Shown here one piece after another: positions 1 to 41,223 of a stretch of DNA of 41,223 bases. Below the pieces are notes generated by a model. The model saw only the letters and a list, made by a program, of their open reading frames with translations. It made no database searches and had not been told where the DNA came from. This DNA is from a virus. Within the stretch, counting starts at the first letter, position 1; the number at the start of each line of letters is the position of its first letter. The DNA lies in the IMG/VR virus record IMGVR_UViG_3300028394_003304, positions 1 to 41,223 of that record; one strand, written 5' to 3'. The position numbers and the translations under genes were made by a program.

Positions 1-765
1 AAGGAGCTAATACTTCTTATCAATAAATATCGACTGAATGATTATCTAAGAACGTGTTTTGATATCTATTCAAAGAAATGGGGCACAGAGAATTACCAAG
101 ATTTTGAGCTGGAGACACTTTCATTTAATGCAATATTTTTGGGTAAAAAGAAATATGTCGCTAATTTAGCTTTTGATTCAGGTATTCACACTGAGCCTTT
201 ATCGCAGCTAAAGTTTACTGGTGTTGAGATGATAAAAGGTGGTACCCCACCATTCGTTAGAGAAAAATTAGTTTATCTTACCAGATTTATCTTCTCCAAG
301 GGTAGAAGCTTTGATCTTAGAGAATTTGTTAAGGAGCTAAAGACTATTAAGAAAGAGTTTAAGGTACAAGAACCAAAAAATATATCAGCATCTGTAAATA
401 TCAATAATTACGAAAAGTTCATACTTAACGATAGTACAGGATTCGAAGTTGGTAAGGGGTGTCCAATACATGTTAGAGCATCGGGATATCACAACTACCT
501 TCTTAACTCATCTAAATATAAGAGTAAATATTCTCTAATAAGAAGTTCAGAAAAGATCAACTACTACTTTGTAAAAACAAAATCTATAGCTGATAATAAT
601 GTTTTTGCATATCCACAGGGGACATTTCCATACGAGTTTGCTCCACCCATAGATTATGATGAGCAATTCACAAAAACAATACTTGACCCGATTAATAGAT
701 TTATCGAGGTCATGGGGTATAATAAGATTAGTCCCAATTTATTCATGATTAATGCATTATTTTAA
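1..765 (+). CDS. 43: DNA polymerase, T4 gp43-like (family B), C-terminal part; start lies outside the window
   Basis: The reading frame is open from base 1, so only the last 254 codons are present. The product matches the thumb end of T4/RB69 gp43. Shared signs are the stretch KFTGVEMIKGGTPPFVRE, where RB69 has its K-x-x-G-M-E-x-x-x-x-x-T-P-K-A-V segment, a later G-C-P-I-H-V-R block like the RB69 C-P-F-H-I-R block, and a C-terminal D-Y-(x)5-K-T-(x)3-P-(I/L)-x-x-(F) block as in T4. The role is replicative DNA synthesis and proofreading; the palm and exonuclease motifs would lie upstream. The T4 polymerase ends in a clamp-binding peptide rich in F and D; here the tail is N-L-F-M-I-N-A-L-F, hydrophobic and possibly the equivalent. 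The stop codon overlaps the next start (TAATG). The family is recognised from memory of T4 and RB69, not by a search. Confidence 0.85.
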   Translation, partial: KELILLINKYRLNDYLRTCFDIYSKKWGTENYQDFELETLSFNAIFLGKKKYVANLAFDSGIHTEPLSQLKFTGVEMIKGGTPPFVREKLVYLTRFIFSKGRSFDLREFVKELKTIKKEFKVQEPKNISASVNINNYEKFILNDSTGFEVGKGCPIHVRASGYHNYLLNSSKYKSKYSLIRSSEKINYYFVKTKSIADNNVFAYPQGTFPYEFAPPIDYDEQFTKTILDPINRFIEVMGYNKISPNLFMINALF

Positions 766-953
766 TGGGTCTCAATAAAAGATATCTTCCTGAATTAGAT
801 GTTCTTTTGGAAGGAAGAAAGAGATACGAAACCGACGATGAATTTCTTAATGCAGTTGTTGGGAAAGCTGATGTCATAATGGGATCATGTGAATCTGTGG
901 ATTATATAGATGCCCTTTACGAAGAAATACAAAAAAAATCCAATAATGGATAG
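765..953 (+). CDS. small protein of unknown function, 62 aa
   Basis: The ATG overlaps the polymerase stop as TAATG, so it is translationally coupled to the polymerase gene. The product is hydrophilic, with E and K clusters and no membrane segment or recognisable motif. Its stop (TAG) overlaps the start of the next small gene. The tight overlap on both sides is the main reason to call it real. Function is unknown. Confidence 0.6.
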   Translation: MGLNKRYLPELDVLLEGRKRYETDDEFLNAVVGKADVIMGSCESVDYIDALYEEIQKKSNNG

Positions 954-1227
954 GTTTCTGATAGACCTATCAGACATGGGGGAATTCTATGAATATAGGC
1001 TTCTAATGATTGAGGAGGCTGAACATATACTTTCCGATAAAAAATCATACATACAGAGTAATTTTCTACCCGATCATGCTAAGCTACTTAAAATATCGGA
1101 CCTCATCGATTTTTTCATATTAGAGGGAGAGGATCTTATAGTTAGCGATCTTGCCAATATGGAAGATTCAATAAGAATTAGGATCTTTATGAAGTATAGC
1201 TCAAATAGTGAGAATCTTTATCACTAA
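946..1227 (+). CDS. small acidic protein of unknown function, 93 aa
   Basis: The start was chosen at 946 because that ATG overlaps the previous stop (ATGGATAG), as is usual in this window. An in-frame ATG at 910 would add 12 residues lying inside the previous gene. The product is helical and acidic (MDRFLIDLSDMGEFYEYR at the N terminus) with no known motif. It is the last gene of the polymerase operon before a promoter-like element at 1255. Confidence 0.6.
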   Translation: MDRFLIDLSDMGEFYEYRLLMIEEAEHILSDKKSYIQSNFLPDHAKLLKISDLIDFFILEGEDLIVSDLANMEDSIRIRIFMKYSSNSENLYH

Positions 1228-1254
1228 TCTATTATAAATGGTTATATCCATGGT

Positions 1255-1263
1255 GATATATAC
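1255..1263 (+). promoter_or_regulatory. putative late promoter, GATATATAC
   Basis: One mismatch from the recurrent GATATATAA element of this window. It lies 21 nt before the start of the ATP-grasp fusion gene. The role is inferred from recurrence and position only. Confidence 0.45.
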
Positions 1264-1284
1264 ACTGTAAAATAACAGAAATTA

Positions 1285-2742
1285 ATGTCATCTAAAAAAA
1301 TACTTAATTTTTTCTCTTTCCTGAATGAGGCAAAGGCTGAAACCACTAAGGTTATCGTATTAACGGGTAATGTTAAAGGTAGTAAGACATCAACATCATT
1401 CAAGGAAGAATGTGAAAAAAGAAAAATAGAATGCCATATCATTGACGTAAATGATGCGGTTTTAGAAAAAGTGTATAACGGGCATCTTTTAAAAACAGAG
1501 GATGAACAAATACTAATCGAGCCCAATTCAACGGTGATTGTACCAAGGAGGGGTGTTCTTGAGAATTCATACACTAAGCAAATATTACTTTCATTGGAAG
1601 AAGCTAGATATTTCACAATAAATAGTCTGGAATCTATGGAGGCATGCGAAAATAAATTCGTTACCTCACAGATAATGGAGGAATACGGATTACCAGTTCC
1701 TAGATATTCGTTAGTACCAAACGAGGATTTTCTAGATAAGGCGCTGGAAGCAGTTGGTGGTAAATTCCCTGTCATTATGAAGCTTCTTTCTGGTACCCAA
1801 GGTATCGGAGTTTCGATAGTTGATTCTTATGCTTCACTCAAATCAGTTTACCAAACAATAAGAAAACTTGACGATACCAACGAGATTCTAATACAGGAGA
1901 AAATTAATTCAAAGTCTGATCTTAGAATACAGGTAATAATTAAGAAATTTGATCCGCTAAATCCTAATGCTGATAACTGTATCATTTTGGGATCTATGGA
2001 AAGAAAGGCAGTCGATAAGGATTTTAGAACCAATTATTCTTTGGGTGGAAGCGTTTCAAAATTTGAAATATCAGAAGAGATTAAAGACATTGCATGCAAA
2101 GCAGCAAATGCAGTTGGATGCCACTGGTGTGGAGTTGATATCATGATCGACGAGAAAACTAAGAAACCCTACATTTTAGAGGTTAATTCATCGCCAGGCA
2201 CAGAAGGTATATCCAAAGCAATAGGTAAACCTATCGTTGATGATGTTATAGATTATCTAATCGACAAGGAAAACTGGGCGTACTCAAACATGGAGGTTGG
2301 ATACCTTGAGAATATTAACATTCCTGGTGTTGGTTATGTTGTTGCTAAGTTTGATACTGGTAATGGTGCTAAATCATGTTCACTACAAGCTGATAGCATA
2401 GAAGAGAAGGATGGAAAATTAATATGGTCTATTGGGAAGAAAAAATTTGTTAATGATATAGTTGGTTATTCTGATGCCGAAGTTGGTAGAGATGTACACA
2501 CAAGACCAATTATAGAACTAGATATTGTTTTTGACGGAATTACCATACCCTCTGTTATGATATCACCAGTGGACAGAGCAGATAAAAGCACACCATTCTT
2601 AGTAAACAGAGCTCTGATGAGAAGAATGGGACTTATAGTTAACCCCTATAAAGCATTTGTTGTTAGTAATGAGCCTGACGATAAATATAGTGTTAAACTT
2701 GCAAAGGGTGAAGCCCACGCAGGAATTGAATTTGAAAAATAA
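1285..2742 (+). CDS. RimK-like ATP-grasp ligase fused to a retropepsin-like domain, with head-targeting-like N terminus
   Basis: 485 aa. Residues about 1-17 (MSSKKILNFFSFLNEAK) resemble a T4 capsid-targeting peptide with a possible prohead-protease site at L-N-E/A. Residues about 20-330 form a RimK/GshB-type ATP-grasp: the pre-ATP-grasp half, then P-V-I-M-K-L-L-S-G-T-Q-G-I-G-V (ATP-binding lysine and glycine-rich loop), I-L-I-Q-E-K, a D-L-R-I-Q-V segment, and the metal-binding stretch Y-I-L-E-V-N-S-S-P-G-T-E-G. Residues about 340-470 match the retropepsin-like domain that accompanies RimK (COG4067/RimB type): active-site K-F-D-T-G-N-G-A-K-S and later R-P-I-I-E-L-D and F-L-V-N-R-A-L. RimK enzymes add glutamate to the C terminus of ribosomal protein S6. 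The substrate here is not known. A single chain with ligase and protease-like halves could modify and unmodify one target. Confidence 0.85.
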   Translation: MSSKKILNFFSFLNEAKAETTKVIVLTGNVKGSKTSTSFKEECEKRKIECHIIDVNDAVLEKVYNGHLLKTEDEQILIEPNSTVIVPRRGVLENSYTKQILLSLEEARYFTINSLESMEACENKFVTSQIMEEYGLPVPRYSLVPNEDFLDKALEAVGGKFPVIMKLLSGTQGIGVSIVDSYASLKSVYQTIRKLDDTNEILIQEKINSKSDLRIQVIIKKFDPLNPNADNCIILGSMERKAVDKDFRTNYSLGGSVSKFEISEEIKDIACKAANAVGCHWCGVDIMIDEKTKKPYILEVNSSPGTEGISKAIGKPIVDDVIDYLIDKENWAYSNMEVGYLENINIPGVGYVVAKFDTGNGAKSCSLQADSIEEKDGKLIWSIGKKKFVNDIVGYSDAEVGRDVHTRPIIELDIVFDGITIPSVMISPVDRADKSTPFLVNRALMRRMGLIVNPYKAFVVSNEPDDKYSVKLAKGEAHAGIEFEK

Positions 2743-2752
2743 TAAATAAATA

Positions 2753-2965
2753 ATGAAAAATCTAAAAGAATTCGGTAAAATACAAGAATCCGAGCAACAA
2801 GAAAAAACTGAAAAAATCCAAGTACTTCTTTCAAGTGAGGATATGAGTGACCTTGGAAGAAAGATCTCCAAAGAGGCTTTAGCTAAAGGCGAAGCACCAG
2901 TTTCTATCTCACATTATGTAAGAAAGCTAATTAGAAAAAATCTAGGTAAAACTACTACGGATTAA
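2753..2965 (+). CDS. small protein with head-targeting-like N terminus, 70 aa
   Basis: Begins MKNLKEFGKIQESEQQ, which fits the short terminal motif seen in several proteins of this window, with a possible I-Q-E/S cleavage step. The rest is a charged helix followed by a basic C-terminal part (Y-V-R-K-L-I-R-K-N-L-G-K). The C-terminal half looks like a small helical or ribbon-helix-helix DNA-binding unit, but that is a weak guess. It follows the ATP-grasp fusion by 10 nt and probably shares its transcript. It ends 4 nt inside the convergent acidic gene. Confidence 0.65.
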   Translation: MKNLKEFGKIQESEQQEKTEKIQVLLSSEDMSDLGRKISKEALAKGEAPVSISHYVRKLIRKNLGKTTTD

Positions 2966-3315
2966 ATACTAGAAAAGTATTCTGAATATTTCAATACCCT
3001 GTTAGGATTTTCTATCGGGGTATTTTTTTGTTCCGTGTCTTCGTTGTCATCAGAGTCTTCGTCGTCTGAATCTTCATCCGTATCATCCGATTCGATTTCC
3101 TCCTGATCTTGAGGATCATTATACTCTTCAGGATAATCTGGCTCCGAATCAACTAGGGTCTCTTCCGTATCGTCATTACCCTCAGTATCGAATTCTTCTG
3201 TATCGTCGGGTAATTCTTCATTGTCCCATGATGCAGAACCTTCGCTTCTACCTTCTTCTTGATTCAACGAATCGCTATGTGTAGCAAATTCGTCATTTTC
3301 TAATGTGATTTTCAT
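2962..3315 (-). CDS. very acidic protein with an aromatic C-terminal tail, 117 aa
   Basis: More than a third of the residues are D or E, in runs such as D-D-T-D-E-D-S-D-D-E-D-S-D-D, so most of the chain should be disordered. The last residues, VLKYSEYFSSI, resemble the hydrophobic-x-x-F-x-x-F head-targeting-like motif of other proteins here, but at the C terminus. No open frame exists on the other strand across this 380 bp, which supports it as a gene. It could be a DNA mimic, a scaffold-like or an internal head protein; nothing decides between these. Codon bias from GAT/GAA repeats makes spurious ORFs possible. Confidence 0.6.
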   Translation of the reverse strand: MKITLENDEFATHSDSLNQEEGRSEGSASWDNEELPDDTEEFDTEGNDDTEETLVDSEPDYPEEYNDPQDQEEIESDDTDEDSDDEDSDDNEDTEQKNTPIENPNRVLKYSEYFSSI

Positions 3316-3344
3316 ATTTATAATTTTAGTTAAATATATATCAT
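3316..3344. promoter_or_regulatory. 29-bp divergent intergenic region with ATATATATC core
   Basis: Lies between divergent starts at 3315 (minus) and 3345 (plus). Read on the minus strand it contains GATATATAT, one mismatch from the recurrent GATATATAA element; the plus strand has AAATATATATC. A bidirectional late promoter is inferred, as also at 35374-35423. Confidence 0.35.
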
Positions 3345-3671
3345 ATGAAAAAATTAATGGAATTTGACGACTTCTCCGACTCTGGAGATATTCTGGGTCT
3401 TAATGATATGGAAAGAGAACAGATAAAAACTTGGATACAGAAGTATGAAAAGTACTTCAATTTCCATGATAGCGGTAATTTTATGGATTCAATTGATCAG
3501 ATAACGAAAGACGCCCTGGAACAGTTAGATATAGATAAATCAAAATCCGACGAGGTTCAGGACTATATCCAAAGTTTATATGATCTATCTGACGGAATAT
3601 CCGTTATAATGGCACCCAATAAGGAACTAAATCTAAATGACATAGATCAGGTACAAAGATTCCAATATTAA
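3345..3671 (+). CDS. acidic protein with head-targeting-like N terminus, unknown function, 108 aa
   Basis: Begins MKKLMEFDDFSDSGD, matching the F-x-x-F terminal pattern. The rest is helical and acidic with no motif I recognise. A terminator follows 16 nt after the stop, so this is a short transcription unit starting in the divergent intergenic region. An internal head or prohead-core role is inferred from the N terminus alone. Confidence 0.65.
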   Translation: MKKLMEFDDFSDSGDILGLNDMEREQIKTWIQKYEKYFNFHDSGNFMDSIDQITKDALEQLDIDKSKSDEVQDYIQSLYDLSDGISVIMAPNKELNLNDIDQVQRFQY

Positions 3672-3687
3672 ATATAATAAGACGCTT

Positions 3688-3711
3688 AAACCTGGTATAT
3701 CCGGTTTTTTT
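3688..3711 (+). terminator. intrinsic terminator
   Basis: Arms AAACCTGG and CCGGTTT around a TATAT loop, followed by a run of seven T. One mismatch in the stem. Ends the 3345-3671 unit just before a sigma-A-type promoter. Confidence 0.6.
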
Positions 3712-3719
3712 GCGTAAAA

Positions 3720-3751
3720 TTTTTTTATCCCGTAATTTCCTTCTATCTTTG
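3720..3751 (+). promoter_or_regulatory. Bacteroidota-type promoter, T7-N17-TATCTTTG
   Basis: Seven T at 3720-3726, exactly 17 nt, then TATCTTTG at 3744-3751, a match to the Bacteroidota -7 box TAnnTTTG. Five other sites in this window share the same spacing. Drives the membrane protein/transglycosylase unit. Confidence 0.75.
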
Positions 3752-3775
3752 CAATGTAATTTTAAAATAATAATC

Positions 3776-4102
3776 ATGGACACACAGAAATTTAATTTTA
3801 AAAAATTCGTTGGAACTTTTAAGGAATTCTTCAGTAATTTAGGGAAAGTGGCAGCTATTCTTACTGCTATTGCATCAGGTTATGCTGCATCAGAAATCTA
3901 TCATCGATATGATAGCACCGTAAAAGCACACAAAATGCAGGATGCAAAAACATCCAAGGAAACATCGGTTGCGATTAATGAAAGAGGTGAGCTAATGGTT
4001 ATTAATAGGGGATCTGGTACTTATCAGATGTTTGATAATCAGGTAGGCCGGACCATCTTTAATCTTTACGCATCAAAAATATATTTAGAAAGAAAACAAT
4101 AA
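3776..4102 (+). CDS. membrane-associated protein of unknown function, 108 aa
   Basis: The ATG at 3776 was chosen because it lies 24 nt after the -7 box of the promoter; an in-frame start at 3710 would precede the promoter. Residues about 22-42 (V-A-A-I-L-T-A-I-A-S-G-Y-A) form one likely membrane segment after a basic, aromatic N terminus. The C-terminal half is soluble. It is 4 nt from a transglycosylase gene, so a role at the envelope during lysis or entry is plausible. No family recognised. Confidence 0.65.
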   Translation: MDTQKFNFKKFVGTFKEFFSNLGKVAAILTAIASGYAASEIYHRYDSTVKAHKMQDAKTSKETSVAINERGELMVINRGSGTYQMFDNQVGRTIFNLYASKIYLERKQ

Positions 4103-4106
4103 GACT

Positions 4107-4619
4107 ATGTTTAGAGCAATTTTCACTTTATTAGGTGTATTCATGCTTGGAACATTATCATTCTTCTATTTTGAAGTTAAAAATGAAGAATCGGATACAC
4201 TAAAGGCGGGGAAGATAACAACTGACTCGCCGCCATGTCTGCAGATGCATTACTTTATAGAAAAGTATGCTGATGAGTATGGTATCCCAAAAAATTATGC
4301 CTATGGTATAGCTTGGAAGGAAACCAGATACAGTGGACCTTTCCATTGGGATTATGATCCACAACAAACAAGCTGTGTTGGAGCATTAGGACCAATGCAA
4401 ATTATGCCAGCAACAGCTGGAATGATGTGGAAAGGAATAGATATAACTAAGGAACAATTAAAAAGCGACATCGAGCTAAATGTTAAGACCAGCATGAAGC
4501 TACTTCGCCACCTATATGAAAGGTACAATAATTGGAAGCTAGTTTTCGGAGCATATAACACAGGTAGACCAATGGTTAACCAATATGCCATGGATGTTTA
4601 TAACTATAAGATAAAATAA
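4107..4619 (+). CDS. membrane-anchored lytic transglycosylase (SLT/Lyz-like)
   Basis: 170 aa. An N-terminal membrane segment spans about residues 4-21. The rest is an SLT domain: catalytic Glu72 in A-W-K-E-T-R-Y-S, the conserved G-A-L-G-P-M-Q-I-M-P-A-T-A at about 92-104, and A-Y-N-T-G at about 149-153. Such enzymes cleave the MurNAc-GlcNAc bond of peptidoglycan with formation of 1,6-anhydro ends. The anchor directs it to the inner membrane with the domain in the periplasm, which suits lysis or envelope remodelling rather than a tail-tip lysin. It follows the membrane protein by 4 nt and precedes a membrane micropeptide by 1 nt. Confidence 0.88.
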   Translation: MFRAIFTLLGVFMLGTLSFFYFEVKNEESDTLKAGKITTDSPPCLQMHYFIEKYADEYGIPKNYAYGIAWKETRYSGPFHWDYDPQQTSCVGALGPMQIMPATAGMMWKGIDITKEQLKSDIELNVKTSMKLLRHLYERYNNWKLVFGAYNTGRPMVNQYAMDVYNYKIK

Positions 4620-4620
4620 A

Positions 4621-4701
4621 ATGTTAAAACTTTTACTATTAGCAGCAATAATAATAATTGCAATATGGCTTTCATTACCTGACAATAAAAAGAATCCCTA
4701 A
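4621..4701 (+). CDS. single-pass membrane micropeptide, 26 aa
   Basis: Encodes MLKLLLLAAIIIIAIW followed by a short charged tail S-L-P-D-N-K-K-N-P. It starts 1 nt after the transglycosylase stop, and its stop lies within the following terminator stem. A hydrophobic helix of this size beside a wall-cutting enzyme could be a holin- or pinholin-like or accessory peptide; this is inference. Confidence 0.5.
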   Translation: MLKLLLLAAIIIIAIWLSLPDNKKNP

Positions 4702-4715
4702 TCGGATTCTTTTTA
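4687..4715 (+). terminator. intrinsic terminator
   Basis: AAAAAGAATCC, a short loop, GGATTCTTTTT: perfect 11-bp stem running into a T tract. The stop codon of the 26-aa peptide falls in the loop. Confidence 0.8.
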
Positions 4716-4750
4716 TTTATTTGAGTATAAGTATAATTAAATATTAATTA

Positions 4751-5665
4751 ATGACACCAACCAAAGCACTTTACGTCGACTGGCATTTACCTAGAAAAAA
4801 TTCAGGACGGAATACTCCGTTTAGAAAGGCATGGGAGATAGCGATGATAATAAGAACAACCTATTTTTCTAAGCATATAAATGGTCTTTCACCTGTTCTA
4901 TATTGTGATAAGGATATTTATGATTACTATGAAAGCATAGATCTATTAAAACATTTTGACGAGGTTCATCCCATACTTCCCGATTCTGTTGATTTTAATC
5001 CAAGCGTATTTTGGGCTGCGGGAAAATTCTTTGCAATGCTGCATTGTGACGAGGATTTTTTAATGATGGATCTCGATGCTGAGGTGAGATTTAAAATTGA
5101 TTTTGATAATGCCGATGTGTATTGTGCACACATGGAGGATGTATCGGAGGATGATGTTTACTTCTATCCAAATCCGGTATATCTCGAACCAAAGGATACT
5201 CTGGGTAATAAGTATGGTATAGAATGGGGAGATCTTGCATGTAACACAGCTATTCTTGCGTTTAAGGAGCTATCACTAGCTAAGGAATATGCTAGTTCGG
5301 CTTTGGAATTTATTCGAAGCATAGACTCTATAAATCCAGCATTTGAGAAAGTTGCCTATATACTTTTGGCTGAACAAAGATTCCTGTATGAATTTACGAG
5401 ATCTAAAAAATTAAAATTAAAAACCCTGATACAGGGCAAATATATTCCCAGTGCATTAAAAAACGGAGCGGCATTTATAAACTCCGATGTTGATGCTGTC
5501 GGGGAGAGAGGATTTCTGCATGTGTGGGGATTCAAGGTCGATATACACGGAAATGAGGAAGCGGAGCAATCATTTTTTGGATCTCTGATAACGTCCAGAC
5601 TAAATCTAAAGGATGATATAGTTGGATCTGTTTCCAAAAACTATGACCTCCACGTGAATACATAG
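4751..5665 (+). CDS. possible glycosyltransferase-like protein, 304 aa
   Basis: No confident family. The first half suggests a nucleotide-sugar (GT-A) fold: an alternating N terminus, L-S-P-V-L-Y-C-D, then F-L-M-M-D-L-D-A-E-V with a D-x-D-like step at about residue 112, and later D-L-A-C-N-T-A-I-L-A-F. The C-terminal part has G-E-R-G-F-L-H-V-W-G. Proteins of similar build occur in Bacteroidota as uncharacterised domains. It lies alone after a terminator. If a glycosyltransferase, it would be one of five in the window. Confidence 0.45.
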   Translation: MTPTKALYVDWHLPRKNSGRNTPFRKAWEIAMIIRTTYFSKHINGLSPVLYCDKDIYDYYESIDLLKHFDEVHPILPDSVDFNPSVFWAAGKFFAMLHCDEDFLMMDLDAEVRFKIDFDNADVYCAHMEDVSEDDVYFYPNPVYLEPKDTLGNKYGIEWGDLACNTAILAFKELSLAKEYASSALEFIRSIDSINPAFEKVAYILLAEQRFLYEFTRSKKLKLKTLIQGKYIPSALKNGAAFINSDVDAVGERGFLHVWGFKVDIHGNEEAEQSFFGSLITSRLNLKDDIVGSVSKNYDLHVNT

Positions 5666-5669
5666 TAGG

Positions 5670-5819
5670 TTGGATGATAATAAAAATACGGAATTCTTTT
5701 TATTCGTTAAGAAATTTTCGGATGATATGGGCATTAATATAAATGATGTTCTAATGAATGATGGATTAATAAAGATACTCGAAAAAATGTTTACGGAAAG
5801 AGGAAACAAAAAAGAATAA
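5670..5819 (+). CDS. small protein with TTG start, 49 aa
   Basis: Starts at TTG 5670, 4 nt after the previous stop, preceded by AGTAGG. Product is L-D-D-N-K-N-T-E-F-F-L-F-V-K-K-F at the start and a helical, charged remainder. No motif. It fills the gap up to the tmRNA. The non-ATG start lowers confidence. Confidence 0.45.
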   Translation: MDDNKNTEFFLFVKKFSDDMGININDVLMNDGLIKILEKMFTERGNKKE

Positions 5820-5839
5820 GTATCATTTAATAAACATAT

Positions 5840-6278
5840 GGGGCTGACCAGGTATTGATTGGCAGCATTAGTTCTTTGAGATGCAGGCAGAGTTAGTATT
5901 GGAAACTCTTAAATAACCTATACAACGCTTTAAACGGCAAAACAAATGTTTGGGATACCATCAACCAGTTTGGTGCTCCCGTAGCTCAAGTTGAGTTCGC
6001 AGTAGCGGCTTAACCGTCGGGTCTCACTTACCTAGGAACAGAAAGGTGAAAGCGGGAAAAAGGGTTAACAGTACCACAATCCGGCATTCCATCAGTAACC
6101 CTGAAATACCATTAAGATCGCTGTTAATGGGTGCCAAATGGAAGTCTAGTTCACGATAAACCGAACCATTAAAATAAGGGAATCGTAAATTTTGTCAATT
6201 TAGAAAAATTGTCTAAGCCTGTGAATGAGTCCTTAGGGTTAACTGAGCAAGACGCGGGTTCGATTCCCGCCAGTTCCA
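5840..6278 (+). ncRNA. ssrA: transfer-messenger RNA (tmRNA)
   Basis: The 5' end GGGGCTG pairs with the 3' CAGTTCC (7 bp with two G-U pairs), followed by discriminator A at 6278. The T arm is GCGGG-TTCGATT-CCCGC at 6254-6270. CCA is not encoded (CTG follows), so it must be added. The tag frame ends ...V-E-F-A-V-A-A at a TAA (6011-6013), the A-x-A-A ending recognised by ClpXP. The frame is open upstream; by distance from the 5' end (E. coli resumes near base 90) the resume codon is GCT 5927 or GGC 5936, giving a tag of about 25-28 residues, longer than the roughly ten of most bacteria. At 439 nt it is a little long. The function is to rescue stalled ribosomes and tag the nascent chain. The 5' and 3' ends are well supported; the resume codon is not. 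Confidence 0.92.
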
Positions 6279-6292
6279 CTGACGCTATTTCG

Positions 6293-6327
6293 TACTTTAG
6301 TTTGGATATATAATCTAAACTAAAGTA
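6293..6327 (+). promoter_or_regulatory. 15-bp-arm hairpin with a GATATATAA promoter motif inside
   Basis: TACTTTAGTTTGGAT and ATCTAAACTAAAGTA form a 15-bp stem (one G-U) around the loop ATATA. The putative late promoter GATATATAA (6305-6313) spans the loop. The 3' arm ends 5 nt before the endonuclease ATG. A read-through transcript from the tmRNA would fold the hairpin over the start region, while a transcript starting just downstream of the TATA motif would lack the 5' arm. T4 I-TevI is controlled in this way; the parallel is inference. Confidence 0.65.
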
Positions 6328-6332
6328 TAGAA

Positions 6333-7175
6333 ATGCCAAGAAAGAAACATAAATACCACTACATCTACAAAATAACTTGCACCAAAACCAAAAGATATTA
6401 TATTGGAATGCACTCAACCGATAAACTGAATGATGGTTACATGGGAGGAGGAAAAAGAATAAGAAATTCGATAAGAAGGCATGGCAAGGAAGCACACACC
6501 AAGGAGATTTTGGAATATTTTGATGACAGGGAATCATTAAGAAACAGAGAGATTATATTAGTTAACGAGGATCTATTAAATGATCCGATGTGTATGAATT
6601 TACAACCCGGAGGTGGAGGGGGAATAATAAACAAAACACATCTAAAGGATTTTTGTCAGGCTGGAAATAAAGCATTCATCGAGAAACTAAAAGACGATGA
6701 CTATAGGAACAGATTTATCGAGAGCACAAAGGAAGGAAGGGAAAGGGGGGTTGCTAAAGCCAAAGAACTCTATGAAAAGGGTGCATATAGGCTGGACACT
6801 TTTAAAGGCCGAACACATACGCCAGAAACGATTTTAAAGATGAAAGAATCAAAGAAATCACACGGGGAGGGGAATAAAAACTCCCAGTTCGGAAAGAAAT
6901 GGATAAGAAATTTGGAAACAATGGAATGCATAAAGATAGACTCTTCTGAGTACGAAAAGTATGTAAGCTTAGGTTGGGAATCCGGAAGATTTCCGGATTC
7001 CGGTGGATCTTCTGTTAAACTAACCGAATCTCAAATCATTGAAATAAAAACTATGTTATTTAAAAATGTTAAAGTGACCGAAATAGCTAAAATTTTTCAA
7101 ACATCGATAACGACCATTAGAAAAATAAATCGAGGTGATATCTGGAACCATGTTAATATAAACAGATTGGATTAA
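6333..7175 (+). CDS. GIY-YIG homing endonuclease
   Basis: 280 aa. N-terminal GIY-YIG domain: Y-I-Y-K-I-T at residues 10-15 and Y-Y-I-G-M-H-S at 22-28, then G-G-G-K-R-I-R-N-S-I-R-R-H-G and the conserved acidic step R-N-R-E-I-I-L-V-N. M-N-L-Q-P-G-G-G-G-G ends the domain. The C-terminal 60 residues hold a helix-turn-helix-like unit (V-T-E-I-A-K-I-F-Q-T-S-I-T-T-I-R-K-I). Such enzymes make site-specific double-strand breaks and spread by repair, as T4 Seg proteins do. It lies 54 nt after the tmRNA, a typical position next to a conserved RNA gene. No intron is visible in the tmRNA. Confidence 0.92.
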   Translation: MPRKKHKYHYIYKITCTKTKRYYIGMHSTDKLNDGYMGGGKRIRNSIRRHGKEAHTKEILEYFDDRESLRNREIILVNEDLLNDPMCMNLQPGGGGGIINKTHLKDFCQAGNKAFIEKLKDDDYRNRFIESTKEGRERGVAKAKELYEKGAYRLDTFKGRTHTPETILKMKESKKSHGEGNKNSQFGKKWIRNLETMECIKIDSSEYEKYVSLGWESGRFPDSGGSSVKLTESQIIEIKTMLFKNVKVTEIAKIFQTSITTIRKINRGDIWNHVNINRLD

Positions 7176-7227
7176 AACATAAAATTATATCAAATAATGG
7201 ATTTTAATGAAACAAATCTGTGCAATT

Positions 7228-7236
7228 GATATATAA
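7228..7236 (+). promoter_or_regulatory. putative late promoter, GATATATAA
   Basis: Exact match to the recurrent element, 23 nt upstream of the ATG at 7260. Confidence 0.55.
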
Positions 7237-7259
7237 AATTAAATTAAAATAAAAACACT

Positions 7260-7589
7260 ATGACATTAATTATTATCATCTTGATTGTTGTTAGTTTGTT
7301 AGTAATCTATGGAATTACTGATAAATTGGTCTCACCAAAAGAAAAAGCTGAAGAAACTATTGAGCACGGGATTAAAAAATTAAAACCTTCTAAACCAGCT
7401 AAAAAGAACAAGCCTGCTATAAGTCCGGCTACACCAGGATCGGGAAACCCTTTTGGTAAAATTGAATCACCTTCCGCATCAGTTGTTACGGAGCCTGTTA
7501 AAATTGCACCTAAACCTAAATCTAAAAAAGCAGCTGCTAAGAAATCTAAAAAGCCAAAAAATGATGGTGATCAGTTATTACATAGCTAA
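7260..7589 (+). CDS. membrane-anchored, Lys/Pro/Ala-rich protein, 109 aa
   Basis: Residues 1-20 (L-I-I-I-I-L-I-V-V-S-L-L-V-I-Y-G-I) form one membrane helix. The remainder is low-complexity, rich in K, P, A and S, with K-A-A-A-K-K-S-K-K-P near the end, so a disordered basic tail. The tail may bind nucleic acid or acidic polymer. Own putative late promoter upstream and terminator downstream, so a monocistronic unit. No family recognised. Confidence 0.65.
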   Translation: MTLIIIILIVVSLLVIYGITDKLVSPKEKAEETIEHGIKKLKPSKPAKKNKPAISPATPGSGNPFGKIESPSASVVTEPVKIAPKPKSKKAAAKKSKKPKNDGDQLLHS

Positions 7590-7606
7590 TTAACTAGAAG
7601 CCATTA

Positions 7607-7646
7607 CAAAAAATCTTATTCTAATTTTAGAATGAGATTTTTTTTT
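7607..7646 (+). terminator. intrinsic terminator
   Basis: AAAAATCTTATTCTAA and TTAGAATGAGATTTTT form a long stem (one T-G pair) followed by T residues. Confidence 0.75.
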
Positions 7647-7652
7647 GCTAAA

Positions 7653-7684
7653 TTTTTTTATACCGTTAATCCAGATTACTTTTG
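7653..7684 (+). promoter_or_regulatory. Bacteroidota-type promoter, T7-N17-TACTTTTG
   Basis: T run 7653-7659, 17 nt, TACTTTTG at 7677-7684. Precedes the 7708-8615 pair. Confidence 0.75.
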
Positions 7685-7707
7685 GAGAAACATTAATAAA
7701 AATAGAT

Positions 7708-8244
7708 ATGAATCTTAGAAGAACACGAAAAAGAATTAAGATCACCTTTGCCAAGTTCAATAGAGCTGTAACTAAGAGTTTTTGGAAAATTAGTGCTTCC
7801 AAAAGTAAAAATGACCGGATGGTTATAAAGATCGTCGGAACTCTATTACAGAATAATGAGACCAGTGTACACTATGCACCTAATTCTTCCAGAATCTATC
7901 TTCACACAAAAGATAGAAAGTATATAGTTTCCTTCGATCGTTATTCAATTAAGATCACTAACCATAGATTCTTTTTTAGCACAAATCTTCGTGATCCTGT
8001 TGGTGACGAGCTTATAAAATTGGCCACCGATAGATTAGAGAAAGATCTTATGAAGCTGGATGCTGAAGTTAATTATAACGAGGATACCTTTCTGAACGAG
8101 GTTTATTCCACGGTCAAGAGAAAAAATAGCATTTCGTTAGCAAGCAAAATTCGTGCAGCAGCTAAGGAAAAATCCATAGGAGATATCTACAAAAGCGAAT
8201 TCTTTAATATACCATTACCAATAGAAAAAATAGAAGCAAATTGA
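7708..8244 (+). CDS. basic protein of unknown function, 178 aa
   Basis: The ATG at 7708 follows the promoter -7 box by 23 nt; an upstream in-frame start at 7645 would precede the promoter. The N terminus is strongly basic (MNLRRTRKRIKITFAKFNR), the middle is beta-rich with Y-A-P-N-S-S-R-I-Y-L-H-T-K-D-R-K-Y, and the C-terminal third is helical. No family recognised. Its TGA stop overlaps the TTG start of methylglyoxal synthase, so the two are probably translated together. Confidence 0.65.
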   Translation: MNLRRTRKRIKITFAKFNRAVTKSFWKISASKSKNDRMVIKIVGTLLQNNETSVHYAPNSSRIYLHTKDRKYIVSFDRYSIKITNHRFFFSTNLRDPVGDELIKLATDRLEKDLMKLDAEVNYNEDTFLNEVYSTVKRKNSISLASKIRAAAKEKSIGDIYKSEFFNIPLPIEKIEAN

Positions 8245-8615
8245 GAATAGCAGTAATTGCACACGATAACAAGAAGGCTGACATGGTTGCCTTCATAATG
8301 AAGAGATTGAATTTCTTTTCCGGAGTAGAAATAGTTTCAACCGGTACCACAGGTCAGCATATAGAACATGCAGGTTTGGATGTAGATAGGAAAAAATCAG
8401 GACCAAGAGGTGGAGATGCACAGATAGCAAGTGAACTTGTCGATGGTAAGATAGATGCCGTTCTATTTTTCATGGATCCGCTAACTTCGCATGCTCATGA
8501 GGTTGATGTACAGATGCTTCTTAGACTATGCAATGTTTACAATATACCAATAGCTACAAATTATGCAACCGCAAAGCTACTGGTTGACTCGATAAAAATT
8601 AATATAAAGGAATGA
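8241..8615 (+). CDS. mgsA: methylglyoxal synthase
   Basis: 124 aa. Converts dihydroxyacetone phosphate to methylglyoxal and phosphate, bypassing lower glycolysis. The fold opens with I-A-V-I-A-H-D-N-K-K (His8), then S-T-G-T-T-G for phosphate binding, S-G-P-R-G-G-D (Asp59), L-F-F-M-D-P-L-T (Asp79), H-A-H-E-V-D-V (His86, Asp89) and L-C-N-V-Y-N-I-P-I-A-T-N. These correspond to His19, Asp71, Asp91, His98 and Asp101 of the E. coli enzyme with the same spacing among the last four, so it should be active. It is slightly shorter than the 152-aa E. coli protein. The start is TTG, overlapping the previous stop as TTGA. The presence in a phage is unusual; relief of phosphate limitation or toxicity to competitors are guesses. 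Confidence 0.93.
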   Translation: MRIAVIAHDNKKADMVAFIMKRLNFFSGVEIVSTGTTGQHIEHAGLDVDRKKSGPRGGDAQIASELVDGKIDAVLFFMDPLTSHAHEVDVQMLLRLCNVYNIPIATNYATAKLLVDSIKINIKE

Positions 8616-8715
8616 TGATAATATTTCAATCATTCGGTTGTCATGAATATTTATTTTTTTGTAAAAGATGAAATATAAAGCTTTCTTTCCGATAGAATTC
8701 ATATAAACCAAAACA

Positions 8716-9492
8716 ATGAAAACATTCTTTAAACCATCTGAGGCAATTAAATGGACCAAGGAGAGATTATTTAACCATGGTTACACTGTTAAAACTGAAA
8801 AGTGGCAGGGTATAGATTCACCTGATGACATGTGGGAAGTAATGAATCACTCATTCCAATTTTTCACACCACATACAATTGATGAGTTAGTAAGTGAAAT
8901 TAGGCCTAATATTCCTTGGGCTGACGATCATTTCCAGGAAAGAATCGGAGGACTTCCTCTGAATCCACCACCGTCCCATGAATGGTGGCCTTATGCACAA
9001 AAGAATAATGAGCAATTTGGTGGACATGCCAAATTCTCACACACATACCCAGAAAGAATATGGCCAAAGTTTGTTTCCGAAGAACCAAATAGCAAATTAT
9101 CAGGTATCAGATTCGATTATGGTGATTTCGGCGATGTTATAAATCTGATACAAAGAGAACCTTTCACCAGACAGGCATTTTTACCGATATGGTTTCCTGA
9201 AGACACAGGTACTGTTCATGGCGAACGTGTACCCTGTACAATAGGTTACCATTTTATAAGACGTGGTGAGAATTTGCACATTGTTTATTATATTAGATCA
9301 TGCGATTATATAAGGCATTTCAGAGATGATGTTTATATGGCTTGCAGAAAGCTAATGTATGTTTTAGATACATTAAAGGAAAGAGATCCGGAAAGATGGG
9401 ATCACGTTAAACCCGGATATTTTGCGATGCACATAATATCACTGCATTGTTTTAATAGCGAAAAGGGAATATTAAAACAATCAAATTTATAA
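8716..9492 (+). CDS. thymidylate synthase-superfamily enzyme, dCMP-hydroxymethylase-like
   Basis: 258 aa. The second half follows thymidylate synthase closely: F-T-R-Q-A-F-L-P-I-W-F-P-E-D, where synthases have S-R-R-(x)4-W-N-P-E-D; then the catalytic cysteine in V-P-C-T-I-G-Y; then R-S-C-D-Y-(x)6-D-D-V-Y-M-A-C, where synthases have R-S-x-D-(x)6-F-N-I-A; and a late M-H-I-I-S-L-H-C-F. The base-reading Asn of synthases is Asp here, as in dCMP hydroxymethylases, which favours dCMP over dUMP. Role inferred: hydroxymethylation (or methylation) of dCMP for modified phage DNA. The first 80 residues are less like the family. No deaminase or dCTPase partner is in the window. Confidence 0.75.
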   Translation: MKTFFKPSEAIKWTKERLFNHGYTVKTEKWQGIDSPDDMWEVMNHSFQFFTPHTIDELVSEIRPNIPWADDHFQERIGGLPLNPPPSHEWWPYAQKNNEQFGGHAKFSHTYPERIWPKFVSEEPNSKLSGIRFDYGDFGDVINLIQREPFTRQAFLPIWFPEDTGTVHGERVPCTIGYHFIRRGENLHIVYYIRSCDYIRHFRDDVYMACRKLMYVLDTLKERDPERWDHVKPGYFAMHIISLHCFNSEKGILKQSNL

Positions 9493-9493
9493 T

Positions 9494-9646
9494 ATGGAGG
9501 ACACAAGAAATTATATCATCGAAAGAATGATCACCATCGGGAAAGAAACACCCAATGATTTCGAATTTGGTAATAAGATGCGAGTCTTAATAAAAGAAAT
9601 ATCGGAAAAATCCGATCGGTCCGTAGAGGAGATAGAAAAAATATAA
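9494..9646 (+). CDS. small helical protein, 50 aa
   Basis: Starts 1 nt after the previous stop (TAATATGG). Sequence M-E-D-T-R-N-Y-I-I-E-R-M-I-T-I-G-K-E at the start and a charged helix to the end. No motif. Real status rests on tight spacing and good length for a gap of about 180 nt. Confidence 0.55.
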   Translation: MEDTRNYIIERMITIGKETPNDFEFGNKMRVLIKEISEKSDRSVEEIEKI

Positions 9647-9670
9647 TACAACAAGAAATAAAATTATAAT

Positions 9671-9949
9671 ATGAACATAGAGGAAAGAGAATTCAAAGTC
9701 ATAAGAGAACCATCGGATAGTCTAAAGCTTCACTATGAAAAAATGTACGGAAGAAATCAGAACAAATTCATAAGAAGATCTAAACTCGATATGAGTCATC
9801 TTGGTAAAGAATTTTTACACGAGGATAAGGTTTTGAAATTAATCGGATCAGTAGATGCTTTACTTATGTTGGTTGTCGACGTTAATGATAATAAATACTA
9901 CAGAATCCATTCTGATATAGTAACGGAGGGTATATTAAATAAAATATAA
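9671..9949 (+). CDS. hypothetical protein, 92 aa
   Basis: Hydrophilic N-terminal half with basic patches (N-K-F-I-R-R-S-K-L-D) and a compact C-terminal half with L-L-M-L-V-V-D-V-N-D-N-K-Y-Y. No family recognised. It lies in a run of small same-strand genes after the dCMP-type enzyme. Confidence 0.6.
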   Translation: MNIEEREFKVIREPSDSLKLHYEKMYGRNQNKFIRRSKLDMSHLGKEFLHEDKVLKLIGSVDALLMLVVDVNDNKYYRIHSDIVTEGILNKI

Positions 9950-9952
9950 GGT

Positions 9953-10177
9953 TTGTTAGAATATTACGTAAAATCATATGGTCCTAAGTCTCATATAGCT
10001 GTATGTGAAATTATATCAATGTTTGGTATAGAAATACTAACAGATTCTTTCGGAGATATTGAATTGGACGGATATTATGGATTCTTTCACATTAAAAGCG
10101 ATAATGAGGGATTCGATATACTATCAGACTTCCCCGAGGTTACAACAGAAATTCCACAAGGAAAAATACTTCGATAA
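9953..10177 (+). CDS. hypothetical protein with TTG start, 74 aa
   Basis: TTG at 9953, 3 nt after the previous stop and preceded by AAGG. The chain (L-E-Y-Y-V-K-S-Y-G-P-K-S-H-I at the start) looks like a small alpha/beta domain, with aromatic residues conserved in spacing at the middle (D-G-Y-Y-G-F-F-H-I). No ATG is available in frame near the start. Function unknown. Confidence 0.55.
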   Translation: MLEYYVKSYGPKSHIAVCEIISMFGIEILTDSFGDIELDGYYGFFHIKSDNEGFDILSDFPEVTTEIPQGKILR

Positions 10178-10223
10178 TAAAATTAATAACCTCTTTTTTT
10201 AATCTTTCATTAGGGAGCCTTGT

Positions 10224-10232
10224 GATATATAG
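10224..10232 (+). promoter_or_regulatory. putative late promoter, GATATATAG
   Basis: One mismatch from GATATATAA; 47 nt before the ATG at 10280. The leader is longer than usual for this motif. Confidence 0.35.
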
Positions 10233-10279
10233 TACAATTACATCTTTTGGGAGTTGGGCAAAATTAACCAAAGGAAATA

Positions 10280-10663
10280 ATGGACGAAAAAGATACAACA
10301 CAAACGCTTCTGATGAAGCAGATATTAGACGAGCTATCTCGGCTAAAATCTAATATGCCTAATGGTGAGCTTAAACACCTGCAGGATGGAATAGAAGGAC
10401 TTAGATTGGATCAGAAATCACTTAAGGATGATATCTCAGATATCAAAAAGAAACTGCTAGATCCTGATGACGGGGTTATCGTTAAAGTTAACGAAAACAC
10501 CAAATTCAGAATCCAGGAGGAAGACAGGTACGAAGACTATCTGCAGTTCAACAGCGACATAAAGGAATTAAAAAATTGGCAAAGTGGCGTAAATAAAGCG
10601 CTATGGATACTATTTGCTGCAATAATAGCTATTTCACTTAAAGTTATATTTGGGGTTGGCTAG
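10280..10663 (+). CDS. coiled-coil protein with C-terminal membrane anchor, 127 aa
   Basis: Heptad-like stretch over about residues 8-60 (L-M-K-Q-I-L-D-E-L-S-R-L-K-S), a linker, then a membrane helix A-L-W-I-L-F-A-A-I-I-A-I-S at about 109-122 with only a few residues after it. This layout is like XhlA-type haemolysin-associated phage proteins and other tail-anchored lysis accessories, but sequence support is weak. It starts an operon of four small genes. Confidence 0.65.
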   Translation: MDEKDTTQTLLMKQILDELSRLKSNMPNGELKHLQDGIEGLRLDQKSLKDDISDIKKKLLDPDDGVIVKVNENTKFRIQEEDRYEDYLQFNSDIKELKNWQSGVNKALWILFAAIIAISLKVIFGVG

Positions 10664-10687
10664 AGCCCTTTAAAATTAAAATAAATC

Positions 10688-10978
10688 ATGGAAGAGGGAT
10701 CCTTTAAAGAATTTATGGATCTGAAAGATCAGAATCATCTTTTCTTGGGTGATTTAATCTATAAAAAGGTGAAGTATGCCATACTAGAAAACCTCGATAA
10801 AGCTGTACTTTTCACCATGTTCCCGGGAGATTCTGATTCTAGCTCACAGGGCGTTATATTCACACTCAATAAGGAACAATTTCCCCAATTTTTAAATAGT
10901 TATCTGAGAAGATGCGAATTAGAGGAACTATATGAGGTGTGCTTAGAGATATTGGATCTCTATGAACTTTCAGCCTAA
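10688..10978 (+). CDS. small protein, 96 aa, first of three related-looking genes
   Basis: Begins M-E-E-G-S-F-K-E-F-M-D-L, ends with L-R-R-C-E-L-E-E-L-Y-E-V-C-L-E-I-L-D-L-Y. The C-terminal helix with a Cys and E-L-Y-E-V-C is similar in pattern to the next two genes. Function unknown. Overlaps the next gene by 17 nt. Confidence 0.6.
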   Translation: MEEGSFKEFMDLKDQNHLFLGDLIYKKVKYAILENLDKAVLFTMFPGDSDSSSQGVIFTLNKEQFPQFLNSYLRRCELEELYEVCLEILDLYELSA

Positions 10979-11228
10979 CTTTTACACATATAACGTGAAG
11001 ATGAAAAAGGAGGATAAAAAAGTATACGATTCCGCATTATCTGATTATTCAATTATAATTAGAAATGGTGGAAATTCACTAGACCAGATTAAAGATTGCA
11101 TAAAGGTACTCGAATATTTTGAGGACTATGAAAAATGTAAGGATCTACTTGAAATATTAAAGGCATATCAGGCTAAAAGAAATAATAGCGAAACGGGATT
11201 AAATCCGGATGGAAAGAAAACTAAATAG
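10962..11228 (+). CDS. small protein, 88 aa, second of three related-looking genes
   Basis: Central segment L-E-Y-F-E-D-Y-E-K-C-K-D-L-L-E-I-L recurs in altered form in the next gene. Mostly helical and charged. Start at 10962 overlaps the previous gene by 17 nt; M at codon 13 (10998) is an alternative. Unknown function. Confidence 0.6.
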   Translation: MNFQPNFYTYNVKMKKEDKKVYDSALSDYSIIIRNGGNSLDQIKDCIKVLEYFEDYEKCKDLLEILKAYQAKRNNSETGLNPDGKKTK

Positions 11229-11472
11229 ACAGATTTTTGAAAATGCAATAGAGAGCATGAAGAAATACGGCAAAGACAGTATGATGTCACCCCGTATATT
11301 TTCTAAGCGCCATGGCATTAAGAATTCATTGTTGGTTTACTATGAGTCCACAGAGGAATTTGAAAAATGTAAATTTGTCATGGAGTTTTTTACTGAACTA
11401 GAAACACACATAATAGAGATGTCGGATAATGAATCAGTTGGCGCAACTGGTGAATTTGAATTAATTAAATAA
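11209..11472 (+). CDS. small protein, 87 aa, third of three related-looking genes
   Basis: Contains Y-Y-E-S-T-E-E-F-E-K-C-K-F-V-M-E-F-F, which aligns with the matching segment of the preceding gene. Overlaps it by 20 nt. A terminator follows. The trio looks like divergent duplicates; function unknown. Confidence 0.6.
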   Translation: MERKLNRQIFENAIESMKKYGKDSMMSPRIFSKRHGIKNSLLVYYESTEEFEKCKFVMEFFTELETHIIEMSDNESVGATGEFELIK

Positions 11473-11489
11473 CAATGTAATACTATATA

Positions 11490-11526
11490 AATAAAGGTTT
11501 GGGATTAATTCTGAAACCTTTATTTT
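11490..11526. terminator. hairpin terminator
   Basis: AATAAAGGTTT and AAACCTTTATT, perfect 11-bp arms with a 13-nt loop, followed by TTGTTG. The T tract is modest, so an RNA-processing hairpin is an alternative. Confidence 0.6.
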
Positions 11527-11571
11527 GTTGATAGATATAAATATAACCATAACCATTAAAGAACATAATAA

Positions 11572-13143
11572 ATGAAGTTTGAAGAATTAACACCTGAACA
11601 AATTTCAGATCTCTCGGAAATTTATTGGAACCGTAACTTAGCATGGGACGAAAGAATGAAACAGCTAAGCCAATATTTGGGAAAATCTGAAAGAACAGTT
11701 CAAAGTTGGGTCTCAAAGTTGGGCATCACTGAAAAGTCTATACAAGAATCACCTGAATTAATAAAAGCAAAGGAGAGAAAGTTTAATAAAAGAAAGAAAA
11801 GATTTATTATAACTTGGGCTCAAAATGACACACCGGTCCACAATGCTTTTGTTTCTAATATAGAGGAGTATGCAAAATTTATAAATGCTGATATCCACGT
11901 AATAGCGGGAAGATATAAAAATCCAACCTCGGTATTTAGTGATCAGGCATATGATACATGGTCTCCACGAATATCACAATATCTGGATGCTAATAGACAT
12001 GAAGTTCATAAACATATGTGGATCATGTCTGATGTTAAGATCCAACCAACCGCAGTAGATCCTATGACTGGACTACAGGGTATGAGCGGGATTAATTCAT
12101 GCGTATTTGGATCACCAAGGGTTCATATGGAAACTATTCCTGTACTAGAGGGAAATATGCCAAAGATGATGATGTCTACAGGAGCATGTACAGTTAAAAA
12201 TTACACAGATTCCAAATCGGGTAAAAAAGGGGAGTTCCACCACACGTTAGGATTTGTTGTTGTCGAGATAAAGGATCAGACTATATTCTTTGCCCGCCAG
12301 GTGACTGCAACGGATGACGGCGATTTCTGCGATCTTTACAATAAGGTTACTTATGATTATGATAATGATATGAGCTCGGTTACTAAGATCGAATCAATCT
12401 CAGCTGCAATACTAGGAGATCTACACTATGGTCAGCATGATGAACGGGTTATTGAAAAAACGCTAGATCTTTTTAAAATCATAAATCCAGAAAACGTTGT
12501 ATTGCATGATGTGTTTGATGGATTATCTATTAATCATCACGAATCGAAAGATCCATTCATACAATACCAAAGAGAACTCGAAGGAACAAACTCGTTAAGG
12601 GGTGAAGTTGATTCGATGCTAGATGGGTTAAAGGATTTTGAAGATTATAATGTAACAATAGTTAGAAGTAATCACGACGATTTTTTAGACAGGTGGCTAA
12701 AAGGAACCGATTGGAGGAAGGCTACGACAATGAAGAATTCCATAGAATATATGGAGTATAGCGCATTGATACTTAAAGGAGCAGCACCAAATGGAGTGAT
12801 ACCCTACTTAATAAATCAAAAATATCCTAAATTCAGGACATTAGGTAGAAGCGATAGCTTTGTTATAAGCGGATGGGAACTTGGACAACACGGTGACATA
12901 GGATCCAGCGGGACTAGAGGTTCTTTATTGCAATTTAGAAAACTAAACACAAAAATAGTGGTTGGACATTATCACTCTCCCGGAAGAAGAGACGGTGCTT
13001 TAGCTGTTGGTACTTCAACCAAACTTAGAGTAAATTATAATATCGGACCCAGTGGATGGCTTCAGTCACATGTTATAATACACCATGACGGTAAAGCACA
13101 GCACATCAATTTCATCAGGGGAGAATACACAACTTTAAAATAA
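11572..13143 (+). CDS. HTH plus calcineurin-like metallophosphoesterase, possible DNA-transfer-type nuclease
   Basis: 523 aa. Residues about 5-50 hold a helix-turn-helix (Q-L-S-Q-Y-L-G-K-S-E-R-T-V-Q-S-W-V). After a beta-rich middle with conserved-looking D-T-W-S-P-R and M-W-I-M-S-D, a metallophosphoesterase core starts near residue 280: L-G-D-L-H-Y-G-Q-H, V-F-D-G-L-S-I-N-H-H, V-R-S-N-H-D-D-F-L, L-G-Q-H-G-D and V-V-G-H-Y-H-S-P-G. These are the di-metal ligands of the family. Phage T5 A1, needed for second-step DNA transfer and host DNA breakdown, is said to have a comparable metal centre; the link is inference. A motif GATATAAATA at 11534-11543, close to the T4 late box TATAAATA, lies about 30 nt upstream of the start. 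Confidence 0.75.
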   Translation: MKFEELTPEQISDLSEIYWNRNLAWDERMKQLSQYLGKSERTVQSWVSKLGITEKSIQESPELIKAKERKFNKRKKRFIITWAQNDTPVHNAFVSNIEEYAKFINADIHVIAGRYKNPTSVFSDQAYDTWSPRISQYLDANRHEVHKHMWIMSDVKIQPTAVDPMTGLQGMSGINSCVFGSPRVHMETIPVLEGNMPKMMMSTGACTVKNYTDSKSGKKGEFHHTLGFVVVEIKDQTIFFARQVTATDDGDFCDLYNKVTYDYDNDMSSVTKIESISAAILGDLHYGQHDERVIEKTLDLFKIINPENVVLHDVFDGLSINHHESKDPFIQYQRELEGTNSLRGEVDSMLDGLKDFEDYNVTIVRSNHDDFLDRWLKGTDWRKATTMKNSIEYMEYSALILKGAAPNGVIPYLINQKYPKFRTLGRSDSFVISGWELGQHGDIGSSGTRGSLLQFRKLNTKIVVGHYHSPGRRDGALAVGTSTKLRVNYNIGPSGWLQSHVIIHHDGKAQHINFIRGEYTTLK

Positions 13144-13151
13144 TAAAAATA

Positions 13152-13755
13152 ATGATAATAAAAAATAATCCGCCTCTTCTTCGCGAGCTAAAGTTTATAG
13201 CTGGTGTTGACGAGGTGGGCTGAAGGCAGAGGATGTCTTAGCGGACCGGTTGTTGCCGCTGCTGTAATATTACCCGATGGATTTAGCGATCCGCGAATAA
13301 AGGACAGCAAAACAATAAAGAGCCCTAAAAAAAGAGAGGAGCTAGCAAGATTGATCATGGACAATGCCATAGCATGGGGTGTTGGTGCAAGTTCACCTCA
13401 GGAGATAGATCAGATAAACATACTTCAGGCAACGTTTCTAGCCATGAGAAGAGCTATAGATGCTTGCTCAGAAAAGCCAGATTTCTTATACATTGATGGG
13501 GATAAATTTCCTGGATATAAGGATGTACCATACGAATGTGTGATCAAGGGGGATTCTAAAATACTACAAATATCAGCAGCATCCATATTAGCGAAAGTTC
13601 ATAGGGATCAGCTTATGCAATCTCTGGACTCCGAATTTCCAAAGTACCTGTGGTCAAGAAATGTAGGATATGGAACAGCTGATCATATTAGCGCTATAAG
13701 AGAGATCGGTATAACAAAGCACCACAGAAAATCATTTTGTCAAAATTTTATATAA
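13152..13755 (+). CDS. rnhB: ribonuclease HII, interrupted by a 7-nt insertion with UGA (candidate recoding)
   Basis: RNase HII cleaves the RNA strand of hybrids. The first frame reads ...F-I-A-G-V-D-E-V-G and meets TGA at 13221. A frame starting at 13228 continues R-G-C-L-S-G-P-V-V-A-A-A-V-I-L and runs intact to 13755, with D-S-K, Y-I-D-G-D, K-G-D-S-K and A-A-S-I-L-A-K-V-H-R-D. Joining the two at GGC gives the family motif D-E-V-G-R-G exactly; the seven bases TGAAGGC (13221-13227) are extra. The catalytic Asp is in the first part, so the second part alone cannot be active. Options: hop from GGC 13218 to GGC 13225; +1 shift at GGC-UGA (adds E-G) aided by the upstream GAGGUGG; a recent mutation; or an assembly error. 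The stop TAA lies next to the following gene. Confidence 0.85.
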
Positions 13756-13760
13756 ATAAT

Positions 13761-14045
13761 ATGGAACAAGAAATAAAAGAAGCGGAAATAGCACAAATCC
13801 AAGAATATGATTTGGCTGAATGGGTTTGTCAGTTTGATAACGAGGACCCGATAATAATTGCATGGAGTAATGATAAGACAAATCCGGGAGAGCTAAACTT
13901 TACGTTGAAAGCGAATTCTGGAAGTACCTTAGTTTTTCAGTCTGATGACGGGAGAAAAAGATTTTCTTTATTCTCCAGAAGCATGTCACAGCAGAGGAGA
14001 GATGAATTGGGATTAGCTTCAGATACGGAAGAAATAAAAAACTAA
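13761..14045 (+). CDS. hypothetical protein, 94 aa
   Basis: ATG at 13761, 5 nt after the RNase HII stop; an earlier in-frame start would lie inside that gene. Contains A-E-W-V-C-Q-F-D-N-E-D-P and a serine-rich C-terminal part. No family recognised. Unit with the preceding and following genes. Confidence 0.6.
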   Translation: MEQEIKEAEIAQIQEYDLAEWVCQFDNEDPIIIAWSNDKTNPGELNFTLKANSGSTLVFQSDDGRKRFSLFSRSMSQQRRDELGLASDTEEIKN

Positions 14046-14046
14046 T

Positions 14047-14502
14047 ATGAGATTCATCTGCGTAGATATTACAGCATTAAACTCGAACAAATCGCTGGAT
14101 TCAGTTTCATCGATAGGTCTTCTAATCGGCGATACAGATAATGAAGATACCGAATTTACCGAGATGAGTGTTATGCAACCGTCCTATACTGTCGATCCGT
14201 TCATGATTGAAACTGCAATATCTGAATTTTCTGATATACTGGATGGAGAGACAGAAAAATATTACGTTGAGAATCTATCGCCAAGAATATACCAATATCT
14301 TGGAGATAATGGCGTATCGTATTCGGATGAGCTTATGATTGTAACAAGTAACATAAAGAATAGACTAAATATGCTCGATAATCTATTCGGAAAATATAAT
14401 GTTGATTATGTTAATTTCCGAGTTGATACTAAGGGAAGAAAATCAGACATATGCAACAGGCAGGCTGAATTATTCCGGAAGTTTTTTAGACTTTTCCTAT
14501 AA
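14047..14502 (+). CDS. hypothetical protein, 151 aa
   Basis: Starts 1 nt after the previous stop. Alpha/beta start M-R-F-I-C-V-D-I-T-A-L-N-S-N, an acidic middle and a basic C-terminal helix (E-L-F-R-K-F-F-R-L-F-L). No recognised motif. Confidence 0.6.
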   Translation: MRFICVDITALNSNKSLDSVSSIGLLIGDTDNEDTEFTEMSVMQPSYTVDPFMIETAISEFSDILDGETEKYYVENLSPRIYQYLGDNGVSYSDELMIVTSNIKNRLNMLDNLFGKYNVDYVNFRVDTKGRKSDICNRQAELFRKFFRLFL

Positions 14503-14518
14503 AGTCAATTATTTTTTT

Positions 14519-14527
14519 GGTATATAG
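14519..14527 (+). promoter_or_regulatory. putative late promoter variant, GGTATATAG
   Basis: Two mismatches from GATATATAA, about 20 nt before the ATG at 14548. Weak. Confidence 0.3.
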
Positions 14528-14547
14528 TCTAAAAAAATTCTAAAAAA

Positions 14548-14997
14548 ATGAAATCGAATTATTTTTTAAATGCTGAACTCACTTCCAATAGGAAATTCAG
14601 GGAAAGTAATCTGGTTGATATAAAAAATTCACTGGATCTCAACGAGGATTTTCTTAATTTTTGTATGCTTTTCTCAGAATCAGCATCCATTAATTTTTCC
14701 GGACATCTGGAAATATACATAGAAGATCACCCGTTTGAAACAGATCTTTTAATTGAGGTTGAAGATTTAATATTGAGCATAGACTCACTTATACCAGGAG
14801 GATGGGGAAGCGATTCAAAAGTTGAATGGAGCACAGAATCTATGCCTGGACCTACGCATGTTTGGTTTAAAGATTCAGATGGATGGGAAGTGCTAGTAAA
14901 GGATCATGATAGGGGATTTCTTGGGGAAGATGAGGAATGGGACGAATATCATGATAGTTCATATCAGGATGATCCCGGGTTTGATGATGAATGGTAA
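14548..14997 (+). CDS. acidic hypothetical protein, 149 aa
   Basis: N-terminal part S-N-Y-F-L-N-A-E-L-T-S-N-R-K-F-R-E-S-N; C-terminal 35 residues are very acidic (E-D-E-E-W-D-E-Y-H-D and F-D-D-E-W at the end). One compact region with W-F-K-D-S-D-G-W-E-V-L-V. No family recognised. Confidence 0.6.
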   Translation: MKSNYFLNAELTSNRKFRESNLVDIKNSLDLNEDFLNFCMLFSESASINFSGHLEIYIEDHPFETDLLIEVEDLILSIDSLIPGGWGSDSKVEWSTESMPGPTHVWFKDSDGWEVLVKDHDRGFLGEDEEWDEYHDSSYQDDPGFDDEW

Positions 14998-15019
14998 AAA
15001 TTGACTATTTAATAAAATA

Positions 15020-15028
15020 GATATATAA
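15020..15028 (+). promoter_or_regulatory. putative late promoter, GATATATAA
   Basis: Exact match to the recurrent element. Here it lies 108 nt before the ATG, so the transcript would have a long leader. Confidence 0.55.
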
Positions 15029-15033
15029 AACAC

Positions 15034-15136
15034 TGTATTGAAAGGTGCCTTTCGTGCTTAGTGTCCCAGGTCAAGATGGCCTTAGAGTTGTTAGAAATAG
15101 CAGCGATGGGATTTTAAAAAATAAAAAAAGGTAAAA
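15034..15136 (+). other. long structured 5' leader
   Basis: About 100 nt between the putative late promoter and the ATG of the zinc-ribbon gene. It contains a palindromic AAAGGTGCCTTT inside CACT...AGTG, and a second possible stem GGTC...GGCC. No open frame of use. A regulatory RNA leader is inferred; other genes with this promoter have leaders near 20-25 nt. Confidence 0.35.
15041..15053 (+). repeat. inverted repeat, left copy
   Basis: AAAGGTGCCTTTC; its reverse complement occurs at 16011-16023 (inside GAAAGGCACCTTTTC). Similarity extends a few bases outward (TATTGA side) with one indel. Each copy is itself nearly palindromic. Confidence 0.6.
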
Positions 15137-15997
15137 ATGAAAAACAACAATTACGGCGTGTCGAGCAACTCCGCGCCAAAACCACAAGCTTGGATAGCCG
15201 TATCCAACAACAGGCAAAAAATCTACGGCCTAAATGAGGATCTTGTCTATCTAGACAACGATCAGGAGTTTCAAATCGAACTCTACAATCCAACCAATTT
15301 ATCATACTTAGCTAAAATTTATCTTAATGATAAGCTGATGAGTAGTTCGGGTCTAGTTATTAAGCCTGGACAAAGGTACTTTTTGGATCGCTATCTTGAT
15401 GAGAAGAAAAAATTCTTATTCTCTACTTATGATGTCGATGACAGCAAGGAGACTAGGGAAGCAATCAAAAGCAACGGAAAGGTAAAGGTTGAGTTCTATC
15501 CTGAACACACAAATTACACCCGGAGCACAATATCTACAGGTGCTACTTATGTTCCGATCCAACCATGGACTATCCAGTATCCCTATACACCCATCACATT
15601 CGGAAGCGAATTAGGTTTTCAACCAAGCACAATAGGAACTACGAACACACATTTTGCTGGCTCAAATGCTATATTCACAACAACTTCCGCTATAAGTGGA
15701 AATTCAGTTTCATTTGGAGGAAATACTATTAACGCTTTATATTCTTCAGCCACTCCCGCTAGTAAATCACTGGAAACAGGTAGAGTTGGGAAGGGTGGAA
15801 AATCAGATCAGAAATTTGGGTCCGACTCCGGAAGCTATTCTTGGTTTTGTAGCTACACATCTGAGTATCAGATTATGCCAAGATCAGGAAAACCAGTGGA
15901 GGTTACTGAAATAAGATCATACTGTCCCGGATGCGGAACAAGAACGAAGAAAAAAACATGGAAGTTTTGCCCTAATTGCGGGGAATCTCTGGATTAA
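15137..15997 (+). CDS. beta-rich protein with C-terminal zinc ribbon, 286 aa
   Basis: Residues about 15-125 form a beta-rich domain with L-D-N-D-Q-E-F-Q-I-E-L-Y-N-P-T, L-A-K-I-Y-L-N-D and G-L-V-I-K-P-G-Q-R-Y-F-L-D-R-Y-L-D. I recall comparable domains in large phages and giant viruses, function unknown. A low-complexity G/S/T-rich middle follows, then a C-x-x-C...C-x-x-C zinc ribbon (C-P-G-C-G-T-R-T and F-C-P-N-C-G-E) at the end. Flanked by inverted repeats at 15041 and 16011. Possibly a virion or assembly protein. Confidence 0.65.
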   Translation: MKNNNYGVSSNSAPKPQAWIAVSNNRQKIYGLNEDLVYLDNDQEFQIELYNPTNLSYLAKIYLNDKLMSSSGLVIKPGQRYFLDRYLDEKKKFLFSTYDVDDSKETREAIKSNGKVKVEFYPEHTNYTRSTISTGATYVPIQPWTIQYPYTPITFGSELGFQPSTIGTTNTHFAGSNAIFTTTSAISGNSVSFGGNTINALYSSATPASKSLETGRVGKGGKSDQKFGSDSGSYSWFCSYTSEYQIMPRSGKPVEVTEIRSYCPGCGTRTKKKTWKFCPNCGESLD

Positions 15998-16010
15998 TAA
16001 AATAGTGTAA

Positions 16011-16025
16011 GAAAGGCACCTTTTC
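16011..16025 (+). repeat. inverted repeat, right copy
   Basis: GAAAGGCACCTTTTC, the reverse complement of the left copy at 15041 with one extra base. It lies 13 nt after the zinc-ribbon gene stop. No T tract follows, so it is not a normal terminator. Confidence 0.6.
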
Positions 16026-16328
16026 AATATAATCATACTAAATTTTATTATAAATCATTACTATAACTTATTAAACAACACTATAAGTAAAGATTATCCA
16101 TATAGTTCCACATATCCCAACCGGATGAATGCCAGAATATTCTAAGAACAGGATAGGATGATTAGGATGTATTGATTTTAGAGAAATCTAAGGAATCTAC
16201 ATATAATACAATCAGGCTAAGAATAGAAAAATTGATCGGCTCAGATCTAATAATCTCATTGGGTGAAAATACGAATTCAATGTGTCCGTGTATAGATGAT
16301 TATGTTTCATTTTTAATGTGATTTATAA

Positions 16329-16337
16329 AATATATAA
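16329..16337 (+). promoter_or_regulatory. putative late promoter, AATATATAA
   Basis: One mismatch from GATATATAA, 15 nt before the secreted nuclease ATG. Confidence 0.4.
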
Positions 16338-16352
16338 ACTAAAAAATTAAGA

Positions 16353-16937
16353 ATGAAAAGATTATTATTGCTCCTATTACCTGCGATTGTTTTTGGACAA
16401 CTCAGAGACTGTGTAAACGTAAAGACACCGATATACGAAGTTAAGTATAGTGAAAAACTGGAGCAGCCAACTTGGATAAAATACACGGTATTATGCCCAG
16501 CAGGAACAGCTTCTAGAGCAGGAATGGACTTCTATACGAATGACAGCATAAAGACATCAAACAATGAAGATTATGTAAAGAATCTGTACGATAAGGGTCA
16601 CCTAGCTCCTGCTGCTGATTTCAATTGTACTAAGGAAATGCTACATCAAACATTTAGTTATTTGAACTGTGCTTTACAAAACCAATATCTTAACAGGGGG
16701 GTTTGGAGAATGCTGGAAGAATACGAAAGAGAATTAGCAAAAACAGAGACTGTTACTGTCACGATAGATTTAGTTTTTAGCAAGAAGTCAATTAAGTTAC
16801 CAACAGGAGCAACAGTGCCTGACGGTTTCTATAAAACGATATATCTAGTTAAATCAAAAAAGACATATAAATATTACTTCGCTAACGAAGCACCAAAAAA
16901 ACCAAAGTTCATAGACTATGGTATACCGGTTAAATAG
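16353..16937 (+). CDS. secreted DNA/RNA non-specific endonuclease (NucA/EndoG family)
   Basis: 194 aa. A signal peptide (M-K-R-L-L-L-L-L-L-P-A-I-V-F-G, cut near Gln16) sends it to the periplasm or outside. The active site is D-K-G-H-L-A-P-A at residues 80-87, the family's D-R-G-H motif with Lys for Arg and His83 as base. The metal Asn is Asn115 in N-R-G-V-W-R-M-L-E. Cysteines at 20, 48, 92 and 106 could pair. Such enzymes degrade any DNA or RNA. In a phage it could clear extracellular DNA released on lysis or break down envelope-bound competitor DNA. Shorter than many relatives (about 240 aa) but complete around the core. Confidence 0.9.
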   Translation: MKRLLLLLLPAIVFGQLRDCVNVKTPIYEVKYSEKLEQPTWIKYTVLCPAGTASRAGMDFYTNDSIKTSNNEDYVKNLYDKGHLAPAADFNCTKEMLHQTFSYLNCALQNQYLNRGVWRMLEEYERELAKTETVTVTIDLVFSKKSIKLPTGATVPDGFYKTIYLVKSKKTYKYYFANEAPKKPKFIDYGIPVK

Positions 16938-16955
16938 AAACCATTTATCAACTTA

Positions 16956-16964
16956 GATATATAA
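16956..16964 (+). promoter_or_regulatory. putative late promoter, GATATATAA
   Basis: Exact match to the recurrent element, 15 nt before the ATG at 16980. Confidence 0.55.
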
Positions 16965-16979
16965 TAAAAAATAAAAATC

Positions 16980-17387
16980 ATGGATAAAATAGCTTCATTC
17001 GAGGAATTCGGAAAAAAATCAACATCTCTTAGCGAGGAAACAGTCGATGCACCGGTTGATGTGCAAAAGCGTGACGAGAAACAGCATTATATGTTCTTTC
17101 AGAATATTGCTTCAATTAAACATTATGTTGACGAGATTTTAAAAATGAATCCCGATGAAATTGACAATCTAATTAAGAATGGGCATGACTGGGCTTCGGA
17201 TCACATTGCTACGTCTAAAGATGATATTCAGGAAGTTGCTGAATTCATCAGAAATGAAATGGAGGGTGAAAAAGAAGAAACAACTGAAATGGAACCTGAA
17301 AAACCTGCTGAGGTTTTAGTTGATCTTGATGATTCCGGAGTAAGCACTGACGATGAGTATGACGATGAGGAGGATGACGAAGAGTAA
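16980..17387 (+). CDS. acidic protein with head-targeting-like N terminus, 135 aa
   Basis: Begins MDKIASFEEFGKKSTSLSEE, with F-x-x-F and a possible S-L-S-E cut. The middle is helical; the last 50 residues are E/D-rich (D-D-E-Y-D-D-E-E-D-D-E-E). This layout, targeting peptide plus acidic chain, recalls T4 prohead-core and internal proteins. Monocistronic, between its own putative late promoter and a terminator. Confidence 0.65.
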   Translation: MDKIASFEEFGKKSTSLSEETVDAPVDVQKRDEKQHYMFFQNIASIKHYVDEILKMNPDEIDNLIKNGHDWASDHIATSKDDIQEVAEFIRNEMEGEKEETTEMEPEKPAEVLVDLDDSGVSTDDEYDDEEDDEE

Positions 17388-17431
17388 AAATAATTATCTG
17401 ACGAGCGATAATCAGAAACAATAATATTAAA

Positions 17432-17465
17432 CAAAAAGGTCAGAGCAATCTGACCTTTTTGTTGG
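17432..17465 (+). terminator. intrinsic terminator
   Basis: AAAAAGGTCAGA and TCTGACCTTTTT, perfect stem with a four-base loop, ending in T residues. Confidence 0.85.
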
Positions 17466-17513
17466 AACTAATTTGTCAACAGGACTATGATTATAAACAA
17501 TAGAAATTAAGAG

Positions 17514-18191
17514 ATGAATGCAAATTTTTCAAATAGTTTTGGTGATAGCATTAAAGGTGATAGCATTAAAAAACTAATGCGTCACGGAACAGGGTGGTAT
17601 AAAATATATGAGTTATTTAGATATGACATACCAAGATTCACTAAGAATGTTTGGACATTCAGAAAAGCACTATGGAGCCATTATTGGTTTGATCACCACG
17701 GCACTTTAAAATTCCTTGAGATTGGGTTAACCAATATTTCAGATACTATTGAAAAACATGGTAATGAGATTGATGGTCCGCGTTTAAAGAAAGTTGCTGC
17801 AATGCGTAGAGCTGTCGAGCTAATCAAAAACTATAACGAGGGCAACTATATCGGGATGGCAGAAAAAGAATTGGGTGACTTAATTCTTCATGATTGGGAG
17901 TTTGAGGAGACCGGAGACACCACAGATAACCCATTTGGTGAGAAGGATGAAAAACTCTACCGACTAGTTGAAAAAGATACACAGGAAGAAAAAACACACA
18001 ATCGTAAGATCTTCTATAGATCGAATGAGATTGAGGAACAAGAATGGGAAGAGCTTTTTAAAATACTAAAAGGACAGGATCATGCTGAATACCGTAAATT
18101 GCACGAGGCACAAACGGAGGAAGAAAAGAGGGAAAGGGAACTTTGGAATGAATGGTTTGATGGATCTGGATTAAAAGGATGGTGGGATTAA
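17514..18191 (+). CDS. hypothetical phage protein, 225 aa
   Basis: Tryptophan-rich, helical: R-K-A-L-W-S-H-Y-W-F-D-H-H-G, then L-K-K-V-A-A-M-R-R-A-V-E-L-I, and a charged C-terminal part ending W-N-E-W-F-D-G-S-G-L-K-G-W-W-D. Proteins of this build are common in large phages, but I cannot assign a function. A 15-bp tandem repeat near the start duplicates five residues. Confidence 0.65.
   Translation: MNANFSNSFGDSIKGDSIKKLMRHGTGWYKIYELFRYDIPRFTKNVWTFRKALWSHYWFDHHGTLKFLEIGLTNISDTIEKHGNEIDGPRLKKVAAMRRAVELIKNYNEGNYIGMAEKELGDLILHDWEFEETGDTTDNPFGEKDEKLYRLVEKDTQEEKTHNRKIFYRSNEIEEQEWEELFKILKGQDHAEYRKLHEAQTEEEKRERELWNEWFDGSGLKGWWD
17541..17570 (+). repeat. 15-bp perfect tandem repeat
   Basis: GGTGATAGCATTAAA twice in a row, in frame inside the N-terminal part of the 225-aa protein (G-D-S-I-K repeated). 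Confidence 0.9.
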
Positions 18192-18200
18192 TCCTGTAAT

Positions 18201-18785
18201 ATGAGTGAGATCAAACACACGGAGAAAACCATACAGACTGCATTAGAGAAAAGATTTGACAGCAATAATATAAAATATACGGTCACCAATCTTTACCTAT
18301 TTAGACACAATTGGGAAACTGATTTCCTTGTTGTGCAGAAAAGCGGATATTGCTATGAGATCGAAATTAAGATAAGCAGATCTGATTTTCTTAATGACTT
18401 CAAAAAAGTTGACAAGCACTCGATCATGAACGAGGGCACTTATTTGGTTAAGAAATATAAGTATCATACGGATCCTGAAACCAAAAGGAGGATATCAGAA
18501 CATTATCATGCACCAACAGAATGGAAATTTAAACCAAATAAATTCTATTACTGTGTTCCCGAGGGACTCGTTAGTAAGGAGGAGGTTCCTGATTATGCTG
18601 GTTTAATGTACGTCACCAAATATGGGGCAGTCACTACCATAAAAGAACCTAAATTTATACACAAGGAAAAGCTCGATCTACAAAAACCGTTATGTGACAA
18701 ATTCTACTATTATTGGAAGAATGCTATAGCATCCAATGCAGTATTGTTAGAAAAACTCAATGAATCAACAAATAAAAAACAATAA
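18201..18785 (+). CDS. PD-(D/E)XK nuclease-like protein, MmcB-like
   Basis: 194 aa. Signs of the fold are an N-terminal helix (T-E-K-T-I-Q-T-A-L-E-K-R-F), the acidic step W-E-T-D-F-L-V-V, then G-Y-C-Y-E-I-E-I-K-I-S-R-S-D-F, which carries the E-x-K core, and D-F-K-K-V-D-K-H. The same order appears in MmcB-type DNA-repair proteins. The C-terminal half with K-F-Y-Y-C-V-P-E-G-L-V fits the family's later strand. Function in DNA repair or degradation is inferred; no substrate is indicated. Confidence 0.7.
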   Translation: MSEIKHTEKTIQTALEKRFDSNNIKYTVTNLYLFRHNWETDFLVVQKSGYCYEIEIKISRSDFLNDFKKVDKHSIMNEGTYLVKKYKYHTDPETKRRISEHYHAPTEWKFKPNKFYYCVPEGLVSKEEVPDYAGLMYVTKYGAVTTIKEPKFIHKEKLDLQKPLCDKFYYYWKNAIASNAVLLEKLNESTNKKQ

Positions 18786-18786
18786 G

Positions 18787-19038
18787 ATGAATAAATTAGG
18801 ATTAATTAATTACGAGGGTGATTGTTTAAAAGCGATCAGGGATAATGGAAAGATAAACATCAAGGACCAGTATGGTGTGATTGTGAATGTTTTTAGCGTG
18901 GAAGAGCTTTATGCATTTATAGATGGATTAATCAACGTTGTTGATAGCCAGGGTAAATCTTGGAATTATCCAAGCGAACATAAGGAAGCTAAGCCTTCAT
19001 ACTCGATGATTTATCATTTCGTGAAAGATATTAAGTAA
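18787..19038 (+). CDS. hypothetical protein, 83 aa
   Basis: ATG 18787 is 1 nt after the previous stop; an in-frame ATG at 18760 would overlap by 26 nt and is less likely. Small alpha/beta chain: L-G-L-I-N-Y-E-G-D-C-L-K-A-I-R. No family recognised. Confidence 0.6.
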   Translation: MNKLGLINYEGDCLKAIRDNGKINIKDQYGVIVNVFSVEELYAFIDGLINVVDSQGKSWNYPSEHKEAKPSYSMIYHFVKDIK

Positions 19039-19083
19039 CGGAGCTATTCCGTAAGAAAATACTAATTTAGCACCAAATTAGAA
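19038..19083 (+). other. two adjacent small hairpins
   Basis: ACGGA-gctat-TCCGT overlapping the previous stop, and CTAATTT-agcacc-AAATTAG 22 nt before the next ATG. No T tract follows. Role unknown; possibly processing or translation control. Confidence 0.35.
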
Positions 19084-19104
19084 ATTAATCTAACGCCTAC
19101 ACCC

Positions 19105-19488
19105 ATGGAAAACATCTTCAAGGTTGCTAAATATGAAAAAAACGAGACAGGATTTGATCACGCTGGATATGATGAGTATTCAATAACATATATCAAGGGT
19201 AAGAAACCCCATCAGATAAGGGTAGTAGTTGATGGAATTTTATCAACTAGAGTTATTAATCTTATTGATGGTAATTCTGGGTATAAAAATCAAATATTAT
19301 CAGCAATCAGTGAGATTAAAAACGGGAAGGTTAACTCAGCCAATAGAGTTTCGGAAAAGAAGAAGGTAACACTATCATATATTGGAACATTTTATAGTAA
19401 ACTAATTGTTAAAAATGTTAAGAACTATTTAATGGGCATTAACAAGGAAGAGCGAAGAGACACATTAACAAAATACGAATTAATATAA
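19105..19488 (+). CDS. hypothetical protein, 127 aa
   Basis: Beta-rich first half (Y-S-I-T-Y-I-K-G-K-K-P-H-Q-I-R-V-V-V-D-G), lysine-rich second half. It is 1 nt from the next gene. No family recognised. Confidence 0.6.
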   Translation: MENIFKVAKYEKNETGFDHAGYDEYSITYIKGKKPHQIRVVVDGILSTRVINLIDGNSGYKNQILSAISEIKNGKVNSANRVSEKKKVTLSYIGTFYSKLIVKNVKNYLMGINKEERRDTLTKYELI

Positions 19489-19489
19489 T

Positions 19490-20248
19490 ATGGATAGTTA
19501 CAAAAGACTTGAGGAGAGCGGAGTTTATATCCACTATTCACCAGAGCACTATAAGGATGGTTCTAATGTGAACTTCTCGATTGAGTTTCTTGATAGGGAA
19601 ACACTAAATAGAGTAGCAACGGGATGGTATAACGATAATCACGAGTTTGGAGATGCTTCTGAAACGATGTCAGCATCAGTCAAATTAGCGAGGTGGTATC
19701 TCGAAGATCCAAAAAGAATCTCGTTAATAAACTCGGGATATAATGATCCCGAATATATTGCTTACACATCGGAGTTATCCAAATTTACTAAGGAATTGAT
19801 CTCTAATACAAAGCCACAAATCAAGGGATCTGTACATTTTGATAATGATACAATGGAGAAGTATGTTGCTTTTATCTGTGGTGAACTTGCTGATGAATAT
19901 TCAGTTACGCTAAATGAACCAAAGGGAGTTGATGGTGCACCAGCAAGAATCAAAAAAGCAGGTCCAAGGATACACTCCAAGGTTTATATAAGTGTCATTG
20001 AAAGTTATACACGTTCAGCTAAGTTGACATTGGTGTTTGACCGGTATGAGAAGGAAGACATTTTTTATATGTCCCGTCACAAAAGTCCCGATGCATTATT
20101 ACATGAGATCTACAACAAGATCGACAAGATAGTGAACAAGGCTTTTATCGAGGATGGAAGAGAAGATGAAATACGTGAACTCTATCGGGTTAAGCACGAA
20201 ATATATAACGCAGCTATCAAGGAAGCATTAAATAAATTAAAAATATGA
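19490..20248 (+). CDS. hypothetical protein, 252 aa
   Basis: Residues 1-85 look like a small alpha/beta unit (G-V-Y-I-H-Y-S-P-E-H-Y-K); the rest has an F-D-R-Y-E-K-E-D strand and long C-terminal helices. No recognised motif. Its TGA overlaps the ATG of the phosphoesterase as ATGA, so the two are coupled. Confidence 0.6.
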   Translation: MDSYKRLEESGVYIHYSPEHYKDGSNVNFSIEFLDRETLNRVATGWYNDNHEFGDASETMSASVKLARWYLEDPKRISLINSGYNDPEYIAYTSELSKFTKELISNTKPQIKGSVHFDNDTMEKYVAFICGELADEYSVTLNEPKGVDGAPARIKKAGPRIHSKVYISVIESYTRSAKLTLVFDRYEKEDIFYMSRHKSPDALLHEIYNKIDKIVNKAFIEDGREDEIRELYRVKHEIYNAAIKEALNKLKI

Positions 20249-20925
20249 AAACCCTCATTATCTCGGATCTGCACATAGGATCTAAAGGTTGCCAAACAGA
20301 GGAAATTCTGGAATTGCTTTCCGATGAAAGCTACCAGCGGTACATTTTGGTTGGTGATATCATTGACGGCTGGCTATTTACGAAGTATAAAAAATTCTCA
20401 TACCAACACGCCAGAGTAATCAGAAGACTACTTAAGATTTCTAAGAACAAGGAGATTATCTGGATTTCTGGGAATCATGATGAATTTGTTAGAAAGTACA
20501 CCCCGCTTGAATTGGGTAACATTAGAGTTGTTGACGAGTTCATTGAAAACGGGGTCTGGTATTGTCACGGTGACAAATATGACGGGATCGTTAAAATGCA
20601 TTGGCTTGGCATGCTGGGCTCTGTCGGATACGATCTTGCTATTGTGATCGATAGATTCATTAAGAAAATGGGGAGAACGACAAGTCTTTCTAAATACCTA
20701 AAGGATAATGTTAAAGCAGCAATATCATTTATGATTGATTTCGAGAATGAGATGGTTAGACAGACCAAGAAAAGAAATTGCCACACTGTTATCTGCGGAC
20801 ATATACACAGTCCGGAGGATAAAATGCTGGATGGTGTTAGATACATGAACACCGGAGATTGGGTAGAGAATTGTTCATATATACTCTGCCAAAAGAACCG
20901 ACTAATACTATGCAAGACCAGATAA
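20245..20925 (+). CDS. LpxH-like metallophosphoesterase
   Basis: 226 aa. The order of metal motifs is S-D-L-H-I-G-S (7-13), V-G-D-I-I-D-G-W, S-G-N-H-D-E, C-H-G-D-K-Y-D and C-G-H-I-H-S-P, with N-T-G-D-W-V-E near the end. This is the UDP-2,3-diacylglucosamine diphosphatase type, which splits UDP-diacylglucosamine in lipid A synthesis. Whether the phage enzyme acts on lipid A precursors or on another phosphoester is unknown. The next two genes, a GT2 enzyme and a cytidylyltransferase, fit a lipid/surface-sugar theme. Overlaps its neighbours on both sides. Confidence 0.82.
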   Translation: MKTLIISDLHIGSKGCQTEEILELLSDESYQRYILVGDIIDGWLFTKYKKFSYQHARVIRRLLKISKNKEIIWISGNHDEFVRKYTPLELGNIRVVDEFIENGVWYCHGDKYDGIVKMHWLGMLGSVGYDLAIVIDRFIKKMGRTTSLSKYLKDNVKAAISFMIDFENEMVRQTKKRNCHTVICGHIHSPEDKMLDGVRYMNTGDWVENCSYILCQKNRLILCKTR

Positions 20926-21623
20926 CGGTAGTTATACCATGCTATAACGAGGAAAAATACATAGGAAGAACAATAATACATATTTACCGTCAGCTAGATT
21001 CCAAGGGTATACGTATAATAGTTGCTGATGCTGGATCCACCGACGGAACAATCGAAAAAATCAACGTGCTCCGGGATAATCTGGGTATCAGAATAGATGT
21101 TATACCAGGCGGACTACCGTCAGTTGGCAGAAATGAGGGTGCAAAATTAGCAACAACGCCTTATATACTTTTTGTAGATGCTGACGTTACATTTACTAGC
21201 AAAGATGCCATAAGAAAATCTCTGAATGAAATGCTGACCGGTAATTATGATATGGTTGGTACTACTCCCAAATACAAAGGTGAAAGAGACAGGAGAGCGG
21301 AGATGATGTTTTCTGTAAATCGTTTATCCACATGGGTACTGTCCAAGACCATGCCATTTGCGATAGGTGGATTCGTACTGATATCAAAATCTAAGTTTGA
21401 TGAACTTGGTGGATATGATGTAAATGCCAAGCAGAGCGAAGATTGGTTGCTGAGCAGGAAAATAGACAAGAAAAGATTTAAACTCATATTTAATCTGGTG
21501 ACACAAGATAACCGTAGATTTAAAAAATATGGTTATCTAAATATGCTGAAACTTATATTTAGAAATTGGCTAAATAGAAATAATAGCAATTATTTTTATA
21601 ATGCACAAAACTACTGGGATTAA
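20910..21623 (+). CDS. glycosyltransferase family 2
   Basis: 237 aa. The ATG at 20910 starts directly before the family's opening I-T-V-V-I-P-C-Y-N-E-E and overlaps the previous gene by 16 nt. Other signs are V-A-D-A-G-S-T-D-G-T, G-R-N-E-G-A-K, the metal site F-V-D-A-D-V, and E-D-W-L-L-S (acceptor base region). A GT-A enzyme that moves sugar from a nucleotide donor. The C-terminal tail is basic and aromatic, possibly membrane-associating. Acceptor unknown: host surface glycan or phage DNA. Confidence 0.88.
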   Translation: MQDQITVVIPCYNEEKYIGRTIIHIYRQLDSKGIRIIVADAGSTDGTIEKINVLRDNLGIRIDVIPGGLPSVGRNEGAKLATTPYILFVDADVTFTSKDAIRKSLNEMLTGNYDMVGTTPKYKGERDRRAEMMFSVNRLSTWVLSKTMPFAIGGFVLISKSKFDELGGYDVNAKQSEDWLLSRKIDKKRFKLIFNLVTQDNRRFKKYGYLNMLKLIFRNWLNRNNSNYFYNAQNYWD

Positions 21624-21704
21624 TTGTCATTTAACTAAATAGTAAGTGTGCTTTTAAGCTCGTAGCAAGCACCAATCGATATTTAATATAAACCTACATA
21701 AAAA

Positions 21705-22118
21705 ATGAAAGAAGGCATTATAGCTGGTAATTTCGATGTTATACATCCGGGTTACATATACATGTTTAATGAGTGCAGAAGAAACTGCGATAAATTAATA
21801 ATAATGCTGCACGCAGACCCATCGATAGAAAGACCAGAGAAGCTTAAACCCGTATTAAGTGCAGATGAAAGGATTGTTATTCTGGAATCTCTTGTTCAGG
21901 TCGATGAGATAATAGTTTATCAAACGGAGCATGATTTGATTGAATGGTTAGAAAAGCTTAAACCTGCTGTGAGATTTCTGGGCGACGATTATATCGGTAA
22001 ATCATATAGTGGTGATCATCTAGGTATAGATATTGTTTATTTGGATCGAAGTCATGGATGGTCGACAACCAGATATAAGGAAATGATAGCTGATTCGATA
22101 CCTAAGAGATTGGTATAG
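21705..22118 (+). CDS. cytidylyltransferase-family enzyme (TagD/RfaE C-terminal type)
   Basis: 137 aa. Begins with G-N-F-D-V-I-H-P-G-Y, the G-x-F-D-x-x-H-x-G-H nucleotide site with Tyr for the last His, and ends with W-S-T-T-R-Y-K-E, the family's second signature (I-S-T-T-R). Length equals glycerol-3-phosphate cytidylyltransferase. It would couple CMP or AMP to a phosphorylated sugar or polyol. The changed His may lower activity or shift specificity. Sits behind the GT2 gene but with an 80-nt gap that contains a GTGCTT/AAGCAC stem. Confidence 0.83.
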   Translation: MKEGIIAGNFDVIHPGYIYMFNECRRNCDKLIIMLHADPSIERPEKLKPVLSADERIVILESLVQVDEIIVYQTEHDLIEWLEKLKPAVRFLGDDYIGKSYSGDHLGIDIVYLDRSHGWSTTRYKEMIADSIPKRLV

Positions 22119-22120
22119 AT

Positions 22121-22330
22121 TTAATTTCTATCAGGAAATAACGGGTCCGGTAGTATTTCTGGATCTTTTTTGTTTTTAAGGTACTCCATAGCTGCTCTCC
22201 CCATCTGATCCATAGTATCTGACAATTCAAAACCCCCAGAAAACTCATTATTAGAATTAGCTGGCAAGTGTGGATTCATTGCTTCCAGTCTTTTCTTGAT
22301 GTGATCTAAGTACTCTTTGGTTGGTTTCAT
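22121..22330 (-). CDS. small hypothetical protein, 69 aa
   Basis: Convergent with the cytidylyltransferase gene, 2 nt apart. Start ATG taken at 22330 (M-K-P-T-K-E-Y-L-D-H-I-K-K-R-L-E); an upstream in-frame ATG at 22348 would add six residues. A helical N terminus, then a proline-rich end (D-P-E-I-L-P-D-P-L-F-P). No family recognised. Confidence 0.55.
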   Translation of the reverse strand: MKPTKEYLDHIKKRLEAMNPHLPANSNNEFSGGFELSDTMDQMGRAAMEYLKNKKDPEILPDPLFPDRN

Positions 22331-22352
22331 AGTGTATATAACCCGCATAAAA

Positions 22353-22384
22353 TTTTTTTATAACGAGATAATCATCTATATTTG
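22353..22384 (+). promoter_or_regulatory. Bacteroidota-type promoter, T7-N17-TATATTTG
   Basis: T run 22353-22359, 17 nt, TATATTTG at 22377-22384, followed 16 nt later by the L,D-transpeptidase ATG. Confidence 0.78.
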
Positions 22385-22400
22385 TAGAAAATAATATCAA

Positions 22401-22973
22401 ATGAAATTAATAGCTTTATATCTAACATTCTCTTTATCAACTATTAATGCACAGGTTGCTAAGGTTGATCCTACCGCTAGAAGTTACAATAATAACATAA
22501 TAGATCTAGCAAATTCAGTTCAGAAAAAATGGGGTTCAAAGAAAAACACAGTTATAATAGTTGACTTCTCCAAACCAATGGAAGTTCAAAGACTATATGT
22601 AGTTGATCTGGATTCTCAAAAAATCATTAAATCATCAAAAGTCTGTCACGGTAAAGGATCAGGACAAACCTCAATACCATCCAAATTCTCAAACACGCCA
22701 AATAGCAAAACGAGCTCAAAAGGAGTAATGAGAACAGCGGAGAGTTATCAGGGTAATTGGGGTTATGCCATGAGGGTGGATGGACTACAGGATATAAATT
22801 CAAAAGTTAGATCCAGAGCAATAGTTTTCCATAATGCAGAGGTACAACACACACCATACAGTTGGGGATGCTTTTCTATACCAAAAGAAGATTATAAAGA
22901 AGTGATCAATCTAACAAAGGGTGGAAGTCTAATCTTCGTATTTTCTAACAACAACGATATCAAATCTTACTAA
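22401..22973 (+). CDS. secreted L,D-transpeptidase-like protein (YkuD-related)
   Basis: 190 aa. A signal peptide (residues 1-17, ending I-N-A-Q) exports it to the periplasm. Residues 50-170 follow the murein L,D-transpeptidase catalytic-domain family of Bacteroidota: V-I-I-V-D-F-S-K, R-L-Y-V-V-D-L, C-H-G-K-G-S-G, a central G-V-M-R-T, I-V-F-H-N-A (His144) and S-W-G-C-F-S-I-P with the catalytic Cys157. Such enzymes form or exchange 3-3 cross-links in peptidoglycan. In a phage it might remodel the wall or protect it against a competing lysin. It has its own host-type promoter and is joined to the next gene with no gap. Confidence 0.85.
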   Translation: MKLIALYLTFSLSTINAQVAKVDPTARSYNNNIIDLANSVQKKWGSKKNTVIIVDFSKPMEVQRLYVVDLDSQKIIKSSKVCHGKGSGQTSIPSKFSNTPNSKTSSKGVMRTAESYQGNWGYAMRVDGLQDINSKVRSRAIVFHNAEVQHTPYSWGCFSIPKEDYKEVINLTKGGSLIFVFSNNNDIKSY

Positions 22974-23426
22974 ATGGAGTACTCAAAATTCGCAGAAATG
23001 GTACTCAGGCTTAAAAAACAAGGCGAAATAACATCAAAGGCATACGAGTTAAAAATTGACCTAATAGATTTCACAGATGATCTAAATAGAGTAATCGATA
23101 TTCTTATAAAGGAAGTATATGGTGAAGAAGGATATGATTGGTTTACCTGGTTTTGCTACGAAAGCGATTTTGGTGAGAAGGATTGGAGCAAGCTTCCATG
23201 CTATAAGAGTGTGGATGGCATAATGACAAAAATCCACGAGGCTGGTGAAGCCAGATATGGAGCAACTGATGAGAGCGGAGAACCCATATGTCATTCGATA
23301 GAATCAACCTGGGAATATTTGGAGAAGAATTATGGGGAGAGAAGGGAAACACCAAAGGAAAGCGCCTGGGATAACATCGAAAAAAGCTTTAATAAAATTA
23401 AAAAAACACCAAAAGGTAAAAAATAG
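22974..23426 (+). CDS. hypothetical protein, 150 aa
   Basis: Begins immediately after the L,D-transpeptidase stop. Acidic and aromatic, with Y-D-W-F-T-W-F-C-Y-E-S-D-F-G and a lysine-rich end (N-K-I-K-K-T-P-K-G-K-K). No family recognised; shared transcript suggests a link with the transpeptidase. Confidence 0.6.
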   Translation: MEYSKFAEMVLRLKKQGEITSKAYELKIDLIDFTDDLNRVIDILIKEVYGEEGYDWFTWFCYESDFGEKDWSKLPCYKSVDGIMTKIHEAGEARYGATDESGEPICHSIESTWEYLEKNYGERRETPKESAWDNIEKSFNKIKKTPKGKK

Positions 23427-23462
23427 GGAGGAACCAAATAATATAAACCAAATAAAAAGAAT

Positions 23463-23615
23463 ATGAAGAAATTAATTATCGCTTCTGGATTACTGGTAGC
23501 ATCGCAAGCATTGGTTGCCCAAACAGAACAACCTAAGAAGGAACATGAACCAGCATATGTTGATTTTGTTTATGTGACTCCAAATACGGACACTATATCT
23601 TTTATTGGATCCTAA
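23463..23615 (+). CDS. secreted small protein, 50 aa
   Basis: A signal peptide MKKLIIASGLLVASQALVAQ is cut at V-A-Q, leaving about 30 residues with T-P-N-T-D-T-I-S-F-I-G-S at the end. No cysteine for lipidation. Too short to classify. A further possible TTG-start frame of 27 aa (23617-23700) follows but is weak. Confidence 0.6.
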   Translation: MKKLIIASGLLVASQALVAQTEQPKKEHEPAYVDFVYVTPNTDTISFIGS

Positions 23616-23711
23616 ATTGACAGAGAGTAACACAACCATAGTTATGGTTCCCCGATCAGGGATAGACAGAAGAAAAGCTATAAAAAAATACCAATCATAA
23701 TTATCTATTAA

Positions 23712-24719
23712 ATGGGGAAAGAAGAAAAAGGGATTCTGAAGAGAATTAAAAGAATGCATGTATTAGAAGATGCGGATATGGATGACTTTAACATTCCCCC
23801 CGAGGAGAATTCTGATGAACATCCAGATGGTCTGGATAAAATAGACTTTAGCCAATGGTCAACCAATGGCGACGGAACATATATACCATCACCAGCAACA
23901 ACTGTGACCCTTCCGCCCGGGTTATATGACATGTATTATAATAATCGGGCTGGCGAATGGACTTTAAAAAGACAGCGTATTAATACCGACGAGCTTTATC
24001 AGCTTCCAACAAAGGAGATCGGTGTTATCCTAACTGATCTTAAAAGCTTCTGGAAAAAAAGACAGACGTACAAAAAGTATAAGCTTATGCATAAAAGAGG
24101 TATACTACTTTATGGGGATCCTGGATGTGGTAAGTCTGGTATATTGCAGCTTTGTATGAAACATATCATCAGCGAGTTATTTGGTATAGTTATTAATATT
24201 AAGGACGAGGATTCGGTTAGAGGTTATGCTGATATTATCCCGAAGCTAAGACAGATTGAACCGAATAGGCCTCTCGTTGTTATAATCGAGGATATTGATT
24301 CTATTGCATCGGAGAGCAGTTATATTACATCTCAGCTTCTTAATATGCTTGATGGAGTAAAGCAGATTGAAAATGTTGTTTATATTGCAACAACAAACTA
24401 TCCGGAGAAATTGGAGGAAAGAATAACAAACAGGCCATCCAGATTCGATAGAAGATATTATATTTCCCCACCAAGCAAGGAGGTTAGGATGTCATATCTT
24501 AAGAACAAGATAGGGGATGAACTTGAAGTTGATTTTGATCTATGGGTTAAAGATACAGAAGGAATGTCAATGTCACATCTAAAGGAGCTATTCATCTCGG
24601 TATTTTTACTGGATAACACCTACGAGGATGCAATTAATAATCTTAGAGATCTAAAACAAAAGCCAAGAGCTAAAGGGCAGAAGTCTGTTGGATTCTCAAG
24701 CACTCAAAATGGAGAATAA
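23712..24719 (+). CDS. AAA+ ATPase, BCS1/FtsH-like core
   Basis: 335 aa. Residues 1-100 are an acidic, partly disordered N-terminal part. The ATPase core has Walker A G-D-P-G-C-G-K-S (135-142), Walker B L-V-V-I-I-E-D-I-D (188-196), sensor 1 I-A-T-T-N-Y-P-E and an arginine-finger region R-P-S-R-F-D-R-R. The C-terminal lid begins after Y-I-S-P-P-S-K-E. No protease domain is seen, so a remodelling or unfolding motor is likely. The T4-like replisome uses other ATPases; the substrate here is unknown. Overlaps the next gene by 11 nt. Confidence 0.85.
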   Translation: MGKEEKGILKRIKRMHVLEDADMDDFNIPPEENSDEHPDGLDKIDFSQWSTNGDGTYIPSPATTVTLPPGLYDMYYNNRAGEWTLKRQRINTDELYQLPTKEIGVILTDLKSFWKKRQTYKKYKLMHKRGILLYGDPGCGKSGILQLCMKHIISELFGIVINIKDEDSVRGYADIIPKLRQIEPNRPLVVIIEDIDSIASESSYITSQLLNMLDGVKQIENVVYIATTNYPEKLEERITNRPSRFDRRYYISPPSKEVRMSYLKNKIGDELEVDFDLWVKDTEGMSMSHLKELFISVFLLDNTYEDAINNLRDLKQKPRAKGQKSVGFSSTQNGE

Positions 24720-24945
24720 TAGTAGAAGACCTAAGGAGATCAAATTAGAGAGCATCTTCAATGACGAGAAAAAGGAAGGACTTAAGAGGTTCATTTTGGA
24801 ACACAAGAAAAAACAATTAGAAAACGATTGGGAAGAAATCTTATTTGATTTTATAGATTTTTACCCGTGTATATTACCCCACTAATTATTTGAATGGCTG
24901 ACGGAAAATTACGAAATACCAAAGAAGAGAAATAAAAATGTATAA
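24709..24945 (+). pseudogene. small gene split by an in-frame TAA
   Basis: From ATG 24709 the chain reads to P-C-I-L-P-H and meets TAA at 24883. The same frame goes on for 19 codons, L-F-E-W-L-T-E-N-Y-E-I-P-K-K-R, to a second TAA at 24943. The second part looks like normal protein and would form one helix with the first if the TAA were GAA (H-E-L-F-E-W-L). Likely a single-base nonsense change or error; readthrough is possible. Function unknown. Confidence 0.6.
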
Positions 24946-24948
24946 ATT

Positions 24949-25185
24949 ATGAAAAACTTTTTATCAATATTAGTAGGATTATTAGCAGTAATTGGATGTG
25001 CTGATAGTAGTAAACAAACACCAAATCCACATAAAATGGAACTGGATAACACATCAAAGTATTATGACAAAAATTATAGAGTATATACTCTAGAAGGTTG
25101 TGAATATATTGCAGTCGGTAATGGAACAGGCCGATGGGGTTCACATAAAGGAAATTGTAAAAATCCAATTCATTACACAAAATAA
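24949..25185 (+). CDS. small lipoprotein, 78 aa
   Basis: Lipoprotein signal with lipobox A-V-I-G-C at residues 13-17, so the mature chain starts at Cys17 and should be membrane-attached. The C-terminal half carries C-E-Y-I and W-G-S-H-K-G-N-C-K-N-P-I-H-Y, a pattern I have seen in small phage proteins with no known function. The two Cys may pair. Starts 3 nt after the broken small gene. Confidence 0.7.
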   Translation: MKNFLSILVGLLAVIGCADSSKQTPNPHKMELDNTSKYYDKNYRVYTLEGCEYIAVGNGTGRWGSHKGNCKNPIHYTK

Positions 25186-25186
25186 T

Positions 25187-25442
25187 ATGTATAAATCATT
25201 CAAGTTAACAAAAAGATACGGGATAGCATTTGAAAGATTCCGCAAGGCAGCTAAAACAATGAAGCTAAGAAAAACGGTTTATCACACGGGAATCTATAAG
25301 ACGACCGATGATATTAACGGGTTTGATACCTATTACTTTGTATTGGGGAGATGTCGGATCATATGGACCGTTCAACATAAGCATAAATCTGGGCATTCTG
25401 CCGGATAATCTGATGAAAATAATATCCAAGTATAAAAATTAA
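25187..25442 (+). pseudogene. small gene with a +1 frameshift near 25337
   Basis: From ATG 25187 the frame reads M-Y-K-S-F-K-L-T-K-R-Y-G-I to G-F-D-T-Y-Y, then turns into an arginine/histidine-rich tail that ends at 25408. In the +1 frame from 25338 the reading is L-Y-W-G-D-V-G-S-Y-G-P-F-N-I-S-I-N-L-G-I, protein-like and closed at 25442. One extra base near 25337-25339 explains this. A mutation, error or programmed shift; I favour the first two. Confidence 0.65.
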
Positions 25443-25461
25443 ATTCGGAAAAAAGAAATAA

Positions 25462-26046
25462 ATGAAATCTAAAAAAATTTTGTTCCTGGATAATGACGGC
25501 GTAATCTGTCTCTCCAATAACTGGGGTGGAAGATCCAAAAAATGGAGTAAGTATAGAAAGCTTAATCCTGATGCAACCAGCGACACAACCGCACCAGTTG
25601 AGGTAAGATTTGACGATTTTGATAAGAAAGCCGTTAAGGTATTGAATGAGGTATTGGAAGAAACCGGAGCTGAAATCGTTGTTTCCTCTGATTGGAGATT
25701 ACACGCAACATTGGAAGAACTTGGGGAATACTACCTATCAAAAGGAATCTTAAAAGCTCCAATCGCATTCACCAAACGATACATCGGTTGTGATAAACCT
25801 GATGAATTTGAATGGGTTAGAAGAACAATGTATGAACAACAAAGATGTATCGAAGTTAGACAATATCTAACAGATCATCCTGAAGTTACACATTGGGCTT
25901 GTATCGACGATTTGGAATTAGGTGAAAAAGATACCTACGATAGAGAACAAAAGTGGGGATTATCCAACTTCGTTCACACACCAAGAGAAAATGAAGGAAT
26001 CAAACAATCAGGAGTAAAAGAAAAAGTAATTGAATTCTTATCATAG
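25462..26046 (+). CDS. HAD-superfamily phosphatase-like protein (RNA-repair-associated HAD type)
   Basis: 194 aa. HAD motif I is L-F-L-D-N-D-G-V at the start, motif II V-V-S-S-D-W-R, and the acidic motif C-I-D-D-L-E near residue 148. The W-R after S-S-D and the overall order match the HAD domain found in multi-domain RNA repair proteins of phages and bacteria. T4 Pnkp has a phosphatase domain of the same superfamily. Action on RNA or nucleotide 3' phosphates is possible but not shown. The codons in the second half are regular and the gene is intact, unlike its upstream neighbours. Confidence 0.78.
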   Translation: MKSKKILFLDNDGVICLSNNWGGRSKKWSKYRKLNPDATSDTTAPVEVRFDDFDKKAVKVLNEVLEETGAEIVVSSDWRLHATLEELGEYYLSKGILKAPIAFTKRYIGCDKPDEFEWVRRTMYEQQRCIEVRQYLTDHPEVTHWACIDDLELGEKDTYDREQKWGLSNFVHTPRENEGIKQSGVKEKVIEFLS

Positions 26047-26047
26047 T

Positions 26048-26554
26048 ATGCAGGATCAATTTGATGATGCATTCTACCCCCTAATATGGGCACACGTACA
26101 ACAATATCAGAGGTGTGTCTTAAAATATGGTGAGAAGGAAAGAATAACAAAAAAGGTTAAGGAGTCATTAAATGGATGCGTCCAGAAATGGTCAGATTTA
26201 CCTGCAACAATGGCTTCGTCTAAAGTCATTGAATTTTTCAATTCCAAATTTCCTCATCTTGATCCGTTCACGATAACATGGCATCAGAAATATCTTGTCG
26301 GCAAGGATGATAAAAAAAGAGGGTTAATAGTATGGGAACACACGACTCCGTTAAATATTCTACTCAAAGAATTAATAACAAAACAAAGCCAGGAAGAGAT
26401 AAACGAATGCATGGATTCATATTCGGGGGTTTGTCTAATAACTCGGGATGAGGATGACACACTAAATGAAAATAAAATGCGGACGGTTAGACCTGGTGGA
26501 TGGGAGGAATGTTATTCTTTATGTGATATTAATGTTGTGGGAAGGGATATATAA
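26048..26554 (+). CDS. hypothetical protein, 168 aa
   Basis: ATG at 26048 lies 1 nt after the HAD gene stop; an upstream in-frame start would overlap that gene. Aromatic start F-D-D-A-F-Y-P-L-I-W-A-H-V-Q-Q-Y. Contains K-F-P-H-L-D-P-F-T-I-T-W-H and R-P-G-G-W-E-E-C. No family recognised. Its last codons overlap a putative promoter. Confidence 0.6.
   Translation: MQDQFDDAFYPLIWAHVQQYQRCVLKYGEKERITKKVKESLNGCVQKWSDLPATMASSKVIEFFNSKFPHLDPFTITWHQKYLVGKDDKKRGLIVWEHTTPLNILLKELITKQSQEEINECMDSYSGVCLITRDEDDTLNENKMRTVRPGGWEECYSLCDINVVGRDI
26546..26554 (+). promoter_or_regulatory. putative late promoter, GATATATAA
   Basis: Exact match to the recurrent element, overlapping the final codons and stop of the previous gene; 16 nt before ATG 26571. 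Confidence 0.45.
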
Positions 26555-26570
26555 AAGAAAAAAAATCACA

Positions 26571-26948
26571 ATGAATCACATTTTACCATACGGTGCTATT
26601 AATGAAGCTGCAACAGCACTTCCCAAAATGCCGGATTTTCTTCAGAAAGCTGGAGCTAAACCAACCTATGTTCAATATGGGGGACCAGCGAAATTGGGCA
26701 ATCAACCTCCAAATGCTTGGGAATTAGAGATTAAAGCCCCCTATTCTACTAATCAAACATGGAGCTTAATTTTCTGGCCGAACGGAACTTTTGATACTGG
26801 CGTTCAACCAGCAAATACTAACGGGCCATTTACAAGTGGAGGAAAATGGAAAGCAGACGGAGCATCATTCTTCAGCATGGGAAAAACAAAGATAAATGGT
26901 GTTTCCCTGGTATTTACCAGTCTTATGTCACCAACAACATACATGTAA
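26571..26948 (+). CDS. hypothetical protein, possibly a virion component, 125 aa
   Basis: ATG at 26571 follows the promoter motif. The chain is uncharged and glycine/proline/aromatic-rich (Y-V-Q-Y-G-G-P-A-K-L-G-N-Q-P-P, N-G-P-F-T-S-G-G-K-W), more like a structural beta protein than an enzyme. It lies directly before the SGNH hydrolase gene. Unknown function. Confidence 0.6.
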   Translation: MNHILPYGAINEAATALPKMPDFLQKAGAKPTYVQYGGPAKLGNQPPNAWELEIKAPYSTNQTWSLIFWPNGTFDTGVQPANTNGPFTSGGKWKADGASFFSMGKTKINGVSLVFTSLMSPTTYM

Positions 26949-26964
26949 AAAAATATACCACCGA

Positions 26965-27756
26965 ATGAATAATATAATAAAGGACTTTAGATCGTTCTTT
27001 TCTATCAATGAATCTATAAATCGAGAAGAGAACATAATAATTGGTGACTCTTGTACTCCCTTTATAGCCAAAAATACCAAATATGCAAAGATTCTTTCCA
27101 CGAAAGGCTCGGAAGAAGCATTATGGAAAGGCGGGATGGGAATAAAATGGCTAATTGGTGCCTTAGATAAGAAACCATCAACAACATCAATAAAAAATGT
27201 TATTATTAACATAGGAACAAACGGCGGTTTCAATATCAATAGCAACATCTCAGGATTATTTGGTAGTCTTAGAAGAGCTTTTCCGTCTGCTAATTTTATA
27301 GCAGTACAGGGATCTTGGGGTTGGGGAGGTAACAAATCCATCACGACGAGTCAGGTTAAAGCATTTTATCAAAAATTTGCTAAAGAGGGTGCAGTTATAA
27401 TAGAACCACCGATTGGATCTGTTAGCGATCCACATGGGAATTTACCAGTTTATGGTGAAATAGGAAAGGCTATAGATAATATATTGGAAAATAGTAAAGG
27501 GTCTGGCGTTTCTAATATAACTAATGTAACTAAAGGTATAAAAGGTACAACAGTAACCTTGCCTGGTATTTATACAACCTCTCCATCCGATCCGTACCAA
27601 TACAAAGTTATAAATGACATTTGGTACACTAAGGGTAAAACCATACTGGACTGGAAATCGTTGGTTAACAACAAAAAAGCTAATGACATCCTGGATAACC
27701 AATTTCCAGATGCCAGGACCAAAGAAGCTAAAGAAGCTAATAATAAACTATATTAA
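26965..27756 (+). CDS. SGNH/GDSL-like hydrolase with head-targeting-like N terminus
   Basis: 263 aa. Starts MNNIIKDFRSFFSINES, fitting the shared terminal motif with a possible I-N-E cut. The hydrolase part has I-I-I-G-D-S-C at about 24-30 with nucleophile Ser29, I-N-I-G-T-N-G-G at about 81-88 (block III-like Asn), and S-D-P-H-G-N at about 154-159 with Asp155 and His157 as catalytic pair. Such esterases remove acetyl groups from sugars or lipids. A C-terminal extension carries W-Y-T-K-G-K-T-I-L-D-W-K, a wall-anchoring-like look. In a virion the enzyme could deacetylate host glycans on entry. Start chosen after the previous stop. Confidence 0.75.
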   Translation: MNNIIKDFRSFFSINESINREENIIIGDSCTPFIAKNTKYAKILSTKGSEEALWKGGMGIKWLIGALDKKPSTTSIKNVIINIGTNGGFNINSNISGLFGSLRRAFPSANFIAVQGSWGWGGNKSITTSQVKAFYQKFAKEGAVIIEPPIGSVSDPHGNLPVYGEIGKAIDNILENSKGSGVSNITNVTKGIKGTTVTLPGIYTTSPSDPYQYKVINDIWYTKGKTILDWKSLVNNKKANDILDNQFPDARTKEAKEANNKLY

Positions 27757-27767
27757 AACAAAAAACT

Positions 27768-28055
27768 ATGTCAAAATTAAAAGTAATAGATTTCTGGGCC
27801 CAGTGGTGTGGACCGTGCAAGATGCTCGGGCCAGTTTTCGAATCAGTAATGAATGAGTTTCCAGAAGGAAACGAAAGAGGAGTTGAAATGAAAAAAGATA
27901 ATGTGGACAATTCAGATTCAGAAGCAAGAAATTTCAATGTGAGATCAATACCAACTATCGTTTATGTTAAGGACGGTGCGGAGGTTGGTAGAACTTCAGG
28001 AGTTCAAACTAAGGAAGCAATTCTTAAAAAAATTGAAGAACATCTACAAGATTAA
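27768..28055 (+). CDS. trxA: thioredoxin
   Basis: 95 aa. Active site W-C-G-P-C at residues 13-17, then N-F-N-V-R-S-I-P-T-I-V-Y-V with the cis-Pro. A cytosolic disulfide reductase. T4 uses a phage thioredoxin/glutaredoxin for ribonucleotide reductase, and T7 uses the host thioredoxin as a polymerase factor; either kind of role is possible. It lies 11 nt after the SGNH hydrolase and is followed by a strong terminator. Slightly shorter than the usual 105-110 residues. Confidence 0.92.
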   Translation: MSKLKVIDFWAQWCGPCKMLGPVFESVMNEFPEGNERGVEMKKDNVDNSDSEARNFNVRSIPTIVYVKDGAEVGRTSGVQTKEAILKKIEEHLQD

Positions 28056-28057
28056 AT

Positions 28058-28087
28058 AAAAAAGGCTAGTTAAACTAGCCTTTTTTA
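28058..28087. terminator. bidirectional intrinsic terminator
   Basis: AAAAAAGGCTAGTT and AACTAGCCTTTTTT: a perfect stem with T runs on both strands, placed between the thioredoxin gene and a convergent minus-strand gene. Confidence 0.9.
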
Positions 28088-28225
28088 TTACCCCTGTCCC
28101 TTGTTACCTTTTAAGTAATTCTTAGAGTTTTTGTTTTTTGAGCTTCCACTCTTAGCATGTCTATCACAAGATTTAGCTGAGTTTGATTTGAATTTTGTTT
28201 CTGTTGTTACCTTTGACTTTGCCAT
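28088..28225 (-). CDS. small basic protein, 45 aa
   Basis: Reads MAKSKVTTETKFKSNSAK, then S-C-D-R-H-A-K-S-G-S-S and a K/N-rich tail ending K-G-N-K-G-Q-G. Highly basic, no hydrophobic core: a nucleic-acid-binding peptide is plausible. It is the last gene of the minus-strand run and ends at the shared terminator, 2 nt downstream of the coiled-coil membrane gene. Confidence 0.6.
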   Translation of the reverse strand: MAKSKVTTETKFKSNSAKSCDRHAKSGSSKNKNSKNYLKGNKGQG

Positions 28226-28227
28226 TT

Positions 28228-28824
28228 TTATTTTTCTTTATTTTCTGATGCATATTTTACACCCATTATCGTACCCACTATCGAGAAAGCGTTAGTAAGT
28301 AATATACCAAACATATTGGACCAAGTTGATCCTATCATTTGTGTGTCTTTGCCGGTTATTATAGCTATTGAGTACATGATAGTTGTAATCACACCAACCC
28401 CCATAATTACGCCCAAAGCAACTTTAACTATTGTGCTGATCAATTCTGTCTGTGATCTTTTTTGTATAATATCCAAATCATTTAAAGCTGCGTCTTTAGC
28501 GGTTTCTGCTTCGATTTTTGACAATTCAGAATTTTTTCTTTCTTCCTCTGCTGATTCTAAAGCTGTTTTAAGTTCCTCATTTATTCTGATATTATCTTCC
28601 TGTGCAGTTATTAAGTTCTTATTGTGCTCTTGGATCTGTTTAGTAACATCCAATCTTCTCTTACGAGCATCTTTATCTTTAGTACTTGCATCTTCAATGT
28701 ACTTAATAAAATCTTCATCACTAGGATCAGATTCTATAACTTTCAGAAGATTTCCTTCTAAAAATATATTATTCTTAGATTGAACCTCTAATAACCAATC
28801 TCTTATTTTTTTATCAACTTTCAT
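28228..28824 (-). CDS. coiled-coil protein with two C-terminal membrane segments, 198 aa
   Basis: Residues 40-130 are a long charged coiled coil (E-E-L-K-T-A-L-E-S-A-E-E-E-R-K-N-S). Two membrane helices follow at about 135-155 (V-A-L-G-V-I-M-G-V-G-V-I-T-T) and 170-190 (M-F-G-I-L-L-T-N-A-F-S-I-V-G). The gene starts 3 nt after the response regulator stop, so it is third in the two-component operon. A membrane output or sensor partner, or a holin controlled by the pathway, are both possible. No family recognised. Confidence 0.72.
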   Translation of the reverse strand: MKVDKKIRDWLLEVQSKNNIFLEGNLLKVIESDPSDEDFIKYIEDASTKDKDARKRRLDVTKQIQEHNKNLITAQEDNIRINEELKTALESAEEERKNSELSKIEAETAKDAALNDLDIIQKRSQTELISTIVKVALGVIMGVGVITTIMYSIAIITGKDTQMIGSTWSNMFGILLTNAFSIVGTIMGVKYASENKEK

Positions 28825-28827
28825 TAT

Positions 28828-29259
28828 TTATTTGTAAATTTTAAATGGAGCAGTTCTATTTTTATAACCCTCGAAATCTTTTTTAAATTCCTCTAGCCTA
28901 GGTTCTATTTCATCCGACTTGATTATCCAGAATTGGGCTCCTGCTTTAACCGCTTTCGCTTGTTCAGTTGGTTCATTAGACGATGATATAATTCCTATAA
29001 CTACGTTGTTACCGTATTCGAAATTGATCTTACGAATAAGTTCGATTCCATCATATGAGGAGCCTATGATGTTTAAATCTACAAATACACATTCCGGTCT
29101 TCCCTCTGGATTTGTTTGCCAATCTTCAAAAAGATTTGCAGCTCGATCCGAGCTATCAACGCCCTCAAGTGTAAGCGAAATGTCAAGAAGACTACATGCA
29201 TCTTCGAAAACTAAGTGAAAAAGATTTTCGTCATCCACTAGTAAAATTGAATTTATCAT
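28828..29259 (-). CDS. response regulator, receiver domain only
   Basis: 143 aa. CheY-like: acidic pair Asp9-Asp10 in L-V-D-D-E, phosphoacceptor Asp61 in C-V-F-V-D-L-N, I-S-S-S at 91-94 in the Thr/Ser position, and Lys114 in W-I-I-K-S-D. No DNA-binding or enzymatic output domain follows; about 25 charged residues end the chain. It probably acts by protein contact after phosphorylation by the neighbouring kinase. It lies 14 nt downstream of the kinase gene. Confidence 0.93.
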   Translation of the reverse strand: MINSILLVDDENLFHLVFEDACSLLDISLTLEGVDSSDRAANLFEDWQTNPEGRPECVFVDLNIIGSSYDGIELIRKINFEYGNNVVIGIISSSNEPTEQAKAVKAGAQFWIIKSDEIEPRLEEFKKDFEGYKNRTAPFKIYK

Positions 29260-29273
29260 AATTTTATTTATTT

Positions 29274-30710
29274 TTATTTTAACTGTATTTTCATTTGAGT
29301 TCCTTTCTCGGGTAATTTATCACACTCTATTGAGTATCCGTGTTCCTCCAATATTGCTATGCAAATATTTAGACCTAATCCTGTACCATCTTCCGTTTGG
29401 TTTTCCTTACGAGTATATGGTTCTGCAAGTTCTTTAAACTCAACCGAACTTAAACCCCTACCATTATCCTCTACATACATGACACTGTTTTTCCTGTATA
29501 TTTTAACGGATTTTGATGGGCTATCATTGTATTTTAAACCATTACGAATAAGATTATCGATTGCAGTACAGAAAAGTGCTTCATTCACCATCTCTTTACC
29601 TAATTTTTCAATAATCACTTGAGGTCGATAAGCAGTGGATCTTAGATAAGAATCTAATATTTCTGATAAATCACATTCAATTTTATTTAGAGTAGCGTTA
29701 GGTCTAACTAGGTTTGTAAATTCAAATACTCCTTTATAAACTTTCTGTGTATGCGAAAGGCCTTCCTTAATCATTTTAAGGGGTGCTTCAATTTTTAGAT
29801 CCTTAATATTGTCTTCCGTTAATCTTCTTTCTAATGATGATATTCCCCTTGGAATATATGTGTTAATACCGCTATGCATATCGTGACGAAGAATTTTAGA
29901 AGCGTGCTCCAAATAGGTATTTTTCTTCTCCAGCTCTTTCTTTTGTTCTACTACCTTTGTTACATCAGTAGCTATTTTCATAATCTTATACGGTTTGCCT
30001 TCAATATCGAAAATAGGAGAATAAGTAGCTTGAAGCCATACCGCAGTTCCATCGCTTTTGATTCTTTCAAATTGACCTGAAATAAATTCTCCATTCCTTA
30101 ATGAATTCCAAAGTTCAGAATATTCTTTAGAATTTTCAAATTTTTCAGTTACAAAAACTCTATGATGTTTACCAACTATTTTTTCTAGAGTAAATCCCAT
30201 TACCGATTGAAATCTCTCATTAGCATCTAAAATAATTCCGTTAAGGTCAAATTCGATTACTGCATTGGAAGAATTAATTGCGTTAAGTCTATTTTTTAGC
30301 TCCTGCTCTTGTTTTTTAATATGGGTAACATCTAAAGCATATTTTATAACTTTATAAGGTTTTCCATTTTCATCAAAAACTGGATTATAAGTTGCTTGTA
30401 AATAAATTAAAGCACCCTCCCGATTTATTCTCGGGAATTCCCCTCCGATATACTCACCATTACGTAAAGATTCCCAAAACTTTTTATATCCGGAAGACTT
30501 TGCATACTCGGATTCAACAAAAATACTATGATGTTTCCCGATAACTTTCGATCTTTCATTTGGTAAAAATCCAACAACAGAAAGAAACAAATCATTTACT
30601 TTAATAATATGTCCATTAAGATCGAATTCAATAACCCCATTGGAACGATTGATCGCTTCTAGGTTATTAATTAGCTCATTTTTCAATAAATCCTTCATTT
30701 TGAATTTCAA
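29274..30710 (-). CDS. cytosolic histidine kinase with two tandem PAS domains
   Basis: 478 aa, no membrane segment. PAS1 (about 15-130) and PAS2 (about 140-252) look like duplicates: both carry I-E-F-D-L-N-G, G-K-H-H, S-L-R-N-G-E-(Y/F)-I and L-Q-A-T-Y-(N/S)-P. A short coiled coil leads to the H-box with His276 in K-I-L-R-H-D-M-H-S-G. The ATP domain has the N-box D-N-L-I-R-N-G-L-K-Y, G1 V-E-D-N-G-R-G and G2 G-T-G-L-G-L. It should autophosphorylate and pass phosphate to the receiver encoded next. PAS domains of this type bind haem, flavin or small ligands, but no cofactor residue is plain. First gene of the three-gene operon. Phage histidine kinases are rare. Confidence 0.93.
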   Translation of the reverse strand: MKFKMKDLLKNELINNLEAINRSNGVIEFDLNGHIIKVNDLFLSVVGFLPNERSKVIGKHHSIFVESEYAKSSGYKKFWESLRNGEYIGGEFPRINREGALIYLQATYNPVFDENGKPYKVIKYALDVTHIKKQEQELKNRLNAINSSNAVIEFDLNGIILDANERFQSVMGFTLEKIVGKHHRVFVTEKFENSKEYSELWNSLRNGEFISGQFERIKSDGTAVWLQATYSPIFDIEGKPYKIMKIATDVTKVVEQKKELEKKNTYLEHASKILRHDMHSGINTYIPRGISSLERRLTEDNIKDLKIEAPLKMIKEGLSHTQKVYKGVFEFTNLVRPNATLNKIECDLSEILDSYLRSTAYRPQVIIEKLGKEMVNEALFCTAIDNLIRNGLKYNDSPSKSVKIYRKNSVMYVEDNGRGLSSVEFKELAEPYTRKENQTEDGTGLGLNICIAILEEHGYSIECDKLPEKGTQMKIQLK

Positions 30711-30712
30711 TT

Positions 30713-30784
30713 AATTATTTTTTAATACCGTGAGTATTTTGGTTTTTCATTTATATGAATTATTTTTAATACGGTGAATATTTG
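30713..30784. repeat. two imperfect direct repeats upstream of the kinase operon
   Basis: Copies at 30713-30740 and 30758-30784 share AATTATTTTT(T)AATAC, then G or C, GTGA, A or G, TATTT. They fill most of the 84 nt between the kinase start and the GT gene end. On the minus strand the core reads AATA-TCAC-GTATT. Candidate operator or activator sites for the operon; the response regulator has no DNA-binding domain, so another factor would be needed. Confidence 0.6.
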
Positions 30785-30794
30785 TCTTTATTGT

Positions 30795-31844
30795 TTATTT
30801 TGACAATAAATCTTTCCAATTTTTTAATTCTAATAGCCATTGCAATTTGGCTTTTATGTTATATATTTTTAAACTGAAGCTCTGTAACCATGTAATAAAT
30901 CCTCTATATTTGTATGCAAATTTTAATTTTCTAACAATTCCCCTGTGTGATGTGGGTGATACCCTCATAATCCATGGCATCCAGCTTATATCATTAGAAG
31001 CTACTATTGGAACTTTAGCTGTTACAAAATCAGCCGTAACGATGTTAAAAGATTCAGAAAAAGATACTTGCATACCTATATCCATTTTAGATGCTGCTTC
31101 CAAAAATTGAGCATGCTTGTACCATCTGTGTTCAATCAGCTCATGTTTGGAATGTTCAAACAATGCTCGAATGTTTTTCAATACATTGTCACCATATTGT
31201 TCTGTTCTGGTTCCATTGATGTGAAATCTTAAAGTTTTACCTATTTGTTCAGCAAACTCTATGGCAGCCATTGCTTGTTGGTATGTGTTCTTCATCGGTC
31301 TAATTGCACCGAAAGAACCAATATCAACAAACCAATCACACTTCATGTGTTTTTCGGGCGTGAATGGTTTTGCTTTATAAATATTAGGCAAAAAGATAAA
31401 ATTACCCTCGGGGAAACAATATGTTAATTGTTCAGTAAGTTCCCTTGTGTTTGGAGCTATCTCAATTTTCAATTTACTAATGGAAGCATATTCTTTTATC
31501 CATTTAGTTGCGATGCCTTCATTGGCCAAAAACGGAGCTTTTGAATGTAATCTAACTATCCATCTTCTGCTCTTATGTCTTTGAATTTTAAACAATTCCT
31601 TGAACTTTGCTGGCGGAACCCAAAGGGCTTCGATTATAACAACATCCGGATTAAATTCAGTAACAACTTTATCAATAGAGTTTGAGTCAACTACTGGTGT
31701 GATTTTAGCTTCAAAATCATTTTCATTTAGATAATTAACAACAAAACTAGCAGAATTAAATAATCCTGAGGTAACACCATAGTAATCTTTTACCCTGTTG
31801 CATATTATAAATTGGATACGATTTTTTGGTTTTATGGCTTCCAT
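30795..31844 (-). CDS. glycosyltransferase, GT-B fold (family 4-like)
   Basis: 349 aa. An N-terminal Rossmann half with F-I-I-C-N-R-V and P-D-V-V-I-I-E-A-L-W-V, a linker with F-L-P-N-I-Y, then a C-terminal half with D-I-G-S-F-G-A-I-R-P-M-K-N, D-I-G-M-Q-V-S-F-S-E-S-F-N-I-V-T-A-D and P-I-V-A-S-N-D-I. The E-S-F-N-I-V-(x)-A-(D) stretch is the usual E-(x)7-E-like donor-binding site with Asp in the last place. The sugar and acceptor are unknown. It lies between the endolysin gene and the kinase operon on the same strand. Confidence 0.8.
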   Translation of the reverse strand: MEAIKPKNRIQFIICNRVKDYYGVTSGLFNSASFVVNYLNENDFEAKITPVVDSNSIDKVVTEFNPDVVIIEALWVPPAKFKELFKIQRHKSRRWIVRLHSKAPFLANEGIATKWIKEYASISKLKIEIAPNTRELTEQLTYCFPEGNFIFLPNIYKAKPFTPEKHMKCDWFVDIGSFGAIRPMKNTYQQAMAAIEFAEQIGKTLRFHINGTRTEQYGDNVLKNIRALFEHSKHELIEHRWYKHAQFLEAASKMDIGMQVSFSESFNIVTADFVTAKVPIVASNDISWMPWIMRVSPTSHRGIVRKLKFAYKYRGFITWLQSFSLKIYNIKAKLQWLLELKNWKDLLSK

Positions 31845-31853
31845 ATGGATTTT

Positions 31854-31913
31854 TTATTTTTGTAACATTTTGTTTCTGCTTTCTTTGTCTTCCTGATGAT
31901 TCATATGAAACAT
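31854..31913 (-). CDS. possible micropeptide, 19 aa
   Basis: ATG at 31913, M-F-H-M-N-H-Q-E-D-K-E-S-R-N-K-M-L-Q-K. The frame is open a few codons further upstream without an ATG. It fills the gap between endolysin and GT genes. Weak. Confidence 0.3.
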   Translation of the reverse strand: MFHMNHQEDKESRNKMLQK

Positions 31914-31927
31914 GTACCCAATGGATT

Positions 31928-32749
31928 CTATTTCAGAATTTTATAATACTCTTGGAAGTGCTTCCATCTATCTTCTATTCCAATTAGACCCCCATTAACT
32001 CTTTTTGTAACAGATTCTACTGCTGCTCTATCTGCACCTTTATCACAAATAGTCCAAAGTCCATTCGAATTAAAGAACCAAGCAGCAGAAGCCAATGGAT
32101 ATTTATTAGCAACCAAATCAGGATTTGCTAAGATGTCATCGTCAACAAATTTGTCAAATGAGGTGTAGTTAACTTTACCTGTCAATTGGATATAACCTCT
32201 ACCTCTAAATTTGAAACCATCCTTTGAAGCTTCGTCTCCATTACCCATTCTGCCACCATAAACTCTGGCAGCAATTTTTTCAGGCTGTCTTGCATAAGAC
32301 TCGTTAAGTGTACCTGGGAAATATTTACCGAAGATTTTCTTAAGACCATCAGCTGAGTAGTTAAGATTTTCGCTAACTGCTTTAAATCCACCAGATTCGT
32401 GACCGCACTGAGCTAAGAAGTGAGCTAGTCTTAATGTGTTAGTGATTCCGAATTTAGCTGCTGTATCAGGAATCTGAGCGATAACTGCATCAGGAATATG
32501 ACCCTTAAGAGCTGCCAATTTAAAATCAGATGCTGGGATAGCAACTGCTGCTTCTGCTACTGGAGCTGCGCCAAACATTTTAGTCCAAGTTCCATCACCA
32601 ACAACACCATCAGCCGTTAGACCGTTAGCTGCTTGCCATGCTTTAACTTTTGCTTCTGTACCAGGTCCGAAAGCACCATCTGCTGCTAAACCTAATTTTA
32701 CCTGGAGTTTTTTAACGTCTTCTCCTTTGGACCCATTCTTTAGTAACAT
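31928..32749 (-). CDS. endolysin: peptidoglycan-binding domain plus GH19 chitinase-like domain
   Basis: 273 aa. Residues 1-60 are a PG_binding_1 domain (K-L-Q-V-K-L-G and T-A-D-G-V-V-G-D-G-T-W). A short A/E/V-rich linker is followed by a GH19 muramidase-like domain with catalytic Glu118 in C-G-H-E-S-G-G-F, then F-K-F-R-G-R-G-Y-I-Q-L-T-G and L-A-S-A-A-W-F-F. GH19 endolysins cut the sugar backbone of peptidoglycan at lysis. No signal peptide or anchor, so it needs a holin. A motif matching the late promoter lies 18 nt upstream on the minus strand. Confidence 0.93.
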   Translation of the reverse strand: MLLKNGSKGEDVKKLQVKLGLAADGAFGPGTEAKVKAWQAANGLTADGVVGDGTWTKMFGAAPVAEAAVAIPASDFKLAALKGHIPDAVIAQIPDTAAKFGITNTLRLAHFLAQCGHESGGFKAVSENLNYSADGLKKIFGKYFPGTLNESYARQPEKIAARVYGGRMGNGDEASKDGFKFRGRGYIQLTGKVNYTSFDKFVDDDILANPDLVANKYPLASAAWFFNSNGLWTICDKGADRAAVESVTKRVNGGLIGIEDRWKHFQEYYKILK

Positions 32750-32766
32750 AGTTTTGGTTTTTTGTT

Positions 32767-32775
32767 TTATATATC
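32767..32775 (-). promoter_or_regulatory. putative late promoter, GATATATAA on the minus strand
   Basis: Exact match, 18 nt before the endolysin ATG, which fits late expression of a lysis gene. Confidence 0.6.
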
Positions 32776-32803
32776 TAATGGGCCCGAAAAAAAGGTGGTT
32801 TTA

Positions 32804-32835
32804 TTTTTTTGTTCCGCTAATTATATCTACATTTG
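32804..32835 (+). promoter_or_regulatory. Bacteroidota-type promoter, T7-N17-TACATTTG
   Basis: T run 32804-32810, 17 nt, TACATTTG at 32828-32835, 21 nt before the exonuclease ATG. Confidence 0.78.
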
Positions 32836-32856
32836 TGATCAATTTAAAAACTATAA

Positions 32857-33534
32857 ATGAAATATATTTCAGTGGATATCGAAACAACGGGTTTGGAGAA
32901 AGATCGTTACCAAATACTTTCAATTGGTGCCATCATCGAAGACACGTCAAAAAAGCTACCGTTTGATGAGATTCCAAAATTTCACGCTGCTATTTTGCAC
33001 AACGAGATAACAGGATCTCCATTCGCTCTTAATATGAACAAGAAGATACTAGAAGCCGTTGCTCAATATCAGGAAGCAGAAGATCAGGATGAGAAGAATG
33101 ATCTGGTTCAGATGACAGGTATGAAATTCTACCATGAGGACGAGGTGTCTGAGGCATTCTACCAGTTTCTATATCGAAATGGATTAGTTGAATTTGATGC
33201 CAATGAAGCTATCAATAAACAGGTTAAGATTGTTGATGGACAAACATACCCGATATTGACGTCCAAGATGAAACCAGTTACGATTAATGTTGCAGGTAAG
33301 AACTTTGCATCCTTTGATAAAATCTTTTTAGAGAGATTGCCTCGATGGAAGCAAGTTGTTAGAATTAGACAACGCATTATAGATCCGTCTGTGATGTTTA
33401 CTAATTGGAATGATGATAACAGCTTACCTTCACTGTTTGAGTGCAAGAAAAGAGCTAAAATCGATGGTATAGTGACCCATGATGCTCTGGAAGATGCATG
33501 GGATGTTATTCAGCTACTAAGAACACAATATTAA
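32857..33534 (+). CDS. DEDD-family 3'-5' exonuclease (DnaQ-like)
   Basis: 225 aa. Exo I is Y-I-S-V-D-I-E-T-T-G-L (Asp7, Glu9). Exo II is the A-G-K-N-F-A-S-F-D segment. Exo III is at the end, V-T-H-D-A-L-E-D-A-W-D, with the catalytic His and the last acidic residues. The family removes nucleotides from DNA or RNA 3' ends; this one resembles proofreading or oligoribonuclease forms. An insertion of about 60 residues between Exo I and Exo II (with H-N-E-I-T-G-S-P) is longer than in oligoribonuclease. Transcribed alone from a host-type promoter. Confidence 0.85.
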   Translation: MKYISVDIETTGLEKDRYQILSIGAIIEDTSKKLPFDEIPKFHAAILHNEITGSPFALNMNKKILEAVAQYQEAEDQDEKNDLVQMTGMKFYHEDEVSEAFYQFLYRNGLVEFDANEAINKQVKIVDGQTYPILTSKMKPVTINVAGKNFASFDKIFLERLPRWKQVVRIRQRIIDPSVMFTNWNDDNSLPSLFECKKRAKIDGIVTHDALEDAWDVIQLLRTQY

Positions 33535-33549
33535 TGGATGTCCGTATGA

Positions 33550-33581
33550 TTTTTTTACATTGTACATTGGACATATATTCG
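33550..33581 (+). promoter_or_regulatory. Bacteroidota-type promoter, T7-N17-TATATTCG
   Basis: T run 33550-33556, 17 nt, TATATTCG at 33574-33581 (one change from TAnnTTTG). It has no annotated gene with an ATG directly downstream, only the micropeptide at 33620. Confidence 0.6.
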
Positions 33582-33619
33582 TATTGTTATTAAAATATAA
33601 ACTAAATTTTAATAACGAT

Positions 33620-33709
33620 ACGAAAAAGTTAATTCCGATTTTGATTATCATATCGGTAACAACCGCACAGGTAAATGCTCAATCTAAAGAAACAGCATAC
33701 GGAAAGTAA
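33620..33709 (+). CDS. signal-peptide-like micropeptide with ACG in place of ATG, 29 aa
   Basis: From ACG 33620 the frame reads T-K-K-L-I-P-I-L-I-I-I-S-V-T-T-A-Q-V-N-A-Q followed by S-K-E-T-A-Y-G-K. Apart from the first codon this is a standard export signal with cleavage at V-N-A/Q. A promoter lies 39 nt upstream. Either ACG is used as a weak start, the start codon is lost, or a base error is present. A TTG at 33584 in frame is too close to the promoter. Confidence 0.4.
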   Translation, partial: TKKLIPILIIISVTTAQVNAQSKETAYGK

Positions 33710-33716
33710 TCGATCA

Positions 33717-35108
33717 TCATGGATATCCTATCTCGCTATGTACTCTTTCGAAGAGTTCCTTCTGTTTAGATTCGTTGATGTATTTTGAAAGCTCTCTAAC
33801 TCGATCAAAATCTCTAGCATCAAGAGCTTGATCAATTAGCTTCTCAATATCTCTTTTAGCCATGCTAGCGTAATCAGTATCTTCTGGTTCTTCAGCTGCT
33901 GTTGGTAAACCTAAATCAGCTTTCTTTGTATCGATTCCTGCCGCTCCAAGTTCATACTTATTCATCTCTTTTGCGATCTCTTCAATAATGGCTTGCATTT
34001 CTTTCTTAGCTTCAGGATCCTCGCTTAGTATCTTAAACATTAGCTCAAGAAATTCTGGAGCTGACATAAGCATAAGTTTTCCAAATACATGTTCTCTTAT
34101 GTTCTCGATATCAGATCCTTTTTGGAATCCATTAATAAAGTCTCTAAGATCTGCCGCAATTTCCGGACTATATCTAAGATCTTCTATTTCATCAGCTAAC
34201 GAATCAGTATTAGATATAACTAGTCGTGCGCTTTCCTCATCATCAGGAATTGCATTCGCAGCGATTAACTCATAGATACCTTTAACAGTTTCATGTAGCA
34301 ACATTGCAAAGTCTGTTCCTAGTGCGTATATTGTCGGAGTTGTTTGGTCGAAAAGTTCCTCTGTTTCATCCTTTGGTAACTCGTCGGTGTCCATTAACTG
34401 ATCTAATATATCCTGTGCATTCTCTTCGTTTTCTTTAGCATCCTCTGGAGTTTGCCATTCAACTTTAACAGATCCACTAAATCCTGATTTGTCTCTTTCC
34501 CACATTTCTTTTTGAACCTCCATTGGAATTGCCCAATCAAAGAATCCTGCTATTTCTGTGATCTTATTAAGAAGATCTTTATATTCATTACCAACTTCTC
34601 TACCCAATATAGAATATAAGCCATTAGTAACTTCCGGAAGGTTAAGCATCAACTTTGTGTTCTTAGCTTCACCTTGTGTGATGTTGTTAGCAATCTTTCT
34701 TTTGTGAATCTCAGATATAACACCAGCATCTTTTAACTCTTTTAGCTGTGGCATTTCCGGTGGTTCAGACGGAACATTCTCCATTGATTTCTTAATCTCA
34801 TCCGCTTTAGGAAATTTGATCTTTAACTCAACTTCATCAAGTATGCTACCATACATTGCTCGGATAGCAAGTTCTGCTAAATCCTCAAGTTCTTTTTCAT
34901 GACCTCGCTGAATAGCCCTTGCTCTTGAGACAAGACTCATGAATTGCGGTATTTCTCTACCGTGTGTTCTTTGAAGCTCCCTATTTCTTTCCTCTGCCCT
35001 TGCTTCAACGTCGGAAAGATAACTTCCTTTCTTTCCTCCCTCTCCGGGTATACCCGGATTTCCCTGTAGGGAAGCTTCTTCTAGTTTTTGGTGAAATGAT
35101 TTAATCAT
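33717..35108 (-). CDS. probable head-associated protein, 463 aa, unknown function
   Basis: Begins MIKSFHQKLEEASLQ, with a possible L-E-E/A cut, then a short collagen-like stretch G-N-P-G-I-P-G-E-G-G. The rest is helical and acidic, with long charged helices and a C-terminal segment rich in D/E/R. No catalytic motif. The terminal peptide, size and acidic helices suggest a prohead-core or virion protein. Its start overlaps the end of the proline-rich gene by 8 nt. Stops at TGA. Confidence 0.65.
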   Translation of the reverse strand: MIKSFHQKLEEASLQGNPGIPGEGGKKGSYLSDVEARAEERNRELQRTHGREIPQFMSLVSRARAIQRGHEKELEDLAELAIRAMYGSILDEVELKIKFPKADEIKKSMENVPSEPPEMPQLKELKDAGVISEIHKRKIANNITQGEAKNTKLMLNLPEVTNGLYSILGREVGNEYKDLLNKITEIAGFFDWAIPMEVQKEMWERDKSGFSGSVKVEWQTPEDAKENEENAQDILDQLMDTDELPKDETEELFDQTTPTIYALGTDFAMLLHETVKGIYELIAANAIPDDEESARLVISNTDSLADEIEDLRYSPEIAADLRDFINGFQKGSDIENIREHVFGKLMLMSAPEFLELMFKILSEDPEAKKEMQAIIEEIAKEMNKYELGAAGIDTKKADLGLPTAAEEPEDTDYASMAKRDIEKLIDQALDARDFDRVRELSKYINESKQKELFERVHSEIGYP

Positions 35109-35373
35109 TGTATTTAGCTTTTAATTTTCCAAGATCAAACTCCATCGGAGTTTTGTTTTTTCTAAGTTCCGCCATGAATCTTTTCATAACATCTTCAATT
35201 TTAGCTTTAGGAGCTGGATCAACTGAGGGTTTATCTCTTCTTATTGGGCTAGGTCTTGAAGGTGTGGTTGACGGAGCTGTTCCTGGCTTGGTTGCAGGAG
35301 CAGTCCCTGGCTGGCCTGGGCTGGTTGCAGGTCTAGTTGCCAAAAATTCATCAATTTTAGTTATAATCTTCAT
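35101..35373 (-). CDS. proline/threonine-rich protein with head-targeting-like N terminus, 90 aa
   Basis: Begins MKIITKIDEFLATRPAT. Residues 14-55 are low-complexity P/A/T/G (T-S-P-G-Q-P-G-T-A-P-A-T-K-P), then a basic helix A-K-I-E-D-V-M-K-R-F-M-A-E-L-R-K. Overlaps and is coupled to the 463-aa gene. Function unknown. Confidence 0.6.
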   Translation of the reverse strand: MKIITKIDEFLATRPATSPGQPGTAPATKPGTAPSTTPSRPSPIRRDKPSVDPAPKAKIEDVMKRFMAELRKNKTPMEFDLGKLKAKYND

Positions 35374-35423
35374 TATTATTTGATTTTTATTTCGAATATA
35401 TATCGAAAGATAATATTATAGAT
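35374..35423. promoter_or_regulatory. divergent promoter region with TTTCGA/TCGAAA dyad
   Basis: TTTCGA-ATATATA-TCGAAA is a dyad in the 50 bp between divergent genes at 35373 and 35424. Both strands carry an element close to GATATATAA. Inferred as a bidirectional late promoter. Confidence 0.45.
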
Positions 35424-36992
35424 ATGATGACCAAGCAAAGTTTCCGTACTTTTTTCGAAGCGGCTCCATTAATGGAGAACATTCAGGCAGCAAAAGACTA
35501 CCTATTTAAAGAGTATGCAGAAAAAAAGAAGATAAAACCTTCAGAAATCACAGAAGAGGACAAGAAAAAGATTCTTATGAATCCCAAATTTGTTGAGATT
35601 AGAGATCTAGTTTTAAAACAACCTGGGTATGCATTGCCTTTTTTAAGATTCTATATGGAGCAAAACGCTCACATAGAAGAATTAGAAGAAATCCTTAACT
35701 TTCTAGGACAATTTAAAACACAGTTATCTGAGCTTAGTATGCCTGTTGGAGAATTTGCAAAGCTTAAACCGACAAAAGAAGATCCTAGACCAGGATATGA
35801 GCATTTGGGTGACGAACTTAGAAATATCGAAAGAAGAAGAAAACTTAAAGATTTCTATAATGAGCTAACTCCTAGAATGAAAAAAGCATTCAATGAAGCT
35901 AGTGGCGAGCAAATAGAAGATCTAACAGCAATATCAAATCAACTTAAATCACTTGCTGATATAGAAGGCGTTGATGATAAAGGGGAAAGGTTTAAAGCAA
36001 ATGCTTGGAAAGGATTCTGTAAAGGCCTTAAAAAATACGACGATTTCAGAACATACTCGCAGTACCATGACTCAAAAGTGGCTTTTGCTGATATTTCTAA
36101 AGACGCATTGGAATTTATAGACAGCTGGGGCCAAGGAGAAGATAAGCTGCTAAAGAAACTTAAGGATCTTGGTCCACAGGTTGGTTTAATCTACACTAAG
36201 AAAGGTTACATCGCAATGTCTGCAAGAACACCGGAAGCTCAAAGAGCAGTGTGTGCAGATACAAACTGGTGTATCAGAACAGATTCAACTTTCTGGAGTT
36301 ATGGTGGAGGAAGGATACAAATTAATATCATTAATTCAAATCTTCCAGTAACTAATGATCTAAGCTTAATTGGTATGACAGTTAATCCTAACGGAACAAT
36401 TCACACTGATGCAACGAGACCTAATAGCAGACTACGAGACAGGAATGGTAGCACATTTAAAACATATATTGATGTATTAAATGGTCTTGATTATCCTGCT
36501 GAACTAATTGAAGCTGTAGAAAAAACATTTCAAAAAGAAGTTGATATTAAATTAGCTCTTGAACATTATTATAAAGATGGATCAGGTTTATCACCAAGAA
36601 AAGTTGTTGAATCGCTAATCACCATGAGCAAAGGGTTCTTAGCAGGAGTTATGCCTCAGGAAGACTGGGAAAAGATCTCGGGTATTGTTGCTCAAATTAT
36701 ATTTGAGGATAAAGGACTTAAGAAAGAATCCTTTATGAAGATCTTTATGGAGAATGGAATTTATGTTGAAGCCACATGGAAGGTTTTCGATTCTCTAATC
36801 GGTAAGGATTATACAAAACAAGAAATGGAAACTATCGGAGCTTCCACAATGGAAGGTATAGAAGAAATGGCAAACCTTATCGAGGTTGATGCTGACGGTT
36901 CATTGGGATTAAAACAATCTGATGTCGATGCAATGAAAGCAATTGTAGCCAATAAAGCAGAGATTGAGAAAGAAATAGCTAAAAGAATATAA
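35424..36992 (+). CDS. hypothetical phage protein with head-targeting-like N terminus, 522 aa
   Basis: Begins MMTKQSFRTFFEAAPLMEN. Helical first half with an insert D-L-T-A-I-S-N-Q-L-K-S. The centre has V-C-A-D-T-N-W-C-I-R-T-D-S-T-F-W-S-Y-G, then beta-rich V-N-P-N-G-T-I-H-T-D-A. The W-C-I-(x)n-F-W block occurs in uncharacterised proteins of T4-like phages, by memory only. The C-terminal third is helical. Transcribed with the 423-aa gene 14 nt downstream. Function unknown; a virion protein is inferred. Confidence 0.65.
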   Translation: MMTKQSFRTFFEAAPLMENIQAAKDYLFKEYAEKKKIKPSEITEEDKKKILMNPKFVEIRDLVLKQPGYALPFLRFYMEQNAHIEELEEILNFLGQFKTQLSELSMPVGEFAKLKPTKEDPRPGYEHLGDELRNIERRRKLKDFYNELTPRMKKAFNEASGEQIEDLTAISNQLKSLADIEGVDDKGERFKANAWKGFCKGLKKYDDFRTYSQYHDSKVAFADISKDALEFIDSWGQGEDKLLKKLKDLGPQVGLIYTKKGYIAMSARTPEAQRAVCADTNWCIRTDSTFWSYGGGRIQINIINSNLPVTNDLSLIGMTVNPNGTIHTDATRPNSRLRDRNGSTFKTYIDVLNGLDYPAELIEAVEKTFQKEVDIKLALEHYYKDGSGLSPRKVVESLITMSKGFLAGVMPQEDWEKISGIVAQIIFEDKGLKKESFMKIFMENGIYVEATWKVFDSLIGKDYTKQEMETIGASTMEGIEEMANLIEVDADGSLGLKQSDVDAMKAIVANKAEIEKEIAKRI

Positions 36993-37006
36993 AGAATATA
37001 TACAGA

Positions 37007-38278
37007 ATGGAAAGAATACTAAATTACAAAATGTTCGAATCTGAAGCTCAGGTTGAAACACAGGAGACACCGGAAATAGACGAAGCAAGATCTTGGTATA
37101 GCCTTAATAGCAACACAGAAGAAATGTATAATGCATTTCAAAGATCTGCAGAAGGTGGAGATTTACAAGCTATCGGTGTTGATGAATACGAAAGACTAAG
37201 TAACGAAATAGTTCTGGAAAGACGTGGTGGTCCTATGGCCAAAGTCGCTATCTTTAAAAACGAGGAGGGAGAATATTGCTACGAATATCTTTCAAGCAAG
37301 ATAGGTGTTGAAAGATACAATCTTTCCAAATTTGATACACCAGAAAAATGCTTAAGAGCTCTACTTCTTAGAATTATTAGAAACAATATTCCTGCTGCTA
37401 TTATACCCAAGCAAGATATACCTAGTTTAAACTTTACAGAATTAGTTCCCATTGGATCCGGTTTAGGTATGGAGCAAATTCTAGCAAGAATGAAGGAAGT
37501 AATCGGAGGTCACGAGTTATCTGATCTTGATGTTACTGCTGTAGTTGCTTTACCAACAATTCAGAATCTTGATGAGATGGGGCTAGTAGGTAAAGGATCT
37601 AGACACGATAGAACAATTATTAACAAGGTGGATATCATCTCACCTAAATATAGATTCTATTCTAGAGCAGCACAAAGAGTTGGTGAAATCTATGGGGATA
37701 TGCTAGCTGATATACTTAGTGTAAAGAAAAATGAACTAGGAGGTATAATGTTTAATACCAGTTATGAGGTATGGAGAGTTAACAACTCAAACCGTAAACC
37801 TCTCAATAGTGTTAACTTCAGAACAGGGGATAACTCGGTTGTATGTAATATTCAGGATAATGAAATCTTCGGATCTGTATTTATTGCAATATTCAAGAGA
37901 ACATTCAAAAGAGCAAAAGGTAAATACGAGAAGGAGCATTTAATAGAGCCTACATATTCTATCAGAACTGACAGAGATCAAAAGGTTGAACTTATAACAG
38001 AGCTTAATTCGCTTCTAAGTGATTATTTTACCATTGGTGCTGAAAGTCTTGATGCGAGTATTTTCATCGAGCCAGGAGAAGAAAATTCAGCCATACATAA
38101 TAATTCTAAAGCACTCCTTATTAAGTATCTTCTAAGTAAAGGTTCAGTTGCGCTAAAAGGTGTGATCGCTGAAAATGATAATCTACAAGATCTTGTCGAT
38201 CTTACTACTAAACGTGAAGATGTTGATGCATTAACTAAACAATTAATCAAAGTGTCTAGAGCACTTAGATACGTATAA
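37007..38278 (+). CDS. hypothetical phage protein with head-targeting-like N terminus, 423 aa
   Basis: Begins MERILNYKMFESEAQ, the clearest resemblance to a targeting peptide, with E-S-E/A as cut. The remaining chain is alpha/beta with R-Y-N-L-S-K-F-D-T-P-E-K-C, G-S-R-H-D-R-T-I-I-N-K-V and a C-terminal helix. No family recognised. Same operon as the 522-aa gene, followed by the zinc protein after 5 nt. Confidence 0.65.
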   Translation: MERILNYKMFESEAQVETQETPEIDEARSWYSLNSNTEEMYNAFQRSAEGGDLQAIGVDEYERLSNEIVLERRGGPMAKVAIFKNEEGEYCYEYLSSKIGVERYNLSKFDTPEKCLRALLLRIIRNNIPAAIIPKQDIPSLNFTELVPIGSGLGMEQILARMKEVIGGHELSDLDVTAVVALPTIQNLDEMGLVGKGSRHDRTIINKVDIISPKYRFYSRAAQRVGEIYGDMLADILSVKKNELGGIMFNTSYEVWRVNNSNRKPLNSVNFRTGDNSVVCNIQDNEIFGSVFIAIFKRTFKRAKGKYEKEHLIEPTYSIRTDRDQKVELITELNSLLSDYFTIGAESLDASIFIEPGEENSAIHNNSKALLIKYLLSKGSVALKGVIAENDNLQDLVDLTTKREDVDALTKQLIKVSRALRYV

Positions 38279-38283
38279 TAGAT

Positions 38284-38532
38284 ATGGAGAATATACTAGA
38301 AAGAAAAAGACAGGATGTGTGTTCAGGTTGTGGTAAAGCCATCATGGATGCTGAAAAGGAGTGTGCACACTGTGGAGCATTTCCACATAAGGCATATCAC
38401 GAGAGAGCAGCAGTTAAAACATTAAATGTAGCTAAGCACATACAGAATTCTCCAGCAATGCAGCCAAATCAAAAGCTAAGCGAAGACGATGGTAAATTAG
38501 AAAATATTCTATCATTCGAAGATTTCAAATAA
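38284..38532 (+). CDS. zinc-ribbon protein with a terminal F-x-x-F tail, 82 aa
   Basis: Two C-x-x-C pairs, V-C-S-G-C-G and E-C-A-H-C-G, make one zinc site near the N terminus. The chain ends E-N-I-L-S-F-E-D-F-K, the same terminal pattern seen at N termini elsewhere. Middle part disordered. Last gene before a terminator. Function unknown. Confidence 0.65.
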   Translation: MENILERKRQDVCSGCGKAIMDAEKECAHCGAFPHKAYHERAAVKTLNVAKHIQNSPAMQPNQKLSEDDGKLENILSFEDFK

Positions 38533-38551
38533 AAGCCAAATAAAATGATTT

Positions 38552-38582
38552 AAAAATTCCAGCTTAGGTTGGAATTTTTTTT
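38552..38582 (+). terminator. intrinsic terminator
   Basis: AAAAATTCCA and TGGAATTTTTTTT form a stem with a short loop and a T tract. Confidence 0.8.
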
Positions 38583-38602
38583 GTTTATGGACTAAAATTA
38601 TT

Positions 38603-39259
38603 ATGGAGAAAAATATACATCAGATATGGGTTGGGCCCTACGAGATGCCGGATAGGGAGAAGGGGTATGTTCAGAAAATGAAGGAATTCAATCCCGGATG
38701 GCAACATTTTTTATGGACAGATAATAATCTTCCAGAATTACCAGAGGAAGTTAGAATCCGCTGCGAATTGTTTAAGAGACAAAAGGATTATGCTCATATT
38801 GCGGATGCCATCAGGGTTTTTCTTGTTCATAAATTTGGTGGAATATACTTGGATGTCGATTTCCAGCCGATGGGTAATCTTGATGACTCAAAGATTTCGG
38901 AAAGTCAAGGTGTATTCTTTTATCATGGCGGAGACGATTACACAATGCCAAATGGATGCTTTGGTCTTTCAGCAGGAACAGAAATGGGGGAATATCTTCT
39001 TTCCCAGATTTCATCCAAATTCGGAGGATGGTACGGTCCAAGTTGGATGGGAGGGGAAGTAAAGAAATTTCTGGGTATGGAATATGAATCTGAGCATGAC
39101 CTTGTTGATAAAAAATTACGGGATCTTAATATTAGATATATGACTTTCTATGATCTAGAAAGCAATTATTGTACTCACCGAGCACTCTATTCATGGAGTC
39201 CAGAAAACAAAAGGAATTTTGAGAGTGGAAATATAAACTATTTGGAAGATCATGAATAA
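38603..39259 (+). CDS. glycosyltransferase family 32 (OCH1/capsular type)
   Basis: 218 aa. The start I-H-Q-I-W-V-G-P is the usual family opening. The metal site is G-G-I-Y-L-D-V-D-F at about 92-100, with the D-x-D. Upstream D-A-I-R-V-F-L-V-H-K-F precedes it, as in capsular polysaccharide and mannosyl or galactosyl transferases. It moves a sugar to a surface glycan, or possibly to DNA. Overlaps the next glycosyltransferase by 8 nt. Confidence 0.88.
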   Translation: MEKNIHQIWVGPYEMPDREKGYVQKMKEFNPGWQHFLWTDNNLPELPEEVRIRCELFKRQKDYAHIADAIRVFLVHKFGGIYLDVDFQPMGNLDDSKISESQGVFFYHGGDDYTMPNGCFGLSAGTEMGEYLLSQISSKFGGWYGPSWMGGEVKKFLGMEYESEHDLVDKKLRDLNIRYMTFYDLESNYCTHRALYSWSPENKRNFESGNINYLEDHE

Positions 39260-40046
39260 TAAAGTAAGCTTCGTTTGCACAACATATCGTAGATTCACCT
39301 GCGTCGAAAGAATCGTTGCACAATATCATGCACAGACTTACGAAAATAAGGAGCTCGTTATATTCAATACCGATACGAATTATCCATATTCACTTGGATT
39401 CGGTGATGATTCGATCATCATAATCAATAATGATAAGGATTACATAACAGGGAATCCATATTCAAATAGAGGACAAATCTGCAGGGATGCTGTTACACAC
39501 GCAACAGGGGATTATTTTATGTTAGCTGATGATGATGACATCTACCTACCGTGGCATATGCAGCAAGCTGTCGATGGAATAGAATTCAACGGAAAGGACG
39601 CTTGGAAACCTGCTGCTAGCTTCTTTGCATCACAGGAAAGAGTTGAGATGTGTCAGAATACCTTGGAGGCTTCGGTTATAGTTAAGATGGAAAGAATCAG
39701 AGAGATTGGATTTAGATCCGATCTAACAGGATACGAGGGTCTAAGTTGGTACACAAAGCTTAGAGACGAGGGTAACCTAGACGAAAACAACAGACAATAT
39801 GTTCCATCATACTGTTTTAACTGGAGCGATCCCCATGAGGTTGCGGGCCATAAACAATCAGGAGATATAAACAATCCGGATAATTTTGAAAACCACAAGC
39901 TGGCTTCAATGGATTATGCAAAAAGACCGCTGAACAACAACTTTGATCTTTCGGTAGTCTATGAGAAATACTATAAATACCTAACAGATAACAGAGATAA
40001 TTTTCCGGCGGAGTATTTCAACAGGTATGCACTAGAATTTTTATAA
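39252..40046 (+). CDS. glycosyltransferase family 2-like
   Basis: 264 aa. Opening K-V-S-F-V-C-T-T-Y-R-R, nucleotide part E-L-V-I-F-N-T-D-T, N-R-G-Q-I-C-R-D-A-V-T-H-A-T-G-D-Y and the metal site M-L-A-D-D-D-D. A later W-Y-T-K-L-R and F-N-W-S-D-P-H region could bind the acceptor. Acts with the GT32 gene with which it overlaps. Substrates unknown. Confidence 0.83.
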   Translation: MNNKVSFVCTTYRRFTCVERIVAQYHAQTYENKELVIFNTDTNYPYSLGFGDDSIIIINNDKDYITGNPYSNRGQICRDAVTHATGDYFMLADDDDIYLPWHMQQAVDGIEFNGKDAWKPAASFFASQERVEMCQNTLEASVIVKMERIREIGFRSDLTGYEGLSWYTKLRDEGNLDENNRQYVPSYCFNWSDPHEVAGHKQSGDINNPDNFENHKLASMDYAKRPLNNNFDLSVVYEKYYKYLTDNRDNFPAEYFNRYALEFL

Positions 40047-40051
40047 CATTA

Positions 40052-40083
40052 TTTTTTTAACCCGCTTGCTTACCTTACATTTG
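40052..40083 (+). promoter_or_regulatory. Bacteroidota-type promoter, T7-N17-TACATTTG
   Basis: T run 40052-40058, 17 nt, TACATTTG at 40076-40083, 26 nt before the ATG of a replication-like operon. Confidence 0.78.
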
Positions 40084-40109
40084 CTAGATATTAACAAAGA
40101 AGAAGACTA

Positions 40110-40460
40110 ATGAACTGCACTGAATGCAATAGCACAAAGAAACAAAGGGTTGATTTTATCAGGGAGGGAAGATGCGAGTGCTGCAATGGTTCAAGAAAGA
40201 TATCATTCAATCGATATGTTCAGTATCAGATTTCAGTAGTATCATGTACCTCTGATGGTGATGAGCTAAGTGTAACCGTTATGAGAGCAAGAATAATGCA
40301 AGTCATTAGGGATTGTTTTAAAGAGTTTAATAAGGATACAATTCCTGAAATCAACAGATGCAAATACTCGGAGGATACAGATCCTGTTAAGGTTGTGCAT
40401 TTTTATATGAACCAATTCCAAGGTAAGGACTGTTTAAAAACTGAGAGCAGATTATGGTAA
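40110..40460 (+). CDS. zinc-binding protein of unknown function, 116 aa
   Basis: N-terminal C-x-x-C and C-x-C-C pairs (N-C-T-E-C-N and R-C-E-C-C-N-G) suggest a zinc finger. The rest is an alpha/beta domain with R-A-R-I-M-Q-V-I-R-D-C-F-K-E-F. First gene of the unit that continues to the helicase, with a 7-nt overlap to the next gene. A nucleic-acid-binding accessory is plausible. Confidence 0.6.
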   Translation: MNCTECNSTKKQRVDFIREGRCECCNGSRKISFNRYVQYQISVVSCTSDGDELSVTVMRARIMQVIRDCFKEFNKDTIPEINRCKYSEDTDPVKVVHFYMNQFQGKDCLKTESRLW

Positions 40461-41089
40461 ACAATATTGAAAAAATCAAGAAGCTACTAAACTTCGAAAA
40501 GGCGGGTGACTTCTATATGCTTTATGTATTTAAGCGTAAGAAGGATCAGCCAGAGGGAGAACGCGATAATCACCAATCAGTTAGAACCATCAAGACATAT
40601 TGCATCGAGAGCATAGCACATCTTGATCGTAGGTATGATGAGATTGTTCAGCTGTGTGAAATGTTTAATGCGAGAGCTTATATTCATGTACAGAAACAGA
40701 ATCACTTCGACGTGTCGCTAAACATGATGGTTGATCTTGCACAAAGAATACAGAACGGCCAACACAATCAGAAAGTATTATTTGATTCAGTTGTTGGACA
40801 GATCAAAACCAATGAGAAGAGATGGATCATTGATGTTGACGATATGGCGGAACCAAGTCCTGTGATGGTGGCTTATATAGAATACGAATGTAAACCATAC
40901 ACCGAGATTGAATTTGATGCTGCGGGAATGCCAACTGGTTATAAAGTTGGGCCAAAGATTGAAGCAGTTATTCCAACTAAAAGTGGACATCATCTAATCA
41001 CTAAGAAGTTTGATGTGATGAAGTTCAAAGAGAAATACCCAGATCTGGATATCCAGAAGAAAAATCCAACGCTTTTATATTGTCCGTAA
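40454..41089 (+). CDS. hypothetical protein, possible archaeo-eukaryotic primase-like fold, 211 aa
   Basis: A D-x-D step in R-W-I-I-D-V-D-D (about residue 117) and a later P-T-K-S-G-H-H-L-I-T-K-K-F-D resemble the acidic and S-x-H motifs of archaeo-eukaryotic primases, with D-I-Q-K-K-N-P-T-L-L-Y near the end. Location before a helicase gene fits a replication role. The match is only to short motifs, and a phage-specific nuclease or nucleotidyltransferase is possible. The stop and the helicase start overlap as TAATG. Confidence 0.45.
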   Translation: MVNNIEKIKKLLNFEKAGDFYMLYVFKRKKDQPEGERDNHQSVRTIKTYCIESIAHLDRRYDEIVQLCEMFNARAYIHVQKQNHFDVSLNMMVDLAQRIQNGQHNQKVLFDSVVGQIKTNEKRWIIDVDDMAEPSPVMVAYIEYECKPYTEIEFDAAGMPTGYKVGPKIEAVIPTKSGHHLITKKFDVMKFKEKYPDLDIQKKNPTLLYCP

Positions 41090-41223
41090 TGAGTAAAGTT
41101 AAAAAGAAGAAACCAATTATAGATTTAGATTCTCTTAATTCAGATCAAAGGACAGCCTTTGAGGAGTTAAGAGATTTTATCTATGATAAGGGTGATGATA
41201 GTGTATATGTGTTAAAGGGATGG
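41089..41223 (+). CDS. helicase, Dda/RecD-like (superfamily 1), N-terminal part; runs off the window
   Basis: First 45 residues only. L-N-S-D-Q-R-T-A-F-E-E-L-R-D-F-I is the opening Q motif, and V-Y-V-L-K-G-W is the strand leading to Walker A (expected next as A-G-T-G-K-T). Dda in T4 unwinds DNA at origins and removes proteins. The walker motif is beyond the edge, so the family is inferred from the opening segment. Confidence 0.72.
   Translation, partial: MSKVKKKKPIIDLDSLNSDQRTAFEELRDFIYDKGDDSVYVLKGW

Follow-up and report, generated by a model that had tools for sequence, protein, structure and literature searches.

An rnhB gene carried by an uncultured phage is interrupted by a stop codon within its active-site motif, and interrupted alleles of the same design occur in related phages. 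The reading favoured here, to which a probability of about 0.8 is given from sequence comparison, is that phage rnhB has been entered by a mobile cassette made up of a homing-endonuclease gene and a stop-hop site, which would work like mobA and gene 60 of phage T4, with a coding gap of only 3-5 nt.

The interrupted rnhB gene

The window, i.e., the whole stretch of 41,223 nt that was analysed, carries rnhB in two pieces, the features of which are listed in Table 1. A first-pass annotation had placed a stop at 13221 inside rnhB and a frame of 176 codons resuming after a skip. Both are borne out by the ORF calls and by Pfam, where ORF2 (GRGCLSGPVV...NFI, closed by the TAA at 13753-13755) matches RNase_HII with an E-value of 3.7e-35. 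Between the two pieces lie the TGA (13221-13223) and a single A (13224). Removal of seven bases yields the motif DEVGRG exactly, as had been claimed. The seven-base-skipped product has the best domain score of the joined products (5.3e-40, 137.9 bits), that of a +1 product being only slightly lower (1.1e-37, 130.4 bits). With the RNase_HII domain and the restored motif, the skipped product is recognizable as RNase HII, and it aligns without gaps through DEVGRG to the solved enzyme.

Table 1. Features of the interrupted rnhB locus in the window
Feature	Positions	Strand	Evidence
Upstream neighbour, 523 aa, PHROG 'DNA transfer protein', A1-like	11572..13143	+	PHROG 2.1e-145
Footprint of lost endonuclease gene, AT-rich, overlapping the new rnhB start	13144..13168	+	Matches last codons (..NNDRKK stop) of the GIY-YIG ORF in L008/L015/L021
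ORF1 or leader, replacement rnhB 5' end of 23 codons (MIIKNNPPLLRELKFIAGVDEVG), carrying the catalytic D-E	13152..13220	+
Predicted conserved RNA hairpin within the leader; 3' arm GAGGTGGG includes positions 1 and 2 of the take-off codon	13169..13219	+	z -6.2 versus synonymous recodings
Putative take-off codon GGC (Gly); same in 12/12 interrupted alleles	13218..13220	+
Coding gap TGAA, i.e., stop UGA and one base	13221..13224	+
Putative landing codon GGC, first GGN past the stop; native Gly of DEVGRG	13225..13227	+
ORF2, remaining RNase HII, 176 aa	13225..13755	+	Pfam RNase_HII; low dN/dS between alleles

At first sight, the interruption stands on a single metagenomic contig, and a recent insertion or an assembly error had been left open as its cause. 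An assembly or sequencing error is now hardly credible. The window DNA recurs in another record (L002/L027) with 100% identity over 10,527 bp and in L034 with 99.95% identity over 11,705 bp, and therefore no assembly slip is involved. Eleven other alleles of the same design, scattered over the rnhB tree, complete the case for rejecting an artefact.

Other features of the window concern the phage and its host. Positions 5840-6281 (+) hold a phage tmRNA (Rfam RF00023, 64.5 bits, E 7e-23), which was missed by ARAGORN and has an unusually long apparent tag of 25 aa from 5936 (GKTNVWDTINQFGAPVAQVEFAVAA). Matches to tmRNA are present in ten related phage contigs, eight of them above the gathering score. 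Directly 3' of the tmRNA gene, a homing-endonuclease ORF at 6333-7175 (+; phrog_314, 1.2e-37) possibly represents a separate homing site. An ORF at 1285-2742 (+) matches the PHROG family 'ribosomal protein S6 glutaminyl transferase' (3.2e-19) and is a candidate host-takeover gene. The phages carrying the interrupted rnhB belong to a family of large, uncultured phages. TTTG-type promoter-like sequences, along with weak DNA matches of the neighbouring gene to Cellulophaga and Maribacter phages, suggest a host among the Bacteroidota.

Junctions and leaders of the interrupted alleles

Relatives were gathered by homology searches with ORF2 of the window and with an rnhB ORF2 of a second family, together with pattern scans; all sequences are metagenomic. 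Besides uninterrupted genes, the comparison returned 11 further distinct interrupted alleles. The 12 are spread over two divergent rnhB families (the window, L006, L008, L010, L014, L015, L021, L030, L031, L145 (= L125), L144, and L172) and share one layout, in which ...GAY-GAG-GTG-GGC is followed by a stop (TGA, TAA, or TAG), the native GGN codon, and R-G. Seven alleles carry GGC-TGAA followed by GGC or GGA. The remaining junctions are GGC-TAA-GGC (L014), GGC-TGA-GGA (L015), GGC-TAGA-GGT (L145), GGC-TAAT-GGA (L144), and GGC-TAATT-GGT (L172). The gap thus measures 4 nt in nine alleles, 3 nt in L014 and L015, and 5 nt in L172 alone, so that every frame is represented among the skipped stretches, and all three stop codons are used.

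The first-pass annotation had described a gap of UGAA between two GGC codons. Neither feature holds throughout: the gap reads UGA, UAA, UGAA, UAGA, UAAU, or UAAUU, and the landing codon is GGC in six alleles, the window included, and GGA or GGU in the remaining six, with the first two bases matching in all. The take-off GGC immediately precedes the stop in 12/12 alleles. The first GGN past the stop, whatever its frame, is in all 12 the native Gly codon, and a GGC-to-GGN join restores DEVGRG exactly in every case; the downstream frame is in phase with the upstream frame in only two of them (L014 and L015).

Taken singly, each allele could also be joined by an ordinary recoding event, namely a +1 shift for the 4-nt gaps, readthrough for the 3-nt gaps, and a -1 shift for the 5-nt gap. 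An SD-like GAGGTG just 5' of the junction, as in prfB, would suit a frameshift, as would the small difference in domain score given above. However, the products would be DEVG-E-G-RG (+1), DEVG-x-G-RG (readthrough), and DEVG-L-I-G-RG (-1), with two to three extra residues in an active-site motif that is gapless against solved RNase HII, and three separate mechanisms would be needed for one conserved module in which all three stops appear. In a +1 shift, re-pairing of tRNA-Gly on GCU would probably be poor. Such case-by-case recoding is improbable. A +1 shift at GGC-UGA, which had been named as the other option, fits the 4-nt-gap alleles only, and the gaps of 3, 4, and 5 nt rule out either an RF2-like +1 shift or readthrough as the single mechanism. 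Because gap lengths and stops vary, bypassing is the only single mechanism that would give DEVGRG in 12/12 alleles, and the earlier bypass reading gains support from this. The peptides predicted across the window junction are FIAGVDEVGEGR for a +1 shift and FIAGVDEVGR for a hop.

The leaders carry a second conserved feature. In each interrupted allele, one long hairpin (CCrCCTC...GAGGTGG) is predicted for the 50 nt that precede the stop, its 3' arm closing at the GG of the take-off GGC. When the 11 distinct leaders were compared with 1000 synonymous recodings each, minimum free energies of -27 to -34 and z values of -5.6 to -8.8 were obtained, and no recoding was as stable. The same test gave z values of 0 to +2.6 in 11 uninterrupted relatives, in which the strong hairpin is absent. 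The leaders thus hold predicted RNA structure beyond coding needs. In L015, L144, and L172, the middle of the stem is rebuilt from different bases, and 83.7% of stem cells are paired versus 36-54% when the partner is slid. Site-by-site covariation is modest and the covariation score of the stem is no higher than that of column shuffles, because the basal 8 bp scarcely vary; the structural claim therefore rests on the synonymous-recoding test.

GAGGTGGGC, with the codons GAG-GTG-GGC, is present in 12/12 interrupted leaders and in 0/23 uninterrupted genes. One pattern scan required the GAG-GTG-GGC string; the homology searches did not, yet all interrupted alleles returned carry it. Over all allele pairs, leader codons show 147 synonymous versus 40 non-synonymous differences. 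The leader peptide PPxLxELx(F/Y)IxG[VIL]DEVG is largely conserved, and its PP and DEVG codons also form the stem. The leaders contain no KKYK nascent-peptide signal. No stop-containing A-site stem-loop was found, since a gap of 3-5 nt is too short to form one, and the pairing predicted past the stop is not common to the alleles.

It might also be supposed that rnhB is a split enzyme, in which the ORF2 product is initiated on its own and assembles with a DEVG peptide of 23 aa, like the endonuclease-split phage nrdA. Split but functional phage genes next to homing endonucleases are on record (PMC2988022), and in some alleles the ORF2 frame has an ATG or GTG close to the stop. Against this, L010, L014, L015, L030, L031, and L172 have no in-frame ATG, GTG, or TTG 5' of the landing codon, L014 and L030 have no such start within the first 40 downstream codons either, and the catalytic D-E would lie on a free 23-mer. 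A split enzyme is therefore very improbable, and reinitiation was rejected for want of conserved starts.

A wider screen of the fetched DNA (2.2 Mb, both strands) for a hairpin, a sense codon, a stop, and a near-matched codon placed the rnhB alleles at the top. The other matches were weaker, mostly GC-rich, and look like chance. The screen took in 80 endonuclease loci, so that no second target gene was found there. In bacterial genomes, the hairpin-stop pattern hit 11 sites, all attributed to chance and all outside rnhB; cultured phages gave no match to the leader, and no rnhB in them exceeded 50% identity.

Endonuclease partners, spread, and selection

Directly 5' of the interrupted rnhB in L008, L014, L015, L021/L023/L025, and L030 lies an intact ORF, roughly 220 aa in length, that has GIY-YIG and NUMOD3 domains. 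It matches a PHROG homing endonuclease at 1e-43, and its final codons share bases with the new start of rnhB (L008: ..AATAATGATAGAAAAAAATAA). Only decayed pieces of it are left in L006, L031, and L145, the window retains about 25 nt, and L010 has a small unrelated ORF in the endonuclease position.

A different partner is found in L144. There, the native rnhB 5' end (MIKEKKLLIEWPDYKYVAGLDEVG) is stranded before a TAG (1932-2005, 24 codons ending DEVG) and is followed by a 316-aa Vsr-like ORF, a second leader, the stop and gap, and ORF2. The 316-aa ORF has Vsr-type endonucleases from Tenacibaculum phages as relatives (1e-8), Pfam DUF559 reaching only 0.006. The nearest relatives of L144 (L176-L178) have the same native 5' end, uninterrupted at that point. 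With a GIY-YIG enzyme in the first family and a Vsr-like one in L144, one hop module is thus associated with two unrelated endonucleases. The stranded 24 codons of L144 may be translated into a short peptide. In L172 (4442-4769), a second-family hop module occurs without an endonuclease gene, and the start of its leader resembles the native start of L182 (MK..KILEYAP). This layout suggests that the module is able to move or persist through recombination alone. Rfam gave no match for the locus in the window, L008, L144, or L172, and on this basis neither a self-splicing group I intron nor a known RNA family was retained as an explanation.

The adjoining endonuclease ORF, empty sites in relatives, and a spread that departs from the gene tree mark the interruption as a mobile cassette. 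In cassette-free relatives (L003-L005 and others), rnhB lies directly 3' of the DNA transfer protein gene. When 33 ORF2 proteins were placed on a tree, the interrupted alleles did not cluster, and the interruption state changed 11 times, with at least six changes forced by well-supported branches, which shows repeated gain or loss across the sampled rnhB sequences. The leaders are 79-100% identical, compared with 69-84% for the ORF2 parts; in L008 and L021, the leader is identical and ORF2 is 84% identical (16% different).

ORF2 is open, with no stop or frameshift, in every complete interrupted copy, and omega is approximately 0.04-0.12 where dS could be estimated. By these estimates, ORF2 is under purifying selection, also in alleles without the endonuclease gene, including the window. 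Part, perhaps much, of the ORF2 divergence may predate the insertion, so that dN/dS supports, and does not prove, expression after insertion. This early divergence would agree with an insertion that kills rnhB, leaving ORF2 as a decaying remnant and the hairpin in the service of the endonuclease gene (expression control or a role at the DNA level), and homing endonucleases can damage their targets. A killed gene is nevertheless improbable: complete copies of the 12 alleles keep ORF2 intact with low dN/dS, the IxG[VIL]DEVG coding of the leader runs exactly to the joint and its changes are mostly synonymous, and alleles whose endonuclease gene is missing or broken still have both hop site and hairpin (the window, L006, L010, L031, L145, and L172). 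Moreover, each contig has one rnhB, including contigs of 290-348 kb, and no second intact copy was found on the contigs checked. The single gene, together with the persistence of hop site, hairpin, and ORF2 after loss of the endonuclease, points to a functional interrupted rnhB.

Proposed mechanism and known systems

From this architecture, we infer the hop itself, a role for the hairpin, the endonuclease target, and protection from cleavage. A free-standing homing-endonuclease gene would have inserted between the DEVG and RG codons, the most conserved part of rnhB. The element would have supplied a replacement rnhB 5' end, whose start codon overlaps the endonuclease ORF at its end and whose leader closes with I-x-G-[VIL]-D-E-V-G, together with a stable hairpin and a GGC immediately followed by a stop. 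Once this leader is translated, the ribosome would stall, with GGC bound by peptidyl-tRNA-Gly and the A site occupied by the stop codon. The tRNA would release and the mRNA would slide by 6-8 nt, possibly aided by the hairpin re-zipping on leaving the ribosome, as has been proposed for the T4 gene 60 5' stem-loop (PMC5009743). While GGC occupies the P site, no more than the apical stem could be outside the ribosome, and the remainder could zip during the slide. The tRNA would then re-pair with the first GGN, the gene's own Gly codon, and translation would restart at R-G to give the exact DEVGRG enzyme. Half of the landing codons (GGA, GGU) mismatch the third base of GGC, so that the first two G-C pairs may carry the re-pairing and seem sufficient for it. 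The retained stop and spacer, which a seamless joint would lack, would keep the occupied allele distinct from the empty target and probably guard it from recutting, as is thought for the T4 gene 60 insert (PMC5009743). In several lineages, including that of the window, the endonuclease gene would have decayed, leaving the hop site alone.

More broadly, the alleles probably belong to a phage family of mobile stop-hop cassettes, in which a compact hairpin-GGC-stop module, a skip of a few bases in any frame, and unrelated endonuclease partners would permit the invasion of essential codons without intron or intein splicing. Skipping at the level of translation would then recur as a route of homing endonucleases into conserved codons. 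As a dozen natural variants of the module differ in stops, gaps, landing codons, and stems, the requirements of hopping should be readable by comparison and directly testable. Gene callers will label such genes broken.

T4 gene 60 is the one firmly known case of programmed bypassing among phages, and shorter counterparts have long been presumed (PMC5009743). No report of an interrupted rnhB locus was found in the literature searched, which gave partial coverage. The T4 system shares with rnhB a Gly take-off codon, an immediate stop, a Gly landing codon, a 5' stem-loop thought to zip behind the sliding ribosome, an SD-like GAG before landing, and an insert beside a homing-endonuclease gene in a phage gene of DNA metabolism (PMC5009743, PMC11194080, PMC3014915). 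The first-pass annotation had proposed this likeness from the matched GGC codons; it has been strengthened by the adjoining endonuclease gene and the stem-loop reaching the take-off codon, while strict GGC-GGC matching proved not to be conserved. The gap, however, is 50 nt in gene 60 and 3-5 nt in rnhB, which leaves no room for an A-site stem-loop, and take-off follows 46 codons in the former and 23-27 in the latter. Neither the A-site stem-loop of gene 60 nor its KKYK nascent-peptide signal is matched by anything in the rnhB alleles, and the HNH enzyme MobA is replaced by GIY-YIG or Vsr-like endonucleases. The T4 case has been described as unique among its relatives (PMC3014915), whereas rnhB offers many alleles with varied stops and gap lengths. 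With no stop-containing stem-loop, no KKYK, and a gap ten times shorter, the rnhB site would fall outside the gene 60 type, as a variant form of programmed bypassing.

Three further systems invite comparison. The RF2 (prfB) +1 frameshift has an SD-like sequence just 5' of a sense-UGA pair, but its model fails for 3-nt and 5-nt gaps, and the rnhB sites vary in stop identity and possess a hairpin. In the mitochondrial byps of Magnusiomyces capitatus, short inserted blocks are skipped and imperfect codon matching is tolerated (PMC5009743); byps are reported to be independent of mRNA context, whereas the rnhB site is preceded by a dedicated hairpin and leader. Closest in layout are the synthetic stop-hops, in which matched codons around a stop are read, over 9 nt, as one residue (PMC5009743). 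GGC-UAA-GGC of L014 has the same layout, and the other rnhB alleles add 1-2 nt or alter the third base of the landing codon. The stop-hops are constructs, whereas the rnhB site is natural, conserved, and coupled to a strong hairpin.
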